Positions 1 to 64,000 of a DNA stretch of 64,000 bases are shown here, piece by piece; positions within the stretch are counted from its first letter, which is position 1, and each line of letters opens with the position of its first letter. This stretch comes from Treponema sp. (GTDB taxonomy: Bacteria; Spirochaetota; Spirochaetia; Treponematales; Treponemataceae), in assembly GCA_024690865.1 (NCBI GenBank), contig JAILON010000089.1, forward strand, positions 1-64,000. Direction: 5' to 3'. Both the position numbers and the translations under genes were made by a program. Below the pieces are notes generated by a model. That model saw nothing but the letters and a program-made list of their open reading frames with translations, had not been told where the DNA came from and did not search any database.

Positions 1-1
1 C

Positions 2-225
2 AACATCGTTCCTGGAAGCAGCAGCTCCGCGCTGAACAACGGTGGGGCCAACATCGTTCCTGGAAGCAGCAGCTCCGCGCTGAACAACGGCGGTGCCAAC
101 GTCGTTCCTGGAAGCAGCAGCTCCGCGCTGAACAACGGCGGTGCCAACGTCGTTCCTGGAAGCAGCAGTTCCTCGCTGAACAACGGCGGTTCCAACAGCG
201 TTCCTGGAAGTAGCAGTTCTGTAAT
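2..225 (+). repeat. 48-bp coding tandem repeat, about 4.5 copies
   Basis: AACATCGTTCCTGGAAGCAGCAGCTCCGCGCTGAACAACGGCGGTGCC repeated with few changes. Confidence 0.9.
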
Positions 226-247
226 CAACTGCACCTGCTGCCAGTAA
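2..247 (+). CDS. C-terminal part of a low-complexity protein made of 16-aa repeats (NIVPGSSSSALNNGGA), ending SSVINCTCCQ; 5' end outside window
   Basis: Open frame from base 2 to TAA at 245-247; 48-nt repeats in frame; followed by a hairpin terminator. Confidence 0.75.
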   Translation, partial: NIVPGSSSSALNNGGANIVPGSSSSALNNGGANVVPGSSSSALNNGGANVVPGSSSSSLNNGGSNSVPGSSSSVINCTCCQ

Positions 248-265
248 GCCGTATAGTGCGTGATG

Positions 266-292
266 CAAGGGGGAGCGCTGCTCCCCCTTTTC
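266..292 (+). terminator. Rho-independent terminator
   Basis: AAGGGGGAGC-GCT-GCTCCCCCTTTT. Confidence 0.8.
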
Positions 293-385
293 TATTGCTT
301 TTTTCCAGTTCTGCATATATAATTTTTTTATTGATTTGTTGATGCTGTCATCGGCGCCACTATTTGATGAAAAGGAGGAGGAGCA

Positions 386-1513
386 ATGAAAGCGAAGTAT
401 TTTTTTGCCGTGCTTGTTGCGGCCGTGTCGGTTTACTTTGCCGCTTCTGAAAACGTGACCCTCATCGACTGTACGGGAGCCAAGGTCACGGTGGACCTGC
501 CGTCCGAGGTTGTAAAGATTATAAACGACAACTACGCCACCGTACAGAATGAACTTGTTGCCAACAATGTTTCGGCCGAAACCATACGGGACGTCTCTTC
601 CCGGGTTAACACTGCCTACGGCAAGCTTTCCGACTACGGGCTGAAGTCCCTTGCGCCTATAACGGACGCCCAGGATGCCTTGAACGAGCTGTGCGGTTCT
701 GTCGTGGATGTTGTTCCCGATTCCCAGATGCAGCAGAACGTCTGGGCCAAGGCCTGGATGGGCAAGGGCTTCCATATAGGCGGTGGCGTCAATGCGGGAA
801 TCTCCTTCATGAACATCAATAGCCTGCTGGATGCCGCCAACAGCTTGGGTATGGATACGAAAGGAATTCCCGGTTCCATCCCGTTCCCGACCGCGACCGC
901 CGACATCCGCGTCGCCATGCCCTTCTTCCCGATAGACATAGGGGCAACCATGTCCCTGTTTGACACGAGAAAAATATCCGGCAGTTCTGACATATTCGAC
1001 AAGTTTGCACTGGATTTCTTCAATTTTGGCTTTGACGTGCGCTATCCGATTATAAAGCGCGGCCCGCTCAATTCCGTCCTGTCCTTGGGCGGCGGCTACT
1101 ACTATTCAAAGGGTGGAGTTTCCATAACGGATGATGATGCTTCCGCATCCCTCAAATACAAGTCCTCGACCTTCAAGATCGACGCCCAGTATTCCTTGAA
1201 GCTTGCCGTCCTCGTTCCCTTCGTGGGGGCCAGGCTCGCCTTTACCCAGTCCAGTTCCGACTGGGAAATCGATATGGACTGGAAGGACATCTATTCCGGC
1301 GAGTCCAGCTACATCGCCATGGCCCAGGACTGGGGGGTCCTGCCGACCAAATTTTCCGGTGGTGCAAAGAGCAGCTTTACGGAAGGCATACGGCCCCAGC
1401 TGTACGGCGGTATCGGTCTGGACATCCTGTGTTTTGACTTGACGGCAAGCGCCTGCTTTGATATAACCTCGCGGATTCCGTCCGTGGCCTTCAGTGCGCG
1501 GATTTCCTTCTGA
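386..1513 (+). CDS. Signal-peptide-bearing outer-membrane-type hypothetical protein
   Basis: AGGAGGAG RBS, N-terminal signal sequence, alternating beta-strand-like C-terminus ending in F. Confidence 0.7.
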   Translation: MKAKYFFAVLVAAVSVYFAASENVTLIDCTGAKVTVDLPSEVVKIINDNYATVQNELVANNVSAETIRDVSSRVNTAYGKLSDYGLKSLAPITDAQDALNELCGSVVDVVPDSQMQQNVWAKAWMGKGFHIGGGVNAGISFMNINSLLDAANSLGMDTKGIPGSIPFPTATADIRVAMPFFPIDIGATMSLFDTRKISGSSDIFDKFALDFFNFGFDVRYPIIKRGPLNSVLSLGGGYYYSKGGVSITDDDASASLKYKSSTFKIDAQYSLKLAVLVPFVGARLAFTQSSSDWEIDMDWKDIYSGESSYIAMAQDWGVLPTKFSGGAKSSFTEGIRPQLYGGIGLDILCFDLTASACFDITSRIPSVAFSARISF

Positions 1514-1532
1514 CCTCGTGTTTTTTTGATGA

Positions 1533-1576
1533 AAAAGGGCGGATGCGAGCCTTGCCTTGCATCCGCCCTTTATGCT
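1533..1576 (+). terminator. Hairpin terminator
   Basis: AAAGGGCGGATGCGAG...CTTGCATCCGCCCTTT. Confidence 0.8.
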
Positions 1577-1590
1577 ATACTTAAAAGACT

Positions 1591-2400
1591 GTGGACAACG
1601 AGAAGATAAAGGATATGCTGCTGGACATACAGGACTCCAAACTGGAGTTTTCCGTGGTGCAGTCCGGCAAGGAAAGCAAGAGGGTGAACGGCCTGTACAA
1701 GCCGGATACCCGCGAAATCCTCCTGCACAACAAGAATTTTAAGACCGACAACCAGTTGGTGTACACCGCTGTCCACGAATATGTCCATCACCTCGTTTTT
1801 GAAGAGCAGATTGCCCAGAATGGAGGCAGGGAGCCTCCCCACCAGGCCCGGAGCCATACCCGCTACTTCTGGGCGAAGTTCAATGCCCTGCTTGAAATTG
1901 CCGAACAAAAGGGCTACTACAGGATGCAGCTTTCCGATTCCCCGGAGCTGGAGGCCCTGACCAAGGAAATCAGAGAGAAGTACATAGCCCCGAACGGCCA
2001 TCTGATGATTGAATTCGGAAGGGCGCTCGTACGTGCGCAGGGCCTGTGCGAACAGGCGAACATCCGCTACGAGGACTACATAGACCGCGTCCTGCAGTTG
2101 CCCCGCACTGCCGCCAGGTCGATGCAGCAGGTCAGCGTGCTTCCCGATGCCGATGCGGACATGGGTTTTGAAAACATGAAGATTGTCGCGGGGACCCGCA
2201 AGGCCGACGAGCGTGCCAAAGTTACGGAGGCAATCAAGGCGGGGAAGAGCCCTGATTCTGTCATAGCGATGATGAAGAAAAAGTCGAGCGAAGTTGATCC
2301 AAAAGTCAAACTGGAAAAGGAGCGGGACCGTCTGACCAGGACGATCAGCGAACTTACAGCACGTCTTGAATATGTGGAGGAAAGTCTTGCGAGTTTATAA
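1591..2400 (+). CDS. SprT-like/metallopeptidase-like hypothetical protein (HEYVHH motif)
   Basis: HExxH-like motif in TAVHEYVHHLVFEEQ; coiled-coil C-terminus. Confidence 0.55.
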   Translation: MDNEKIKDMLLDIQDSKLEFSVVQSGKESKRVNGLYKPDTREILLHNKNFKTDNQLVYTAVHEYVHHLVFEEQIAQNGGREPPHQARSHTRYFWAKFNALLEIAEQKGYYRMQLSDSPELEALTKEIREKYIAPNGHLMIEFGRALVRAQGLCEQANIRYEDYIDRVLQLPRTAARSMQQVSVLPDADADMGFENMKIVAGTRKADERAKVTEAIKAGKSPDSVIAMMKKKSSEVDPKVKLEKERDRLTRTISELTARLEYVEESLASL

Positions 2401-3364
2401 TGCCGTTTCGTGTGCAGCACTGTGTTTATTGGTCGCGACCGCCGGAGTTGCGGACGACTCGCTGTGGAATATGTCCATGCCGACCATAGAGTCTCCTTCG
2501 TTGGGAACGGGTTTTTATACGCCGTCGGTGGGTCCCAGTCCCTTCATGTCCGGAAGGAGCAGCGGGGACAGTCCCGTGGGCGGAAGCGGCAGTTCCAGCA
2601 GTTCCAAGTCCGCCGGCCAGGCGCCGTCGCAGGCCTCTGAGACGGTGGCCGCCGTTTCCAGCCTTCCCCGGACATTCCGCAACAGCATTTCGGCCCGCGA
2701 TATGGAGGACATGGATTCCCTTGGGCTTCTGGGCGGACTTTCGGGAATACTTTCGGAAGGATATGGCTCTTCCCTGTATTCGCGCACTTCCTCGGCGGCC
2801 ACGGCGCTGGAACGGACGGAAGAGACGAACCGCCTTTTGAACCGCGTCCTTGAAAAGATGGAGGAGCTGAAGGAGAAGGGCGAGGCTTCCCGGCCCGCCT
2901 CCAGTTCCGCTCCCATGGCGACGCTGGTTTCGGATGAGGCGGACACTGCCTCCTCCCCGTCGGGAAATGGAACTGCCCCTTCTACGGTGCGGAACCGGTC
3001 CAGGATCCTGCGCTTTGCGGTGAACGGATACAATATCCTCCGTACCTGCCGGACGGTCTACATCTCCGATGTGCAGGACGATGGGACTTTCCTTGTGACG
3101 GGCGACAGGCGCTATATGAGCGACGGCCAGACGAGGAGCGAAACCTTCCACATTCTGTTCAGGACGAAGCTGGATGCTTCGGCATTGCGCGAGTACGATG
3201 CCGCCACCGCGGTGACCCAGGACAGCTACAATCCCAATTCCTTCGTCTATCAGCTTTCCAAGCGGAGCAACATGATGGCTTCCCGCACGGGCAATTTGGT
3301 TTCGATGCGGACGGAAGATCCCGACTGGAGGCTGGAGCTTTTGATCGACCTTGGTGAGAGGTAG
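2366..3364 (+). CDS. Ser-rich exported hypothetical protein
   Basis: Signal-like N-terminus; overlaps upstream gene 3' end; same strand operon. Confidence 0.65.
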   Translation: MNMWRKVLRVYNAVSCAALCLLVATAGVADDSLWNMSMPTIESPSLGTGFYTPSVGPSPFMSGRSSGDSPVGGSGSSSSSKSAGQAPSQASETVAAVSSLPRTFRNSISARDMEDMDSLGLLGGLSGILSEGYGSSLYSRTSSAATALERTEETNRLLNRVLEKMEELKEKGEASRPASSSAPMATLVSDEADTASSPSGNGTAPSTVRNRSRILRFAVNGYNILRTCRTVYISDVQDDGTFLVTGDRRYMSDGQTRSETFHILFRTKLDASALREYDAATAVTQDSYNPNSFVYQLSKRSNMMASRTGNLVSMRTEDPDWRLELLIDLGER

Positions 3365-3369
3365 CCGGG

Positions 3370-4074
3370 GTGGAGGACAGGCTTTCTTCCGGACTGGAAA
3401 AACTGGGCCTTGCCGCCAGTGAACGGCAGCTTGCCCAGTTGCGCCAGTACGCCCGCATGGTCTTGGAATTCAACAAGGGATACAACTTGATGAAGGCCAA
3501 AGACGAGGACGAGATGGTCGTGAACCACCTGTTGGACAGCCTTGCCGCCCTGGGACACATCCGGGGCCTTGCGGATGGCCTTCCTTTATCACCTTCCCAG
3601 TCTCAGGGCCGTGCGGACTCGATTCCCGCCGCTACGGCGTCCATTGCCGACATTGGCAGCGGGGGTGGTTGCCCCGGGATTCCGCTTGCCATCATGCTTG
3701 ACGGCTACGGCTTCACGCTGGTGGAGCGGATGGAAAAGCGGGTGTTGTTTCTGGAAGACGTCCGCAGGCAGCTGGACTTGCAGAACGTCAGTATACTGCC
3801 CGTGCAGGCAGAGAAAGTTCCCCCCGAAAGTTTTGCCGTTACCGTTTTCCGCGCCTTCCATCCCTTTGACCGCAAGACCACACGGACGCTCCTTTCCCTT
3901 ACGAAGGAGGGGGGCTTCATAGCCGCCTACAAGGCCCGGTCCGAAAAGATTGCCGCCGAAATGGAGTCCGTGAAAGATTTGATTCCATCCTACCAGAAGA
4001 TATCCCTTTCTGTTCCATTCCTTGAAGACCACGAGCGCAACCTTGTGGTGCTGCAGAAGCTGCCGAAAAAATAG
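3370..4074 (+). CDS. rsmG: 16S rRNA (guanine-N7) methyltransferase RsmG (GidB)
   Basis: YNLMKAKDEDEMVVNHLLDSL and ADIGSGGGCPGIPLAIM motifs. Confidence 0.9.
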   Translation: MEDRLSSGLEKLGLAASERQLAQLRQYARMVLEFNKGYNLMKAKDEDEMVVNHLLDSLAALGHIRGLADGLPLSPSQSQGRADSIPAATASIADIGSGGGCPGIPLAIMLDGYGFTLVERMEKRVLFLEDVRRQLDLQNVSILPVQAEKVPPESFAVTVFRAFHPFDRKTTRTLLSLTKEGGFIAAYKARSEKIAAEMESVKDLIPSYQKISLSVPFLEDHERNLVVLQKLPKK

Positions 4075-4174
4075 CCGGCGAGAGGGATGTGCAGGCGGCT
4101 GTCCCTTTTGAAATGCCTGTTTGAATTTTGGATATCTGCCGAAAATGAGGGTAACGAAAAAGGTTGTATAACGT

Positions 4175-5794
4175 ATGCCCAAAAAAAAGAATCAACAGGT
4201 CAATCAGCTGGAAACCGTAGGAGTGGATGACGTGCTCAATTTAACTTCTGTCAACGAGTCCTTCAATATGGACGAGCTTGACAACTGGACGACGACTGTC
4301 GGTTTGGTACAATCCATAGTGAAATTTGTAGAAAACGAAATACCCTCATGCTCGGTTCACCTGTTTTTTCATTCTGCGGAATTCCATGAGTACCGGGAAA
4401 TAGACAGGGAGGGGATAACCTCTTTCTCTGACGATTCCATCTTCATCGGCTGCCTTTCCATGGTGACTGAGCTTATCCCGTTGGAAAAGATGTTCCTGGA
4501 CTTCCAGATTGACGACCCCATGATAAACGAGGTCATGCGGGCCCTTTACAACGGCCGCTACCTGGTTCCGATTGTCCACGGCTTTGAGATGATTTCCTTC
4601 CTGCTCATCTGCGCCAAGGATCCGGCCCAGGAAGAGATCTTGACTGACGAAAACAAGGACATGCTGAACCGCCTGTCCACCAAGATCCAGATAAACCTCT
4701 ATGCGGCTTCGGTGGCAACGCGGGGACAGAAGGAGCTGCTGAGGATAGCCGAATATCCGTTCATCCTCCAGAAGCACGAGGATTTGAACGCCGTCAATAC
4801 GAGCCTGTTCAACGACATCAAGAAGGAAATTTCGTTCAACAAGGGCGTGGCCTACCGCTACATCGATGCGGCCCACAGCCTTTCTCCCTTTGCCTACTAT
4901 AAGGTTGACGAGGACAAGGTCCCCAACCTGCGCGTGGGGGAGGGCATTTCCGGCCAGGTCTTCCAGACTTGGAAGCCGATTTTCGTTCCCGACCGGAAGG
5001 GGCATCCTGCCTATTCCCTGATGAAGGAGGAATCCTTCTTGGACGATTCCATCATCAGCGTTCCCTTCGGCACCAACCAGGAGCGGCTGGGGGTCATCAC
5101 GATTTCACGGCGCAAGAGCAGCAACAAGGAGTCCTTCAGCCTGGAGCACCAGTACATGATGCAGATAGCCTCCTCGTTCTTTGCGGTGGAGACGATCAAC
5201 CGCAAGCTGTACCAGCAGCTGGAAAACAACGAGATGCGCTTCGTCAAGGGGCTTACCCATACCCTTGAGGAGAAGGACAAGTACACGCAGGGACATTCCG
5301 ATCGGGTTGCCAAGTACAGCGTTGCGATCGGTAAGCGGATGGGCTACGACCCCACCCGGCTCAAGCTGCTCAACTACGGAGCGCAGCTGCACGACATTGG
5401 CAAGATAGGAATTTCCGACGACATCATCAACAAGCCCGACAAGCTGTCCGACGAGGAGTTCAAGACCATAAAGAACCACACGGACTTGGGCTACAATATA
5501 CTTGCCGCCAATCCGTATTTTGACAAGGTGAAGGAATTCGTCCTGTACCACCATGAGACTTTGGACGGGAAGGGCTATCACCACATTATGGGCGACAAGA
5601 TACCTGAGGAGGCGATGGTCATAAGCTGCGCCGACATCTACGACGCGCTGACTTCCGACCGCTCCTACCGCAAGGCCCTTGAACGCAAGCAGGCCCTGCA
5701 GATTCTTGCGACGAACATCGGCACGCACTTTACGCAGGAAATCTACGACGCCTTTGTCCAGTACCTGAAGGATGATGCTCCGACCGAGGCGTAG
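4175..5794 (+). CDS. GAF-like plus HD-GYP domain protein (putative c-di-GMP phosphodiesterase)
   Basis: YTQGHSDRVAKYS...LHDIGKIGI...HHETLDGKGYH. Confidence 0.85.
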   Translation: MPKKKNQQVNQLETVGVDDVLNLTSVNESFNMDELDNWTTTVGLVQSIVKFVENEIPSCSVHLFFHSAEFHEYREIDREGITSFSDDSIFIGCLSMVTELIPLEKMFLDFQIDDPMINEVMRALYNGRYLVPIVHGFEMISFLLICAKDPAQEEILTDENKDMLNRLSTKIQINLYAASVATRGQKELLRIAEYPFILQKHEDLNAVNTSLFNDIKKEISFNKGVAYRYIDAAHSLSPFAYYKVDEDKVPNLRVGEGISGQVFQTWKPIFVPDRKGHPAYSLMKEESFLDDSIISVPFGTNQERLGVITISRRKSSNKESFSLEHQYMMQIASSFFAVETINRKLYQQLENNEMRFVKGLTHTLEEKDKYTQGHSDRVAKYSVAIGKRMGYDPTRLKLLNYGAQLHDIGKIGISDDIINKPDKLSDEEFKTIKNHTDLGYNILAANPYFDKVKEFVLYHHETLDGKGYHHIMGDKIPEEAMVISCADIYDALTSDRSYRKALERKQALQILATNIGTHFTQEIYDAFVQYLKDDAPTEA

Positions 5795-5935
5795 CCCTTG
5801 AGGCTACGCCTCGGTCAATGAGCCCCCAAGACCCTTGCGGGACTTGGGGGCTCACGGTATAGGGCTTCTACACAAGGTCCTGTCGGGGACTTTGCACCTC
5901 GCGGGTAGCCCTTGAGGCTACGCCTCGGTCGGAGC
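5780..5935. repeat. Two copies of a palindromic GTAGCCCTTGAGGCTACGCCTCGGTC element flanking another hairpin (GAGCCCCCAAG...CTTGGGGGCTC)
   Basis: 26-nt repeat at about 5791-5816 and 5909-5934, each with GTAGCC/GGCTAC stem. Confidence 0.75.
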
Positions 5936-5960
5936 ACTTCCGTAGGGGTGCTGCCGCGGT

Positions 5961-6413
5961 TTAATAGCGCGAGTTGAGCAGGATTTTCTTGTGGGTGGCG
6001 TTTTTTACGAGGCGGAAGAGGATGTGGTTTAGGCAGATGATGAGCAGCATCCAGAGTATGTAGAAAAAAATGCACATGGGCAGGAAGAATACGCTGTCGC
6101 CCGGCATGAAGCCCCCCGTCAGCTTCAGGTAGACTATGAGCATGATGATGGGAATCAGGAATATCTCCAGCAGCCAGACGATCTTGCCCCGTTTGGTCAG
6201 CAGGTAGTCCAGTACCATCCGCTTGCCGTCTACGGAGAAGTAGCCCGTCACCAGCATTCCTATACAGCTTATGGGCTTGAGCGTGAACATGCTGGAAAAG
6301 AAGATACCCGTGCACAGCTTGCCGTCCGCAATCTTTTTCAGCCTGCCCACCACTTCTTCGGGGCTCTGGGGAAAAATCTCATATTCCTCGTGTTCGACCG
6401 GAAAGAACGTCAT
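5961..6413 (-). CDS. Small multi-pass membrane hypothetical protein
   Basis: Hydrophobic segments; overlaps the GtrA-like gene start by 4 nt. Confidence 0.6.
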   Translation of the reverse strand: MTFFPVEHEEYEIFPQSPEEVVGRLKKIADGKLCTGIFFSSMFTLKPISCIGMLVTGYFSVDGKRMVLDYLLTKRGKIVWLLEIFLIPIIMLIVYLKLTGGFMPGDSVFFLPMCIFFYILWMLLIICLNHILFRLVKNATHKKILLNSRY

Positions 6414-7000
6414 GCAGCCCCTTCCGCCTTCTTAAACACGAAGAGCTTGCTGATGACATAGTTCAGCACGATAATGACGAATTGGGCAAAGAGCTTGGCG
6501 ATGAGGTCCCACGATCCCCTGGTGAACACCGGCACGGTGGCGGGAATCCCCTCTCCGTCAGGCCCCGCGATAAGAATCTCTTTCAGAGGGGAGTAGGGGA
6601 GCAGGTCGTTGTAAATGCGGTCTCCCAGCCAGGTGATGAATACGAATACGATGGCCTCCTCCACGATGAGAGTGAAGACCCGTCCTCCAAAGAAAGCCGC
6701 CAGTTCCTTGACGAGGCCGGACGTGTTTTTGGTCTGCGACTGGAACACCCAGGTCTTGTTTGTGAAATACTGGAAAAGGACGCAGATTACCCAGCAGACT
6801 GCGGTTGCGAGTCCTTCCTGCATCCCCAGCTTGGTATGGGTCAGGAAGAAGAGCAGCATGTTCAGGAAAAATGCCAGTCCCCCGAAGAAGAGGTAGAGCA
6901 GGACTTCCCGGTGCTTGTCAAAGAAAGGCTGGAAAATCCGCAGGACGGGCAGCCCCATCAGCTTGTCGAATATGTCCTTCTTGTGTTCTGTCTCTGTCAT
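6410..7000 (-). CDS. GtrA-like family membrane protein
   Basis: YLFFGGLAFFLNMLLFFLTH...FQYFTNKTWVF typical of GtrA family. Confidence 0.75.
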   Translation of the reverse strand: MTETEHKKDIFDKLMGLPVLRIFQPFFDKHREVLLYLFFGGLAFFLNMLLFFLTHTKLGMQEGLATAVCWVICVLFQYFTNKTWVFQSQTKNTSGLVKELAAFFGGRVFTLIVEEAIVFVFITWLGDRIYNDLLPYSPLKEILIAGPDGEGIPATVPVFTRGSWDLIAKLFAQFVIIVLNYVISKLFVFKKAEGAA

Positions 7001-7062
7001 ACCGTGTTATATCCTTCTATATCTTTCCATTATAATTGAATTTGCCCATAAAAGTCTATATA

Positions 7063-8286
7063 ATGAGTGGCATGGACACTTTGGATATACTCAGGCAGTT
7101 AGCCATAATCATCATATTCGCGAAGCTCTTCGGCCTTGTCGCCCGCAAGCTCCACGCCCCCCAGGTCGCGGGGGAAATCATCGCGGGGCTGGCCATAGGG
7201 CCAAGCCTGCTTGGCTGGGTGCAAAGCTCCGCCTTCCTTTCGGGCATGTCGGAAATCGGCGTCATCATGCTGATGTTCAATGCGGGCCTTGGAACCAACA
7301 TCAAGGACCTCAAGAAGTCCGGCGTCAAGGCGACCATCATCGCCTGCGTGGGGGTGGCCGTTCCCCTTGTGGCGGGAACCTTCCTCTTCATGTTCTTCTA
7401 CGGCTTTGACCAGCCGGGAACGGAGGAGTTCTACCGTGCCCTCTACATCGGCACGATCCTGACCGCGACTTCCGTCAGCATCACCGTCCAGACCCTCAAG
7501 GAGCTGGGCAAGCTGCAGAACTTCATCGGCACGACGGTGATGAGCGCGGCCATCATCGACGACGTCATCGGAATCATCGTCGTCACCCTCGTCATCGGCT
7601 TCAAGGATCCTTCCGCCGGGGTCGGCAAGGTAATCGTGCAGACCCTGCTTTTCTTCGCCTTCGCCCTCGTGTTCGGGGTTGCCTTTCACAAGGTCTTCAA
7701 GCTCTTTGAGAAGCGATACGTCCACACGCGGCGGATTCCCATCGTGGGACTGGCCCTCGCGTTCAGCCTGTCCTACATCGCCCAGCGCTTTTTCAGCGTC
7801 GCCGACATCACCGGGGCCTACATCGCCGGGGTCATCCTCTGCTCGACGAAAGATTCCAGCTACATCGCCCGCAAGATGGACATCAACTCCTACATGCTCT
7901 TCGGGCCTATCTTCTTTGCCTCGATCGGCTTGCAGACGAACATAAGGACGGTGGACTCGTCCGTCATCCTCTTCTCGCTTGCCTTCGTCGTCGTCGGCAT
8001 GCTGTCCAAGGTCATCGGCTGCGGGGGCATCTCGCGGCTTCTGGGATTCAACACGCTGGACAGCCTCAAAATCGGCTGCGGCATGATGACCCGCGGCGAG
8101 GTCGCCCTTATCGTCGCCCAGCGGGGGCTTGCGGCGGGACTTCTGGAGCACTCCTTCTTCACTGCGGTCATCCTGCTGATTATCGTCAGCTCCATCCTGA
8201 CCCCGGTCATCCTGAAGGCCGTCTACGCGTTGGACAAGGAAGCCCCGTCGGGCGGACCTGTTCCTGCTGGGGCGTTGCAAGCCTAG
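7063..8286 (+). CDS. Cation:proton antiporter (CPA2/Kef-type Na+/H+ exchanger)
   Basis: KLHAPQVAGEIIAGLAIGPSLLG, about 12 TM segments; ORF opens at 7036 but ATG at 7063 is a likely start. Confidence 0.85.
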   Translation: MSGMDTLDILRQLAIIIIFAKLFGLVARKLHAPQVAGEIIAGLAIGPSLLGWVQSSAFLSGMSEIGVIMLMFNAGLGTNIKDLKKSGVKATIIACVGVAVPLVAGTFLFMFFYGFDQPGTEEFYRALYIGTILTATSVSITVQTLKELGKLQNFIGTTVMSAAIIDDVIGIIVVTLVIGFKDPSAGVGKVIVQTLLFFAFALVFGVAFHKVFKLFEKRYVHTRRIPIVGLALAFSLSYIAQRFFSVADITGAYIAGVILCSTKDSSYIARKMDINSYMLFGPIFFASIGLQTNIRTVDSSVILFSLAFVVVGMLSKVIGCGGISRLLGFNTLDSLKIGCGMMTRGEVALIVAQRGLAAGLLEHSFFTAVILLIIVSSILTPVILKAVYALDKEAPSGGPVPAGALQA

Positions 8287-8318
8287 CGGCATTTGTCCGG
8301 AAGACTTGCTCCGGAATG

Positions 8319-8494
8319 CTACAAGGCTTGTAGAAGAATGTTGCAAAGCTTGTACAAGAATGTTGCAAGGCTTGTACAAGAGTGTTGCAAGGCTTGTAGA
8401 AGAATGTTGCAAAGCTTGTGCAAGAATGTTGCAAGGCTTGTACAAGAATGTTGCAAAGCTTATACAAGAATGCTGTAAGGCTTACGCCCACGAC
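8319..8494. repeat. 22-bp tandem array, 8 units (TTGCAAAGCTTGTACAAGAATG)
   Basis: Unit starts at 8319, 8341, 8363, 8385, 8407, 8429, 8451, 8473; exact 22-nt period. Confidence 0.9.
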
Positions 8495-8533
8495 GCTACG
8501 CACCTGCTGGCGTCGTGTGTCGTAAGCCTTGCA
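8476..8533. other. Long hairpin: GTAAGGCTTACG..CACGACGC...GCGTCGTG..CGTAAGCCTTGC
   Basis: Nested inverted repeats directly downstream of the 22-bp array. Confidence 0.75.
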
Positions 8534-8576
8534 CGTGAAAGTAATAAAGTAATAAAGTACAGAGAGGGAACATTGC

Positions 8577-10811
8577 ATGGCTGCTGCAAAAAGAGTGTTT
8601 GAGCGTATCATGCGCTATATATTTGATTCCTCAATCAATATAAAGGAACGGTCGTTCATCGTCTTTTCGATTGCGGTCCTTATCGCCCTCTTTGCGGCGG
8701 TACCCTGCGGGCTTGCCATGCACGAGCCGCCCTTGGCCACGATATCCACCCTGGTAGGAGCCCTGTTCTTTACCGCCTACGTCATCATCTCGTTCAAACG
8801 GAAGACAATCGAGCGGGCAAAGATTGCCATTTCCATAATCATTTCGTTCATCTTCCTTCCTGCCATGTTCTTTACGAACGGCGGCGTTGAAGGCGGGACC
8901 CCCATCTGGCTCCTGCTCGGAACCATCTATATCTCGCTGATTCTGGAAGGCAAGCTCAAGGTCATCATGCTGGTATGCGAGGCGTGCGTCATAACCGCAT
9001 GCTGGCTCATCGGCTATGCGTTTCCCGAGCTTGTGACCGGCTATTCCCGGCGGGGCAACTACTTTGACAGCCTGGCGGCCCTGTTCATCGTCAGCGGCAT
9101 CATCTATACGATTATCTCCTTCCAGAACAGCCTGTACCGCAAGGAAGAGGAGCGCAAGAACGTGCAGCGGCTCTTCTCCCAGACTGCGACCGCCCTGGCG
9201 AACGCGATTGACGCGAAGGACAAGTACACGCACGGACACTCGTCCCGGGTCGCGGAATACTCAAAGAAAATTGCGGAGCTTGCCGGGAAGAGCCCGGAGG
9301 AATGTGACGAGATTTACTATGTCGCCCTCCTGCACGACGTGGGGAAGATCGGCGTCCCGGAGAAGATAATCAACAAGGAGGGCCGCCTGTCGCCCGAGGA
9401 GCTTGAATGCATCAAACAGCACCCGGCAATGGGGGCGCAGATCCTGAAGAGCATCACGGAATATCCCCGCCTGAGCGTTGGGGCGCATTTCCATCACGAG
9501 CGCTATGACGGCAAAGGCTATCCCGAGCGGCTCAAAGGCAGCGACATTCCAGAAGTTGCGCGGATAATCTCCGTCGCGGACTCATACGATGCCATGGCGT
9601 CCAAGCGGAGCTACCGGGATCCCCTGCCGCAGGACAAGGTCCGCGAGCAGTTGATAGAAGGATCGGGGACGCAGTTTGACCCGAAATTTGCCAACATCAT
9701 GCTCCACCTCATCGACCTGGATACGGACTACAGCATGAAGGAACGGAAAGACATACAGGAGCTTTCCGGCAGGAACGAGATGCTCGTGGAGGAACACCGG
9801 GAGGAGGTTTCCGAAGGCATCCTGCTTTCTTCGTGTTTGACGTGCATCGATATGAAGGTGTCGGCCGGAAAATCATCGGCCCGCACGCCGCGGGCATCCA
9901 TTGTCCTCTTTGACTCGCTGGACGGCCTTTTCCATGCCGACGAGCAGGGAAAGAAGGAACTGGTCTATTACGAATACTGCGAGATCCTGTTTGACGGGCA
10001 GTGCGTCAACGCCGGGGCGCGGAAAGTTGAGTCTCGCCCATGCGAAGAGAAAGGCCCTTCCCTGTCCGCGGGGGAATACCGTATAGAGGCTGTCAGGGTA
10101 AAGGATCATGCGCGAGTCAGGATATTTGGCGCGGACGGCGCACGGGAATATATTCTTGCCCTGCCGGATAGCTCGCGCTATGTGTACGTGGGCCTTACCG
10201 GGGCGCACTGCTGCATTAGCGATGTGAAAGTGGACAGGTCCGGGATACAGACCGGGGAAGACGCTATCCCGCGCATCGCCCCGAAAATCAGCTACATCAA
10301 CGAAGCTGCCGGGGATGTCCCGAACGTTCAGGTTGACGGCTACCGCACGGAATCAACGAAGGGGATCCCGGTGCGGGACGGCACGACGATTTCGTTCCAC
10401 AGCAAGAGCCTGCCCACGGCGCGGCTCGTCTGGCATTGCCCCTCGTATGTCGTTTTTACGTCCGACGATGGAACCGTGGGTGGCGGGAATTACAAGGAAT
10501 TTTCGCTCGTGCGGCTTGACGGCGAGAACTGGGAGTCCGGCGACGCTGCGGAGAACGAGCTTCTGGTGGACAGGCAGGACTTCAACGGCTGGGACGCATG
10601 GAAGCGCTTTAACAAGGAAGGCTTTGACAGTTACATCTCGTTCAGCAGGGAAGGGAATACCGTCATTTCCCAAACCAAGAACGCCGGCATCTCCATCAGG
10701 AACATCACCAAGATAAAGGTGAGGGCAGATGAGGTTTACGTGGCCCTCTCTGGCGACCAGTGCGCCCTCACCGGCATCAAAATCACGCAGATGGGAAGCA
10801 CCCAGACATGA
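8577..10811 (+). CDS. Membrane HD-GYP protein with long C-terminal beta-rich extension
   Basis: N-terminal TM helices; YTHGHSSRVAEYS...LLHDVGKIGVP...HHERYDGKGYPE; large extra C-terminus. Confidence 0.85.
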   Translation: MAAAKRVFERIMRYIFDSSINIKERSFIVFSIAVLIALFAAVPCGLAMHEPPLATISTLVGALFFTAYVIISFKRKTIERAKIAISIIISFIFLPAMFFTNGGVEGGTPIWLLLGTIYISLILEGKLKVIMLVCEACVITACWLIGYAFPELVTGYSRRGNYFDSLAALFIVSGIIYTIISFQNSLYRKEEERKNVQRLFSQTATALANAIDAKDKYTHGHSSRVAEYSKKIAELAGKSPEECDEIYYVALLHDVGKIGVPEKIINKEGRLSPEELECIKQHPAMGAQILKSITEYPRLSVGAHFHHERYDGKGYPERLKGSDIPEVARIISVADSYDAMASKRSYRDPLPQDKVREQLIEGSGTQFDPKFANIMLHLIDLDTDYSMKERKDIQELSGRNEMLVEEHREEVSEGILLSSCLTCIDMKVSAGKSSARTPRASIVLFDSLDGLFHADEQGKKELVYYEYCEILFDGQCVNAGARKVESRPCEEKGPSLSAGEYRIEAVRVKDHARVRIFGADGAREYILALPDSSRYVYVGLTGAHCCISDVKVDRSGIQTGEDAIPRIAPKISYINEAAGDVPNVQVDGYRTESTKGIPVRDGTTISFHSKSLPTARLVWHCPSYVVFTSDDGTVGGGNYKEFSLVRLDGENWESGDAAENELLVDRQDFNGWDAWKRFNKEGFDSYISFSREGNTVISQTKNAGISIRNITKIKVRADEVYVALSGDQCALTGIKITQMGSTQT

Positions 10812-10907
10812 TGAGCCTGGTGTGCTACGCGTTCGTTTGACGACGGACTCGGTTCTGTAGTGGGCGCGAACGGTACGGCTTACGACTCGCACGGGGCGCG
10901 AATCAAT

Positions 10908-11264
10908 CTACCCGAACGTTGCCCGGATGCTGTCCGTCGCTTCCTCCGCGTCCTCGATGGTTTCCTTGAGGCCAAGGAAGTAGCCGCCCAGCCGGGATTC
11001 CGCCTGCTCGCAGCCGGTAAAGCTGATGTGCCAGGGCTCGTGTGCTTCGGTCAGGCAGTCATAGAGTGCGTCGAGGTTCCTGCCGTAGTAGTCCGGCAGG
11101 GGAAGGTTTTGGGCAAGCTTGTTGTGCAGGGCTTCCTTGTCATGTACGTCCGAGAGGTCAATCGTGTAGTATTCCGCGCCGTCTGGGCTGCCCGGGTCGT
11201 CCGCGCTGTCCTGTCCCTGTGTTTCTTCACTGAACATATTCGGTTCTTTCCCTTTCCCGCTCAT
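10908..11264 (-). CDS. Barstar-family ribonuclease inhibitor (antitoxin)
   Basis: LPLPDYYGRNLDALYDCLTE matches the barstar core YYGxNLDALWDCLT. Confidence 0.85.
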   Translation of the reverse strand: MSGKGKEPNMFSEETQGQDSADDPGSPDGAEYYTIDLSDVHDKEALHNKLAQNLPLPDYYGRNLDALYDCLTEAHEPWHISFTGCEQAESRLGGYFLGLKETIEDAEEATDSIRATFG

Positions 11265-12067
11265 TCGCGTCCATATAGTAGCTCGAATGTCTCGTAGTGG
11301 TCGCCGGTGTAGTAGACGAGGCCGTCATTGGAGAACACGATTCTCTTTGCCCCGCGGGACTTCTTGCCCATCGTGCCGATGTCGCACTCGGTGTAGGTCC
11401 GGCCCTTCTTTTTGGGCAGCAGGCCCTCCCGGTTGCCGAATCGGTCGCCGCCGATGCTCTTGCCGGGGGCGGCATCGTCCACGCTGCCGAACGTGTCGCC
11501 CCAGCCCAGCTCCTTTGCTTCCGCCTTGGTAATGAAGTTATCCGGCAGGTGGCCGTAGGTGTGGATGTAGAGGGCGACATCGTCCTTGCTCGTATACCGG
11601 CCGTCCTCGGGCAGGGTAGGTGCGGGGGCACTGCTTGCGGGGCTGCTGGCTGTCGTCCCTGTGGCGGCTTGTAGCGTCCCTATGTCTGCCTGCGCCGTCC
11701 CGGTGTCGGTCTGTGGCGTGGAGGGGCTGCCGGCTGCCGTAGCATGACTGTCGATTGTTGCGGCTTCTTGTTCGGGGGCTGGCGGACTTGCGGTTTGTTC
11801 CGGGCTGTCGCTGTCGGACAGTATGGTGGCGGACGGACTGCTTGTGGCCGCTGATTCTGATTCTGCTGTCGCTACAGGCTCGTTCTCCTCGATGACCGTG
11901 ACCGCATTGCTTGCGGCCTGACCTGCCGTTCCTCCGTCAGCTCCGGCTCCCCGCGTCCATTTCCTGAACGCGACGATGGCGAGCAGGACCAGGCAGATTA
12001 TGGAAAGAATCTTCCTCGTCTTGTTCCAGTCCTTGCCGCCCTTCTTGTCTGTCGCCTTACGCTCCAT
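11261..12067 (-). CDS. Barnase-family ribonuclease with N-terminal TM anchor and Ser/Thr/Ala-rich linker
   Basis: YGHLPDNFITKAEAKELGW...APGKSIGGDRFGNREGLLP...RTYTECDIG...GAKRIVFSNDGLVYYTGDHYETF. Confidence 0.88.
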   Translation of the reverse strand: MERKATDKKGGKDWNKTRKILSIICLVLLAIVAFRKWTRGAGADGGTAGQAASNAVTVIEENEPVATAESESAATSSPSATILSDSDSPEQTASPPAPEQEAATIDSHATAAGSPSTPQTDTGTAQADIGTLQAATGTTASSPASSAPAPTLPEDGRYTSKDDVALYIHTYGHLPDNFITKAEAKELGWGDTFGSVDDAAPGKSIGGDRFGNREGLLPKKKGRTYTECDIGTMGKKSRGAKRIVFSNDGLVYYTGDHYETFELLYGRE

Positions 12068-13964
12068 AGGCCCTCACCAGCGTCTCCACTTCCTCGGCGT
12101 ATACGTCTATGCCGCTCTTCCAAAAGGCCTTGTCACGGATGTCGAATCCCGCCTTGGCGCACAAGTCCTCGCAGGACATGTTGCCCGTGTCGGCAAGGAG
12201 CCGCTCGTAGCTTTCAGTGAACGCCTTCCCTTCCTTTCGGAAGCTGGCGTAGAGGGCTGCGGCGAAGAGCTGGCCGAACGCGTAGGGGAAGTTGTAGAAG
12301 TCCAGCTCCGTGCTGTAGTAGTGGCACTTGAGCGCCCACATGTATTCGTGCCGCTCGTCATCAAGGCCGGACCCGTAGCTTTTCTCCTGTGCCTCCGCCA
12401 TCAGGCGGCAGAAGTCGTCCGCGCCCAGCTCGCCTTTCTCCCGCGCCTCGAACACGGACTTCTCGAAGTAGAATCTGCTCAGGATGTCCACGAGGACCTG
12501 CGCCACGTCCTGCAGGTCAAGCTCGATGATGCGGCACTTGTCCGCCTCGGATGCGGTCGCAATCATGTCCTGCTTGACCAAGGTCTCCGCAAAGGTGGAG
12601 GCGGTCTCGGCGAGGGTCATGGGGTAGTCAAAGAAGAGGGGGCTTTTCCCCTTCATGCAGTGGAAGTGGAATGCGTGCCCCAGCTCGTGCGCCATCGTGA
12701 TGATGTCCGGGAACTTGCCGCTGAAGTTGCAGAGGATGCGGCTCTGGTGGCCTTTGGCGAAATCCTCGTCGTATGCCCCGCCGACCTTTCCGGGGCGGAT
12801 TTTGGCATCGACCCAGCCGGAGGAGAACGCCATGCGGGCAAAGTCCCCCATGTTCTTGGAGAAGGAGTCGTATTCCTGTATGACGTAGTCCTTTGCTTCG
12901 TCGAAGGTCCATTCCTTCTCGAACAAGGACTGGCCGCCTGTCCCTTCAGAGCCGCCCACCCCTTCAGAGCTGCCCGCTTTTTCGCCGCCGCTTTTCGCCG
13001 TCCGAGGGGCGGGCAGGGGAGCGAAGAGGTCGTAGAAGGCCAGCCCCCTCCCGTCCGTTCCTGCCCGGTCGCTCGCGGTCTGCCCGCTTTTGCGGAGTAT
13101 GGCTGCCTTGGTCTTGAAGTAGTTCCGCCAGACCGGCAGGGAGTCCTCGATTGCTCCGATGAGGGCGTCCAGGCTTTCTTTGCTCAGGCGGGAGGAGCTG
13201 AGCGCCCTGTCCAATGCGCTTTTCCAGTTGCGGCGGCCGTTCAGCATGACGGTCTCGCCCTTCAGGTTGTTCAGGCAGGCGGCGAGGGCGACGCGGTTGG
13301 ATCGCAGCAGCTCAAGTTCTTTTGCGTAGGCTTCCTTGCGCTCGTCCTTGTCCGCGCTGGAGGCAAGGCCCCGCAGCTCGTTGAACGTCCGCCCCTTCTC
13401 GTCCTGCAGGGTGCTGATTATCTGCTCCTGCAGGCGGCTCCAGGCCTCGCCGCCGGTCTTCTGCATGTCGGACGCGAGCTTTTCTTCCGCCGCGGACATC
13501 TGGTGGGCGCTGTCGTCCATCATCTCCGAGAGGATGTACTCGTAGTCCTTGTACTCCGGGAAGCGGGCGTAGAAGTCGTCCATGTATTTTTTGTGGGAGA
13601 CCAGGACGAGCGAGAGCTTCCGCTGGTATACGAGCAGGCTGTTCACAAGGTCGGTCGTCTCGTTCAGGCGGTTCAGCTTCGCGGGGTCCGTCGTGTCCGT
13701 GGAATAGGAGACGTATGCGTACTTGCAGAGCGTCCCGCTCATCGCGGCGCAGTTCTCGTATTCCTTCAGGAAGGGGGCAAGCCATGCCGCGAAGTCAAAG
13801 TTCTCGTTGCCCTGCTTGGTGAATTTGTCCGCGCTCTCCAAAAGGGAGGCGATGTTGCCTATCCGCTCCTTGCAGGAGGCAAGATATGCCGTATATTCGT
13901 CGCTGCCGGACTGGCCGAAGATGCCGTCCAGCTTCCATGTCGGGATGTTGTCTGATGTGTTCAT
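12057..13964 (-). CDS. pepF: M3-family oligoendopeptidase (PepF-type)
   Basis: MAHELGHAFHFH (HExGH) zinc motif; size and C-terminal layout. Confidence 0.88.
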   Translation of the reverse strand: MNTSDNIPTWKLDGIFGQSGSDEYTAYLASCKERIGNIASLLESADKFTKQGNENFDFAAWLAPFLKEYENCAAMSGTLCKYAYVSYSTDTTDPAKLNRLNETTDLVNSLLVYQRKLSLVLVSHKKYMDDFYARFPEYKDYEYILSEMMDDSAHQMSAAEEKLASDMQKTGGEAWSRLQEQIISTLQDEKGRTFNELRGLASSADKDERKEAYAKELELLRSNRVALAACLNNLKGETVMLNGRRNWKSALDRALSSSRLSKESLDALIGAIEDSLPVWRNYFKTKAAILRKSGQTASDRAGTDGRGLAFYDLFAPLPAPRTAKSGGEKAGSSEGVGGSEGTGGQSLFEKEWTFDEAKDYVIQEYDSFSKNMGDFARMAFSSGWVDAKIRPGKVGGAYDEDFAKGHQSRILCNFSGKFPDIITMAHELGHAFHFHCMKGKSPLFFDYPMTLAETASTFAETLVKQDMIATASEADKCRIIELDLQDVAQVLVDILSRFYFEKSVFEAREKGELGADDFCRLMAEAQEKSYGSGLDDERHEYMWALKCHYYSTELDFYNFPYAFGQLFAAALYASFRKEGKAFTESYERLLADTGNMSCEDLCAKAGFDIRDKAFWKSGIDVYAEEVETLVRAYGA

Positions 13965-14006
13965 GCCCCTACTATACCAGATAGGAGGGAATGTGTCAGT
14001 ATGGGC

Positions 14007-14036
14007 TTGTCGGTTCAGCCCTCTCCGTATTATACT
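14007..14036 (+). promoter_or_regulatory. Sigma70-like promoter of small toxin candidate
   Basis: TTGTCG (14007-14012), 18-nt spacer, TATACT (14031-14036). Confidence 0.6.
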
Positions 14037-14105
14037 TATTGTAAGGGGACGCTTGCGGATTCAGGCGGCTTGCCTCCGATTTCTCACGAATGAAGGAGGC
14101 TGTCT

Positions 14106-14183
14106 ATGACGGATTACGAAAGAGTTATGCTTGCCATAGCTATTGTCGGACTTGTGATAGACCTGCTCACCTTCCTGAAATAG
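14106..14183 (+). CDS. 25-aa hydrophobic holin-like type I toxin candidate MTDYERVMLAIAIVGLVIDLLTFLK
   Basis: AAGGAGG SD at 14093-14099; short acidic N-terminus, single TM, LLTF C-terminus resembling Hol_Tox-type peptides; below the ORF-track length cut-off. Confidence 0.65.
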   Translation: MTDYERVMLAIAIVGLVIDLLTFLK

Positions 14184-14200
14184 TTTAAGGAAAGAAGCTC

Positions 14201-14287
14201 AAAAAAAGCCCGCCCCATAGCTTCCAACTCTGGGCGGGTTTTAATACTTGCTTACGGAGGCGGTCGCTTGTCGCAAGCGTCCCCATA
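14201..14287 (-). ncRNA. Putative antisense RNA antitoxin convergent to the small toxin
   Basis: Minus-strand promoter TTGATT-17-TATATT (14322-14317, 14299-14294) and terminator CCCGCCC...GGGCGGG followed by T7 on the minus strand. Confidence 0.5.
14208..14242. terminator. Bidirectional terminator between toxin mRNA and antisense RNA
   Basis: A7-GCCCGCCCC-loop-GGGCGGG-TTTT. Confidence 0.8.
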
Positions 14288-14327
14288 TCTTCTAATATAT
14301 TATATTTTCTTCATAAAATCAAGCTTC

Positions 14328-15362
14328 CTACTCGTACTTTGCCGGATACACGCCGTTTTTGATGATGATGCCATAGAGCAGCAGTGCCAGACTCGTGTCC
14401 TCCAGAAGTGCGCCGCCAGAGCGTATGTCCATGTCCACCGCCGCTATGAGCGACAGGATCGAGGCGGCCGCTCCCGGTCCCCAAATCCGTGCGGCTCCCG
14501 CGTACTGGGTCCGCTTCTTTTTGCTTGCGAATCCTGCGGCCCGCAGCTGGCTTTCGGCAGGCTCGCCTTGGCCGGCGTGCAGTGCCTGCCATGTCCTGAG
14601 CTGCCTGAAGCAGTAGGCAAGTCCTGCCAGCAGTGCCGTTCCTGACGAATCCCGCGACAGGCGGATTTTTTGCAGTATCGCCATCGAGCCTTCCAGACGT
14701 TCCTTGGGGGAAGCAGACGGATTGGCCATGGCAGCGAAGAGGGTAAAGGCGTTTTCTTCCCTGTTGTGGGAAAGCATCTTGTCCACGTCTTCCGTAGTGA
14801 CCTGATGCCCCGCTTCAAAACAGTAGAAGAAACGGGAACATTCGGATTTCAAGGCCTCGGTGTTGTTTTCCACCATGTCCAGAATCTGTTCCACGGCCTC
14901 CATGTCTATCTGGAAACCGTTCTTTTGGAAATAGCGAACCAGCCACTGCGGCTTCTGGTTGTCGAACATCTCCCAGAATACCTTTTTGCGTGATGGGGGA
15001 AAAAGGTTCTCTAGGGATTTTTCAACGGAGTTTTCATCGGATTCCAGAATAAGGGTATTGGGGCTGTCCTGCGAACCCCTGATATAGGAAGATATGAGTG
15101 CTATGTCGTCCTTGCCTTTGATCAATTCGGCATTTTTAAGGACGACAAAAAGGGCAGAAGAAAAGAGGCTTACGTTTTCCAGCTGGGAAATCACGTCCAT
15201 GAGCCGCGTTTCGCCAGCGTAATAGCGGTAAAAATCTACCGCACCATTCTTTTTCTCGGAGGCAGCTTTCAGGTTGTCTACGGCATCATTCTTGTCGCCG
15301 TTCTCCGGGCCGGTGAACAGGTATACTTCCGATTCGACCGGCACCGCCTTTGCTGCGGACAT
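14328..15362 (-). CDS. holA: DNA polymerase III delta subunit
   Basis: Family layout: VYLFTGPENGDK..., VVLKNAELIKGKDD, C-terminal helical domain. Confidence 0.75.
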   Translation of the reverse strand: MSAAKAVPVESEVYLFTGPENGDKNDAVDNLKAASEKKNGAVDFYRYYAGETRLMDVISQLENVSLFSSALFVVLKNAELIKGKDDIALISSYIRGSQDSPNTLILESDENSVEKSLENLFPPSRKKVFWEMFDNQKPQWLVRYFQKNGFQIDMEAVEQILDMVENNTEALKSECSRFFYCFEAGHQVTTEDVDKMLSHNREENAFTLFAAMANPSASPKERLEGSMAILQKIRLSRDSSGTALLAGLAYCFRQLRTWQALHAGQGEPAESQLRAAGFASKKKRTQYAGAARIWGPGAAASILSLIAAVDMDIRSGGALLEDTSLALLLYGIIIKNGVYPAKYE

Positions 15363-15370
15363 GGAACGTC

Positions 15371-15637
15371 CTACTCCTCTTCGAATTTGGACTCGAACAG
15401 CTTTTCTATGGCTTCTGCCGCATCCTTTTCGTCCGACCCTTCCACCTTCAGGGTCAACGTCGTGTTGTAGCCTGCTGCCATCGTGATTACACCCATAATC
15501 GACTTTGCATTCACCGTCGTGGTGTTCTTTTCCATTATGATCTCGGCGGAAAACTTGTTCGCCGTCTGTGCAATGAGTGCCGCTGGACGCGCGTGTATAC
15601 CAGCCCTGTTGCGAACTGTCAGAATTTTTTCAATCAC
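15371..15637 (-). CDS. ptsH: HPr phosphocarrier protein
   Basis: RNRAGIHARPAALI...NAKSIMGVITMAA. Confidence 0.92.
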   Translation of the reverse strand: MIEKILTVRNRAGIHARPAALIAQTANKFSAEIIMEKNTTTVNAKSIMGVITMAAGYNTTLTLKVEGSDEKDAAEAIEKLFESKFEEE

Positions 15638-15679
15638 TTTGAAACTCCAAGAATAAGCGTAGATTTATATGCAAACATA

Positions 15680-16669
15680 TCAGTAGAAATCCTCCCTGCT
15701 GTAGTAGGCCGTCTTGGCATCCCCGGATTCAATCCACTTGAGTATGTTCTGGTCGAATTCCTTGGCCGAAAAGTAACCCATGCTCTTCAGCCTTTCGTTC
15801 ATCGCCGCCGACTCTATAATAATCGGCAAATTTCGTCCCGGTTTTACGGGCAATTCTATAGAAGGGACGCTGACCCCAAGCAGGTCAACCTTGCTGGCAT
15901 CCGTGCCCAGCCTGTCGTAGACCTTGTTCTGGTCCCAGGCTGAAAGGGTGACGACCAGCTGGACTTCCTTCTGCTCGCGTATTGCTCCGACTCCGTAGAG
16001 CTGGGAGATGTTGATGATTCCCAGACCCCTTATCTCCATGTGGTGGCTTATGTATTTGTTCGCGCCCCGGCCTACGAGGGTGTTTCCGTTTACGCAGGAC
16101 AGCTCCACTATGTCGTCGGCGACCAGACGGTGGCCCCGTTCCACAAGTTCCAATGCAGTCTCGCTCTTTCCGACGCCGCTTTCGCCCATGATGAGGATTC
16201 CAATGCCGTAGACTTCGACGAGGACACCGTGCAGGGTCTTCTTTGGGGCGAAGACGTTGGAAAAGACGCGGAGCAGCCTGGCCGAGAATTCCGAGGAGTC
16301 GAGGCTCGTCTGCAGGACAGGACAGCCCGAATTTTCGGCGAAATAGAGGAATACCCCGTCCGGAGTAAGGCTGTGGGTAAAGACTACGCAGGGAATTTCG
16401 TATTCGAAGAATCTCTTTATGCCTTCGGTGTTGCTGTCCCTCTGCATTTTCATGAGGTAGGCATACTCGCCCCGTCCAAACAGCTGGAGCCGCTCAAAGG
16501 CGAACGCATCGTAGAATCCCGCGAGTTCCAGCCCCGGGCGGTTTATGTCAGGGACTACTATAAGTCTGGTCAAGCCGCTCCTCCCCCCTATGCAGCGCAA
16601 GTCGAGGGAGTCGTGGCCGTGCAATTTCAAGTCTAGTAAATCCAGAACTGTAAAGTCCTTCTCAGGCAT
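15680..16669 (-). CDS. hprK: HPr kinase/phosphorylase
   Basis: Walker A GESGVGKSETALELVERGHRLVADD; HMEIRGLGIINI. Confidence 0.95.
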   Translation of the reverse strand: MPEKDFTVLDLLDLKLHGHDSLDLRCIGGRSGLTRLIVVPDINRPGLELAGFYDAFAFERLQLFGRGEYAYLMKMQRDSNTEGIKRFFEYEIPCVVFTHSLTPDGVFLYFAENSGCPVLQTSLDSSEFSARLLRVFSNVFAPKKTLHGVLVEVYGIGILIMGESGVGKSETALELVERGHRLVADDIVELSCVNGNTLVGRGANKYISHHMEIRGLGIINISQLYGVGAIREQKEVQLVVTLSAWDQNKVYDRLGTDASKVDLLGVSVPSIELPVKPGRNLPIIIESAAMNERLKSMGYFSAKEFDQNILKWIESGDAKTAYYSREDFY

Positions 16670-16701
16670 GGTACTATTATACTATATAAACGCAGTTAAA
16701 A

Positions 16702-17676
16702 TCAAGGACGCGCATTGCAAAGGCCCTTGAAGAAGTTGCACTCCTCGTCGTTGCAGGCTGTGGCTTCCCTGCTCCGTATGTTCAGGTGGAACACGTGGTA
16801 CAACTTCTCCTCCCTTCCCTCGCTCGCGAAGAGGCGGAACGTGAACGGGACGTTCTTGTCGCAGAGGGCCCGTATCAGGATGGGGTTCTGGTATTTCAAG
16901 AAGTCGTCCGTCGAACTCATGACGTACAGGGGCGGCAGGCCGGAGCTCAGGTGGGATATGACCGACAGCTGCTCCTGTTCCGCACTGCTGCCTCCTCCGG
17001 GCATGAAGTCCTTCAGTATCTCCTGCATGTTGGGGTCCAGCTTGTAGGCCGCCACCGTGTCGTATATCCCGCAGTTCAGCGCGGCGGCCCGTATTGCGGG
17101 GCTGGTGCATGTTTCGAACGGCAGTGTCCCTGCGAAGTCCGGGTTTGACCGGGTGCAGAGGTAGAGGCCCAGAAGGTGCGCCCCTGCCGAATCCCCCACG
17201 GCGAACACCCGTCCGGTGTCAAGTCCGTATTCGGCGGCATGTTCCTGTATGAAGCGGAACACGAGGTCTATGTCTTCCAGGGGGGCGGGAAAGCGGAATT
17301 CCGGGCACAGGCGGTAGGTAAAGTTCACCACCGCGAAGCCCCTCCGTGCCAGGTCCATGCAGTAGAACTGGTAACGTTCCTTGTCGCCGTAGACCCAGGC
17401 CCCTCCGTGGACGCTGACGATGACCGGGAGTTTTCCCTCTACCGGGCCGGAAGTCCCAGCGGCGGCGCCGGAAATCCTTGCCACGGCTGTTCCTGCCATC
17501 GTGCCGGATGTTCCTGCATCCGTGGGCCGGTAGATGTCCAGCTTCTGCCACGTGCCGTCACTGCCATAACTCAGGTTGTCGTGGCGGAGGATGTTCTCCG
17601 AGGTCGTAAGGCCCGCATCGCGCTTGTCGTCGCTTTCCGACCAGCTTTTCCTAATTCTTTCTATTATACCTGCCAT
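16702..17676 (-). CDS. Alpha/beta hydrolase (esterase/lipase HSL-like)
   Basis: VSVHGGAWVYGDK, VGDSAGAHL; likely start MAGIIERIRK at 17676. Confidence 0.8.
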   Translation of the reverse strand: MAGIIERIRKSWSESDDKRDAGLTTSENILRHDNLSYGSDGTWQKLDIYRPTDAGTSGTMAGTAVARISGAAAGTSGPVEGKLPVIVSVHGGAWVYGDKERYQFYCMDLARRGFAVVNFTYRLCPEFRFPAPLEDIDLVFRFIQEHAAEYGLDTGRVFAVGDSAGAHLLGLYLCTRSNPDFAGTLPFETCTSPAIRAAALNCGIYDTVAAYKLDPNMQEILKDFMPGGGSSAEQEQLSVISHLSSGLPPLYVMSSTDDFLKYQNPILIRALCDKNVPFTFRLFASEGREEKLYHVFHLNIRSREATACNDEECNFFKGLCNARP

Positions 17677-17768
17677 GTGGAGCTCCCTCTGTAGGAATGC
17701 GAATTGTGGAGCCAGTTTCAAGAAGTCCCCGCGGGTTTTCCGCACGGGGGCTCCGCACTGGCTCCGGG

Positions 17769-17800
17769 GAATGAAAAAGCCCGCCAAGGCGGGCTGTGGC
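17769..17800 (-). terminator. Terminator downstream of hibernation factor gene
   Basis: AAAAAGCCCGCC-AAGGCGGGC, T-run on minus strand. Confidence 0.7.
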
Positions 17801-17817
17801 CGTGTGTATACGGACCT

Positions 17818-18108
17818 CTATTTCTTTTCCTGAACCCGGTCCTTCTCTTTCTTGACCTTCTGGTCCAGTACGTCCATCATCTTGTTCAGCGCGGCGGCAA
17901 AGTCGTAGTCATCGCTCGTCACGTGGGCGTTGGCCCCCCAGCGGAAGTTCACCGTCGTGTCGAAGTAGTATTTCTTGTCCTCCTTCACGCGGAGAATCAG
18001 GTCCACTATCAGGCTGTCGGCATAGTCGATCCTCTTGAGCTTCTGGTTGATCAGCTCCGACTGATCCTTCTCCAACGTGAACCCCTGCGCTGATATTGAT
18101 TTTGTCAT
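17818..18108 (-). CDS. hpf: Ribosome hibernation promoting factor (HPF/RaiA family)
   Basis: Size and ISAQGFTLEKDQSELINQKLKRID...RVKEDKKYYFDTTVN...DDYDFAAALNKMMDVLDQKV pattern. Confidence 0.8.
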   Translation of the reverse strand: MTKSISAQGFTLEKDQSELINQKLKRIDYADSLIVDLILRVKEDKKYYFDTTVNFRWGANAHVTSDDYDFAAALNKMMDVLDQKVKKEKDRVQEKK

Positions 18109-18247
18109 AGGCTATTTTCTCCTTCTTATAGTACGTTTTGGCGGGCAGCGCGGAAAACTTCCAGCGGAAAGCCTTGCTTCACCTGCCCTATCTTCAGTAT
18201 ACAACCATATAGGCAAAAAAGCAAAGTATTTTTACTGCGCCAATCCG

Positions 18248-18339
18248 GTCCGCGTCGTCGGGCTTCGTTAGTCCGCGTCGTCGGGCTTCGTTAGTCCGCG
18301 TCGTCGGGCCTCGTTAGTCCGCGTCGTCGGGCCAGGGCG
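18248..18339. repeat. 23-bp tandem repeat (GTCCGCGTCGTCGGGCTTCGTTA), 4 copies, overlapping the stop of the GGDEF-EAL gene
   Basis: Unit starts at 18248, 18271, 18294, 18317. Confidence 0.85.
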
Positions 18340-20059
18340 ATCCCTGTCCGGCAGGCTGCTCCCTTGCCGGACCGCCGATTGCGAGCGGTTCGCTTCCAAT
18401 CCGGTCCAGCTGGGAGAGGTCCCCGGCAAGTACGGCATCGCAGCGTTCCTTCCGCATCGGCCTGCCCCTAAAGAAGCCCTGCAGGATGCGGCAGTTCATC
18501 TGCCGGAGGACCGCAACCTGCTCTTCCCGTTCTACACCTTCCGCAATGGTTTCCAGTCCCAGTTTGTTGCCCAGCGAGATGATGGATTCCGCAATGTTGG
18601 ATTCCAGGCTGGGCTGGTCGGTCAGGTTGGATATGAAGGCCTTGTCCACCTTCAGCGTATCTATCGGAAGGTACTGCAGGTAGCGGAACGACGAGTAGCC
18701 CGTCCCAAAGTCGTCCAGCGAGACAAGCACCCCCAGTTCCCGTATTTTGCGCAGGAGCGGCACTATGCGGTTCACGTCGTGGATGAAGATTCCTTCCGTT
18801 ATTTCCACTTCCAGCGTCCCCCTCTGCACCGCAAAGCTCCGTATGGCTTCCTCAAGGTCTGGAATGAATCCGATGGAAAGCAGCTGGCTGGGCGACACGT
18901 TCACCGACATAACGCCCTGGAAGCCGTATTTTTCCCGCCATTCCCGCAGCGTCGCGCAGGCCCTTTTGAGGACCCAGCTGCCCAGCTCGCAGATGACGTG
19001 GGTTTCCTCGGCAATGGGAATGAACTCTTCGGGGCTTATCATGCCGAGCGTGGGATCGTTCCACCGCAGCAGCGCCTCGAAACCCCGCAGCGTATTGTCC
19101 TGCAGGTTGAACTGGGGCTGGTAATACTGCTCGAAGCTGCCGTTCGCGGAGGTGATGATGAGCTTCTGCTGGAGCAGCGAGCGGTGCAGGAAATCGTCGT
19201 ACATCTTCTGTTCAAAGAAGACCATGTTGTTCTTGCCGTTTCTCTTGGCCCGCTTTACGGCCAGGTCCGCGAACTTGAGCAGGTCGGTCGAGTTGGAGCT
19301 GTCGTCCGGGCAGACTGCTATTCCGGCGGAAATCCTGATTCCGATGTTCTGGAAGCTGTCGAATATCACGTCGCTGACCGTGGCCAGCCTGTCCTTTGAC
19401 GGCAGCTTCGTGAACAGTACCAGGAATTCGTCGTCGCCATAGCGGAACGCAAGGCAGTCTTCCCCTGCGAAGCGGTCTATAAGGTGTGCGCTGCGGCGGA
19501 GGATGCTGTCCCCGGCGATGTGTCCCGAGCTGTCGTTTATGCTCTTCATGTTGTCTATATCTATGAGGACTATCCCGACCATCTGGCCGTCTATGACGGC
19601 CGTGTCGATGATGCCGTCGAAGGTCCTGTTGAAGAAACTCCGGTCCGGCAGTCCGGTCAGGGGATCCAGGCTGGGCTTGCTGCTCTCCTGCATTTCGGCG
19701 GGCCGTATCTTTTCCTCCCGGAGCAGGGTCATGACGTAGCCGCCGCCTTCGATGGCCCCCGTTTCTATCTTGAACCTGCTGTTGAGGACTTTGGAATCCA
19801 GTTCCATCTCAAAGGAAGGCTGGCCTCCCCCGGCTTCCATCGCCCTGCCGAACAGGGCGGGGAAGGCCTTGAGCTCCTGCCGGAAGAGGTCCGACTTGTT
19901 CCCGTCTACCGTCAGGCTCCTCATCATGTCCGTGTAGGCGGCATTCTCGCGCAGGACCTTTATCCTGCATACAGATCCCTTGTCATCGAATTCCGGGAAC
20001 ACGACCAAGGCGGGCTGAGGAAGCGTGTCAAAAACGTCCTTATAATCGAGCGGCTTATC
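18314..20059 (-). CDS. GGDEF-EAL protein (c-di-GMP turnover)
   Basis: FRYGDDEFLVLF; GFEALLRW, SLDDFGTGYSSF; likely start MDKPLDYKDVF. Confidence 0.85.
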   Translation of the reverse strand, partial: DKPLDYKDVFDTLPQPALVVFPEFDDKGSVCRIKVLRENAAYTDMMRSLTVDGNKSDLFRQELKAFPALFGRAMEAGGGQPSFEMELDSKVLNSRFKIETGAIEGGGYVMTLLREEKIRPAEMQESSKPSLDPLTGLPDRSFFNRTFDGIIDTAVIDGQMVGIVLIDIDNMKSINDSSGHIAGDSILRRSAHLIDRFAGEDCLAFRYGDDEFLVLFTKLPSKDRLATVSDVIFDSFQNIGIRISAGIAVCPDDSSNSTDLLKFADLAVKRAKRNGKNNMVFFEQKMYDDFLHRSLLQQKLIITSANGSFEQYYQPQFNLQDNTLRGFEALLRWNDPTLGMISPEEFIPIAEETHVICELGSWVLKRACATLREWREKYGFQGVMSVNVSPSQLLSIGFIPDLEEAIRSFAVQRGTLEVEITEGIFIHDVNRIVPLLRKIRELGVLVSLDDFGTGYSSFRYLQYLPIDTLKVDKAFISNLTDQPSLESNIAESIISLGNKLGLETIAEGVEREEQVAVLRQMNCRILQGFFRGRPMRKERCDAVLAGDLSQLDRIGSEPLAIGGPAREQPAGQGSPWPDDAD

Positions 20060-20147
20060 CATAAAACTTTCTATAATAATGCTTTTCGTATGATACGAAT
20101 ATTGATATTTTACCACCCTTTCCGCCTGCGGTCAACGAAAGTTTCCG

Positions 20148-20242
20148 CGGCCTGTTGCGGCTTGTTGCGGCTTGTTGCGGCGGCCCGTTGTGGCAGCCTG
20201 TGGCGGCTTGTTGTTGTGGCTTGTTGCGGCGGCCCGGCCTTT
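20148..20242. repeat. Low-complexity 10-bp-type repeat (CTTGTTGCGG)
   Basis: Repeated CTTGTTGCGG and variants in the divergent intergenic region. Confidence 0.7.
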
Positions 20243-20250
20243 CCGCTACA

Positions 20251-20673
20251 ATGGTATCTATGGAAAGATATGTTCATCGGGTGAATTATTACGAAACGGA
20301 CAAGATGGGAATAACCCACCATTCCAACTATATACGCTTCATGGAGGAGGCGAGGGTCTTTTTCTTGGACCAGATTGGATGGGGATATGCCAAGATGGAG
20401 GAGGATGGAATTGCTTCCCCCGTCCTTGCCGTGACCTGCGACTACAGGCATTCCACGACTTTTTCCGATGTAATCGAGGTTGAGGTTTCGGTCCTCAAGC
20501 TGTCCGCCGTCAAACTCCAGATAGGCTATACGATGAGCTGCAGGGGGCAGGTCGTCTGCAAGGGGACAAGCACCCATTGCTTCCTTGACAGGGAAGGGAG
20601 GCCGCTCGTCCTGCAGAAGGCCCTGCCTGACTTCTATTCCGCCCTCGCTGCCTTGATTCCGCCGTCGGCTTGA
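20251..20673 (+). CDS. Acyl-CoA thioesterase (YbgC/4HBT hotdog family)
   Basis: HRVNYYETDKMGITHHSNYIRFMEEAR. Confidence 0.85.
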   Translation: MVSMERYVHRVNYYETDKMGITHHSNYIRFMEEARVFFLDQIGWGYAKMEEDGIASPVLAVTCDYRHSTTFSDVIEVEVSVLKLSAVKLQIGYTMSCRGQVVCKGTSTHCFLDREGRPLVLQKALPDFYSALAALIPPSA

Positions 20674-21425
20674 CACTTGAGCCCCTTTCAGTAAATAATG
20701 GCCCGCAAATGTACAGGCATGAATACAAATATATTGCCCCTGAGCAGGTCCTCGCAATGCTTGAACGGAGGGCCCGGTCCGTCTTGACCTTGGATCCCCA
20801 TGCGTCGCGGAAGGGCTTTTACCATATCAGGAGCCTGTACTTCGACGACATGTACAATTCGTGCTACCGGGAGAACGAGGACGGAACCCAGCCCCGCGAG
20901 AAATTCCGCGTGAGGGTGTACGACTGCGATGCTTCCGTTATACAGCTGGAGCTTAAGCGGAAAGAAGGCGGCAAGACCTTGAAGCGTTCCTGCCCGCTCA
21001 GCCTGGACCGCTGCCGGACCCTGATGGAAGGGGGCATCCCGGACCTGCGCCCCGAAGATCCGCCCCTGTACAGGCGTTTCTGGGCCGCCATGCATTCCGT
21101 CGCCCTGCGGCCGGCCGTGCTGGTGGCATACGACAGAGTTCCCTATGTCTGGATGCAGTGCGGACGGGTGGTCCCCTCCTGCAACGTCCGGGTCACCTTC
21201 GACAGGAAGATCCGCAGTTCCTCTGATTTTTCACGTTTTCTGGAACCTTCCTTTGCCGCCCGTCCCATCCTTGGGCTGGGGGGCAGCCTTATGGAAGTAA
21301 AGTTCGATTCCTTCCTTCCTGATTTCATATATGAGCTGCTCCAGTGCGGTTCGCTGGGGGAGACTACGTTTTCAAAATACTACCTCTGCCGCAAGTTGAA
21401 TACGGGCGGGCAGAGGATTGCATGA
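20670..21425 (+). CDS. VTC-domain (polyphosphate polymerase-type) protein
   Basis: MYRHEYKYIAPEQ...YHIRSLYFDDMYNSCYRE...REKFRVRVYD...LELKRKEG. Confidence 0.82.
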   Translation: MTLEPLSVNNGPQMYRHEYKYIAPEQVLAMLERRARSVLTLDPHASRKGFYHIRSLYFDDMYNSCYRENEDGTQPREKFRVRVYDCDASVIQLELKRKEGGKTLKRSCPLSLDRCRTLMEGGIPDLRPEDPPLYRRFWAAMHSVALRPAVLVAYDRVPYVWMQCGRVVPSCNVRVTFDRKIRSSSDFSRFLEPSFAARPILGLGGSLMEVKFDSFLPDFIYELLQCGSLGETTFSKYYLCRKLNTGGQRIA

Positions 21426-22113
21426 GGTTGCACGTATGAGCACGTTCAAGGACATATTCAAAAAGTCATTCCTACAGGGCTTCTCCCGCTACGACAGCAG
21501 CCCGGAGAACATCATCATCGCCTTTGCCGTCGCCACGGTCTTTGCCCTCTACATCTTTTTTGCCTACAGGCTGTTGACCCGCAAGACCTTCTATTCCAAG
21601 AGCTTCAACATAGCCCTTGTGGCCCTTGCACTGATAACGACATCCGTCATCCTTGCCATCCAGTCGAACATCGTGATTTCGCTCGGCATGGTCGGTGCGC
21701 TTTCTATAGTCCGTTTCAGGACGGCCATAAAGGAACCGATGGACCTCGTGTTCCTCTTCTGGTCCATTGCGACGGGCATAATCTGCGGTGCCGGATTTGC
21801 GGAGATAGCCGCCGTGCTTGCCTTCGTCCTGACCCTGGCGCTGTTTTTCCTGGACCGCCTGCCCGTGGGACGCGCCCCGAAGATTCTGCTGGTTTCCGCG
21901 ACGGGCTATGATGCGGAAGGGGCCGTGCTGGAGCTGGTAAAGAAGCACTGCCGCTACTACGCGGTCAAGTCCCGCACCCTTTCCGGCGGGCAGATGGACC
22001 TGGTTCTGGAAGTTAGGACCGAAAGCGAGGGGCAGCTTGCCAAAGAGGTCGCCGCCCTGCAGGAGGTGATTTCCTCCAGTTTGCTTTCCCATGACGGCGA
22101 GGTGACATATTGA
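21418..22113 (+). CDS. DUF4956-type membrane protein
   Basis: SIVRFRTAIKEPMDLVFLFWSIATGIICGAG; paired with VTC gene. Confidence 0.8.
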   Translation: MHEVARMSTFKDIFKKSFLQGFSRYDSSPENIIIAFAVATVFALYIFFAYRLLTRKTFYSKSFNIALVALALITTSVILAIQSNIVISLGMVGALSIVRFRTAIKEPMDLVFLFWSIATGIICGAGFAEIAAVLAFVLTLALFFLDRLPVGRAPKILLVSATGYDAEGAVLELVKKHCRYYAVKSRTLSGGQMDLVLEVRTESEGQLAKEVAALQEVISSSLLSHDGEVTY

Positions 22114-22230
22114 AAGACGGCTGCCTTGATGGCCGCCGTCTTGATGAAAAAAAGCTTGTGCCTGCCGACTTTTCCGTGTAGAATAAAAGCAGTGGGATTA
22201 CACTAATCTTTTTCTCTAGGCAGGCACATT

Positions 22231-24240
22231 TTGAATAGATCGTTCTGCATTGCGAAATCCGCTCCTGTGGCTTTTCTGTTACCTGCGGCATTGCTTATGG
22301 CCGTGTCATCCATCTTCGTTTCCTGCGGAAAGAAGAGCCAGCCTGTCCAGAATGAGGACGTCAAGCCCCGGAGCTACACCTACCGGACTACCGGTTCCTC
22401 TCCATCTTCCTGGAGTCCCACGGACTGCCAGACCACGAGCGACAGCTTCCCCATTACCTACACCGCCGATGCCCTGTTCGAGTTCAACCTGAATGAGACG
22501 AGGGACGGCTATGTCATTGAACCGGGAATGGCGACGGAGATGCCGGAGGACGTGACCCGTTCCTACGCGGGCCGCTATGGAGTTCCCGAAGATGCCACGG
22601 AAGGCTATGCCTGGAAGGTCCACCTGCGCGACGACCTGTGTTGGGACAACGGCGAGAAAATCGACGCGTCCAGCTTTGAGTATTCGGCCCAGCAGTTCCT
22701 GAACCCCAAGATGAAGAACTTCCGTGCCAGCACCTTTTATGAGGATTCCCTTCCTCTTGCCGGAGGAGAGGAGTACTACCAGGGAACCGGCGCATGGGAA
22801 GATGTCGGGTTCATCAAGGACGGGGACCTTGAGTTTACCCTGGTGCTCACGACGTCGCTGTCCCCCTTCATGTTCCTGTACAACAGCACCTCCTTCAACC
22901 TCATGCGGAAGGACCTGTACGAGGCGAACAAGAAGGAATCGGGCGACATCATCAAGAGCAGCTACGGAACCAGCGTGGAGACGTCCGCCTCCTACGGCCC
23001 CTATAAGATTTCCCAATTCCAGGCCGACAAGTCCATGACCTTCGTCCGCAACGAAAACTGGCGGGGCTACCGCGATTCCAAGTATGAAGGCCAGTACCAG
23101 ACGACGAGCATCTACATGCAGTACATCGTGGAGCATCAGACCGTCATTTCCCTTTTCCTCCAGGGCGAGCTGGACGACACGTCCCTGGATGCCAAGGATT
23201 TGGAGAAGTACGGGTCCAGCGAATACCGGCTCATAACTCCGCTTCCCTATACCTGGAAGTTCAGCTTCAACATGGACCGGGATTCGCTCATGAAGGAAAA
23301 TACCGACGGAGAGAACCACCTTGCCATTTCCAACATCAATTTCAGGAAGGGAGTTTCCCTTGCGCTGGACAGGCAGAAGTACTGCGATACCGTGACGATT
23401 GGAAGCACTCCCGGCTATGGGCTCATCAGCAATTCCTACGTCAGCAATCCCGACACGAACGAACTGTACCGCAACACCGCCGAGGCCAGGGCCGCCATGG
23501 TGGATTTCTATGGGGCGGACACATACGAGGACATCACCGGCTACGACATAGACGCAGCCCGCGACTGCTTCAAGAAGGCGTACGAGGAGCTCCGCACCGG
23601 AGGGGACGTGCGGCCCGGCGACCGCTTCTACATAGACTTCCATACCTTCAGCAACGACGACGTGTACATGCGGACGGTCGCATACATACAGGATGCGGTG
23701 GATTCCGCCGCCAAGGGAACGCCCTTTGAAGGCCGCGTGACGGTACGTCAGGTTACCGACCAGGACTACTACGACAACATGCGCAACGGGAACGTTGACC
23801 TTGCCATGACGGCTTGGGGCGGTGCGTCCTTTGACCCCTACGGAGTCCTGTGGTGCTACTGCACGAGCGATGCGTTGAACGAGTACGGCTTTGACCCCGT
23901 TGCCGAGGTGCATACCATCGAACTGAATGGCAACAGGGTGACCAAAAGCATGAACGCCTGGTACAAGGCCCTCTGTTCCGGGGAATATTCTTCCGCTCCC
24001 TATGCGGTGCGCAACAAGATCCTTGCGTCCTGCGAGGAGAAGCTCCTGTCCTACTACAATATGATTCCCCTCCGCTACCATAATTCCAATTCGATGATTT
24101 CGCAGCGCGTGGTGAACGGGGCCAACTTCTACATAAACGATCTGGTCAAGCGCGGCGGCATCCAGTACATGACCTACACCATGGACGACGACGAGTGGGC
24201 CGCCTACTGCGAGGAGAACAATAGGCAGCTGCGCTACTAG
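22231..24240 (+). CDS. Oligopeptide ABC transporter substrate-binding lipoprotein (OppA-like)
   Basis: Lipobox SSIFVSCG; SBP_bac_5-style sequence. Confidence 0.88.
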   Translation: MNRSFCIAKSAPVAFLLPAALLMAVSSIFVSCGKKSQPVQNEDVKPRSYTYRTTGSSPSSWSPTDCQTTSDSFPITYTADALFEFNLNETRDGYVIEPGMATEMPEDVTRSYAGRYGVPEDATEGYAWKVHLRDDLCWDNGEKIDASSFEYSAQQFLNPKMKNFRASTFYEDSLPLAGGEEYYQGTGAWEDVGFIKDGDLEFTLVLTTSLSPFMFLYNSTSFNLMRKDLYEANKKESGDIIKSSYGTSVETSASYGPYKISQFQADKSMTFVRNENWRGYRDSKYEGQYQTTSIYMQYIVEHQTVISLFLQGELDDTSLDAKDLEKYGSSEYRLITPLPYTWKFSFNMDRDSLMKENTDGENHLAISNINFRKGVSLALDRQKYCDTVTIGSTPGYGLISNSYVSNPDTNELYRNTAEARAAMVDFYGADTYEDITGYDIDAARDCFKKAYEELRTGGDVRPGDRFYIDFHTFSNDDVYMRTVAYIQDAVDSAAKGTPFEGRVTVRQVTDQDYYDNMRNGNVDLAMTAWGGASFDPYGVLWCYCTSDALNEYGFDPVAEVHTIELNGNRVTKSMNAWYKALCSGEYSSAPYAVRNKILASCEEKLLSYYNMIPLRYHNSNSMISQRVVNGANFYINDLVKRGGIQYMTYTMDDDEWAAYCEENNRQLRY

Positions 24241-24491
24241 GGCCGGCCTGCCGGCTGCGGTCCTGTTTGCCGGCTGTGGCCCGGTCTGCGGCCTGCTGCT
24301 TGATTTGCTGGCTACGGCCCGGTCTGCGGATTGCCGCATGTAATTCTTGATAAAGATTTGTTTTACTTCTATCTTTGGGTGAGGCAGTTTCAAGAAGTCC
24401 CTGCGACGTCGTCGCAACGGGCGTTTGAAGCTGGACCAAATTCATTTTCGTATCGATTCGTATCGATTGTAAACCTATAAGGAGGTGCAAT

Positions 24492-24803
24492 ATGGCATTG
24501 GAACTCAACGAGTCAAACTTTACCCATGAGGTTCTGGAAAGCGACGTCCCGGTCCTGGTGGACTTCTGGGCGCCCTGGTGCGGACCGTGCAAGATGATGG
24601 GGCCGGTGCTGGAGGAGGTCGCTGCCGAAGTCTCCGGCAAGGCGAAAGTCGGCAAGGTCAATGTGGACGACAGTCCCGACCTTGCACAAAAGTACGGCAT
24701 CATGAGCATTCCGAATTTCATCGTGTTCAAGGGCGGGCAGAGCGCCGGACAGCAGGTGGGCGCGGTTCCCAAGGATGCCATCCTGAAGCTGCTTGGTGTG
24801 TGA
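24492..24803 (+). CDS. trxA: Thioredoxin
   Basis: VDFWAPWCGPCKMMGP. Confidence 0.97.
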   Translation: MALELNESNFTHEVLESDVPVLVDFWAPWCGPCKMMGPVLEEVAAEVSGKAKVGKVNVDDSPDLAQKYGIMSIPNFIVFKGGQSAGQQVGAVPKDAILKLLGV

Positions 24804-24806
24804 CCC

Positions 24807-25517
24807 ATGCGCGATTCACAGCCGGATGTCCCCTGCCGGGACATCTGCTACCGCTGCCTCCGTCCGCTTTCCTCCTGCTACTGCAAGTACATCAAGCCCT
24901 TTGACAGCGGCGTGAAGTTCGTCCTCCTCATGCATCCCAAGGAGGCAAAACGGCAGCGGACGGGCACGGGCCGCCTGGCCAGCCTGACGCTGGAGGGAAG
25001 CGAGATCCTGGTGGGCGTTGACTTTTCCAGCAATGCCCGCCTCAATGCCCTGCTTTCAGACCCCGGCTACTATCCCGTCCTCCTCTATCCGGGCCCGGAT
25101 GCCTGGACCGCCGGCAAGGAGGGCTTCAAAGAAAGCCTGGGCGGCAGAAAGCTGCTGGTCATCATCATCGATTCCACCTGGGCCTGTTCCAAGAAGATGA
25201 TAAAGCTTTCCAAGAACGTCCTCTCCCTGCCCAAATTTTCTTTTTCCGGCAGCTACCGGAGCATCTATACCTTCAAGCGGGAACCCAAGGAATACTGCGT
25301 TTCCAGCATAGAGTCCTGCTACTATCTGATAAAGGAACTGCAGGCCGCGTCCGTCGTTTCCGCCTCCGTTGACCCGGAGCCCCTGATGGACGTCTTTAAG
25401 GAACTGGTGAAGTTCCAGCTGGAAAAGGAGAACGAGCGGATTTCTTCCGGCGTTCCGGGAAGCCACGCCTACGACTGGAAGTACACCACGCTGAAGCAGG
25501 TCCCCGAATCCCTCTAG
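24807..25517 (+). CDS. DTW-domain protein (tRNA-uridine aminocarboxypropyltransferase-like)
   Basis: CYRCLRPLSSCYC Cys motif and IIIDSTWACSKKM. Confidence 0.8.
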   Translation: MRDSQPDVPCRDICYRCLRPLSSCYCKYIKPFDSGVKFVLLMHPKEAKRQRTGTGRLASLTLEGSEILVGVDFSSNARLNALLSDPGYYPVLLYPGPDAWTAGKEGFKESLGGRKLLVIIIDSTWACSKKMIKLSKNVLSLPKFSFSGSYRSIYTFKREPKEYCVSSIESCYYLIKELQAASVVSASVDPEPLMDVFKELVKFQLEKENERISSGVPGSHAYDWKYTTLKQVPESL

Positions 25518-25754
25518 CCGGGCCTCCCTCGCCCCGAATCCCTCTAGCGGTCCCCCCTTGCGGGGCCGCCGCCCCCACCCCAGACTCCCCTTCTTTATAA
25601 GAGCTTTCTTACTTTTCTCTTAGTAGGGTTTAATGAAGCCCGACCTGCCATGCAGTATAGTGTGTATTGTAAGGTTGAGATGCGGCAAGTACAAGGGTGC
25701 TGACGAACGCCCAGCCTTCATGAACGAGACAACTACTTAAGGAGTTTCATATAT

Positions 25755-25787
25755 ATGGTGTTACCGCCAAAAAAGGGAGTTTTTTAG
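25755..25787 (+). other. Very short RBS-preceded ORF (MVLPPKKGVF) in a stand-alone structured transcript candidate
   Basis: TAAGGAG about 10 nt before ATG; followed by two hairpins, last one a strong terminator. Confidence 0.35.
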
Positions 25788-25817
25788 ACGACTGCTGAAC
25801 GCCTTGAAAACAGTCGT

Positions 25818-25862
25818 GGCATGAAGCCGGCATTGGAGACGCTGGCTTCATGCCTTTTTTTT
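25818..25862 (+). terminator. Strong rho-independent terminator
   Basis: GGCATGAAGCC...GGCTTCATGCC-T8. Confidence 0.92.
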
Positions 25863-25978
25863 CGTGCGGCGGCTTGGAATACCCGGGCGGCTTCAGAGCC
25901 CCTCTGGTGTGAACGGCCCGGTGCGCGGGTGCGGGGGGACAGCCGCCACCCCGTTGCCCCGCCGCCCTTTCGTGCCCG

Positions 25979-27238
25979 TCAGTCGCCTCCCCACTGGCTG
26001 TCCAGCCAGGCAAGCCGGGCACGCAGGTATTCCGTCATGTAGTCTATTTCCGACTGGTAGGTCTTCCTGTTCCGCCAGCCCCTGGGATTGGGCCACTGCC
26101 GGTGGCCGAACGACTTCCACACCCTGTCGTTCAATATGGCCGCATCCGTCAGACCGTCTGCCCAGCCCTGTATGAGGTCGATTGACCTTTCCAGCTCTTC
26201 CCGCTTCTCCTTCCAGCGACCTTTCAGGGCATCGGTGAAGATGTCGTCTTGGAGGAGATGGTCGTACCAGAAGGCCTGGTCCGTTATGTAGCCGTCCGCA
26301 TCGCTGCATCCCGACGCGTCGGTGTTGCCGGAGGACAGGTCGAAGTCCCAGACTGGCCCCATGTAGAATTTGCCCGTGGGACCGTCGTAGTGGATGAAGC
26401 AGGACCCCTGGAAGCGGGAATCGTGGTTCTTTGTGAACTCGTTCACGAGGTACCAGTCCACCAGCGAGTCCAGGTCAAAGTAGTGGGTCCAGTCTCCGGG
26501 GCTGCCTTTTTCTCCGTACAGGTACTCCTCCCGGTCGTTTACCAGGTCTTCGATTTCAAGGAACTCATCCCAGCTGTATTCCATGCCGTCGGCCTCGACG
26601 ATGTTGAATATGACCCCCTGATTGCTCGTAAAGCTGTACCGTGTGTTCCTGTGCTCGTCAATCTTCAGGAGTATGCTGCCCTGGGCCGGGTCTATGTCCA
26701 CCCGGCCGGGAGCTATCTCTATCTTCTCCTGGATTCCGTACAGCCCTATGTATTTCCCGTTGAGGACCATGTTGACGAATCTCTGCCGGGGAGTCCAGGC
26801 GAATCGGTTCCAGACTTCATGGGCCAGGTGGAAGGCGTATTCGTCGCGCAGGAAACTCTTGTCGGTTGCACTGGCCTTCAGGACCCAGCGCCTGGCGCTT
26901 CCCATTCCCAAGAGGCCCGCCTCTTCGTCCAGCTTGAGCAGGTATGGCTTCTTGCTGGTGTCTATGGTCCTCCAGGTGGAATTTCCCCGGCCTTTTATCT
27001 TGCATCCGCCTTCCCAGTGGCTGTCCCCGTCGTCCAGCGTATAGACCGCGTCCAGAAAGTTTTCCGTCGAGCTGACCTGCCTGCCGTAGGTATGCACGTT
27101 CAGGATGGGGAGGTCCAGATTCCGGTAGTCCTCTTCCCGGACGCCGGAATAGAAGCCTGCGAAGGCAAAAAAGGCCGAGCTGGCCAGGACGAGCGCAAGC
27201 ATGGCAATGCTGGCGGGACTGTGGCGGCGTATCCTCAT
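25979..27238 (-). CDS. CotH-kinase family protein
   Basis: KIKGRGNSTWRTIDTSKKPYLLKLD...GKYIGLYGIQEKIE; likely start MRIRRHSP. Confidence 0.82.
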   Translation of the reverse strand: MRIRRHSPASIAMLALVLASSAFFAFAGFYSGVREEDYRNLDLPILNVHTYGRQVSSTENFLDAVYTLDDGDSHWEGGCKIKGRGNSTWRTIDTSKKPYLLKLDEEAGLLGMGSARRWVLKASATDKSFLRDEYAFHLAHEVWNRFAWTPRQRFVNMVLNGKYIGLYGIQEKIEIAPGRVDIDPAQGSILLKIDEHRNTRYSFTSNQGVIFNIVEADGMEYSWDEFLEIEDLVNDREEYLYGEKGSPGDWTHYFDLDSLVDWYLVNEFTKNHDSRFQGSCFIHYDGPTGKFYMGPVWDFDLSSGNTDASGCSDADGYITDQAFWYDHLLQDDIFTDALKGRWKEKREELERSIDLIQGWADGLTDAAILNDRVWKSFGHRQWPNPRGWRNRKTYQSEIDYMTEYLRARLAWLDSQWGGD

Positions 27239-27798
27239 TCGGACTCGTATTCCCCGGTCGTCATAAGCTGGCAGTGCAGCGGGGAAAGCCCCTGCAGGAC
27301 AAGTTCCGTCGCCGCCTCCTTTTCTTTCGTAAAGCCGGAGCAGGCGTCCGTCAGGTAGACCAGCCTGCTTCCCAAGTCTATGAGGTCCAGGGCGGTGAAC
27401 AGCACGCAACATTCGGCCACGACCCCGGTCAGGACGACCCTTCCTGACTGTTGGGCAGCCTCCCTGAGGGCGGGAATCTTCATGGACGAATACACGCTCT
27501 TTGCATAGACCTTGTATTTTTGTGCCAAGGGCTTTATGTCGTCCACCAGTTCGTTCATCCAGACGTTTTCGTTTATGTCGGCATAGTGGACGTTGTAGTC
27601 CTTCCAGGTGCCGTGCGGGTCCGTGGGGGGGAGGAACACCGTGATGGCCGTCCGTACGTCCTTCCGGCAGGCTTCCGCCTTTTCACACAGGCCGGCAATC
27701 CTCCTGGCGACCCCCTCCGTGTCCAAACAGGCCCAGGGCTGGCCCGCCGTGTAGACATTCTGCATGTCGGTGATGAGAATCAGATCCCCGTCCTTCAT
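27235..27798 (-). CDS. Cysteine hydrolase (isochorismatase-like)
   Basis: LILITDMQNVY...VVLTGVVAECCVLFTALD. Confidence 0.85.
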   Translation of the reverse strand: MKDGDLILITDMQNVYTAGQPWACLDTEGVARRIAGLCEKAEACRKDVRTAITVFLPPTDPHGTWKDYNVHYADINENVWMNELVDDIKPLAQKYKVYAKSVYSSMKIPALREAAQQSGRVVLTGVVAECCVLFTALDLIDLGSRLVYLTDACSGFTKEKEAATELVLQGLSPLHCQLMTTGEYESE

Positions 27799-29738
27799 AG
27801 TGCCATTCCCCTGGCCAGCTCGTCCGCCTTGCGCAGCATGCTGCTTTCCCAACGGAGCAGCGAGCGTTCCGCAGCCGGTTCGTCCCCCTTTACATCGCAC
27901 AGGATGCGGAACACCGGTTCCGTCCCGCTGGGCCGCATCCAGATGAAGGCCCTGGTCCAGCCGTCCTTGTCCAGGAAGCGCACTTTAAGCCCCCCCTTGC
28001 CGTTGTTCCAGTTGGAGACGTTCTTGACTTCTTCCGTTCCGTTCGTGGTGTCGGCCTCGTAGGAGCTGAAGGCATAGATGGCCTCCAGCTCATCGTTCTT
28101 TGCCTCCCATTCTTCGCGGAAGACCTTTTGGAAACATTCCTTGAGCAGGCCCATGTTTTTCGTGGTCACCTTCATGACGGCGCGGGGCTCGCTGACTCCC
28201 GTCGTCGTGTAGCGGGGCAGGGTCTCCAGCACGTCGGAAAGGGTAAAGTCGTCCGTGTAGCAGTATTCCTGTCCAGACCGTTCGCACCATATATGGAACA
28301 GGCCCTTCTTGAGCTTGCCGGATGCATCGGTCCTGTCCCGGATGCTCAGGAGCTTTATGATTGCGAACAGGGTCGCAAGGGGGTCGCGGACCCGCGAAGG
28401 ATGGGTGATGTTCCCCCCGTTGCTGCCTTCCCCAAGGATCCGCACTTCATAGCCTTCGTCCCGCTTCTTTTGGGCCAGCTGCACCACGTTGGCCTCGCCG
28501 ACTTCGGCACGGAACAGCCGTATGCCCAGCTTGTCGCAGATTTCGTCAATCCGCATGGACGTGGGACAGTTGACGGCGACGGCCGTCGGCTTGTTTTCGG
28601 TGTTTGCCGCCTTGCTTTCGGCGGCCGCGTCCGGCCCGCTGCCGGCGTCGTCGCCTTTCCCTTCCAGCATCGCCATGATTTTGCGGTACAGGCCGCCTGC
28701 GGAAAGGTTTTCCTTCTTCCAGATGCCGAACGTGCTTTCGGCCATGACGCAGAGGGCGAAGACCTCCTGGGCCGGAATGGGGCGGGCGACCTTTTCATCT
28801 TTGGTCAACCCCGCCTTTTCGTCCCAGAACACGATGTTGCCCCGGTCCCCGTCGCAGTCCGGCATGTAGCCCAGGATTACGCTCCTGTCGCCGGTTTCCT
28901 GCCACTGCGTCATCCGTTTTGCGCAGTGGACCAGGTTTTCCGGTTCCGGGATGATGGCGTGGGCAATCTGGCCCGGCTCGTCGTTGAATGCATCATAGCG
29001 TATGCCGAAGGAGTCCATCAGCTTTTTGTCGATGGAGCAGGTCCGTGCAGACCCGTTCATGTCGATGACGACGGTAAGGGGATGCTCCTTGAGGGACTGC
29101 CGTATGAGCGAGAACAGCTTTTCCTGTTCTCCCGGATTCGCGCTTCCTGCTATGATTTCCTTGATGAACGAATCGTATTCCTGCAGGGCCTCCTTCTTGT
29201 AGCGGGAGGAATCCAAAAAGGTGCTGTCCAAGTTTTTGTCGCTTACGCGGGAAAGGATTTTCCAGGCGTGGGCTTCGGTCTCAAGGGGGCTGCACTTCCG
29301 TTCAAACAGCTCGATGAGCCGTTTGCTTTCATCGGCGGGGAGCACCCCCCCGTCCGACATGCCGAACTTGATTCCGTTGTGCCCAATCGGGTTGTGGCTG
29401 GCGGAAATGTAGACGAAGGCGTCCGCCTTCTTTGCGTAGGCCATGATTTCCGGGGCCGCCACGATGCCGGTGTAGTGGACCGTGATTCCCGAATAGAGGA
29501 GGGACTTCATGAGGTCCTTCGCTATTTCCGCACCGGTCGGCCTGGTGTCCCGCCCCACGATGACGGTCGGCTTCTTGTCCCGGCTCCGTTCCAGCAGGTA
29601 CTCCGCGAAGGTCTCCCCGATCAAGATCGAAATGAGGGTGTTCGCCTTTCCGATGGACTTGCTGCTGTCTTCTTCATCGCCGCTTTCCGTGAAGATTTTG
29701 CGCCATCCAGAGGCCGAGAGGATCATGTTGTGGTGCAT
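27795..29738 (-). CDS. Phosphoglucomutase/phosphomannomutase-type phosphohexomutase
   Basis: YISASHNPIGHNGIKF; DCDGDRG; WMRPSGTEPVFRI. Confidence 0.9.
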   Translation of the reverse strand: MHHNMILSASGWRKIFTESGDEEDSSKSIGKANTLISILIGETFAEYLLERSRDKKPTVIVGRDTRPTGAEIAKDLMKSLLYSGITVHYTGIVAAPEIMAYAKKADAFVYISASHNPIGHNGIKFGMSDGGVLPADESKRLIELFERKCSPLETEAHAWKILSRVSDKNLDSTFLDSSRYKKEALQEYDSFIKEIIAGSANPGEQEKLFSLIRQSLKEHPLTVVIDMNGSARTCSIDKKLMDSFGIRYDAFNDEPGQIAHAIIPEPENLVHCAKRMTQWQETGDRSVILGYMPDCDGDRGNIVFWDEKAGLTKDEKVARPIPAQEVFALCVMAESTFGIWKKENLSAGGLYRKIMAMLEGKGDDAGSGPDAAAESKAANTENKPTAVAVNCPTSMRIDEICDKLGIRLFRAEVGEANVVQLAQKKRDEGYEVRILGEGSNGGNITHPSRVRDPLATLFAIIKLLSIRDRTDASGKLKKGLFHIWCERSGQEYCYTDDFTLSDVLETLPRYTTTGVSEPRAVMKVTTKNMGLLKECFQKVFREEWEAKNDELEAIYAFSSYEADTTNGTEEVKNVSNWNNGKGGLKVRFLDKDGWTRAFIWMRPSGTEPVFRILCDVKGDEPAAERSLLRWESSMLRKADELARGMAL

Positions 29739-29740
29739 GT

Positions 29741-32368
29741 CTATTCCTTGCTCCTGCTGTATGATTCCGGCAGTCCGTCAAAGCAGTTCAAAATTTTGAC
29801 GACCGGGGACGAAGGATGTATGCCGCTTTCGGTCCTGTAGTAGTCCAGGCCTTTTTCTACATTGCGCTCGCAGCCTTCGCCTTCTATGAGCATGGTGCCT
29901 ATAATGGCGTAGACGTTTTCATTCCCGTTCAATTCGGCGGCATTGTACCAGAGGAAGGCGCTGTCGTAGTTCTTGGGCACTCCCTTCCCATTGTAGTAGC
30001 AGCCGGCCATCTTTTCCATGGCCTCCACCTTGTTCAGCTTTGCCGCCATCAGGTAGTACTTTGCGGCCAGCTCGTCGGAGCCGTTCACGAGGGAACCGGC
30101 TTCCGTGTAGGCTTCCGCCAGGGTATAGAGCGCGTCGGCATTTTCCGCATTGGAGGAGACTTTCTTCTTCGCCTTGTTTATGGCCTCGTTCACGGTGTAT
30201 GCGGAAAGGGTCATCTTGTCGCTGTAGTATTTTTCGATGTAGAGCCTCTGGTCCTTCGCCGTGCTTATTCCGGCGGTTTCGGCAAACACCGCCAGCCGGT
30301 AGGCGTCGTCCAGGTTGCTGTAGTCGCCGTCGAAGGTGACGGAAACGTCCTGAATCCGCTGCTTTATGAGGGCCTCATAGGATTCGATGTAGCCGTACTT
30401 GACGGCGGCTATGAGGGATTCCTTTATGTCCGTCTGGCCCGGAAGCCAGATGAGGAACGAAAATGAGAGGTAGTAGCTGTATTCGTCGTCAACGGAACAG
30501 CCGTTCGTGATGAACTCCTTCTGTTCCGCCTGGTCCCTGGCCGTAACGGCAAGCCAGCCCCAGGCCTCGCTGTAGTTGAGGTTTGCGGCCGCCTCGAAGC
30601 TTTCCCGCGCGTCCTTTGCCTTCTTCCGGGTCCCGTAGCCGTTCTGCTGGCAACGGCCCTGGCACAGCAGGGCGGGGGCATATTCCGGGTCTTCCTTCAG
30701 CGCGTCCTGCACCAGCCCCCAGGCTGCGGCCACGTCCTTGTCGGGCCGTACGGAAGCCGCCTTCATATTGTACTTTGACGTGGCCTCGTTGTCCTCCAGC
30801 AGGAGCCATGCGTACCAGGTCTTTTCAAACTTTCCGCCGGATTCCGCCCTGGTCTTGAACCACTTCATCGCTTCCGTCTTTGTGGCAACCTTGAGCAGCT
30901 CGGTGTTCTTTTCGGTCTCCTTCTTTTCGATGAAATTCTTGTCGTCCATCGAATTCAACCAGTACTCCACGTCGTTCTTGAAGCGGATGCCCTGCAGGAC
31001 CTGCGCGTAGATGTTGTCCAGCTCGGACAGCGCCTTTGCCTGCCTGGACGCATTCAGCGGGAACTTGTTCGCGCTGTTTATGGACTGGCGGTAGAAGTTC
31101 AAGCTGCCCTGCTTGCCCCGGTAGCGTTCGCCCAGGACGAACATGCAGTAGGCGCTCCCCTTCTTTGCCCCTTCGTTCAGCCATGCCAGGCTGTCCTTCT
31201 CGCCGTCTTCTGTTTCGGCCTCCGTGTAGTACAGCCCCAGGTCCAGGCAGACGGTCTCGTCGCTGCCGTTTCCTTCATCCTCGTACCAGGCCCGCATCTG
31301 CTCCATCTTCTCCTGGTAGGCGAGCTTTTCATCGTAGAGCGCGTCTCGGTACTTGTAATAGTAGAAGGACGCCATGTTCTTGTCGGTCGTGCCGAAGTAG
31401 CCTTCCCGGTAGATGGCCGCCAGTGCCGCGAAGCCCCTTGCCTCGCCGTACATCGCGGCGTTCATGTAGTATTCTTCCGCCTTCTCCTGGTTGTGGAAGG
31501 GGTTGGACTGCTTGCGGCACAGGGGCGTGGAGTATTCGGTCTGTACGGGAATGAGCCCGGCGTAGAAGTCCCCCAGGAGCATCGCGCTCTTTGCGTGGAA
31601 CAGGGCTTCCGCCTCCTCCAGCAGGACCGAGGCCGTTTCCAGGAGCTCCGCCGCGCTGTCGTCCGTCACGTTCCCCACGCCCAGCGCGAGTATGTCCTGT
31701 GCCGCCAGGTAATATGCCTCGGCGACGTTGAACTTCATGGCCTTGTCCAGAAACTTCTTGCGGTCCGTGCCGCCCGTCCGCTTTGCAAGGCAGATGAAGC
31801 TTTCGGGAAATTCTTCCGACGCGGCGGAATCGTACAGCTTTTTGACGGACAGCTTTGCGGTTTCCTTGTCTGCCCAGCAGCCTTCTATCTCCTCTGCAAG
31901 CAGCAGGTTGCCGCCGGCGAAGCCAGCCTTGTATGCGCGTTCGGCAAATTCACGCGACTTGCTGTAGTTCTTTATTACGCCGCAGCCCGTCCTGAGGCAT
32001 TTTGCAATGACGTAGTTCGCATAGGGAATGAAGTCGGCATATTCGGGGTACAGGCCCCCCGCTATGTCCATGTACCAGAGGTAGGAGCTTTCCGCCGTGC
32101 CATACAGGTCCCTGAGTCCCGGCGCGTAGGTGTTTTGCAACAGCAGGTCGCTGTGCTTGGACAGGAGGAGTGCGAAGTACCAGCTGTCCAAGGGGTAGAA
32201 TTCTATGTCGGCCGACAGGGCGGCATCGTGCTTCTGCTTTTCAAGGAAAAAATCCTCGGCATTGGCGGAGTTTGCCGCGATGTTTACCGATGACCGGCCG
32301 AACGCCGGCGCAAGGGCCAGCAGGGCAACAGTCAGGATTATATATGCCTTTTTCCTGTTTTCTTTCAT
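29741..32368 (-). CDS. Exported Sel1/TPR-repeat protein
   Basis: Signal peptide; several Sel1-like repeats (AAMYGEARGFAALAAIYREGYFG; KMAGCYYNGKGVPKNYDSAFLWYNAAELNGN). Confidence 0.8.
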   Translation of the reverse strand: MKENRKKAYIILTVALLALAPAFGRSSVNIAANSANAEDFFLEKQKHDAALSADIEFYPLDSWYFALLLSKHSDLLLQNTYAPGLRDLYGTAESSYLWYMDIAGGLYPEYADFIPYANYVIAKCLRTGCGVIKNYSKSREFAERAYKAGFAGGNLLLAEEIEGCWADKETAKLSVKKLYDSAASEEFPESFICLAKRTGGTDRKKFLDKAMKFNVAEAYYLAAQDILALGVGNVTDDSAAELLETASVLLEEAEALFHAKSAMLLGDFYAGLIPVQTEYSTPLCRKQSNPFHNQEKAEEYYMNAAMYGEARGFAALAAIYREGYFGTTDKNMASFYYYKYRDALYDEKLAYQEKMEQMRAWYEDEGNGSDETVCLDLGLYYTEAETEDGEKDSLAWLNEGAKKGSAYCMFVLGERYRGKQGSLNFYRQSINSANKFPLNASRQAKALSELDNIYAQVLQGIRFKNDVEYWLNSMDDKNFIEKKETEKNTELLKVATKTEAMKWFKTRAESGGKFEKTWYAWLLLEDNEATSKYNMKAASVRPDKDVAAAWGLVQDALKEDPEYAPALLCQGRCQQNGYGTRKKAKDARESFEAAANLNYSEAWGWLAVTARDQAEQKEFITNGCSVDDEYSYYLSFSFLIWLPGQTDIKESLIAAVKYGYIESYEALIKQRIQDVSVTFDGDYSNLDDAYRLAVFAETAGISTAKDQRLYIEKYYSDKMTLSAYTVNEAINKAKKKVSSNAENADALYTLAEAYTEAGSLVNGSDELAAKYYLMAAKLNKVEAMEKMAGCYYNGKGVPKNYDSAFLWYNAAELNGNENVYAIIGTMLIEGEGCERNVEKGLDYYRTESGIHPSSPVVKILNCFDGLPESYSRSKE

Positions 32369-32431
32369 AGTTTCCTATTGTAAGGCATAATTCCCATATA
32401 ATCAAGAATAACTCTCAAAACTGAGAAAAGG

Positions 32432-33187
32432 CTAGTTCTTGTTTATGACCTTCGTACTGACCTTCCCGCTTTCTATGTCCGTGAAGCGGACGTAGAGGGA
32501 AATCTTGTTCTCCGCGTTCAGGCTTTCCCAGACGGAACTGGCCAGGCTGTCCAGGTCCCCCTTCAGGCTGACGAGTTCCGGCTCCCCCTCGAAGCTGGGC
32601 AGCGGGTTCCCGTCCCCCATATAGGTGTGGATGTAGCGGCCTGTCCCGGCGGCGGGGCTTGCGTAGTCAAAGGTGTAGCGGAGCGTTCCCGGCTGATTGC
32701 CCGGCTGCTTGCCGGCCGTTCCTGCGGCGGGGAGCGTAGCGGGATCGCTTTTCAGGATTGAAAGGCTGAAGCTGTAGGTGCCCCCCTTGAACTTCTGGAT
32801 TCCAGAGATGCGGGGTGTGTAGTTGGGCGCGTCCGGCTCGAAGGTACGGCTTTCCAGCGAGCGCGGGAAGCTGGAGCCGTTCTTGAGCCCTTCGTATATG
32901 GTGTCGGTCTGGTCGCCGTTGGTGACGATGACGGTCGTCTTTCCCACTTCCGGCAGGACCCTGACCGGCGAGTAGATGATGAGGCTGGGGTCCTTCAGCT
33001 TGGACGGGTCGAACGCCTGCGTCCGCAGGCCGCCGTTTTCTTCTATAAATACCCTGTTCCTGCTGTTTTCGCTCCTGCCCATGATGAAGTAGAGTGCGAC
33101 GGCAGACTTCCCGTCCTCCGACTTGCCCAGGACAATTCCCCGTCCGGGATATACGTTCTCTTTCAGCTTCTTTTCCAGCGCGTCCAT
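32432..33187 (-). CDS. Hypothetical protein
   Basis: Clean ORF with codon usage like neighbours. Confidence 0.55.
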   Translation of the reverse strand: MDALEKKLKENVYPGRGIVLGKSEDGKSAVALYFIMGRSENSRNRVFIEENGGLRTQAFDPSKLKDPSLIIYSPVRVLPEVGKTTVIVTNGDQTDTIYEGLKNGSSFPRSLESRTFEPDAPNYTPRISGIQKFKGGTYSFSLSILKSDPATLPAAGTAGKQPGNQPGTLRYTFDYASPAAGTGRYIHTYMGDGNPLPSFEGEPELVSLKGDLDSLASSVWESLNAENKISLYVRFTDIESGKVSTKVINKN

Positions 33188-33272
33188 GATGGAGCCTCCT
33201 GTGTGCGTTTCAAGTGGGGCAACGGTGCCTGTCGCCCCTGTGTTTCCCTAGACTAGCACACAAACAGAAAAT

Positions 33273-33352
33273 TTGTAATATTGCAACAAAAAATTTACAA
33301 TATTGTAACGGAAAATTTACAATATTGTAACGGGAAAATTACAATATTGTAA
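33273..33352. repeat. 22-bp-spaced palindrome array (TTACAATATTGTAA), 4 units, in a divergent promoter region
   Basis: Palindromes at 33273, 33295, 33317, 33339, exact 22-bp spacing. Confidence 0.92.
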
Positions 33353-33508
33353 CGGAAAAATTTCAGTACTACAAAAAAAAATTTGCAGAAAAACAAAAAA
33401 ATGCAAAAAAAATGGCCAACGCACTAAAATTCTGTGCGTTGTACTCTAGTTTCGACTTTTGAATGACGCTATAATTCCCCCAGTTTTATAAAGTATAGGG
33501 CATGTAAG

Positions 33509-35290
33509 GTGTTTTCGTTTGGTTCTGCCGTTGGAGGTAAGCGGGGGCATGGCAGCGGCCTGCTCCTGGCTCTGAGCATTCTATTCTTTGTTTCTCGCCC
33601 CGGCTTTTCGGAAGGCCCCAGGCTGGTTATGACGGGCGACGTCCCTGTCCGCAGCTTGGTCTGGACGGACGGCGGCAGTTCCTTTGCCGTTGGCGAAGCG
33701 GACGGCATACGCATACGGGACCTGGACTCCGGGACTGTCCGCGCGTCCCTGCCGGTTCATGACGCGGGGGCGGTGGGCTTTGCCAAAGAATTCGGGCGCA
33801 GCGGCACCCTGTACGCCACCCTTTCCGACTCAGGGGAACTGTCCGTCTGGGACGTAGGGGAGGGGGAGGCCGTGCCCGCGGACATCGCTTTCATTGAAGA
33901 CCCCTTGGACGGAACCGTCGTTCCCATCGGCCAGCTCCGCTTTACGGCCCTGGCATTCAGCAGAAACAGCGACTGCATGGTGGCCGGAATGCAGGACGGC
34001 AGCCTGCGCCTCTTTTTCAAGCTGCGCTTTTCCAAGCAGTTCCTTATGCGCGAGACGGGCGGACAGACTGGCCGGATTACGGCCCTGGCATTCAGTCCCG
34101 ACGGTCGCTCCTTTGCCTCGGCCTCCGATGACGGCAGCGTCCTCCTGGTGAACGCGTTTTCCGTCAAACCGGTGGCCCGGCTTCCCTTTTACGCCGTAGA
34201 GGCCGATGGCCCCATCGATTTTGCCCCGGACGGAACCCTCGCGGCTGTCTTGGACAACCGGAGCGTGGTGTTCTACGGTAGGGATGGGGAACAGAAGGGC
34301 AGCCTCATCGTGGATTGCGACATACAGGCCGTCCGCTTTTGGGGCGGGGGCGACAGCCTGGCCGTGCAGGGGATGGACGGCAGCATATCCTTCTATAATA
34401 TAGCCTCAGGAGAGCGCTTTGCTTCGGTTCCCCCCGTCCAGGCTTCCACGCTCTGCTCCTTTGACTTCAGCGAGGACGGCCTGTCCCTGCTGGAAGGATA
34501 TGGGGACGGCACGGTGTACTGCTTTCCGCTGGCTGACTACCTGGCTCCGGCAGAACCGGAGGAGAATGCGGAGGACCCCGTGCAGACCGGCATTGCGGCT
34601 GCCCCAGAGGAGCCCCCGGCAGTCCCGGAGGAGGCACAGGTGGCTCCGGTGGCCGAGGAACCCCCGGCAGTCCCAGTGGCCGAGGAGCCTTTTGAGTACG
34701 ATGACTTTGAACCCTATGGTGAGGAAGAGGAAGATGTCGAGCCGCGGAAGCGGACATTCAAGGAAAACTTCACCAGCACGGGAAGGAACTCCATTTCACT
34801 CCAGGCGGGCGGAAGGCTGCTGCAGGACCCCTACGATGCGGCCGTGGAGCTGGACCTGTCCTTTCGGATGGGGACCCTGTTCCCGCCCTTCTATGTGGGG
34901 GCGGCCTTGAGCGGACAGCTGGGCAAATGCTTTGATGCGGACAATTACCCCAATTCATATACCTGGAAAGGGGAGGACCTTGCGCCGCCCCTGACGGAAG
35001 CCGCGACCCTCTACGTCCCGCTCGGCGTGGAGTTCGCCATACGGAATTCGGCGTTCAGCGTCTTCAGCGAGCTGCATGGAGGCGTGCGGGAAGTGATGCT
35101 CTGGCGGACCTGCGATGAAGGCCTGCTCCGGTCCAAGCCGCACTTTGTCCCCATGGCCGGCATCTATATGGGGGCACTGTTCCACGGCTTCATGCTCCAG
35201 GCCGGGGTGGACTTTGACCCGGTGCAACGATTTACGCCCGGCGTGCTGCTCGGATACAGCTTTACACTGCCGGGAGGAGGAAAGAATTGA
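33509..35290 (+). CDS. WD40/beta-propeller-type exported protein with C-terminal barrel-like region
   Basis: ALAFSPDGRSFASASDDGSVLLV repeats; Pro/Glu-rich linker. Confidence 0.75.
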   Translation: MFSFGSAVGGKRGHGSGLLLALSILFFVSRPGFSEGPRLVMTGDVPVRSLVWTDGGSSFAVGEADGIRIRDLDSGTVRASLPVHDAGAVGFAKEFGRSGTLYATLSDSGELSVWDVGEGEAVPADIAFIEDPLDGTVVPIGQLRFTALAFSRNSDCMVAGMQDGSLRLFFKLRFSKQFLMRETGGQTGRITALAFSPDGRSFASASDDGSVLLVNAFSVKPVARLPFYAVEADGPIDFAPDGTLAAVLDNRSVVFYGRDGEQKGSLIVDCDIQAVRFWGGGDSLAVQGMDGSISFYNIASGERFASVPPVQASTLCSFDFSEDGLSLLEGYGDGTVYCFPLADYLAPAEPEENAEDPVQTGIAAAPEEPPAVPEEAQVAPVAEEPPAVPVAEEPFEYDDFEPYGEEEEDVEPRKRTFKENFTSTGRNSISLQAGGRLLQDPYDAAVELDLSFRMGTLFPPFYVGAALSGQLGKCFDADNYPNSYTWKGEDLAPPLTEAATLYVPLGVEFAIRNSAFSVFSELHGGVREVMLWRTCDEGLLRSKPHFVPMAGIYMGALFHGFMLQAGVDFDPVQRFTPGVLLGYSFTLPGGGKN

Positions 35291-35757
35291 TGTCCCGACA
35301 CGTTACGAGCATTGTGCTCGCCGTCGCAGGATGCCTTGCGGCCAGCTTTCTGGCGGCAGGCTGTTCCAACGGTACATACGACCCGCTGATTGAGGAATAC
35401 AACGAGAACTTCGTCACGATTGAAGATACCGACGGTTCGCAGTATTCCGTGAACGACGCGGACTTTGACGCTTCCCGGATGCTGCGCGACCTGTACTCGG
35501 TCTCCCGTCGCACGATGACGAATTTTGCCATCGTGGGCCCCCAGGATGGAGAAAGCTATGAGTGGAGCATCTGCGAGACGGTAAGCGGTGTGAGCGTGAA
35601 CCTTCCGGGCGTGGACATGGGGAGCAGGACCTTCTCGGTCTACCTGCCGAACACGACGCTCAAGGAACAGACGATGTACACCGTAAGCCTTTCCGTGACC
35701 AACAGGGCCGGCACGGTCTTTACGGATTCCGGACGGCTGTGGATAGAGGACGAGTAG
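35287..35757 (+). CDS. Lipoprotein, hypothetical
   Basis: Lipobox FLAAGCSN; 4-nt overlap with upstream gene. Confidence 0.7.
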   Translation: MMSRHVTSIVLAVAGCLAASFLAAGCSNGTYDPLIEEYNENFVTIEDTDGSQYSVNDADFDASRMLRDLYSVSRRTMTNFAIVGPQDGESYEWSICETVSGVSVNLPGVDMGSRTFSVYLPNTTLKEQTMYTVSLSVTNRAGTVFTDSGRLWIEDE

Positions 35758-35860
35758 GCTATAAACAAATAGGATATAAAAACAAGAAAAATAGACGTGA
35801 GCAGGTCCGGCTCCATTCGGGCAAAACAGAAAGTATGTTATTGTATAAAGGAGTTTTGGG

Positions 35861-37777
35861 ATGAAAAAAAGACTTTTTTCTTCATGCCTGAAGGCGGCAG
35901 CAGCCCTGCTGCTTGCTTTCGCAGTTGCCTCGTGCGCACAGTCTGCGGGCGGGGATGACGAAGGAACGGTGAGCGGCGGAACGGTAAGCAATGCCGCCAG
36001 CACCCGCAAGGTAAGCATCTCCGTCGGCGACAAGAATGCAAGTGGACCGTCGATGATGATCCTGCCGAGCGTTGGATCGGATTTGTTCGGGGACGACGGA
36101 ACAATCAAGTACAGCCCGATTATCCTGACGGGAACTTCCGCGAAGGGAACCCAGGTGGGCGGTTCCGCCGACGGAATCCATCTTGAAAGCGAGTTCGATC
36201 CCGCCACCAGCACGGCAAACGTGGATCTTGACGCGACCTACTGGGAGCTGACGCTGACTGCGTACGACAAGGTTTCCGGCAAGCCAGCCCTGCGGGGAGT
36301 GCGTGCGGTTGACCTGACGCATGGCGTCGCGGACGTCACGTTCACCCTGTCACCGGGAAAGCTTGATGACGGTGCGGGCGGCTTCTACAACGGAACGGTC
36401 CACATAGCGGGAACCTTCACTTCTAGTGCTGCCGACATCGTTACGAATGTCAATAGCTACAAGATTGGCCTGTATGAGCGGAACAAAAAGGAGCTGACGA
36501 CGGTTGCCGGTTATGAAGATACGAAACCTGTGACTGGATTGACCAGCCCTGCCTCCATCGCATTCGACTGGGACAAGAGCGACGCCTATAGCTGTCCTCC
36601 GGGAGAGTACCTCTTTGTCTTCCAGCTGCTTGACGTCAACGGTGCTGTCGTCACGCAGTACTCAGACCTGATAATCGTTGACTCCGGCCTGTGTACGGAA
36701 GCGACCCTCAACATTGAGGACGAAGATTCCGTTGATGCTCCTACGGATTTCATGGCGTATCTTGTTGATGACTCACAGGAGAATGGCAAATACCAGGTCA
36801 GGTTCACTTGGGATCCCACGCCTTCTTGGAATGCGACGCAGTTTGTCCTGCAGATTACGGACGTTGACTCTAGTGAGACCCAGACTCTTCCGAGCGAGCG
36901 TGCTGGAAGCGGTGAAGGAAACTTCGCGGCCTATGCTGACGGTTCCCTGATGGCAGGAGCAGAGTACTGCATCGTCAGCTTGCCGGCCAACCACCGCTAT
37001 GAGGCAACGATAAAGGCGAGGTCAGCCCGCGGACGTGAGTCTGCCGTGGTGAGCAGGGAAGCCGCCACCGGAACGGTGTCTGGCTGCACCGGCTTCGGCG
37101 CGGACTCTGTCAACCAGCTGATGAGGATATACGAGCTTGCCGGCGGCATCTACACGGACGGTGACGGCAACGAGCATTCACCCAGGTACATTGACTGGAA
37201 CACCTACACGGGCAGCGATGTTGACCTGCTTCCTGTGGGCAATGTGTCAAAGGTAATCGGTACCGGTACTTCGGCGACGTCTGTGGCCTGCACGAAATGG
37301 AAGCGGAACAACGCGGACGGAAGCGTGACCGTATTTGATCCGAACGATGCCTCCTATGTGCCTCCGGCCGGATTTGTCGACGGCACGTATACCGCGGTGT
37401 ATCTGTCTACGTCAATCGAGGCCATATTGGATCCCCATGAGCCGAAGGTCCTGGATGCGGGCGACGTGACCCTCACGGGCGGAAATCTGAACGGCACGAA
37501 GCTGAAGATTGCCACGAACGAGACCGTGGGTATTGACGTCACGGATTCTGCCATGGATGCAGACCATCCGACTCGCTTCATCGGCTACAAGATTATGGTC
37601 GGAAATACCGTCCTGTACTGCGAGGCGAACACAACTGGAAGCTTCAGCTATACGATACCTGCGAGCACCTTCGCACCCGGTTCCTATGACCTCCATGTCA
37701 TCGGTGTCGGAACGGACAACTACGACTACAGCTACACCGTCAAGCTGCTGGTCCATGCCGCAGGCGGCCATCCGTAA
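35861..37777 (+). CDS. Large lipoprotein, hypothetical
   Basis: RBS AAGGAG; lipobox FAVASCAQ. Confidence 0.75.
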   Translation: MKKRLFSSCLKAAAALLLAFAVASCAQSAGGDDEGTVSGGTVSNAASTRKVSISVGDKNASGPSMMILPSVGSDLFGDDGTIKYSPIILTGTSAKGTQVGGSADGIHLESEFDPATSTANVDLDATYWELTLTAYDKVSGKPALRGVRAVDLTHGVADVTFTLSPGKLDDGAGGFYNGTVHIAGTFTSSAADIVTNVNSYKIGLYERNKKELTTVAGYEDTKPVTGLTSPASIAFDWDKSDAYSCPPGEYLFVFQLLDVNGAVVTQYSDLIIVDSGLCTEATLNIEDEDSVDAPTDFMAYLVDDSQENGKYQVRFTWDPTPSWNATQFVLQITDVDSSETQTLPSERAGSGEGNFAAYADGSLMAGAEYCIVSLPANHRYEATIKARSARGRESAVVSREAATGTVSGCTGFGADSVNQLMRIYELAGGIYTDGDGNEHSPRYIDWNTYTGSDVDLLPVGNVSKVIGTGTSATSVACTKWKRNNADGSVTVFDPNDASYVPPAGFVDGTYTAVYLSTSIEAILDPHEPKVLDAGDVTLTGGNLNGTKLKIATNETVGIDVTDSAMDADHPTRFIGYKIMVGNTVLYCEANTTGSFSYTIPASTFAPGSYDLHVIGVGTDNYDYSYTVKLLVHAAGGHP

Positions 37778-37860
37778 TCTCTACTAACATCCCGCGGGGC
37801 AGTCCTGCCCTGCGGTTGTCGGGCCCCTGCCTGTAACTGGGTACGGGGCTTCGAATCCTG

Positions 37861-37904
37861 CCCCGTCCAGGACTGAAACGCCCTGGACGGGGCTGGCTCT
37901 TTTG
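37861..37904 (+). terminator. Strong hairpin terminator
   Basis: CCCCGTCCAGG...CCTGGACGGGG...CTTTT. Confidence 0.8.
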
Positions 37905-37953
37905 TAGACAAAACACACGATTGCGTGGTATAATAATCCCATAAGGAGTTTGT

Positions 37954-38214
37954 ATGCCTCAGATTGTTCCGATTCGTGATTTGAAAAATACAACGGCCAT
38001 CTCCAATATGTGCCATGAAAACAAAGAGCCTATTTTTGTAACGAAAAACGGTTATGGCGATATGGTTATCATGAGCATGGAAACCTACGAGAAGAATCTT
38101 TTCCTTGCGGATGTTTACGGAAAGTTGGAAGAAGCAAAGCTGGACATGAAAAATGGCCGTTGTTCTTCCGTCGAGGATGCGGTCGCTCGGATAAGAAAGA
38201 GCCATGGCCTATGA
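37954..38214 (+). CDS. Phd/YefM-family antitoxin
   Basis: PIRDLKNTTAISNMCHENKEPIFVTKNGYGDMVIMSMETYE. Confidence 0.88.
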   Translation: MPQIVPIRDLKNTTAISNMCHENKEPIFVTKNGYGDMVIMSMETYEKNLFLADVYGKLEEAKLDMKNGRCSSVEDAVARIRKSHGL

Positions 38215-38518
38215 TGTCCGCATAGTGGAAAAGGCGGAGGCGGATTTGTCGGAAATCGTGACGTATATTTCCGATACGCTCTGCAATCCTAAGGCTGCGG
38301 AGGGGGTGCTTGAAGAGTTTTTGCAGGAGCGGGACAATATCGCTGACAATCCGTATATGTATCCCCTGAGTAATGATCCTGTGCTGCAAGCGGAAGGATA
38401 CCATCGGTTTCTTTTCAAGAAGAATTATATTGCTCTGTATCTGATTGATGATGCGGAAAAAGAAGTCTCTATCATGCGTATTTTTTACGCCAAAAGAGAC
38501 TATGGGAATTTGATATAA
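38204..38518 (+). CDS. RelE/ParE-family toxin
   Basis: YDVRIVEKAEADLSEIVTYISDTL...YHRFLFKKNYIALYLID; overlaps antitoxin. Confidence 0.88.
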   Translation: MAYDVRIVEKAEADLSEIVTYISDTLCNPKAAEGVLEEFLQERDNIADNPYMYPLSNDPVLQAEGYHRFLFKKNYIALYLIDDAEKEVSIMRIFYAKRDYGNLI

Positions 38519-39708
38519 TGGAATATGAAGAGCTTGAGTTGCCGCCGCCAGGGAGCCGCGTCGTCGTGGGAATGTCCGGCGGGGTGGACTCGACGCTGAC
38601 CGCCCTCCTCCTTAAGGAGCGGGGCTGCCAGGTTACCGGCGTGACGATGTCCATGTGGGCAGACGGAGACCTGCCGGACCTGGACGAGGCTGCGGCCCTG
38701 AAGCACGTGCACGACAGCTGCTACGGGCCGGGCGAAAAGCAGGATATAGACGAATGCCGCACCTTCTGCGCGGAGCAGGGCATCCCCTACCATGTCATTG
38801 ACGTGCGGGAGGCCTACAGGCGCGAGGTGCTCCAATACTTCAAGAATGAATATCGTGCGGGCAGAACCCCCAATCCCTGCATCAGGTGCAACCGCTTCAT
38901 CAAGTTTGGCGCCCTGCTTTCGGGGCTGCCGGCCGTGGGAATCGAATATGACTATTTCTGCACCGGGCACTATGCAAAGGTCGTCCGCGGCAGGGATTCC
39001 GTGGCATCCTCCTATGGGGAGTCCGCCTATGCTTCCTCCGAAGGGCAGGAGCGGCCGGCCCAGATTGCCGTGTCCAACGACAAGGGCAAGGACCAGGCAT
39101 ACTTCCTATGCAGAATCCCTTCCCCCGTACTTGAGAAGGTGAGGTTCCCCTTGGGGAGCTTTACCAAGAAGGACGTGTTCGCAATGGCCGGGGAACGGGG
39201 GCTTAAGGCTGCTTCCCGTGCGGAAAGCCAGGACTTCATTCCGCCGGAATATTTTGACGCGCTCTTTTCGGACGAGCCTTCCGTGCCGGGGAATTTCACC
39301 GACCTGGACGGCAATGTGCTGGGACGGCACAAGGGAATAGAACATTACACCGTGGGCCAGAGGCGGGGGCTTGGCATAAGCGCAAAGGATCCGCTGTACG
39401 TCGCCGCCATAAACAGGGAAAGCAACACCGTGGTGCTTGGCAAGGACTGCGACCTGTTCAGCTCCGCGCTGGAGGCCGTGGACATGGTGTGGCCCGCCTC
39501 ATACAATCCCCGCTGCTCGTTTGACGCGGAGGTAAAAATACGCCTTGCCTCGTCTCCCGTGAGGGCCCGCGTGACCGCACGTGCCGACGGTTCCTGCACC
39601 GTCATTTTTGAGCAGCGGCAGAGGGCCGTTGCCCCCGGCCAGTCGGTTGTTTTCTACCGGGATGGCGTCATAGCCGGTGGGGGCATTATAGACAGGGCGA
39701 TTCCGTAA
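38518..39708 (+). CDS. mnmA: tRNA-specific 2-thiouridylase
   Basis: VVVGMSGGVDSTLTALLLKERG; RTPNPCIRCNRFIKF; YFCTGHYAK. Confidence 0.93.
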   Translation: MEYEELELPPPGSRVVVGMSGGVDSTLTALLLKERGCQVTGVTMSMWADGDLPDLDEAAALKHVHDSCYGPGEKQDIDECRTFCAEQGIPYHVIDVREAYRREVLQYFKNEYRAGRTPNPCIRCNRFIKFGALLSGLPAVGIEYDYFCTGHYAKVVRGRDSVASSYGESAYASSEGQERPAQIAVSNDKGKDQAYFLCRIPSPVLEKVRFPLGSFTKKDVFAMAGERGLKAASRAESQDFIPPEYFDALFSDEPSVPGNFTDLDGNVLGRHKGIEHYTVGQRRGLGISAKDPLYVAAINRESNTVVLGKDCDLFSSALEAVDMVWPASYNPRCSFDAEVKIRLASSPVRARVTARADGSCTVIFEQRQRAVAPGQSVVFYRDGVIAGGGIIDRAIP

Positions 39709-39853
39709 GCCGGGTGGTCCGCAAAACATACTGCCGGTGGCGGAGGCCGTTCCGTAGGTCGGGCATGCTGCTGTATGCCGGGGCTGTTCCGCAAGGCGTG
39801 CTGTCGTTGGCGGGGCCGTATCGTAGCTAGGAGTGGCCGGGGAGGTGTGTCAA

Positions 39854-41206
39854 ATGAAAAAGAAAGGTTCTATCGTATACAAGTGCTCTTCATGCGGCTA
39901 CACGCAGCCGGCATGGCTTGGCCGCTGCCCGCAGTGCGGCGAGTGGAATTCCATGCAGGAGTGCATCAATGACCCCATGGCCGCAGGTCCCCGCCTTTCG
40001 TCAGACGGGACGGTGGCCAAGGTGAAGCCTGTTCCCCTCTCCCGTATAGAGATTGTGGACGAAGGCAGGATTGCGACTGGCGATGCTGAGTTCGACCGGG
40101 TGCTGGGCGGCGGGGCGACCAAGCGGAGCGCGGTCCTCATCGGCGGTGAACCGGGTATAGGTAAGTCCACCCTCCTGCTCCAGTGCGCGGCGGCGATACA
40201 GAAGGTGAATCCGTCGTTCCGCATCCTGTATGTTTCGGGCGAGGAGTCCGCCTCGCAGATAAAGGGGCGGGCCGTCCGCCTGTCGCTCGACGTGGGCAAG
40301 GTGGAAATCCTGCCGACCCTCCGTCTGGAGGATATACTGGACGCGCTTGACTCGCTCAATCCCACCGTTACGATAATCGATTCAATCCAGACCGTCTATT
40401 CGGTGCAGGCGGGGATAGTGCCCGGCACCGTGAGCCAGCTCAAGTATTGTTCCAACGAGCTCATCAGCTGGGTCAAGGAGCGGGACGCCGTTCTTTTTAT
40501 GACCGCGCACGTCACAAAGGAAGGGGACATCGCGGGGCCGAAAAGCCTTGAGCACATGGTGGACACGGTGATTTCGTTCGAGCGCAACCACAACGACGAC
40601 CTGCGCTTTCTGCATGCCTTGAAGAACCGCTTTGGTTCGGTCAACGAGCTGGGGATTTTCAAGATGGATTCGCTGGGCCTCAAGCCCGTGCCCGACCCCT
40701 CGTCGCTGTTCATCACCAAGCGGGCGGGCGGCCTCCCCGCCGGGGTATCCTGCGTGCCGGTCTTCGAGGGAACGAGGATTTTCATCGTGGAGATCCAGGC
40801 ACTGACCGTTCCCGCCAAGGGGGCGATGAGCCGGGTCTATTCCGACAGGGTGGACGGTGCGCGGGTCAGCCGTGTCGCAGCCGTGCTGGAAAAGCAGCTG
40901 GGCGTGAAGTTTTCGGAACAGGACATCTACATCAACGTCGCCGGTGGAATCCGCCTGGTGGACAGCGCGATAGACGCGGCCCTAGCTGCGGCCCTGTATT
41001 CGGCCCGGAGCGACCTGCCCCTCAAGGAAAGCACCGCCATAGTGGGCGAGCTTTCGCTGGCCGGTGAAATTCGCCCCGTCGCCAAGCTGAAGGACCGGGT
41101 CAAGGCCGCCCGCGAGCTGGGCTTTACGACCGTGTTTGCCCCGGAGAAGGTGGACGGGGCGAAAGCCGTCGCGCGTGTGAAGGATCTGGTCAAGGCCCTG
41201 TTCTAA
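39854..41206 (+). CDS. radA: DNA repair protein RadA
   Basis: YKCSSCGYTQPAWLGRCPQCGEWNS; GGEPGIGKSTLLLQ; KNRFGSVNELGIF. Confidence 0.96.
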   Translation: MKKKGSIVYKCSSCGYTQPAWLGRCPQCGEWNSMQECINDPMAAGPRLSSDGTVAKVKPVPLSRIEIVDEGRIATGDAEFDRVLGGGATKRSAVLIGGEPGIGKSTLLLQCAAAIQKVNPSFRILYVSGEESASQIKGRAVRLSLDVGKVEILPTLRLEDILDALDSLNPTVTIIDSIQTVYSVQAGIVPGTVSQLKYCSNELISWVKERDAVLFMTAHVTKEGDIAGPKSLEHMVDTVISFERNHNDDLRFLHALKNRFGSVNELGIFKMDSLGLKPVPDPSSLFITKRAGGLPAGVSCVPVFEGTRIFIVEIQALTVPAKGAMSRVYSDRVDGARVSRVAAVLEKQLGVKFSEQDIYINVAGGIRLVDSAIDAALAAALYSARSDLPLKESTAIVGELSLAGEIRPVAKLKDRVKAARELGFTTVFAPEKVDGAKAVARVKDLVKALF

Positions 41207-41556
41207 CGGTTCTGGAGCAGCTGCTCCATCCTGTCCAGCCTGGACTCCAGGGCGGACATCCTGCCCTGGATGACGTTCTGCATCATTACTGCGATGGCGT
41301 TCACTTCCGCATAGTTGATGTCGTTCCTGCTGCCGCCGAAGAGCATTGCGGGCGAGACGTTCAGCTCCTTTGCGATTTTTCCGATGAGGCTGGCGGAGGC
41401 GAACTGGGTGCCTGTCTCCACGATGGACAGGTGCTTTTGGGAAATCTTCAACCGCTCCGAAAGCTGCTCCTGGGTCAAACCAACCTCTTTCCGGTATTTC
41501 TGCACGTTTTTCCCGAACAGTTGGGGAATGCTCTCTGTCTCTGCCTTTTCTTCCAT
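41203..41556 (-). CDS. XRE-family HTH regulator
   Basis: VGLTQEQLSERLKISQKHLSIVETG. Confidence 0.88.
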   Translation of the reverse strand: MEEKAETESIPQLFGKNVQKYRKEVGLTQEQLSERLKISQKHLSIVETGTQFASASLIGKIAKELNVSPAMLFGGSRNDINYAEVNAIAVMMQNVIQGRMSALESRLDRMEQLLQNR

Positions 41557-41811
41557 AGATGTTCCATTATCTACGGTAATTTCCTTCTAAAAAACCTGTT
41601 GCTTGGTAGTTAAATTCACTCCTATTGGTAATACGGACGTGTCTGCACGGGGAGATGCTGCCCGTGTGGCTGAATGCCGTCTGTGCGCGGCGGGGTGGTG
41701 CTGGGCTGGGCGGGGTGCTGCCCGTGTGGCGGGGTTCTGTCCGTGTGGCTGAATGCCGTCTGTGCGCGACGGGATGCTGCCGGGGCCGGGATGTTATCGA
41801 TGCCGGAAGAC

Positions 41812-41839
41812 AAAAAAAGTCGCCTGACAGGCGACCTTT
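41812..41839. repeat. Hairpin element AAAAAGTCGCCTGACAGGCGACCTTT (copy 1)
   Basis: GTCGCCTGACAGGCGAC; relatives at 49675, 51675 and 54772. Confidence 0.8.
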
Positions 41840-41891
41840 AAAACGCGGGCAGGTGCTACACTGTGGACATCCTAAAGAACGGAGGTCAAAC

Positions 41892-41969
41892 ATGAGAGCG
41901 AATCCTACTGTCCGTGCGTCAGGGGCGGATACCGGGCCGGCGGCTAGAGCTTGTTCACGACGGAGCTGA
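41892..41969 (+). CDS. Possible 25-aa ORF MRANPTVRASGADTGPAARACSRRS, antisense to 3' end of XRE gene
   Basis: GGAGGT SD and TACACT-like -10 upstream. Confidence 0.3.
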   Translation: MRANPTVRASGADTGPAARACSRRS

Positions 41970-42264
41970 TGGCCTCGGTGACGCGGGAGCACAGCTCCTC
42001 CTGCAGCGACTTGCCGTAGGAGCTGCGGAACGAGTCCTTGATGTTCTCCGGTGAACCGCGCTCGTCAAAAAGCTGCGACGGGCGGACGTTCAGGGCACGG
42101 GCAATCTTGTCTATCGTCTCGGCGGACGGGAACCGCTCGCGGGCCTCCATGTCGCCGATGTAGGCAGTGCTCATGCCGATTGTCTCCGCAAGCCGTTCCT
42201 GGGTAAAGCCCGCTTGTTTGCGGTAGAACTTGAGGTTCTTTATGAAAACGCTTCTCACACCCAT
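41944..42264 (-). CDS. XRE-family HTH regulator
   Basis: AGFTQERLAETIGMSTAYIGDMEARERFPSAETIDKIARALN. Confidence 0.9.
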   Translation of the reverse strand: MGVRSVFIKNLKFYRKQAGFTQERLAETIGMSTAYIGDMEARERFPSAETIDKIARALNVRPSQLFDERGSPENIKDSFRSSYGKSLQEELCSRVTEAISSVVNKL

Positions 42265-42308
42265 AGCCCCTTCATTGTAGGGGATTGGGAGGCGTTTATT
42301 ATCGGCTT

Positions 42309-42422
42309 AAACACAGAATTTCCAGCTAAAGCTTGATTTTCCTGTGTTTTGGTATATAATAACATGCCGTACATACCCGGCTGAAACACAGAATAGCCCC
42401 CTGAAAAGGCGCTTTCCTGTGC
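42309..42422. promoter_or_regulatory. Promoter with palindromic AAACACAG/CCTGTGTTT operators (copy A)
   Basis: TTGATT-16-TATAAT with TTCCTGTGTTTT in the spacer; extra half-sites at 42309 and 42383/42413. Confidence 0.65.
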
Positions 42423-42461
42423 GGGAGGCGGGGAAAACGGCAAGATTTTACGGAGGAAATT

Positions 42462-43397
42462 GTGCGTAAAATAGGAAAAGGTATGGTAAAACTGAGGAAA
42501 CTCATTACGCTTATGGCCATGGCGGTGTCAATGGCAGCAATGCTCGCTTCGTGCGACTACTGGGACGAAGACTGGTACAAGGGCGGGAAAAGCGAAAGCA
42601 CGGCAGTTGCCGGATCGTCTGGCAGTTCCGGAAGTTCCAGTGGCAGCGGGGAAACTGCTGCGACGGAAGCGACGACGACTGTAGTCTACACCAGCTACGA
42701 CAGCAGGAACGGCTATCTGAACATAGACGGCGGCCAGTATCAGACCTGCACGCTCACCGGCAACTCCCAGGGTGGCACGATTACCCTGTCCGACGGCATC
42801 AAGGCCGACCTGACGGGAAGCTATGTCGCGATGGGCAGCACGGCGAATGCAGCAGCGAATCCCGTGGCCCTGTCTATGATTGAAATCAGCGGGTCAATAA
42901 TAGAAGGGAATTTCACGGTAACTTTTTTTGGCGGAATACTTACCAGTAAAGTTTTAGTGACCAAGGACTTCCTCATTGCAAAGTCCGTTGCCAGCGATGG
43001 AGCGACTTTTGTTTATGCGCTCGGAAAAGCCGCGAGGAATTATGAGGGTGCCGGGGGCGGTACCGGCATTGTCCCCGGCAGTGCGGAAGACCCGGTCAAC
43101 GGGACCAAGTGGAAGTATATCGGTTCATTATATTATGCATTTACGGATGGATATTTGAATAATGGCCCAGGTCCCTATACTGTCAGCAAAACCGATGACG
43201 GCTACAAAATCTGCTGGGGCTTTTGGGACAACTCGATGGGTGACGTAGCTTGGTTAACAGTGCACTACGAATTGATGATAGATAATTTCAATGCAACAGA
43301 AGGTTCTTTTAAGTTTGTTGCATCTGGTTGGGATAACATCCAAGGTTCTTGGAATAATATCGTTGACTATAGTCCACTCTATAAAATCACCGAGTAG
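42462..43397 (+). CDS. Lipoprotein, hypothetical
   Basis: GGAGG RBS, GTG start; lipobox MLASCDYW. Confidence 0.75.
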   Translation: MRKIGKGMVKLRKLITLMAMAVSMAAMLASCDYWDEDWYKGGKSESTAVAGSSGSSGSSSGSGETAATEATTTVVYTSYDSRNGYLNIDGGQYQTCTLTGNSQGGTITLSDGIKADLTGSYVAMGSTANAAANPVALSMIEISGSIIEGNFTVTFFGGILTSKVLVTKDFLIAKSVASDGATFVYALGKAARNYEGAGGGTGIVPGSAEDPVNGTKWKYIGSLYYAFTDGYLNNGPGPYTVSKTDDGYKICWGFWDNSMGDVAWLTVHYELMIDNFNATEGSFKFVASGWDNIQGSWNNIVDYSPLYKITE

Positions 43398-43655
43398 TTG
43401 TGTCCGGTGAACTGTCAAGCAGGTCGCCCGTTGGCTCAGGGTCTGCCATCTGTACAAGGAGTATGACGACGGCATGATGTTCACCTACAAACGCTGAGGT
43501 TTGCAAGCCGGAGGCACGGCGGAACCATCTCTGGCCACCGTGTTTCCGGCGCAGGGCTGAGCAGGAGGGGTTTCTCATTCATCCCAACAGGAGCCACAGC
43601 TTGTGCTTGCAAAATCTGGGGTTAGGTGGACAATAAACAGGAGGAGATGAAACCT

Positions 43656-43781
43656 ATGACTGAAGAACAGATGTCAAACCTGATGAAGCTTGCGAATGAA
43701 GCCTATGAAAAGGAAGATTACAAGGAGGCGTTCGCCCTATACACAAGACTTGCCGAGCAGGGGGATGCCGATGCTCAGTGA
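43656..43781 (+). pseudogene. Truncated Sel1/TPR-repeat protein remnant
   Basis: MTEEQMSNLMKLANEAYEKEDYKEAFALYTRLAEQGDADAQ* stops mid Sel1 repeat; RBS present. Confidence 0.5.
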
Positions 43782-43854
43782 CAACTACTTTGGAATATTA
43801 CAGTAAGCTTATAAAGGCAATACTGCATACATTAAACATATAAGGAGTTTTCTT

Positions 43855-44472
43855 ATGAAAGATGAAGAGATCAAGGCGCTGATGAACAAGTACACGGAAG
43901 CGATTAGTTTCAACACATTGGAAGGAATTCATTCTCCCGAAGATAGTGAAAAATTCAAACGCTATGAGAACATGGAAATGGAAGACTGTGTTGCCCTCAA
44001 ACGAAAAGAGGCCCATAAAATCGCCATCGAAGTGCTGGACCTGATTCTCACACCAGAGCTTAAAGTGTTCGTGAGGAACCTATGCCTTGACAGGCTGGGC
44101 TATCCTGATGACCCGGAGTTTTACAGAATCGTCGGAGACTACCCGCAGGTCGGGGACAAGATTAGCGTGGAATCCCTCGCAGAGAAAGGAATCACCAATT
44201 GGACACCAAATGATGATGAACTCTTGCTCCACGAAAATGTCTTTATAGATATAGAGAAGATAGATGGAAAAGACTATTACGTCATCAAAAGTATGAACGA
44301 GGCAAGTGAAGGTGATGCAGATGAAAAGGTAGAATGCCTAAGAAACAGCCAGATGGCCTCAGAAGTAAAGAGACTTCTTGCGAGGGAGAATAAATCCTTG
44401 GAACAGAAAGCGATGAATACTCTTGACAGGCTTGAGAAAGATGTACCTCTGATTGGTGGGTTGCATATATAG
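43855..44472 (+). CDS. Hypothetical protein
   Basis: AAGGAG RBS, 205-aa ORF. Confidence 0.65.
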   Translation: MKDEEIKALMNKYTEAISFNTLEGIHSPEDSEKFKRYENMEMEDCVALKRKEAHKIAIEVLDLILTPELKVFVRNLCLDRLGYPDDPEFYRIVGDYPQVGDKISVESLAEKGITNWTPNDDELLLHENVFIDIEKIDGKDYYVIKSMNEASEGDADEKVECLRNSQMASEVKRLLARENKSLEQKAMNTLDRLEKDVPLIGGLHI

Positions 44473-44495
44473 AGTTTTTGGCTTCTTTATTATAG

Positions 44496-44536
44496 GACAT
44501 CTATGAAATCTACTTTTAGCAGATTTCATAGATGTC
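44496..44536. other. Perfect 16-bp inverted repeat
   Basis: GACATCTATGAAATCT-ACTTTTAGC-AGATTTCATAGATGTC. Confidence 0.9.
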
Positions 44537-44629
44537 ATGGAATTGTAAACCTCTGTAACTGGACTGTTTACAATATTACATTTTCAGAGTTATCTTGGAA
44601 AAAGTCAATCTATTGAGTTCCATATACTC

Positions 44630-46060
44630 TTGGATAGGTTTTTTATAATATATGCCTTCGCATATAAGGAGTACCATTTGGGAAACGGTTTTAGCTTTGC
44701 TGGTGGTGATAAGCTTGGTAATATAGGAGCAACTTGGTTTGTTTCGTATTGTTATTACGATTGGATTGACATGTCGCATTTAAACTGGATGATGGTCGGT
44801 CATACATCTAGGAAAAGCGTATATGGTAGCACAAGGACATATCATCGTGGTTGGCTTAACGAAGTGTTAAAAATGGATGAAGACAGGCTGAATACAAATG
44901 CTATAAATCTTGATGCTCGTGATACAAAGAAGATGGCAAGGGGAATTTTGTCAAGACCAGAGTTTACGAATGCTTTTGAAAATTCTCTTGAAAAAGAATT
45001 GCTTAGAGCTATAAAAGAAAATAATACAGAGACAATCAAAAAGTTTATTGAAAAAAAGGACGAGAACGGTTTAACACCTCTTTTATTGGCAGTAAAAAAC
45101 AATGCTGTAGCGGTTGTAGGTGTGCTGGTCAATGCAGGTGCAGATACAAACGTATGGGATGATATCGGTTGGACTCCGCTGATGATTGCGGTTCAGAATG
45201 ATTCTATCGATATCTCTAGGTTGTTAATAAATGCAGGTGCAGATATAAACGCACTGGACAATGGCGGGCGGACTCCACTGATGATTGCGGTTCAGAATGA
45301 TTCTGTCGATATTGCCAGATTGTTGATGAATGCAGGTGCAGATATAAACGCAGTAGACAATGACGGTTGGAGCTCTCTTCATTTGGCTGCAAAAAGGAAT
45401 GTAACTGGTGTTACAAAATTGTTGCTTGATGCAAAAGTAAATATTGATTTGAAAGATAAGAAAAATTGCTGGATTCCACTGATAATTGCAATTCATAATA
45501 ATTCTGTTGATGTTGCCAAGTTGTTAATAGATGCAGGAACAGATATAAACTCAATGGATAAAAACGGATGGAGTCCTCTTCGGTGGGCTGCAAGAAATAA
45601 TGCTTCCGATATTGCAAAATTGTTGCTCGATGCAAAAGTAAATGTGGATTTGAGAAAGGGAAAAGACGGCTGGACGCCATTGATGACGGCTGCCCAGCAT
45701 AATTCTGTCGATGTCGCCAAGTTATTAATAGATGCAGGTGCAGATATTAATGTAAAAGACCATGACGGTTGGACACCTCTTATTTGTGCTGCGGTTAGAA
45801 ATTCAGTAGATGTTGCAAAAATTCTCCTAGAGGCAGGTGCCAACATAGAAGAAAAATCATTAAAAACAGAGTGGATAAATGAAAGAACAGCTGTTATGTG
45901 GGCTGTTTCAAATGATTCGAGGGATGTTGCTAAGCTGTTGTTTTATGCAGGCGCACGATTCGATATATCTTCAGACGATGGAAAGAAACTCTTAAAGATT
46001 GCGGAATTAGCAAGTCGTTTTGAAATAGCAAGTCTTATTCGCAGTGCCAAGAGTTATTAA
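44630..46060 (+). CDS. AT-rich ankyrin-repeat protein (about 9 repeats); 5' end uncertain
   Basis: Repeated DGWTPLMTAAQHNSVDVAKLLIDAGADINVKDH. Confidence 0.8.
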   Translation: MDRFFIIYAFAYKEYHLGNGFSFAGGDKLGNIGATWFVSYCYYDWIDMSHLNWMMVGHTSRKSVYGSTRTYHRGWLNEVLKMDEDRLNTNAINLDARDTKKMARGILSRPEFTNAFENSLEKELLRAIKENNTETIKKFIEKKDENGLTPLLLAVKNNAVAVVGVLVNAGADTNVWDDIGWTPLMIAVQNDSIDISRLLINAGADINALDNGGRTPLMIAVQNDSVDIARLLMNAGADINAVDNDGWSSLHLAAKRNVTGVTKLLLDAKVNIDLKDKKNCWIPLIIAIHNNSVDVAKLLIDAGTDINSMDKNGWSPLRWAARNNASDIAKLLLDAKVNVDLRKGKDGWTPLMTAAQHNSVDVAKLLIDAGADINVKDHDGWTPLICAAVRNSVDVAKILLEAGANIEEKSLKTEWINERTAVMWAVSNDSRDVAKLLFYAGARFDISSDDGKKLLKIAELASRFEIASLIRSAKSY

Positions 46061-46099
46061 CAGACAAAAACTTAATATGCGCTTTATAGGAGGACACAC

Positions 46100-47068
46100 A
46101 TGAAAATCGAGATGGGCGAGTCCCTAATGCAGTCGTATCTGAAATACGAGAAAGGAAGCCTGATAACCCAGACGAACTGGAAGACGGCATCATCGTGGGC
46201 CATCGAGAACGAGGATTATGAGAAAGTTGAGTTCGTTTTCAACAAAATACAGAACCATGCGGACTTTTCCGACGTGTTCAAGAAAAGCTCCCTTGAGCAG
46301 GCCCTGAAACAGGCGGAGGTCGATGTCGTCGGGATTGACAAGGACAAAGTGTATCTGGTCTAAGTCGCCTTCCACGAGAACGGCCTGCAATACGGAGGAC
46401 GCCTTGAAACGAAGGACAGGGTCTGCAAGAAACTGCTCCGGGCATACTTGATTGGACTCGCATATTTTCCGAAGCACTCCTATGAGGTAATCTTCGCCTC
46501 GCCCAAAGTGAATCCCGCTACGGACGAGACCATACGCGAATATTTCACGGTGCTGAACCGGAATTTCTCGGACGAAGAGAAGGTGAAATTTGAATATGTT
46601 GCTAACGAAGAGTTCAAGAATTCCATCCTGATACCGACGCTCACGTCATCCTCCGCGGATGCCGATACCTCTGAGCTCTTCCTGAGAAGCGCGAATCTGC
46701 TGGACATATTCGGACTGCTAAAATTTGATGATACGGCATCATTCACCTCTGGCGGTTATGCTGTTGCACCTGTTAATACTTCAATTGAAACACAGGCAGC
46801 TACCGCAATCCCTCTGAAACCGATTTTTACAGGAAATACCACAATCGAATTTGTTCCCCCGAGCGAAGGCCAGTTCAGGCGGCTTCTGCTCCAGAAGAAG
46901 TGCGCCAAACGGACTTGGGTCTATCAAGACGGCAGGTCTCGGACGGAACTGTGGGATGCCCATAACTTTAGTGAATCCTCGAACCTGAGGGGAAACATCC
47001 AGTCAACCAACCATTGGCGAAACCGGAAAGAAACAGGTCTGGTAAAAGTAATACTTGAGATTATATAG
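46100..47068 (+). pseudogene. PD-(D/E)XK nuclease-like gene with an in-frame TAA at 46361-46363
   Basis: ORFs 46100-46363 and 46448-47068 share a frame; reads DVVGIDKDKVYLV*VAFHENGLQYGG. Confidence 0.6.
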
Positions 47069-47103
47069 CATCAATAGGCTGTCCACAATTCGCGACCAGC
47101 TGC

Positions 47104-47120
47104 CCGGCTGTTCTGGACAC
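47104..47120 (+). repeat. 17-bp direct repeat CCGGCTGTTCTGGACAC (left copy)
   Basis: Identical to 48469-48485. Confidence 0.85.
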
Positions 47121-47172
47121 GCCGGGCGACCTATGGATACAAAACAAAACTGTGGTATAATGCACCGAGATG

Positions 47173-48378
47173 TCAAAATTCCAGGCGGAACTTTTCTTCT
47201 TCGTTCTTGAACAGAGGTGCCGTATTCCGGTAGTTCACGTACGGGCAACCGCAGAACGACGGGACATCGTCGCCGGAGTATATGACCGTCCCGGGCTTCT
47301 CCTTGTCTTCTATGAAATCCGGGAAGTGGGAGCAGAATTTTTTCATCCCGCCCGTATATTTTTTGTCGAGGCTCTTCCCGCTCTTTATCTCAAACAAATC
47401 TAGGAACGCGCCCCTCTTCCTGATGAGGTCAACCTCAAGGCCGTTGCTGTTCCGAAAGAAGGACAGGCCGCATTCCCGCCCCTCGTTGTAGGACTGCTTC
47501 ACGGCCTCCATCACGACCATGTTCTCGAACAGGCTGCCCAACAGCGGGTCCCGGGTCATCTGCGAGGGGGTCTCGATTCCCAGGAGGCTCGCGGCGATGC
47601 CCGTGTCGCAGAAGTAGACCTTCGGGGTCTTTACTATCTGGCTTGTCCGCGATGTGTACCAGGGCTGCAGCTTGTATATGATGTGGGATGCCTCAAGGAC
47701 AGACATCCATGCACCTATGGTCGTGCTGCTTACGCCAACATCCACGGAGAGGGCTGAATTGTTCACCAGCTGGCCGGTCCGTCCTGCGAGAAGTCTCAGG
47801 AAATGCGTGAATTTCGTCATGTCCTGGACGGCCTGTATCCCCGCCACGTCGCGCTCAAGGTAGGTGTCTATGTAGCTTTTGTAGAAGGTCTCCGGCGAGT
47901 GCCCCTTCTCCTTGAACAGGAATGGCATGCAGCCCGCGACGAGCTGGACGTCCCGCCCAAGGACGATTCCCGCGCCGGCGAGCTCCTGCAGGGAAAGCGG
48001 GAGCATGTGCAGTACCGCGGTCCTGCCCGCAAGCGACTGGGCAACGGCCTTCTTCAGCGGGATCTGCTGGCTCCCCGTAATCAGGTACTGCCCCGGCGTG
48101 TGCTGCTGGTCGATGTGCACCTGTACGGTGCTCAGCAGCTCCGGGACGCGCTGGATCTCGTCAATGATGACGGGCTCAGGGAATTTCACGAAGAATTCCT
48201 CCGGGTCGTTCTGTGCCAGGAGCCGCGTCTGCGTCTCTTCCAGGTTCGCGTAGGAATAACCGGGAAACAGAGCCTGCGCCAGCGTGGTCTTCCCGCACTG
48301 GCGGGGGCCGTAGAGCGTCACGGCCGGGTACTCCTCCATGCATCTCCGTAATTCCGAAGCGATTGTCCTCTCTATCAT
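47173..48378 (-). CDS. AAA ATPase with DUF4143-type C-terminus
   Basis: VTLYGPRQCGKTTLAQALFPG; EPVIIDEIQRVPELL; start MIERTIASEL. Confidence 0.88.
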   Translation of the reverse strand: MIERTIASELRRCMEEYPAVTLYGPRQCGKTTLAQALFPGYSYANLEETQTRLLAQNDPEEFFVKFPEPVIIDEIQRVPELLSTVQVHIDQQHTPGQYLITGSQQIPLKKAVAQSLAGRTAVLHMLPLSLQELAGAGIVLGRDVQLVAGCMPFLFKEKGHSPETFYKSYIDTYLERDVAGIQAVQDMTKFTHFLRLLAGRTGQLVNNSALSVDVGVSSTTIGAWMSVLEASHIIYKLQPWYTSRTSQIVKTPKVYFCDTGIAASLLGIETPSQMTRDPLLGSLFENMVVMEAVKQSYNEGRECGLSFFRNSNGLEVDLIRKRGAFLDLFEIKSGKSLDKKYTGGMKKFCSHFPDFIEDKEKPGTVIYSGDDVPSFCGCPYVNYRNTAPLFKNEEEKFRLEF

Positions 48379-48468
48379 GCCCCGATGATAGCAAAAAAGT
48401 ACGGAGGTTTCAAGTCTCACTTCAAAACGCCGTAGTTTTTAAGCAGAAAGATTTGGTTACCTGTCCGA

Positions 48469-48485
48469 CCGGCTGTTCTGGACAC
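48469..48485 (+). repeat. 17-bp direct repeat CCGGCTGTTCTGGACAC (right copy)
   Basis: Identical to 47104-47120. Confidence 0.85.
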
Positions 48486-48490
48486 ACCTG

Positions 48491-48710
48491 AACAGCTGTT
48501 ACGTGTGAGCCGAACAGCCGTTACGCGCATCCATAACAGCCGTTACGCGCGAGCCGAACAGCCGTTACGCGCATCCATAACAGCCGTTACGCGCGTCTAT
48601 AACAGCCGTTACGCGCGTCCATAACAGCCGTTACGCGCGTCCATAACAGCCGTTACGCGTGTCCATAACAGCCGTTACGTGCGAGCCGAACAGCCGTTAC
48701 GCGCGTCCAG
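48491..48710. repeat. 22-bp tandem array, 10 units (AACAGCCGTTACGCGCGTCCAT)
   Basis: Unit starts every 22 bp from 48491 to 48689. Confidence 0.93.
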
Positions 48711-48726
48711 AATCCGGCACGTTTGC

Positions 48727-48754
48727 TTGATTTTCCTGTGTTTTGGTATATACT
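48727..48754 (+). promoter_or_regulatory. Promoter with CCTGTGTTTT spacer operator (copy B)
   Basis: TTGATT-16-TATACT; 28 nt identical to copy A. Confidence 0.7.
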
Positions 48755-48775
48755 TGTATGTCGCAGGGGAAATCA

Positions 48776-48850
48776 ATGGGCATAGCGTTTGACAAATCCA
48801 AGAAGTCTCCCGAGGAGCGGGTTCTTAACCGTGGCAAGGAGCATATATGA
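48776..48850 (+). CDS. Small ORF MGIAFDKSKKSPEERVLNRGKEHI, translationally coupled to next gene
   Basis: ATGA overlap with 48847 start; alternative ATG at 48758. Confidence 0.4.
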   Translation: MGIAFDKSKKSPEERVLNRGKEHI

Positions 48851-49665
48851 AACAGTACAGGTTGCCAATATTGATGCTGGTGGTATTCGAGGCGGTGGCC
48901 ATAACCCTGTGGCTGACAAAGGACAACAGGTTCTATCTGTTCAACTTCAGTTATATAGGCTTAGCCATATCGCTGGGAATGCTGCTTTTCATAAGGAAGT
49001 ATACACATGCCAGACGGGTAGTGCAACTGCTTGTCGGCTTGTATATGCTGGTGTATCTCGGCCTTGTCTGCCAGGAAAACATGCAGATTGAGGGCTTCTG
49101 GTATTATCTCTTTACGGGTGCCTTTGAGGCCGCGACCATACATTATGCCGTCGCAAAGATATTCGGCCCTCTCATCTTTGGGCAGGGCTGGTGCGGATAT
49201 GCCTGCTGGACAGCCATGCTGCTGGATTTCCTCCCGTTCAAGGAATCAAATGGCCCCAGGAGAAAACTGGGCTGGATCCGCTATTTCACGTTTGCCGCCT
49301 CGCTGATATTCGTGTTTGCACTGTTCCTTGCAAAAGCCGGAAATATCGAACGCATCATGTTCTGGGCATTCGTAATCGGAAACATAGCATACTACGGTAT
49401 CGGCATTGTGCTGGCGTTCGTCTTCAAGGACAACAGGGCATTTTGCAAATACATCTGCCCGATAACCGTCTTCCTGAAGCCGATGAGTTACTTTTCGCTG
49501 ATACGGATAAAATGCGACAAGGAGAAATGCATATCCTGCGGGAAGTGCAGGCGGGTATGCCCGATGAACGTGGACATGACGGACAATTCACGGAAGCGTG
49601 AGAACGGGATGGAATGCATCCTGTGCATGGAGTGCAAACGGAACTGCCCCAAGGACGCGCTGTGA
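48847..49665 (+). CDS. Membrane 4Fe-4S ferredoxin-type protein (NapH/NosR-like)
   Basis: CISCGKCRRVCPMNVD...CILCMECKRNCPKDAL. Confidence 0.85.
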   Translation: MKQYRLPILMLVVFEAVAITLWLTKDNRFYLFNFSYIGLAISLGMLLFIRKYTHARRVVQLLVGLYMLVYLGLVCQENMQIEGFWYYLFTGAFEAATIHYAVAKIFGPLIFGQGWCGYACWTAMLLDFLPFKESNGPRRKLGWIRYFTFAASLIFVFALFLAKAGNIERIMFWAFVIGNIAYYGIGIVLAFVFKDNRAFCKYICPITVFLKPMSYFSLIRIKCDKEKCISCGKCRRVCPMNVDMTDNSRKRENGMECILCMECKRNCPKDAL

Positions 49666-49671
49666 ATGCAA

Positions 49672-49693
49672 AAAGTCGCCTGACAGGCGACCT
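49672..49693. repeat. Hairpin element AAAAGTCGCCTGACAGGCGACCT (copy 2)
   Basis: Identical 17-nt core to copy 1. Confidence 0.85.
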
Positions 49694-49736
49694 CCCCGTC
49701 CGGGGGTGACAAGCCTGACAACTAATATCCCCGCCT

Positions 49737-49883
49737 TCACAGGTCAAGTTCCTTATAGACATCCTCAGCGGGAATGGTCTCTTCCTTTCCACTGCGTATG
49801 TCGGCAAGAACTTTCTCTGCAAGATAAATATCATCCAAGTCATCGAGGTAATTCTCCAAAAACTGGTTATCATTATCTTCCAT
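49737..49883 (-). CDS. 48-aa RelB/ParD-type antitoxin-like ORF (orphan)
   Basis: MEDNDNQFLENYLDDLDDIYLAEKVLADIRSGKEETIPAEDVYKELDL; below ORF-track cut-off. Confidence 0.55.
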   Translation of the reverse strand: MEDNDNQFLENYLDDLDDIYLAEKVLADIRSGKEETIPAEDVYKELDL

Positions 49884-49896
49884 AAAAAACATCCTC

Positions 49897-51393
49897 TCAC
49901 TCTTCCGGCAGCTTATATATCCGTCCTTTATTCTCGCCTTCGCTTACAAGGAGCCCGAAATTCTCTGCCTTAATCAAAAGCCTCTGGGCCGTCTTGTCTT
50001 CTACCTGCAAAATTTCTGCGGCCACCGATTTAGTAATCGTGCCGTTTTTGTACAGATAGTCCAATACAACCTTCATCCGGCTGGAATCCTTATTGGACAT
50101 TTTATTGGACATTTTATTGGACATTTTATTGGACATTTCATCATCCGATGAAGTTTCAGTGCCCCTGCCCGTGTCTTTCTCCACAGTTTTTTGGACATTC
50201 TGACCGAGAGTTACGTCCTCGTTCCCCGCGAACAGGGCCGCCGTGTCCTTGCGGTAGAGCGTGCAGAGCACCCCGCCGGAGTTATGCTCGAAAACAGGTT
50301 CCGCGAAGCCCTTCGCCGTGAATCCGTCGCAGATTTTGTCAATGCCCCGACCCCAGCTTTCTATGAACCCCGCTTTGTAGAACACGTTCGCTATGCAGCG
50401 ATTCCGAGGCTTGGAGGAATGCGCCTGCTTCAGGCTCTCAATTGTCTGACCGAAGGGAAGCTCGCCGTCATTCCACAGCTCAATGCGGTCATCCCACACG
50501 CGCATCTGAATCTGTGCCCCCGTATAATCACGGTGAATTATCGCGTTCAAAATTGCCTCTCGCAGGGCCTTTTCCGGCAGCTCCAGTTCCTCCACGCGGA
50601 GCAAGCCCTCATAATGAATGGGATTCCTGAGGTACTTCGATTTCAGAATATCGATGACGCGGTCCGCCATCTGAATCAAATTCCCTTCCACCATATCCTG
50701 AAACATCAGGTCGCTCTGCCTCGCGCCGAACCTGCCTATCTTAAACTCTGTCGAGACGAAATACCGTGAAGGACGCTTGCCGAAGCACAGTATCGCGGCG
50801 TTCTTAAGTTTCCCGTCATCGGCGAACAAATCAAGGTTCTCCAGAACAGTCCTTACGTCGGAGCCTTCAAACTCAGCGGGAAGCCGCCCGCTCGAAATCG
50901 CCTTTCGCAAAAAGTATGCGATTGCATTGGGGTCAATGCAGTCTATCGTGGCATTCGTATAAGATGCGCCGTCCCACGTAAGCCCCATCTTCCTGAACAG
51001 GAAGTCCTGCAGCGCGACACCGCCAAGCTCCTGTTTCGTGCTGCCCGAACGGTAATGGTACACGCCCTTGTATGCAATCGGTACCTTGTACGGCGGAACG
51101 TCAATACAGACATACTCTTTGCCGTCTTTGGACAGAAGATTCACGTCACAGACTATGCCCAAGAGGCTGACGATTTTGTTGGGGATGTCCTCCAGAAGTT
51201 TTTTCGCGTCAGTCACACCGCACACATCGCCATTGTCATTAATGCCGACATACAGCTTGCCGCCCTGAGCGTTCGCGAAACCGCAGATCCATTTCAGGTA
51301 TTCATCACGCCAAGATTCCTTGTATTCTACGTTCTGGCTCTCCATTCCGGCCCCCTCCGGCTTAGGTACAGCGTCTTCCTTTTTATCTGCCAT
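49897..51393 (-). CDS. AlbA_2 (Schlafen-like) ATP-binding/transcriptional regulator
   Basis: NVEYKESWRDEYLKWICGFANAQGGKLYVGINDNG; C-terminal winged-helix region. Confidence 0.88.
   Translation of the reverse strand: MADKKEDAVPKPEGAGMESQNVEYKESWRDEYLKWICGFANAQGGKLYVGINDNGDVCGVTDAKKLLEDIPNKIVSLLGIVCDVNLLSKDGKEYVCIDVPPYKVPIAYKGVYHYRSGSTKQELGGVALQDFLFRKMGLTWDGASYTNATIDCIDPNAIAYFLRKAISSGRLPAEFEGSDVRTVLENLDLFADDGKLKNAAILCFGKRPSRYFVSTEFKIGRFGARQSDLMFQDMVEGNLIQMADRVIDILKSKYLRNPIHYEGLLRVEELELPEKALREAILNAIIHRDYTGAQIQMRVWDDRIELWNDGELPFGQTIESLKQAHSSKPRNRCIANVFYKAGFIESWGRGIDKICDGFTAKGFAEPVFEHNSGGVLCTLYRKDTAALFAGNEDVTLGQNVQKTVEKDTGRGTETSSDDEMSNKMSNKMSNKMSNKDSSRMKVVLDYLYKNGTITKSVAAEILQVEDKTAQRLLIKAENFGLLVSEGENKGRIYKLPEE
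50095..50142 (-). repeat. 12-bp in-frame tandem repeat encoding MSNK x4
   Basis: ATTGGACATTTT repeated inside the AlbA_2 gene. Confidence 0.9.
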
Positions 51394-51479
51394 TGTTCCA
51401 TTCTACCATAAAGCAGATGACTTGCTCAACAAACACCGAACTCCGGGAACCGCCCCGCCCCAGCCCCCCACGTTTTTGC

Positions 51480-51570
51480 TTGTGTTTCCTATGGTTTGAT
51501 ATATAATAACAAGTTGTGATATATGCCGAAACACAGAAGATGCTCCATAGCAGGCGGATTCCTGTGCCAG
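51480..51570 (+). promoter_or_regulatory. Promoter with related operator half-sites (copy C)
   Basis: TTGTGT-16-TATAAT; GAAACACAGAA at 51528 and TTCCTGTGC at 51559. Confidence 0.55.
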
Positions 51571-51671
51571 AGGCGATAAAAGCCCGGGCACGGGCTTGGT
51601 GCCAGATTGCAAACCGCCCGGTTGACGGCCTGCAAACCGGGCAGCCTGATGTCTGCTCCCCGAAAGCCCCA

Positions 51672-51693
51672 AAAGTCGCCTAAAAGGCGACCT
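51672..51693. repeat. Hairpin element AAAAGTCGCCTAAAAGGCGACCT (copy 3)
   Basis: GTCGCC/GGCGAC stem. Confidence 0.8.
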
Positions 51694-51748
51694 CTCCGGC
51701 GGGGAATGGCGTTATAATAGAAGAAACTCAAGACCAGGAGGAATACGG

Positions 51749-52180
51749 ATGTTTGAGCTGATGAACACCTTCCACAATGACATTGACGGCACCTACTGCT
51801 TCGGGATGCTCCAGTACGTCGGCACGGAATATGGTAGCCGCGGGCAAATCTGCGTGTACCGCTGCTCGCAGTGCGGCATGGAGATACGGAACTTGGAGGA
51901 CAGCTTCGCCACCCCGCGCGACCGCCCGCATGGCGGGATGCAACACGGAAAAGGCCGCAGTGACCGGGGCTTCGGCGGCGGATTCGGGTCTGCGTTCGGC
52001 ACGGGCCTCAATTCCGGCTTTAATCCCGGCCCCAGCACGGGCCTTGGTTTCGGTTCGGGCTTTGGACTCAACCCAGGCTTTGGCTTCGGCTCAGGGCAGG
52101 ATGACGGTGTCGATGACGACCGCCGTCCCGGCTACGATGACGGGTTCGGCTCTGACAACGACGAAGGGGGCTTCTGGTGA
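51749..52180 (+). CDS. Small CxxC plus Gly/Phe-rich repeat protein
   Basis: YRCSQCGMEI then GFG/GFNPG-rich region; AGGAGG RBS. Confidence 0.65.
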   Translation: MFELMNTFHNDIDGTYCFGMLQYVGTEYGSRGQICVYRCSQCGMEIRNLEDSFATPRDRPHGGMQHGKGRSDRGFGGGFGSAFGTGLNSGFNPGPSTGLGFGSGFGLNPGFGFGSGQDDGVDDDRRPGYDDGFGSDNDEGGFW

Positions 52181-53226
52181 TACGCGTAACGCTCAAGCCC
52201 TCCATCGCAGGCATTATCCTTGCGGTATCCGCGCTCCTTTCCGCCCATGCGGCCGGGGCGGGAATGCCCATGCCGTCAAAGAACGATTTCTCATCCAAGG
52301 CATACAGTTACCGGACGGGCAGCCCCGAGCCCGAGATGCAGTCGCTCGTCGCGTCCGGTATGCCGGCAGCCCGGCGCACAGACGGACTCGCCTACGTCAG
52401 GTCGGTCGTCTCCACGATTCGGGCGGCAACGGGCGACGAGTTCATGCAGGTAAAGATGGCGCACGACTTCATCGCGCTCACGATAGAGTATGACGGCCCG
52501 GCATACCTGAGCGGAAACATACCCCCGCAGGATTTCATCTCCGTCCTCCGCAGGGAAACCGCAGTCTGTGAGGGATTCGCCAACACATTCAAGACGTTCT
52601 GTGACGAGCTCGGCGTGAAGTGTAAGGTAGTCCACGGATACTCTCGGGGCAAAGGCTTCAGCCTGGAGTCAGAGGGCGGCAGCAAGCCCAGCTCGAACCA
52701 CGCGTGGAACATCGTCAGCATAAAAGGCAAGAAGTACCTCGTGGACTGCACTTGGGACGAGGGGTATATGAACGGAAGCACGACGACGCGCGACTACAAG
52801 ACCGAATGGCTCTTCGCCGCACCGGAGACATTCATCTACAGCCACTACCCGACGGACTCGAGGAGCGACCAGCTGCTCGCCAACAAAGTCTCGTGGAAAG
52901 AGTTCGTTTCCCTGCCTTCGCTCCGCCCCAGCTTCTTCGATGCCGTGCGCAAGTGCCATCCCAAGCTCGGACGGCTGAACAAGTGCAAAGGCAAACTGGG
53001 GCTTGAGCTGAAGCTCGCAGAGTCATACTCCATGAGTGTTTCTGTAACGAACTCATCCACGGGCGAAAACGTACGCGGCTGCTACGCCATCAAGACAGAC
53101 GGCGACAAGACGATGCTGACTTTCATCTTCCCCCAGCCAGGGACGTATAAGGTCACGTTCTTCCCGTACAAGCTCGGTGCAAGCAAATCCACAAGCTGCG
53201 GGGAGTTCTTGGTCAGGAGGGAGTGA
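52177..53226 (+). CDS. Transglutaminase-like domain protein
   Basis: ETAVCEGFANTFKTFCDELGVKCKVVHGY...NHAWNIVSIKGKKYLVDCTWDEG. Confidence 0.85.
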   Translation: MIRVTLKPSIAGIILAVSALLSAHAAGAGMPMPSKNDFSSKAYSYRTGSPEPEMQSLVASGMPAARRTDGLAYVRSVVSTIRAATGDEFMQVKMAHDFIALTIEYDGPAYLSGNIPPQDFISVLRRETAVCEGFANTFKTFCDELGVKCKVVHGYSRGKGFSLESEGGSKPSSNHAWNIVSIKGKKYLVDCTWDEGYMNGSTTTRDYKTEWLFAAPETFIYSHYPTDSRSDQLLANKVSWKEFVSLPSLRPSFFDAVRKCHPKLGRLNKCKGKLGLELKLAESYSMSVSVTNSSTGENVRGCYAIKTDGDKTMLTFIFPQPGTYKVTFFPYKLGASKSTSCGEFLVRRE

Positions 53227-54767
53227 AGGGGAGGAAAGCCGTGGAAGTGGACGGGAAGAACATGCCGATGGGAATCACCCCGCTGATGTTGGCGGCGAAC
53301 GAGACCGGTAGCGGAGACAAGATACGCCAGCTCCTTGCGGACGGGAATGGAGCGAACGTAAACGCACGGGACAAGAACGGTCAGACGGCCCTCATGTACA
53401 CGACATTCAACGACAGCGCGGATGCCACTGAAGCCCTGCTTTCCGCCCCGGGCCTTGACCTCGAGGCAAAGGACATCACCGGCTCAACCGCTCTGATGAA
53501 GGCCGTCGCATACAAGGCGGAGGGGGTATGCACCCTGCTCGCAGGAGCGGGGGCGGATGTGAACTGCTCCAATTACTTCGGCGAGACCGCGCTCATACGG
53601 AGCATCATAAACAAATCCGCAGGAATCACCGAGCGGCTGATACAGGCCGGAGCAGACGTGAACCGTTCCGACAACACGGGACGAACGCCCCTCATCGTCG
53701 CGGCTTGCTATAACGACACGGATATCGTCAAACGGCTGATAAACGCCGGGGCGGAAACAAACCTGCGTGACAAGGCGGGAAACGACGTTGCCCTCGCAGC
53801 CGCTGGGAAAGACTCGCGGGATGTCCTTTCCTTCCTGCTGAAGTCGAATCTCCTTTCTGAAAAGGACACGGAAGCCGCATTGATAAAGGCCGCGATGCAC
53901 GGCTTCACAGGCAGCACGGCTACGATTCTTTCCCTCTGCAAAAATCCGGTACGTCTGTCGTATGCCGCGCTCGTCGCTGCCAGCCTTAAGGACAAGCCTG
54001 CCTTGGTGCCTGTTTGTATGGATTTCCACTGCGACATCAATGGCCGCATCTTCTTCGGCATGACACCGCTTATGATTGCAAGCTACTGCGGTTCCGCAAA
54101 AACTGCATCCCAGCTCATATCGTATGGTGCGGACGTGAACCTGACGGACGATGACGGTTTTGCCGCCCTGATGTATGGGGCTATGAAGAATATCCCTGAC
54201 ATCATCTTTCTTCTTTTGCGGAACGGTGCCGATAAAGACTTTCGGAACAAGGAAGGAAAATGCTTCGAGGACTACACAAAGGACCTAGACACGCGGACAT
54301 TCTCCCGGATGCTTGTCGACAGGCTGCGGGAACGGCTCCCCGGCATGGCACAGGAACGCGCCGACGAAATCCCGGAAGGTCACCAGTCGTTCGGCGACCG
54401 GTTCGAATGGTACAGGAAGAAATATTTCGAGCGCTATCCAGAGAACAAGAACTCCGACATATACCGGGGAGCGGGAATCACCAAGCAGACTTTCTCCAAG
54501 ATATTCAGCAAAAAGACACCCGACTCCCGCCCCAAGAAGGACACGGTCATCGCGCTCTCGCTCGGCCTCAGGCTGACCATGAACGAATGCGAGGACCTCC
54601 TGCAGTGCGCGGGCTACACGTTCCAGACGACGGACAGGAAGGACGTGGAGGCGAGGAAGCTTTTCAGTGAGGAGAACTACGACCTCTTTGACTGGAACGA
54701 CAAGATGTATGCGAGCACGGGCAAGATTTTCTTCAGGACGCTCGTGAAGGATGACGGGGAACCATAA
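53223..54767 (+). CDS. Ankyrin-repeat protein with C-terminal HTH-type domain
   Basis: ALMKAVAYKAEGVCTLLAGAGADVNC repeats; SDIYRGAGITKQTFSKIFSKKTPDSRPKKDTVIALSLGLRLTMNECEDLLQCAGYTF. Confidence 0.82.
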   Translation: MKGRKAVEVDGKNMPMGITPLMLAANETGSGDKIRQLLADGNGANVNARDKNGQTALMYTTFNDSADATEALLSAPGLDLEAKDITGSTALMKAVAYKAEGVCTLLAGAGADVNCSNYFGETALIRSIINKSAGITERLIQAGADVNRSDNTGRTPLIVAACYNDTDIVKRLINAGAETNLRDKAGNDVALAAAGKDSRDVLSFLLKSNLLSEKDTEAALIKAAMHGFTGSTATILSLCKNPVRLSYAALVAASLKDKPALVPVCMDFHCDINGRIFFGMTPLMIASYCGSAKTASQLISYGADVNLTDDDGFAALMYGAMKNIPDIIFLLLRNGADKDFRNKEGKCFEDYTKDLDTRTFSRMLVDRLRERLPGMAQERADEIPEGHQSFGDRFEWYRKKYFERYPENKNSDIYRGAGITKQTFSKIFSKKTPDSRPKKDTVIALSLGLRLTMNECEDLLQCAGYTFQTTDRKDVEARKLFSEENYDLFDWNDKMYASTGKIFFRTLVKDDGEP

Positions 54768-54794
54768 AAAAGTCGCCCGAAAAGCGACCTTTTT
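54766..54794. repeat. Hairpin element AAAAAAGTCGCCCGAAAAGCGACCTTTTT (copy 4)
   Basis: Bidirectional terminator shape directly after stop of 53223-54767. Confidence 0.8.
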
Positions 54795-54843
54795 GACCGG
54801 AGATGGTGTATAATGGAGTCAACTTGCCACAAGGAGGAAGGAA

Positions 54844-55323
54844 ATGTTCCGTCAGATGAACTTGAACGCCATGCAGCTCAAGAGGCTTTCCGCCGCCGCA
54901 ATCATTGCCGTCATCGCGCTTGTATCGGCGGCGGCCAATGAGGTGTCGCTGTTCAACCAGCGGGGGGAGCCCGTCGCCTACATCGATACGTCGGATGATT
55001 ATACGATTTACCTGTGGAGCGGGGAGCCGGCGGCATACCTGACTGACTCAAGCGCATACGGATCGCTCGCCATATACGGCTTCAACGGAAGGCTACTGGG
55101 CTGGTGCGTGGACGGGGCCATATATGACAGGAACGGCGGCGTGTCGGGATTCGTAAAAGGATGTTGCCCAATCTATGAGCCTTATGCGCAATACGAGCCG
55201 TACAAGGGGTACAAACGCTACAAGCCCTATAAAAGCTACCGCGAGTACGAGAGCTATCAGCCATATCTCCGCCGCCAGTGGGGGCAGGATTTGTCCCTGC
55301 TCCTCCGCACGGGAAGCAGGTAG
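54844..55323 (+). CDS. Exported 4-fold beta flower-type protein with Tyr/Lys-rich tail
   Basis: SLFNQRGEPVAYIDTSDDYTIYLWSGEPAAYL...IYGFNGRLLGWCVDGAIYDRNG. Confidence 0.65.
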   Translation: MFRQMNLNAMQLKRLSAAAIIAVIALVSAAANEVSLFNQRGEPVAYIDTSDDYTIYLWSGEPAAYLTDSSAYGSLAIYGFNGRLLGWCVDGAIYDRNGGVSGFVKGCCPIYEPYAQYEPYKGYKRYKPYKSYREYESYQPYLRRQWGQDLSLLLRTGSR

Positions 55324-55507
55324 GCAGAAGGCTTCGCGCTGGGTGGATCGATTGTGCCGCGAGGCGCAAAAACGAGCTCTTTTGTTGTCCACCTTTCTTT
55401 TTTTCGGATTTTATGGTATAGTGGGGCTGTTCGGAACCTGTCTTGCTCGCGTGGATTGCAGACGGTTTCCAAACAGCGCTATTCTAGAAGGATGAAAGGT
55501 TGTTCGC

Positions 55508-56881
55508 ATGAAGTTTACCCTTTTGATTATAGATGACGAAAAGAATATTCGCGAGGGGCTGGCCGCCAACTTCGAGATGGAGGACTACAACGTAAAGACA
55601 GCCTCCAACGGAGCGGACGGCCTCAAACTTTTGGAGAAGGGGGACATAGACCTTGTCATAACTGACCTTAGGATGCCTGGCTTGTCGGGAGAGCAGGTTC
55701 TTGCCAAGGTGACTGCCGAAACTCCTGGCATACCGGTCATCATCCTGACCGGCCACGGTTCCATCGACAGCGCGGTGGACGCGATGCGGCATGGGGCCTA
55801 TGACTTTCTGACCAAGCCGCTGAATCTGGACCAGTTGGGGATGATTGTCAAGCGTGCCTTGGAAAGCCGCGAGATGAAGGTCCAGCACGAACAGCTCAAG
55901 CAGGAGCTTGCCGACTCGTCTTCCTTGAAAGAGATGATAGGCAAGTCTGCTGCAATGCAGAAGGTGCAGGAGATGATACGCAAGGTAGCTCCGAGCAGGG
56001 CGAGCGTCCTGATTACTGGTGAGAGCGGTGTGGGCAAGGAGCTGGTTGCCAATGCGGTTCACAATCTGTCCCCCCGCAAGGACAAGGGCTTCATAAAAGT
56101 CCACTGTGCCGCTCTGAGTGAGACACTGCTTGAAAGCGAATTGTTCGGACACGAAAAGGGAGCCTTCACCGGTGCCGAAAAGATGCAGAAGGGGCGTTTT
56201 GAGCTGGCCCACGGGGGAACGATTTTCTTGGATGAAATCGGTGAAATAAATCCCAGCGTCCAGATAAAGATACTCCGTGTCCTGCAGGAGAAGAAGTTTG
56301 AGCGGGTGGGGGGAGAGCAGACTATCGAGGTCGATGTACGGATTGTTGCCGCCACAAACCGGAATCTTGAGGAGGAGGTGCGTGCGGGCCGCTTCCGGGA
56401 GGATTTGTATTACAGGTTGAATGTCGTCCATATACAGGTTCCGCCCTTGCGCGAGCGAAAGGACGACATACCTCTGCTTATGTCCAGTTTCCTCAAGGAG
56501 TTCAATGAGGAGAACCAAAGGAACATAAAGGGACTGGACGGCAAGGCCAAGGCCGCCATGTTTCGATATGCTTGGCCGGGCAACATCCGGGAGCTGCGCA
56601 ACTGCATGGAGAGTGCTGTGGTCATGTGTTCCGGTGATGAGATTTCCCTTCAGGATTTGCCGCCGTCGGTTTCTGCCGGGGCAGGAGGCGTAGGAGTGGC
56701 TGGCGAAAGCATCAGCGTTCCCCTTGGGGTAACCCTTGACGAGGCGGATCGTCTTGTGATAGAGGCGAACCTTGCGGCCAACAAGGGAAATAAAAGCAGG
56801 ACTGCCGAAGTTCTTGGGATTGGTCGCAAAACCCTGCAGCGCAAGCTTGCCGAGTGGGGAAGCGCTGGGGCAGATGATTGA
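55508..56881 (+). CDS. Sigma-54-dependent NtrC-family response regulator
   Basis: Receiver ITDLRMPG; GESGVGKELVANAVH; GAFTGAE; Fis-type HTH at C-terminus. Confidence 0.95.
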   Translation: MKFTLLIIDDEKNIREGLAANFEMEDYNVKTASNGADGLKLLEKGDIDLVITDLRMPGLSGEQVLAKVTAETPGIPVIILTGHGSIDSAVDAMRHGAYDFLTKPLNLDQLGMIVKRALESREMKVQHEQLKQELADSSSLKEMIGKSAAMQKVQEMIRKVAPSRASVLITGESGVGKELVANAVHNLSPRKDKGFIKVHCAALSETLLESELFGHEKGAFTGAEKMQKGRFELAHGGTIFLDEIGEINPSVQIKILRVLQEKKFERVGGEQTIEVDVRIVAATNRNLEEEVRAGRFREDLYYRLNVVHIQVPPLRERKDDIPLLMSSFLKEFNEENQRNIKGLDGKAKAAMFRYAWPGNIRELRNCMESAVVMCSGDEISLQDLPPSVSAGAGGVGVAGESISVPLGVTLDEADRLVIEANLAANKGNKSRTAEVLGIGRKTLQRKLAEWGSAGADD

Positions 56882-56913
56882 GCGTCATGGTTGTTTGTTG
56901 ACGGGAGTCTTAT

Positions 56914-57429
56914 ATGGCGGGAATGTATGAGAAATTGGGAGACCTCCTTAACGAAACCCTTGAGGCTGGCCGTGTCAAGTTTGTCCATATAGAACGGGAA
57001 GAACCGACAGGGGAGGCAGAAGGGGGGACGGAAGGCAGTCGTGCTGAGGGGCAGGCTGCGGAAGAAGGACATACAGGGACTGACGAAGCCTTTTCTCGGC
57101 AAAAGGAAGCCGACTTTTCCGACTCCTTCTACCGGGCCGAAACCGAGGCTGAAAAGCGTTATTTTAAAACCAGCCGTAGCAGCGAAGCTGGGGAGTCCAG
57201 AAGTCGCCGCGTCATCTACCGGCGGATTACCCCGGAGCTTGAGAAGGCATTCTCCCTGCTCGGACTTGAAAGCACGACGGACAAGGATGCCGTCAAGAAA
57301 GCCTATAAGGAGAAGCTCCTCTACTATCATCCCGACCGATATGCTGGCAAGGAAGTCATGGAAAAGGTGGCCAACGACAAGACGAGGGAAGTCGTTGCCG
57401 CTTACCGGCTGATAATGGAGACTATTTGA
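56914..57429 (+). CDS. J-domain protein
   Basis: C-terminal KKAYKEKLLYYHPDRYAGKEVMEKVANDKTREVVAAY. Confidence 0.85.
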   Translation: MAGMYEKLGDLLNETLEAGRVKFVHIEREEPTGEAEGGTEGSRAEGQAAEEGHTGTDEAFSRQKEADFSDSFYRAETEAEKRYFKTSRSSEAGESRSRRVIYRRITPELEKAFSLLGLESTTDKDAVKKAYKEKLLYYHPDRYAGKEVMEKVANDKTREVVAAYRLIMETI

Positions 57430-57430
57430 T

Positions 57431-58282
57431 ATGAATGATTTTACGAGGGAAAACCTGAGCTACTTTGGCCTGTACGCAAAGATGCTCCGGGCACAGAAGA
57501 AGCTCGTGCCAGAATACCTGTCCTTTGGGCAGGACAAGGACCAGTACCTCCTGTACTATGCGCCGGAGAAACCGGTTGGAGCTGACGCCGCTGTGAGCGA
57601 CAAGACTGTCATTTGGGTTCACGGCGGTGGTTGGAACGCGGGCTCGCCCAGGTTCTTCGATTTTGTCGGCCAGTGCATCGCAGGGGCAGGATACCCCTTT
57701 GTCTCTCTCAGCTACCGGCTTTCTCCCAAGAACAAATACCCCATCCAGATATCTGATGTCTGCGCGGGCTACAGGGCCGCCCTTGAGTTTCTGAAAACGA
57801 AGGAGACTGCCTCTCCCCGGATCGTGGTTACGGGCTCCTCTGCAGGTGCCCACCTGTCTTCCATATTGTGCTACAGCCCGAAGGTCCAGGCCGACTATGG
57901 CGTTGACATTTCCCATATAATCGGCTACATCGGAATTGGCGGCCCCTACTGCTTTCTGGAAGGACAGGGCTGGGTTTTGCGGACGCTCCTAAAGCAGCTC
58001 TTTGAGAAGGACTACGACAGGATGCAGGGAGAGCCGTGTGCGCTCATGGGAAAAAGTAGCATTCCGATGCTTTTGATTCAGAGCGAGCATGACGGACTTA
58101 TAGATTATTCGTGTGCCACACGGATGGCAGAAAAAGCCACATCTCTCGGAAACAGATGTGAGCTTTACCCAGTCGTAGGGAAGAGGAACACGCACTCTTG
58201 GTATACCGCGGGGGTGTTCCTCGAGCCGAGAAAAGAAAATGCGACGCTTGACAAATTTTTCAATTGGATAGAAGGACTGTGA
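57431..58282 (+). CDS. Alpha/beta hydrolase
   Basis: VIWVHGGGWNAGS; VVTGSSAGAHLSS. Confidence 0.85.
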   Translation: MNDFTRENLSYFGLYAKMLRAQKKLVPEYLSFGQDKDQYLLYYAPEKPVGADAAVSDKTVIWVHGGGWNAGSPRFFDFVGQCIAGAGYPFVSLSYRLSPKNKYPIQISDVCAGYRAALEFLKTKETASPRIVVTGSSAGAHLSSILCYSPKVQADYGVDISHIIGYIGIGGPYCFLEGQGWVLRTLLKQLFEKDYDRMQGEPCALMGKSSIPMLLIQSEHDGLIDYSCATRMAEKATSLGNRCELYPVVGKRNTHSWYTAGVFLEPRKENATLDKFFNWIEGL

Positions 58283-58304
58283 TGTATGGCGGAAATTTCT
58301 TCTT

Positions 58305-59171
58305 TTAGGCCGGGGGCTTTTCAAGAAATGCCTGAAGTTTTGGAAGGGCTTCTGTCGCGACCCTCCTGCCCTCGTCGTAGACGCGCTGTAGTTCATCGGG
58401 ATTCTTTTCCGTCCTGCTGATTCCCAACGGCTTTTCGGGACAGATGACGAAGACTTCTCCTCGGTCGACCTTTGCAAAGACATCCTCTGTCTCTTCGTTG
58501 TAAACAAGCGGGCGTTTCCTCATCGCCTCTACAGCCATCGGGTATTTGCGGAGTGAGATTCTTACCAGCCACATGAGGCTTGTCGGTTTTTTATGGAACT
58601 CTCTTGGTTGCGTCAGAATGACGACGTTTCGGTTGTATCCGAGTCCTTCAAAAAAACGGAGTGGAACGGAGTCCGTCATGCCGCCGTCCAGAAGCTCGTA
58701 GCCGTCAACCTTGACGACCCGGCTTGCAATCGGCATGGAGGCACTGGCACGCATCCAGATAAGATCCTGCCCGTCGCAGGTCTCTAGCTTTTTGTAGACT
58801 GGCTTTCCAGTGTTGCAGTCGGAAGCGACGCAGTAGAATTCCATGGGGTTGGTGCGGTATGCCTCAAGGTCAAAGACGTCAAGTTTGTTTGGAAGCGTGT
58901 CGTAGCAAAAGTCCGCTCCATAAAGGTCTCCGGTAAGAATCAGGGAACGGAATGAACAGTATCGCCAGTTGTACGAATATTTTTTGTTGTAGCGGATTGC
59001 CCGTCCTATCTGGTGTGACTTGAAGTTGCATCCGAATGTTGCGCCTGCGGAAACTCCGACTGCCCCGTCGAATTCAATGCTGTTCTCAAGGAAAACATCA
59101 AGTACGCCCGAGGAGAACATGCCTCGCATTGCCCCGCCTTCAAGCACAAGTCCTTTTTTCACGATACTCAC
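58305..59171 (-). CDS. Patatin-like phospholipase
   Basis: GLVLEGGAMRGMFSSGVLD...GVSAGATFG...LLDGGMTDSVP. Confidence 0.88.
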   Translation of the reverse strand: MSIVKKGLVLEGGAMRGMFSSGVLDVFLENSIEFDGAVGVSAGATFGCNFKSHQIGRAIRYNKKYSYNWRYCSFRSLILTGDLYGADFCYDTLPNKLDVFDLEAYRTNPMEFYCVASDCNTGKPVYKKLETCDGQDLIWMRASASMPIASRVVKVDGYELLDGGMTDSVPLRFFEGLGYNRNVVILTQPREFHKKPTSLMWLVRISLRKYPMAVEAMRKRPLVYNEETEDVFAKVDRGEVFVICPEKPLGISRTEKNPDELQRVYDEGRRVATEALPKLQAFLEKPPA

Positions 59172-59314
59172 CGATACGCTCCTTGCCCCACCAATCCTTG
59201 TCTGTGGTTATTCTTGTATAAAACTGGCCGGATGTCAAGCTTGTCCGCTGGAAAATTCGCACGTTCTCTGTTGCCATTGCATGGAGGTGGCCTGTGTGAT
59301 ATACTTGAATCGCT

Positions 59315-60049
59315 ATGAGGTATACAGTTGTTGTTTTTGACCTTGGCGAAACCCTCATGGAATACAAGGGAATGCAGCTGAGCTGGGATGGATATTACCA
59401 GAAGGCGTTCGAGTATGTGAATGAAAAGCTTGCCCTTGCGCTTACTCCTGAGCAGATTGCCGGTTCTGTTGAGCTTTTGAAATCATACAACTCGCGGGTG
59501 AAGGCGCGCGAGCAGGAAATCGCAGCAGAGACGATTTTTTCGGATGTCGTGTCACGCTGGGATGTGAAGGAGCTTCCGCTTGGAAAGGTCATCGCGAGTT
59601 TTTTTGAGTCGCTGAAACTGGAGCCGGTGATTTACGAGGATTCAATCCCGACATTGAAACGGATTCGTGAGGCGGGTATAAAGACGGCGGCCATGACGGA
59701 TGTTGCGAGCGCGATGCCTGACGAGTTTCACAAGCAGTATGTCTCCCCGCTGCTTCCCTATTTTGACCTTTATGTCTCTTCCGTCAGCTGTGGCTGGCGA
59801 AAGCCAAACCCTAAAGGGCTTTCCGACATCGCACGCCATTTCAGTGCGGCTCCGACGGAGATGGTGATGATCGGCGACACGCAGCGCGACGTTCAGGCTG
59901 CAAAAAACTTCGGCTGTGCGTCCGTTTTAATCTGCCGGAAGTCGAACGGAACGGACAGCCTGCCCGACTTTGGACAGGATTACACAGTCCGCTCCGCACG
60001 GGAAGTCGGGGAGCTTGTGGCAAGCAGGGCTGACGGCTGGAGTCTGTAG
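59315..60049 (+). CDS. HAD-family hydrolase
   Basis: VVVFDLGETLMEYKG...PNPKGLSDIARHF...MIGDTQRDVQAAKNFG. Confidence 0.88.
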   Translation: MRYTVVVFDLGETLMEYKGMQLSWDGYYQKAFEYVNEKLALALTPEQIAGSVELLKSYNSRVKAREQEIAAETIFSDVVSRWDVKELPLGKVIASFFESLKLEPVIYEDSIPTLKRIREAGIKTAAMTDVASAMPDEFHKQYVSPLLPYFDLYVSSVSCGWRKPNPKGLSDIARHFSAAPTEMVMIGDTQRDVQAAKNFGCASVLICRKSNGTDSLPDFGQDYTVRSAREVGELVASRADGWSL

Positions 60050-60055
60050 GCTGGC

Positions 60056-60862
60056 CTATGAGGCCAACGAACTGCGAATCTGGGCGAGCATGAAACTGGC
60101 GTATTCCTGCAAATGCTCGCCGGAGTAGTCCGCCTTCCGGTCGGATGCGTATTCGGTCAGCGTGAGCCGCACAAGGGGGCGGTAGGACTCCGGCAGGATG
60201 GCAAGCCCCCATTCGCCGCCTTCCTTCTTTGAGAGGACGGCATCTTCTTTTATGAAGGCCAGGACGCGCAGCAGGTTCAGGACGATGTATGCCGTGTTCG
60301 TCTGTATGTCCTCCTCAGCGTCCGAAACGTCGCAGAGGATGCTGTCAAGGTATGCCTCCCTGCCGACTTCCCCGAACAGTTCGGCTATCTGCGTTCCGTA
60401 GAGGCACTTGCCCTTCCGCCGTATCACTTCGAAATATGCCGCAAGGTCCTTGTTTACGCCATTCATCTTCTGGATGTAGGCCGTGGAATTCGTCCGGTAC
60501 CAGTCCAGGTGCTTGATGGAAAAGTGGAGCTCAAAAGGCGTGGGGTATACGAAGTGCCTGCACACGTCCGACCGAACCATGTCCATCTCGATTCCTTTTT
60601 CGGGAGCTTCTCCGTTCAGCTCTACGACCATGTCCATGAATGCGGTTTTGCTGACATCCGGTACGGTATCCTTCACCACGACGAGCAGGTCGATGTCGCT
60701 CTTCTTTGGATTGAAGCATCCCATCACCGAGGACCCATGCAGATAGATTCCCTCAAGCCTGTCGCCGAGAATTTTTTTGCTCTGCGAAACAAAGCTGTCC
60801 GTCAATTCCATACGCTTTCCATCACCGCCATGATTCTTTTCAGTTCTTTTCATAAAACACAA
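60056..60862 (-). CDS. AadA/DUF4111-like nucleotidyltransferase
   Basis: LEGIYLHGSSVMGCFNPKKSDIDLLVVVKD. Confidence 0.78.
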   Translation of the reverse strand: MCFMKRTEKNHGGDGKRMELTDSFVSQSKKILGDRLEGIYLHGSSVMGCFNPKKSDIDLLVVVKDTVPDVSKTAFMDMVVELNGEAPEKGIEMDMVRSDVCRHFVYPTPFELHFSIKHLDWYRTNSTAYIQKMNGVNKDLAAYFEVIRRKGKCLYGTQIAELFGEVGREAYLDSILCDVSDAEEDIQTNTAYIVLNLLRVLAFIKEDAVLSKKEGGEWGLAILPESYRPLVRLTLTEYASDRKADYSGEHLQEYASFMLAQIRSSLAS

Positions 60863-61349
60863 GGTCCATCCGTTCGTTTATGTTCATAACGTTGCCCGTC
60901 CGATGGTAGCCGAGCTTTTCATACAGGTGGCAGTTGCCCTTTTCCTGCAGGATCGTGGCCAGGCTCCAGTTGTCCGGGCCAAAGATTTTTTCAACGGCAT
61001 GGATTGCCGCCTGGGCATATCCCCTGCCGCGAAACTCCTTCATAATCCAAATCGGGGAAATACGCTTTTTGCTTTCGCCCTCTTTGACAACGATGCGGAT
61101 GGCACCGACTTTTTGTCCGTCAGCCATGATAAAATAGTAATGCGTCCATGGCTGCTGGTATCGTGCCATAACTTTGTCCAAGCCTTCGGCTCCGGGGCTT
61201 ATGTCGTAGTCCTGATATTTCTGCAGGAGTTCCGAAAAAGCTTCAACCTGCATTTCCCATAGGGTCTGTATATCTTCGCTTGTTACCGGCTGTAGCTCAA
61301 TCGTGGCTGTCATGTCCATTATGCTTGCATTTTTTTGCAGGATAGTCAA
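60840..61349 (-). CDS. GNAT-family N-acetyltransferase
   Basis: ISPIWIMKEFRGRGYAQAAIHAVE. Confidence 0.82.
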   Translation of the reverse strand: MTILQKNASIMDMTATIELQPVTSEDIQTLWEMQVEAFSELLQKYQDYDISPGAEGLDKVMARYQQPWTHYYFIMADGQKVGAIRIVVKEGESKKRISPIWIMKEFRGRGYAQAAIHAVEKIFGPDNWSLATILQEKGNCHLYEKLGYHRTGNVMNINERMDLVFYEKN

Positions 61350-61446
61350 GCAAACTGGCTGAAAAGTGCAGGCTGCAAAGTCTTTGGAGGCTTTTGCACT
61401 TGCTTGCTTGAGAAAATGAAATGCATCTTGTATAATCAGAGTGACT

Positions 61447-62241
61447 ATGATTCATTTTGACAATCCCACAATACAACTGCTCGCAATGGAGCAGTCGGCG
61501 CACGATTCAAACTGCACGGCAGATGATTTCCTCCTTGCAGAAAACGTCTTCTGTGAGTCGGTTCAAAATCCAAAGGCCCACCGGTATCTGGAGCTGCCGC
61601 TCGTGTGCGACCTTACCTCATACGGGAGCAACGTCGTGGTTTCTGCCCGCAAGGACCTTTTGCCACAGCTACGGGAACTAATAAATTCCCAGCCGATGTA
61701 CAAGTGGTTTGAGACTCCTTTTGTATATAGGTTGAACGACCTGCTTGCAGAATCTGCTTCCCGCGTCTGCTTTATGGCGGAGTATTTCCTTCCTGATGTG
61801 GATAAAATCTTTGAATCCGCAAAGGCCCTGGAGAATGGCATCCCCTATGAGCTTAAGCTGCTTTGCCAGTCTGATTTCGAAAGCCTGTATAGTGGGCTGT
61901 GGGGCAATGCCCTGTGCGAGGCGAGGCGCGAGCTTGACGTTCTGGGCGTTGGCGCGTATGACGGTGGCAGGCTCATTGCCCTTGCAGGCAGCTCCGCCGA
62001 TGCAGAGAATTTCTGGCAGATTGGCGTGGACGTCCTTCCTGAATATCGGCACAAAGGAATCGCCTCTGCCATAACAAACCGCCTTGCCCGAGAGGTTTTT
62101 AATCATGGAAAGATACCCTTTTACTGTGCTGCCTGGTCCAACATCAAATCCGTGCGCAATGCCCTGCGCTCCGGCTTTAAGCCCGGTTGGATGCAGCTTT
62201 CTGCAAAATCGAATGAGTATATAGAAGGAATGCTGCGGTAA
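61447..62241 (+). CDS. GNAT-family N-acetyltransferase
   Basis: WQIGVDVLPEYRHKGIASAITNRLA. Confidence 0.82.
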   Translation: MIHFDNPTIQLLAMEQSAHDSNCTADDFLLAENVFCESVQNPKAHRYLELPLVCDLTSYGSNVVVSARKDLLPQLRELINSQPMYKWFETPFVYRLNDLLAESASRVCFMAEYFLPDVDKIFESAKALENGIPYELKLLCQSDFESLYSGLWGNALCEARRELDVLGVGAYDGGRLIALAGSSADAENFWQIGVDVLPEYRHKGIASAITNRLAREVFNHGKIPFYCAAWSNIKSVRNALRSGFKPGWMQLSAKSNEYIEGMLR

Positions 62242-62331
62242 TGCAGTCCACAGTGGCTGGACGCTTGGAAAAATAAGAATCTTCTTATGTAATTATCCCG
62301 GCCTCGCCTTGTTCTATAGGCGAGGTTTGCT

Positions 62332-64000
62332 ATGAATAGGTTCGCTATGCTTTTTTCGTTTCTTGTTCCGTCCATGTTCGCGGCCGGGCAGCTTGTCGCC
62401 CAGACTGCAGTTCCGGCGGCTCCGTCCATATCGATGAAGGTCTCCGGCTCCGACCCGAACAAGGCTAGCCCTGTCCGCCTGAGCACGCTCGGAGCGAACG
62501 TGGAGGTCATGGGCAACATCGCGACGACGACGCTCGACATGACGTTCGTCAACGAGACTGACCGCATTCTTGAGGGGGAATTCGAATTTCCCCTCGGCGA
62601 GGGCGAGTCCGTCACCGGCTATGCGCTCGACATAAACGGCAAGATGCGGCAGGGCGTCGTCGTGGAAAAGGACAAGGGGCGGCAGGTCTTTGAGGCCGTC
62701 GTCCGGCAGGGCATTGACCCCGGGCTTGTTGAGATGACGGCGGGGAACAACTTCAAGGCCCGCGTCTATCCGATTCCCGCAAAGGGAAGCCGCCACGTGC
62801 AGGTGACCTATCAGAGCGAGCTTCGTGAATCCGCTTCTGCCGGGAGGGTATACTCGTTCTCCGCATTGCCGCAGGGCAAGCTGGACTCCTTTGACTTCAA
62901 GATAACCGTTCTGGATACCGCGTCTCCTTCAGCCCCGGCTGGCGACGACTTTGGACTGGGGCCGATCACCTTCGACCAGATGCGGTCGGGCTACAGCGCG
63001 AGCATTTCCAAGAAGGACTTCACGCTGACAAAGCCCGTCAAGTTCGCCATTCCCTCGCAGCTGGACAACGGCAAGGGCAAGGTCTTTACGCAGGACATCG
63101 GCAAGGATACCTTCTTCTATTACTGGCAGCCTTTCCAGACGGAAACCGTCGCCAAGAAACTGCCCAAGAGCCTTGTCGTCTACTATGACATCTCTGACAG
63201 CATGAAACGGCGGGATTCCAATGCGGAATTCAAGCTGCTCGCCGCGTATCTTTCCAAGCTGGACAACCCTAGCGTCACTCTTGTCCCCTTTAGCAACGAA
63301 GTGCATGGGGAAAAGGTCTTCACGGGCAGCGTGGACAAGATTGTGGCAGACATCCAGGCATACGTGAAGCCGCTCGGCTTTGACGGGGCGACGAATCTTG
63401 GCTATGATTTTGCATCCCTCTTCCCCGCCGACGAGGTGCTTGTCATGACGGACGGACTGGGCAACTGGGACGATTCGCTTGCCGCGGGAAAGACTGCGGC
63501 AAAGCGTCCCGTACAACCCCGCGTCTATACGATAAATTCCTCTGCAAGCGCAAACCACGGCTGGCTTGAGAGAACCGCACGGCTGAACGGCGGCCAGTAC
63601 GTCAACCTCTGCGCAAAGGATGAGGGACTGGCCCTCGATATGCTGACGAGCGACCCCCTCCGCCTCATCACGGCTTCCTATGACACGAACGCGGTCAGCG
63701 ATGTATACCCCGTGGACGGCAGCATCGTCAGCGGCGATTTTTCCCTTTCGGGCAAGCTTCGCCGCAAGAGCGCGGACATCACGCTCCAGTTTGGCCACGG
63801 CAATACGGTGGAAAAATCCGTCACGGTTTCCGTCAGCGCGATTGACGGCCTTCGCTCGGACAACGTGGTGTACCAGTGGGCGGTGAAGAAAGTCGCTGCG
63901 CTGGGCACTGACTACGAGGCCAACAAGGACGAGATTCTTGAGACTGCCAAGAAGTACACTGTCGTCACCGAGGGAACGTCGCTCATCGTGCTTGACAGCG
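62332..64000 (+). CDS. VIT/VWA-domain exported protein, 3' end outside window
   Basis: Signal peptide MNRFAMLFSFLVPSMFAAG; VIT-like MTFVNETDRILEGEFEFPLGEGESVTGYALDINGKM; VWA-like LVVYYDISDSM; not in ORF track because open at end. Confidence 0.78.
   Translation, partial: MNRFAMLFSFLVPSMFAAGQLVAQTAVPAAPSISMKVSGSDPNKASPVRLSTLGANVEVMGNIATTTLDMTFVNETDRILEGEFEFPLGEGESVTGYALDINGKMRQGVVVEKDKGRQVFEAVVRQGIDPGLVEMTAGNNFKARVYPIPAKGSRHVQVTYQSELRESASAGRVYSFSALPQGKLDSFDFKITVLDTASPSAPAGDDFGLGPITFDQMRSGYSASISKKDFTLTKPVKFAIPSQLDNGKGKVFTQDIGKDTFFYYWQPFQTETVAKKLPKSLVVYYDISDSMKRRDSNAEFKLLAAYLSKLDNPSVTLVPFSNEVHGEKVFTGSVDKIVADIQAYVKPLGFDGATNLGYDFASLFPADEVLVMTDGLGNWDDSLAAGKTAAKRPVQPRVYTINSSASANHGWLERTARLNGGQYVNLCAKDEGLALDMLTSDPLRLITASYDTNAVSDVYPVDGSIVSGDFSLSGKLRRKSADITLQFGHGNTVEKSVTVSVSAIDGLRSDNVVYQWAVKKVAALGTDYEANKDEILETAKKYTVVTEGTSLIVLDS

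Follow-up and report, generated by a model that had tools for sequence, protein, structure and literature searches.

Two adjacent genes on the reverse strand of the window, by which we mean the whole 64,000-nucleotide stretch of Treponema sp. DNA that was analyzed (contig JAILON010000089.1), encode proteins that we infer, with near certainty, to act as a barnase-type RNase and its inhibitor. Both open reading frames lie where a previous sequence-only reading of this DNA had placed them, with the barstar (immunity) gene directly downstream of the RNase gene. The host genome carries one member each of the corresponding families, PF00545 and PF01337. The features of the locus are as follows.

12057..13964, reverse strand: M3-family oligoendopeptidase gene, the upstream neighbor (PF01432/PF08439), judged to lie outside the system
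11261..12067, reverse strand: gene for the predicted tethered barnase-type RNase, 268 aa (helix ~14-37, linker ~40-157, barnase domain ~158-268)
11957..12028, reverse strand: predicted membrane helix, aa 14-37, from hydrophobicity and a DSSP helix at 14-37
11597..11950, reverse strand: Ser/Thr/Ala/Pro/Glu-rich disordered linker of ~118 aa, with low pLDDT and fast evolving
11264..11602, reverse strand: barnase catalytic domain, aa 156-268, with K181, E227, R238, R242 and H257
10908..11264, reverse strand: barstar-type inhibitor gene, 118 aa (PF01337), with a possible alternative start at codon 10

The RNase protein matches PF00545 at 75.4 bits (cut-off 24; Pfam), and a phmmer search against the PDB returns barnase with an E value of 1.2e-30 over aa 161-262. 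AlphaFold2 models were built with 43 and 47 related sequences for the two proteins. The barnase domain is modeled with pLDDT values of mostly 92-97 and one block at 84, and its best Foldseek matches in the PDB are again barnase (TMt ~0.92, E 3e-13), with ~52% identity to the Bacillus amyloliquefaciens enzyme in the structural alignment. As noted previously, equivalents of barnase Lys27, Glu73, Arg83, Arg87 and His102 are all present, namely K181, E227, R238, R242 and H257. All 102 homologs have the identical residue at the positions of Glu73, Arg83, Arg87, His102, Asn58, Glu60 and Tyr103, and 101 of the 102 do so at that of Lys27. These alignments indicate that the active site of a barnase-type RNase is intact, and RNase activity is predicted.

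The smaller gene had been described as a cognate barstar, and this description stands. Its 118-aa product matches the PF01337 Barstar model at 75.5 bits (cut-off 23.4; Pfam), finds barstar in the PDB by phmmer (E 6.8e-07), and yields a predicted structure that matches barstar with a TMt of 0.87-0.89. Barnase touches barstar in their known complex through Lys27, Arg59, Arg83, Arg87 and His102, and the window RNase has equivalents of all five. The inhibitor in turn carries equivalents of Tyr29, Asp35 and Asp39, although Glu76 is replaced by Asp; Asp35 is conserved in 88 of 88 homologs and Asp39 in 86 of 88. The protein has no signal or transmembrane segment (maximum hydrophobicity of -0.05 over 17 aa), as is true for homologous barstars with one borderline case aside, and it would be expected to stay inside the cytosol. 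An ATGA overlap between the two genes had been proposed. The overlap is literally present in the window, but the three closest relatives have their first barstar ATG 12-24 nt past the toxin stop. Because of this, and because the window gene has a second in-frame ATG at codon 10, behind a GGGAAAGG stretch, the true barstar start is uncertain. Among linked pairs generally, the barstar domain mostly begins 7-35 nt past the RNase open reading frame.

The N-terminal part of the RNase agrees with the earlier claim of a membrane anchor. Specifically, AlphaFold2 and DSSP give a single continuous helix at aa 14-37 with RK near its end, and peak hydrophobicity reaches 2.43 over 17 aa. A strongly hydrophobic N-terminal helix is typical of the treponeme homologs, and positive charge on the N-terminal flank exceeds that on the C-terminal flank in 26 of 27 of them, equals it in one, and is never lower. 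The helix is followed by the linker, whose Ser/Thr/Ala/Pro-rich composition had been recognized correctly and whose pLDDT is ~45-52 over most of its length, but which spans ~118 aa (residues ~40-157) rather than roughly 90. Median linker lengths in the homolog sets are 73 and 78 aa. The treponeme homologs carry the same linker-plus-domain layout behind their helix as the Clostridial forms. Among the latter, 59 of 75 have a lipobox-like motif, which implies lipid anchoring and therefore export of the RNase domain. The Clostridial forms thus appear mostly to be lipoproteins, and the treponemal forms to have a membrane helix. Given the predicted topology, we consider an RNase tethered to the envelope and located outside the cytosol to be probable.

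Relatives L032, L033 and L034 share a conserved [IL]I[GC]GADKP[TA]VAVLLP-like motif after the transmembrane segment that is missing from the window protein, and a similar VIGGSDGPTEIF is present in Clostridial homolog L083. A literature search found no paper on the GGADGPT motif.

Neighbor conservation is evident in these same three close relatives, in which the pair occupies the same place and its frames are maintained. The RNase domain is 88-94% identical to theirs with dN/dS values of 0.03-0.11, the inhibitor core has dN/dS values of 0.13-0.35, and the linker is only 27-44% identical. These comparisons point to strong purifying selection on the RNase domain and to a linker that is free to diverge.

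Within the treponeme family as a whole, 31 of 274 genomes carry PF00545, with one copy per genome. A scan of genome contigs yielded 427 relatives, and the 80 kept for comparison come mostly from gut and rumen Clostridia, with 42-79% identity in the best segment. A barstar gene is linked to the RNase gene in 67 of 76 Clostridial loci and in 21 of 26 treponeme loci. When relatedness and genome incompleteness are ignored, a barstar occurs in each of the 27 treponeme-family genomes that have the tethered RNase versus 8 of the 247 that lack it, and in 61 of 71 PF00545 genomes of the Oscillospiraceae-type set versus 7 of 130 others. Three Clostridial genomes with the RNase (L052, L082 and L107) yielded no barstar. 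Distances among toxins and among inhibitors are correlated (Mantel r 0.45, reached by 0 of 2000 permutations). A tree of Clostridia and treponemes built from 111 columns requires 4 label changes and is too short to resolve the direction or number of transfers; the design may have a single origin across both groups. As predicted from these proteins, the tethered barnase design recurs in gut treponemes and Clostridia, and our literature search found no paper that deals with a tethered or lipoprotein barnase from gut bacteria.

The window pair shares its fold, its catalytic residues and the three conserved inhibitor contacts with barnase and barstar of B. amyloliquefaciens (PF00545/PF01337). Unlike the Bacillus enzyme, which is secreted, the window RNase has a predicted membrane helix and an extended linker before its domain, and its gene, adjacent to that of the inhibitor, overlaps a peptidase gene. 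Balifase of Bacillus licheniformis is described as an extracellular RNase that is induced under phosphate starvation and shares an operon with a barstar ortholog (PMC5021464). Like the window protein, it is an N1/T1-type RNase paired with a barstar ortholog, but its host belongs to a different phylum from Treponema, and the available text of that report describes the enzyme as extracellular and mentions no membrane tether. Simple barnase-barstar pairs have been interpreted as an incipient, non-polymorphic toxin-immunity arrangement (Zhang et al., 2012; PMC3482391), and the window pair has the same toxin-then-immunity order and non-polymorphic character. Since such simple pairs have already been described, we class the window pair as a tethered variant of the known barnase-barstar pair. 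The accessible part of the same study names no spirochaetes among Tox-Barnase taxa, nor does it mention a lipoprotein or transmembrane tether for barnase.

Together, we favor as the best explanation, and as a likely one, that the locus encodes a membrane-tethered, extracytoplasmic barnase-type RNase and a cytosolic barstar inhibitor. The N-terminal helix would insert the RNase into the membrane, and the flexible linker would keep the folded domain beyond it, in the periplasm of a diderm such as Treponema or, in monoderm Clostridia with their lipoprotein forms, at the cell surface. Barstar inside the cell could neutralize any RNase that is mis-inserted or has folded ahead of export, guarding the cytosol of the producer. 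The likeliest use would be guanyl-preferring cleavage of RNA outside the cytosol, as by the secreted Bacillus enzymes. These Bacillus precedents lead us to favor extracytoplasmic RNA breakdown over a weapon, although our confidence in this role is evenly balanced. An inner-membrane tether in a diderm leaves the RNase without an obvious substrate, which counts against the best explanation. Moreover, a test of RNA nutrition finds no enrichment of the 5′-nucleotidase family PF02872, which occurs in 8 of 27 genomes with the tethered RNase versus 121 of 247. The natural job of even the textbook barnase-barstar pair is poorly defined. A tethered form that is common to gut Clostridia and treponemes, that uses two kinds of anchor (lipid and transmembrane) on one linker-plus-domain design, and whose inhibitor is kept even when unlinked offers a comparative handle on the purpose of the pair.

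The sequence-only reading had proposed instead a possible role in inter-bacterial competition, with the tethered RNase released by proteolysis. In the form considered here, the RNase would be shed in this way or passed by contact into neighboring cells, and barstar would serve as the immunity protein. The gene order is that typical of polymorphic toxin systems, as far as the available text on these systems goes (PMC3482391), and the patchy distribution of the RNase in the treponeme family is in keeping with such a role. In addition, RHS-type polymorphic toxins of the same genus (L174 in genome G128, and probably L029 in G077) have a homologous C-terminal barnase and a barstar-like partner. In these proteins, however, a divergent barnase domain is joined to an RHS delivery part, whereas the window protein has only a transmembrane helix and a disordered linker where a delivery domain would be. 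Secretion-system genes are not among the commonest neighbor families, the RNase is present in one copy per genome and conserved across two phyla, and its mean distance is low (0.22-0.27) compared with that of the faster-changing inhibitors (0.51-0.62). Furthermore, a periplasmic inner-membrane tether alone cannot reach another cell. We find nothing specific for competition and regard it as unlikely. L029, L174 and L175 (G143) of this genus are each recorded either as an RHS-type protein that ends in a barnase-like domain and has a barstar-like partner or as an RHS remnant with a barstar-like gene nearby.

Somewhat less probable still is that the protein is an ordinary secreted barnase, made with a cleaved signal peptide and a long pro-region and left without a tether. 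In favor of this reading, barnase and balifase of Bacillus are extracellular enzymes, possible AxA-like sites follow the hydrophobic stretch in some homologs, and IVA before FRKW is a possible cleavage site in this protein. Inspection by eye nevertheless reveals no signal-peptidase I site that is conserved among the treponeme homologs, the predicted helix of the window protein runs continuously from 14 to 37 with RK near its end, and the lipobox-like motifs point to lipid anchoring in most Clostridial homologs.

We judge it improbable that the pair is a membrane-anchored toxin-antitoxin or abortive-infection module with its RNase in the cytosol. Adjacent toxin and inhibitor genes, and a barstar that is kept even when unlinked, would suit such a module, but the charge rule places the domain outside in 26 of 27 treponemes and the lipobox-like motifs of Clostridial homologs again indicate export. 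The pair also matches no PADLOC family, and searches of phage records and viral contigs gave no hit. Identity as a defense system was rejected on the PADLOC families, and carriage by a mobile element on the phage and viral searches and on plasmid records, none of which covers 80% of the query.

Functional coupling of the RNase to the overlapping M3 peptidase, for example through processing or release, is very improbable: the four closest genomes share one and the same 11-nt overlap, but no match to the peptidase was found around 16 other treponeme-family RNase loci with flanks of several kb, the peptidase has no export signal or transmembrane segment and is apparently cytosolic, and related M3 peptidases occur in most genomes of the genus whether the RNase is present or absent. 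The overlap itself is as described earlier, since the RNase start falls within the last 11 nt of the peptidase gene, and it recurs in L032, L033 and L034 (in L034 when the second ATG is taken). Coupling as a general feature was therefore rejected as confined to these genomes. The earlier PepF-type label holds insofar as the protein is an M3-family oligoendopeptidase, but the PepF equivalog TIGR00181 scores far below its cut-off. The best model is TIGR02290 at 518.8 bits, below its cut-off of 561.7, and NCBIfam places the protein near M3_fam_3 and away from PepF proper.

The inhibitor is far from the RNase gene in five treponeme genomes (G072, G080, G099, G106 and G205). The unlinked barstar of G205 is a stand-alone form in a 98-aa open frame, and those of the other four are fused to a GNAT acetyltransferase (by Pfam in G080 and G099, by eye in the others). 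A low-molecular-weight tyrosine phosphatase is the fusion partner of barstar in six Clostridial genomes whose RNase gene adjoins one for a Spo0A-like response regulator (fusion by Pfam in two). Because barstar is kept when unlinked and has repeatedly been built into other enzymes, its binding of barnase may regulate or sense something beyond protection of the producer. The fuller proposal, in which gut anaerobes of two phyla widely share a non-polymorphic, envelope-tethered barnase system with such an added role, is speculative and we would not expect it to hold.

Barstar fusions were recorded at L169-L173, L181-L183, L185-L188, L023 and L084 (GNAT in Treponema, low-molecular-weight tyrosine phosphatase in Oscillospiraceae, and others), with barstar joined by sequence appearance to an ABC ATPase at L023 and to a PLP-type ammonia-lyase at L084. 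At L007 and L016, both treponeme loci with an unlinked barstar, the RNase gene overlaps a following gene that by eye resembles an arginyl/leucyl-tRNA-protein transferase.

Clostridial loci have varied, mostly housekeeping neighbors, the commonest being PHP downstream (11 of 64) and an ABC exporter upstream (6 of 62), and their commonest neighbor families include no delivery module or secretion-system genes. No RNA families were found at 7-16 kb of the window. An HD-GYP protein of 744 aa at 8577-10811 is convergent with the pair, and ~350 of its C-terminal residues have no Pfam match. Tandem arrays of 22-23 bp units lie at window positions 8314-8483, 18248-18332, 33263-33384 and 48491-48709, and a 48-bp tandem array occupies positions 1-216.
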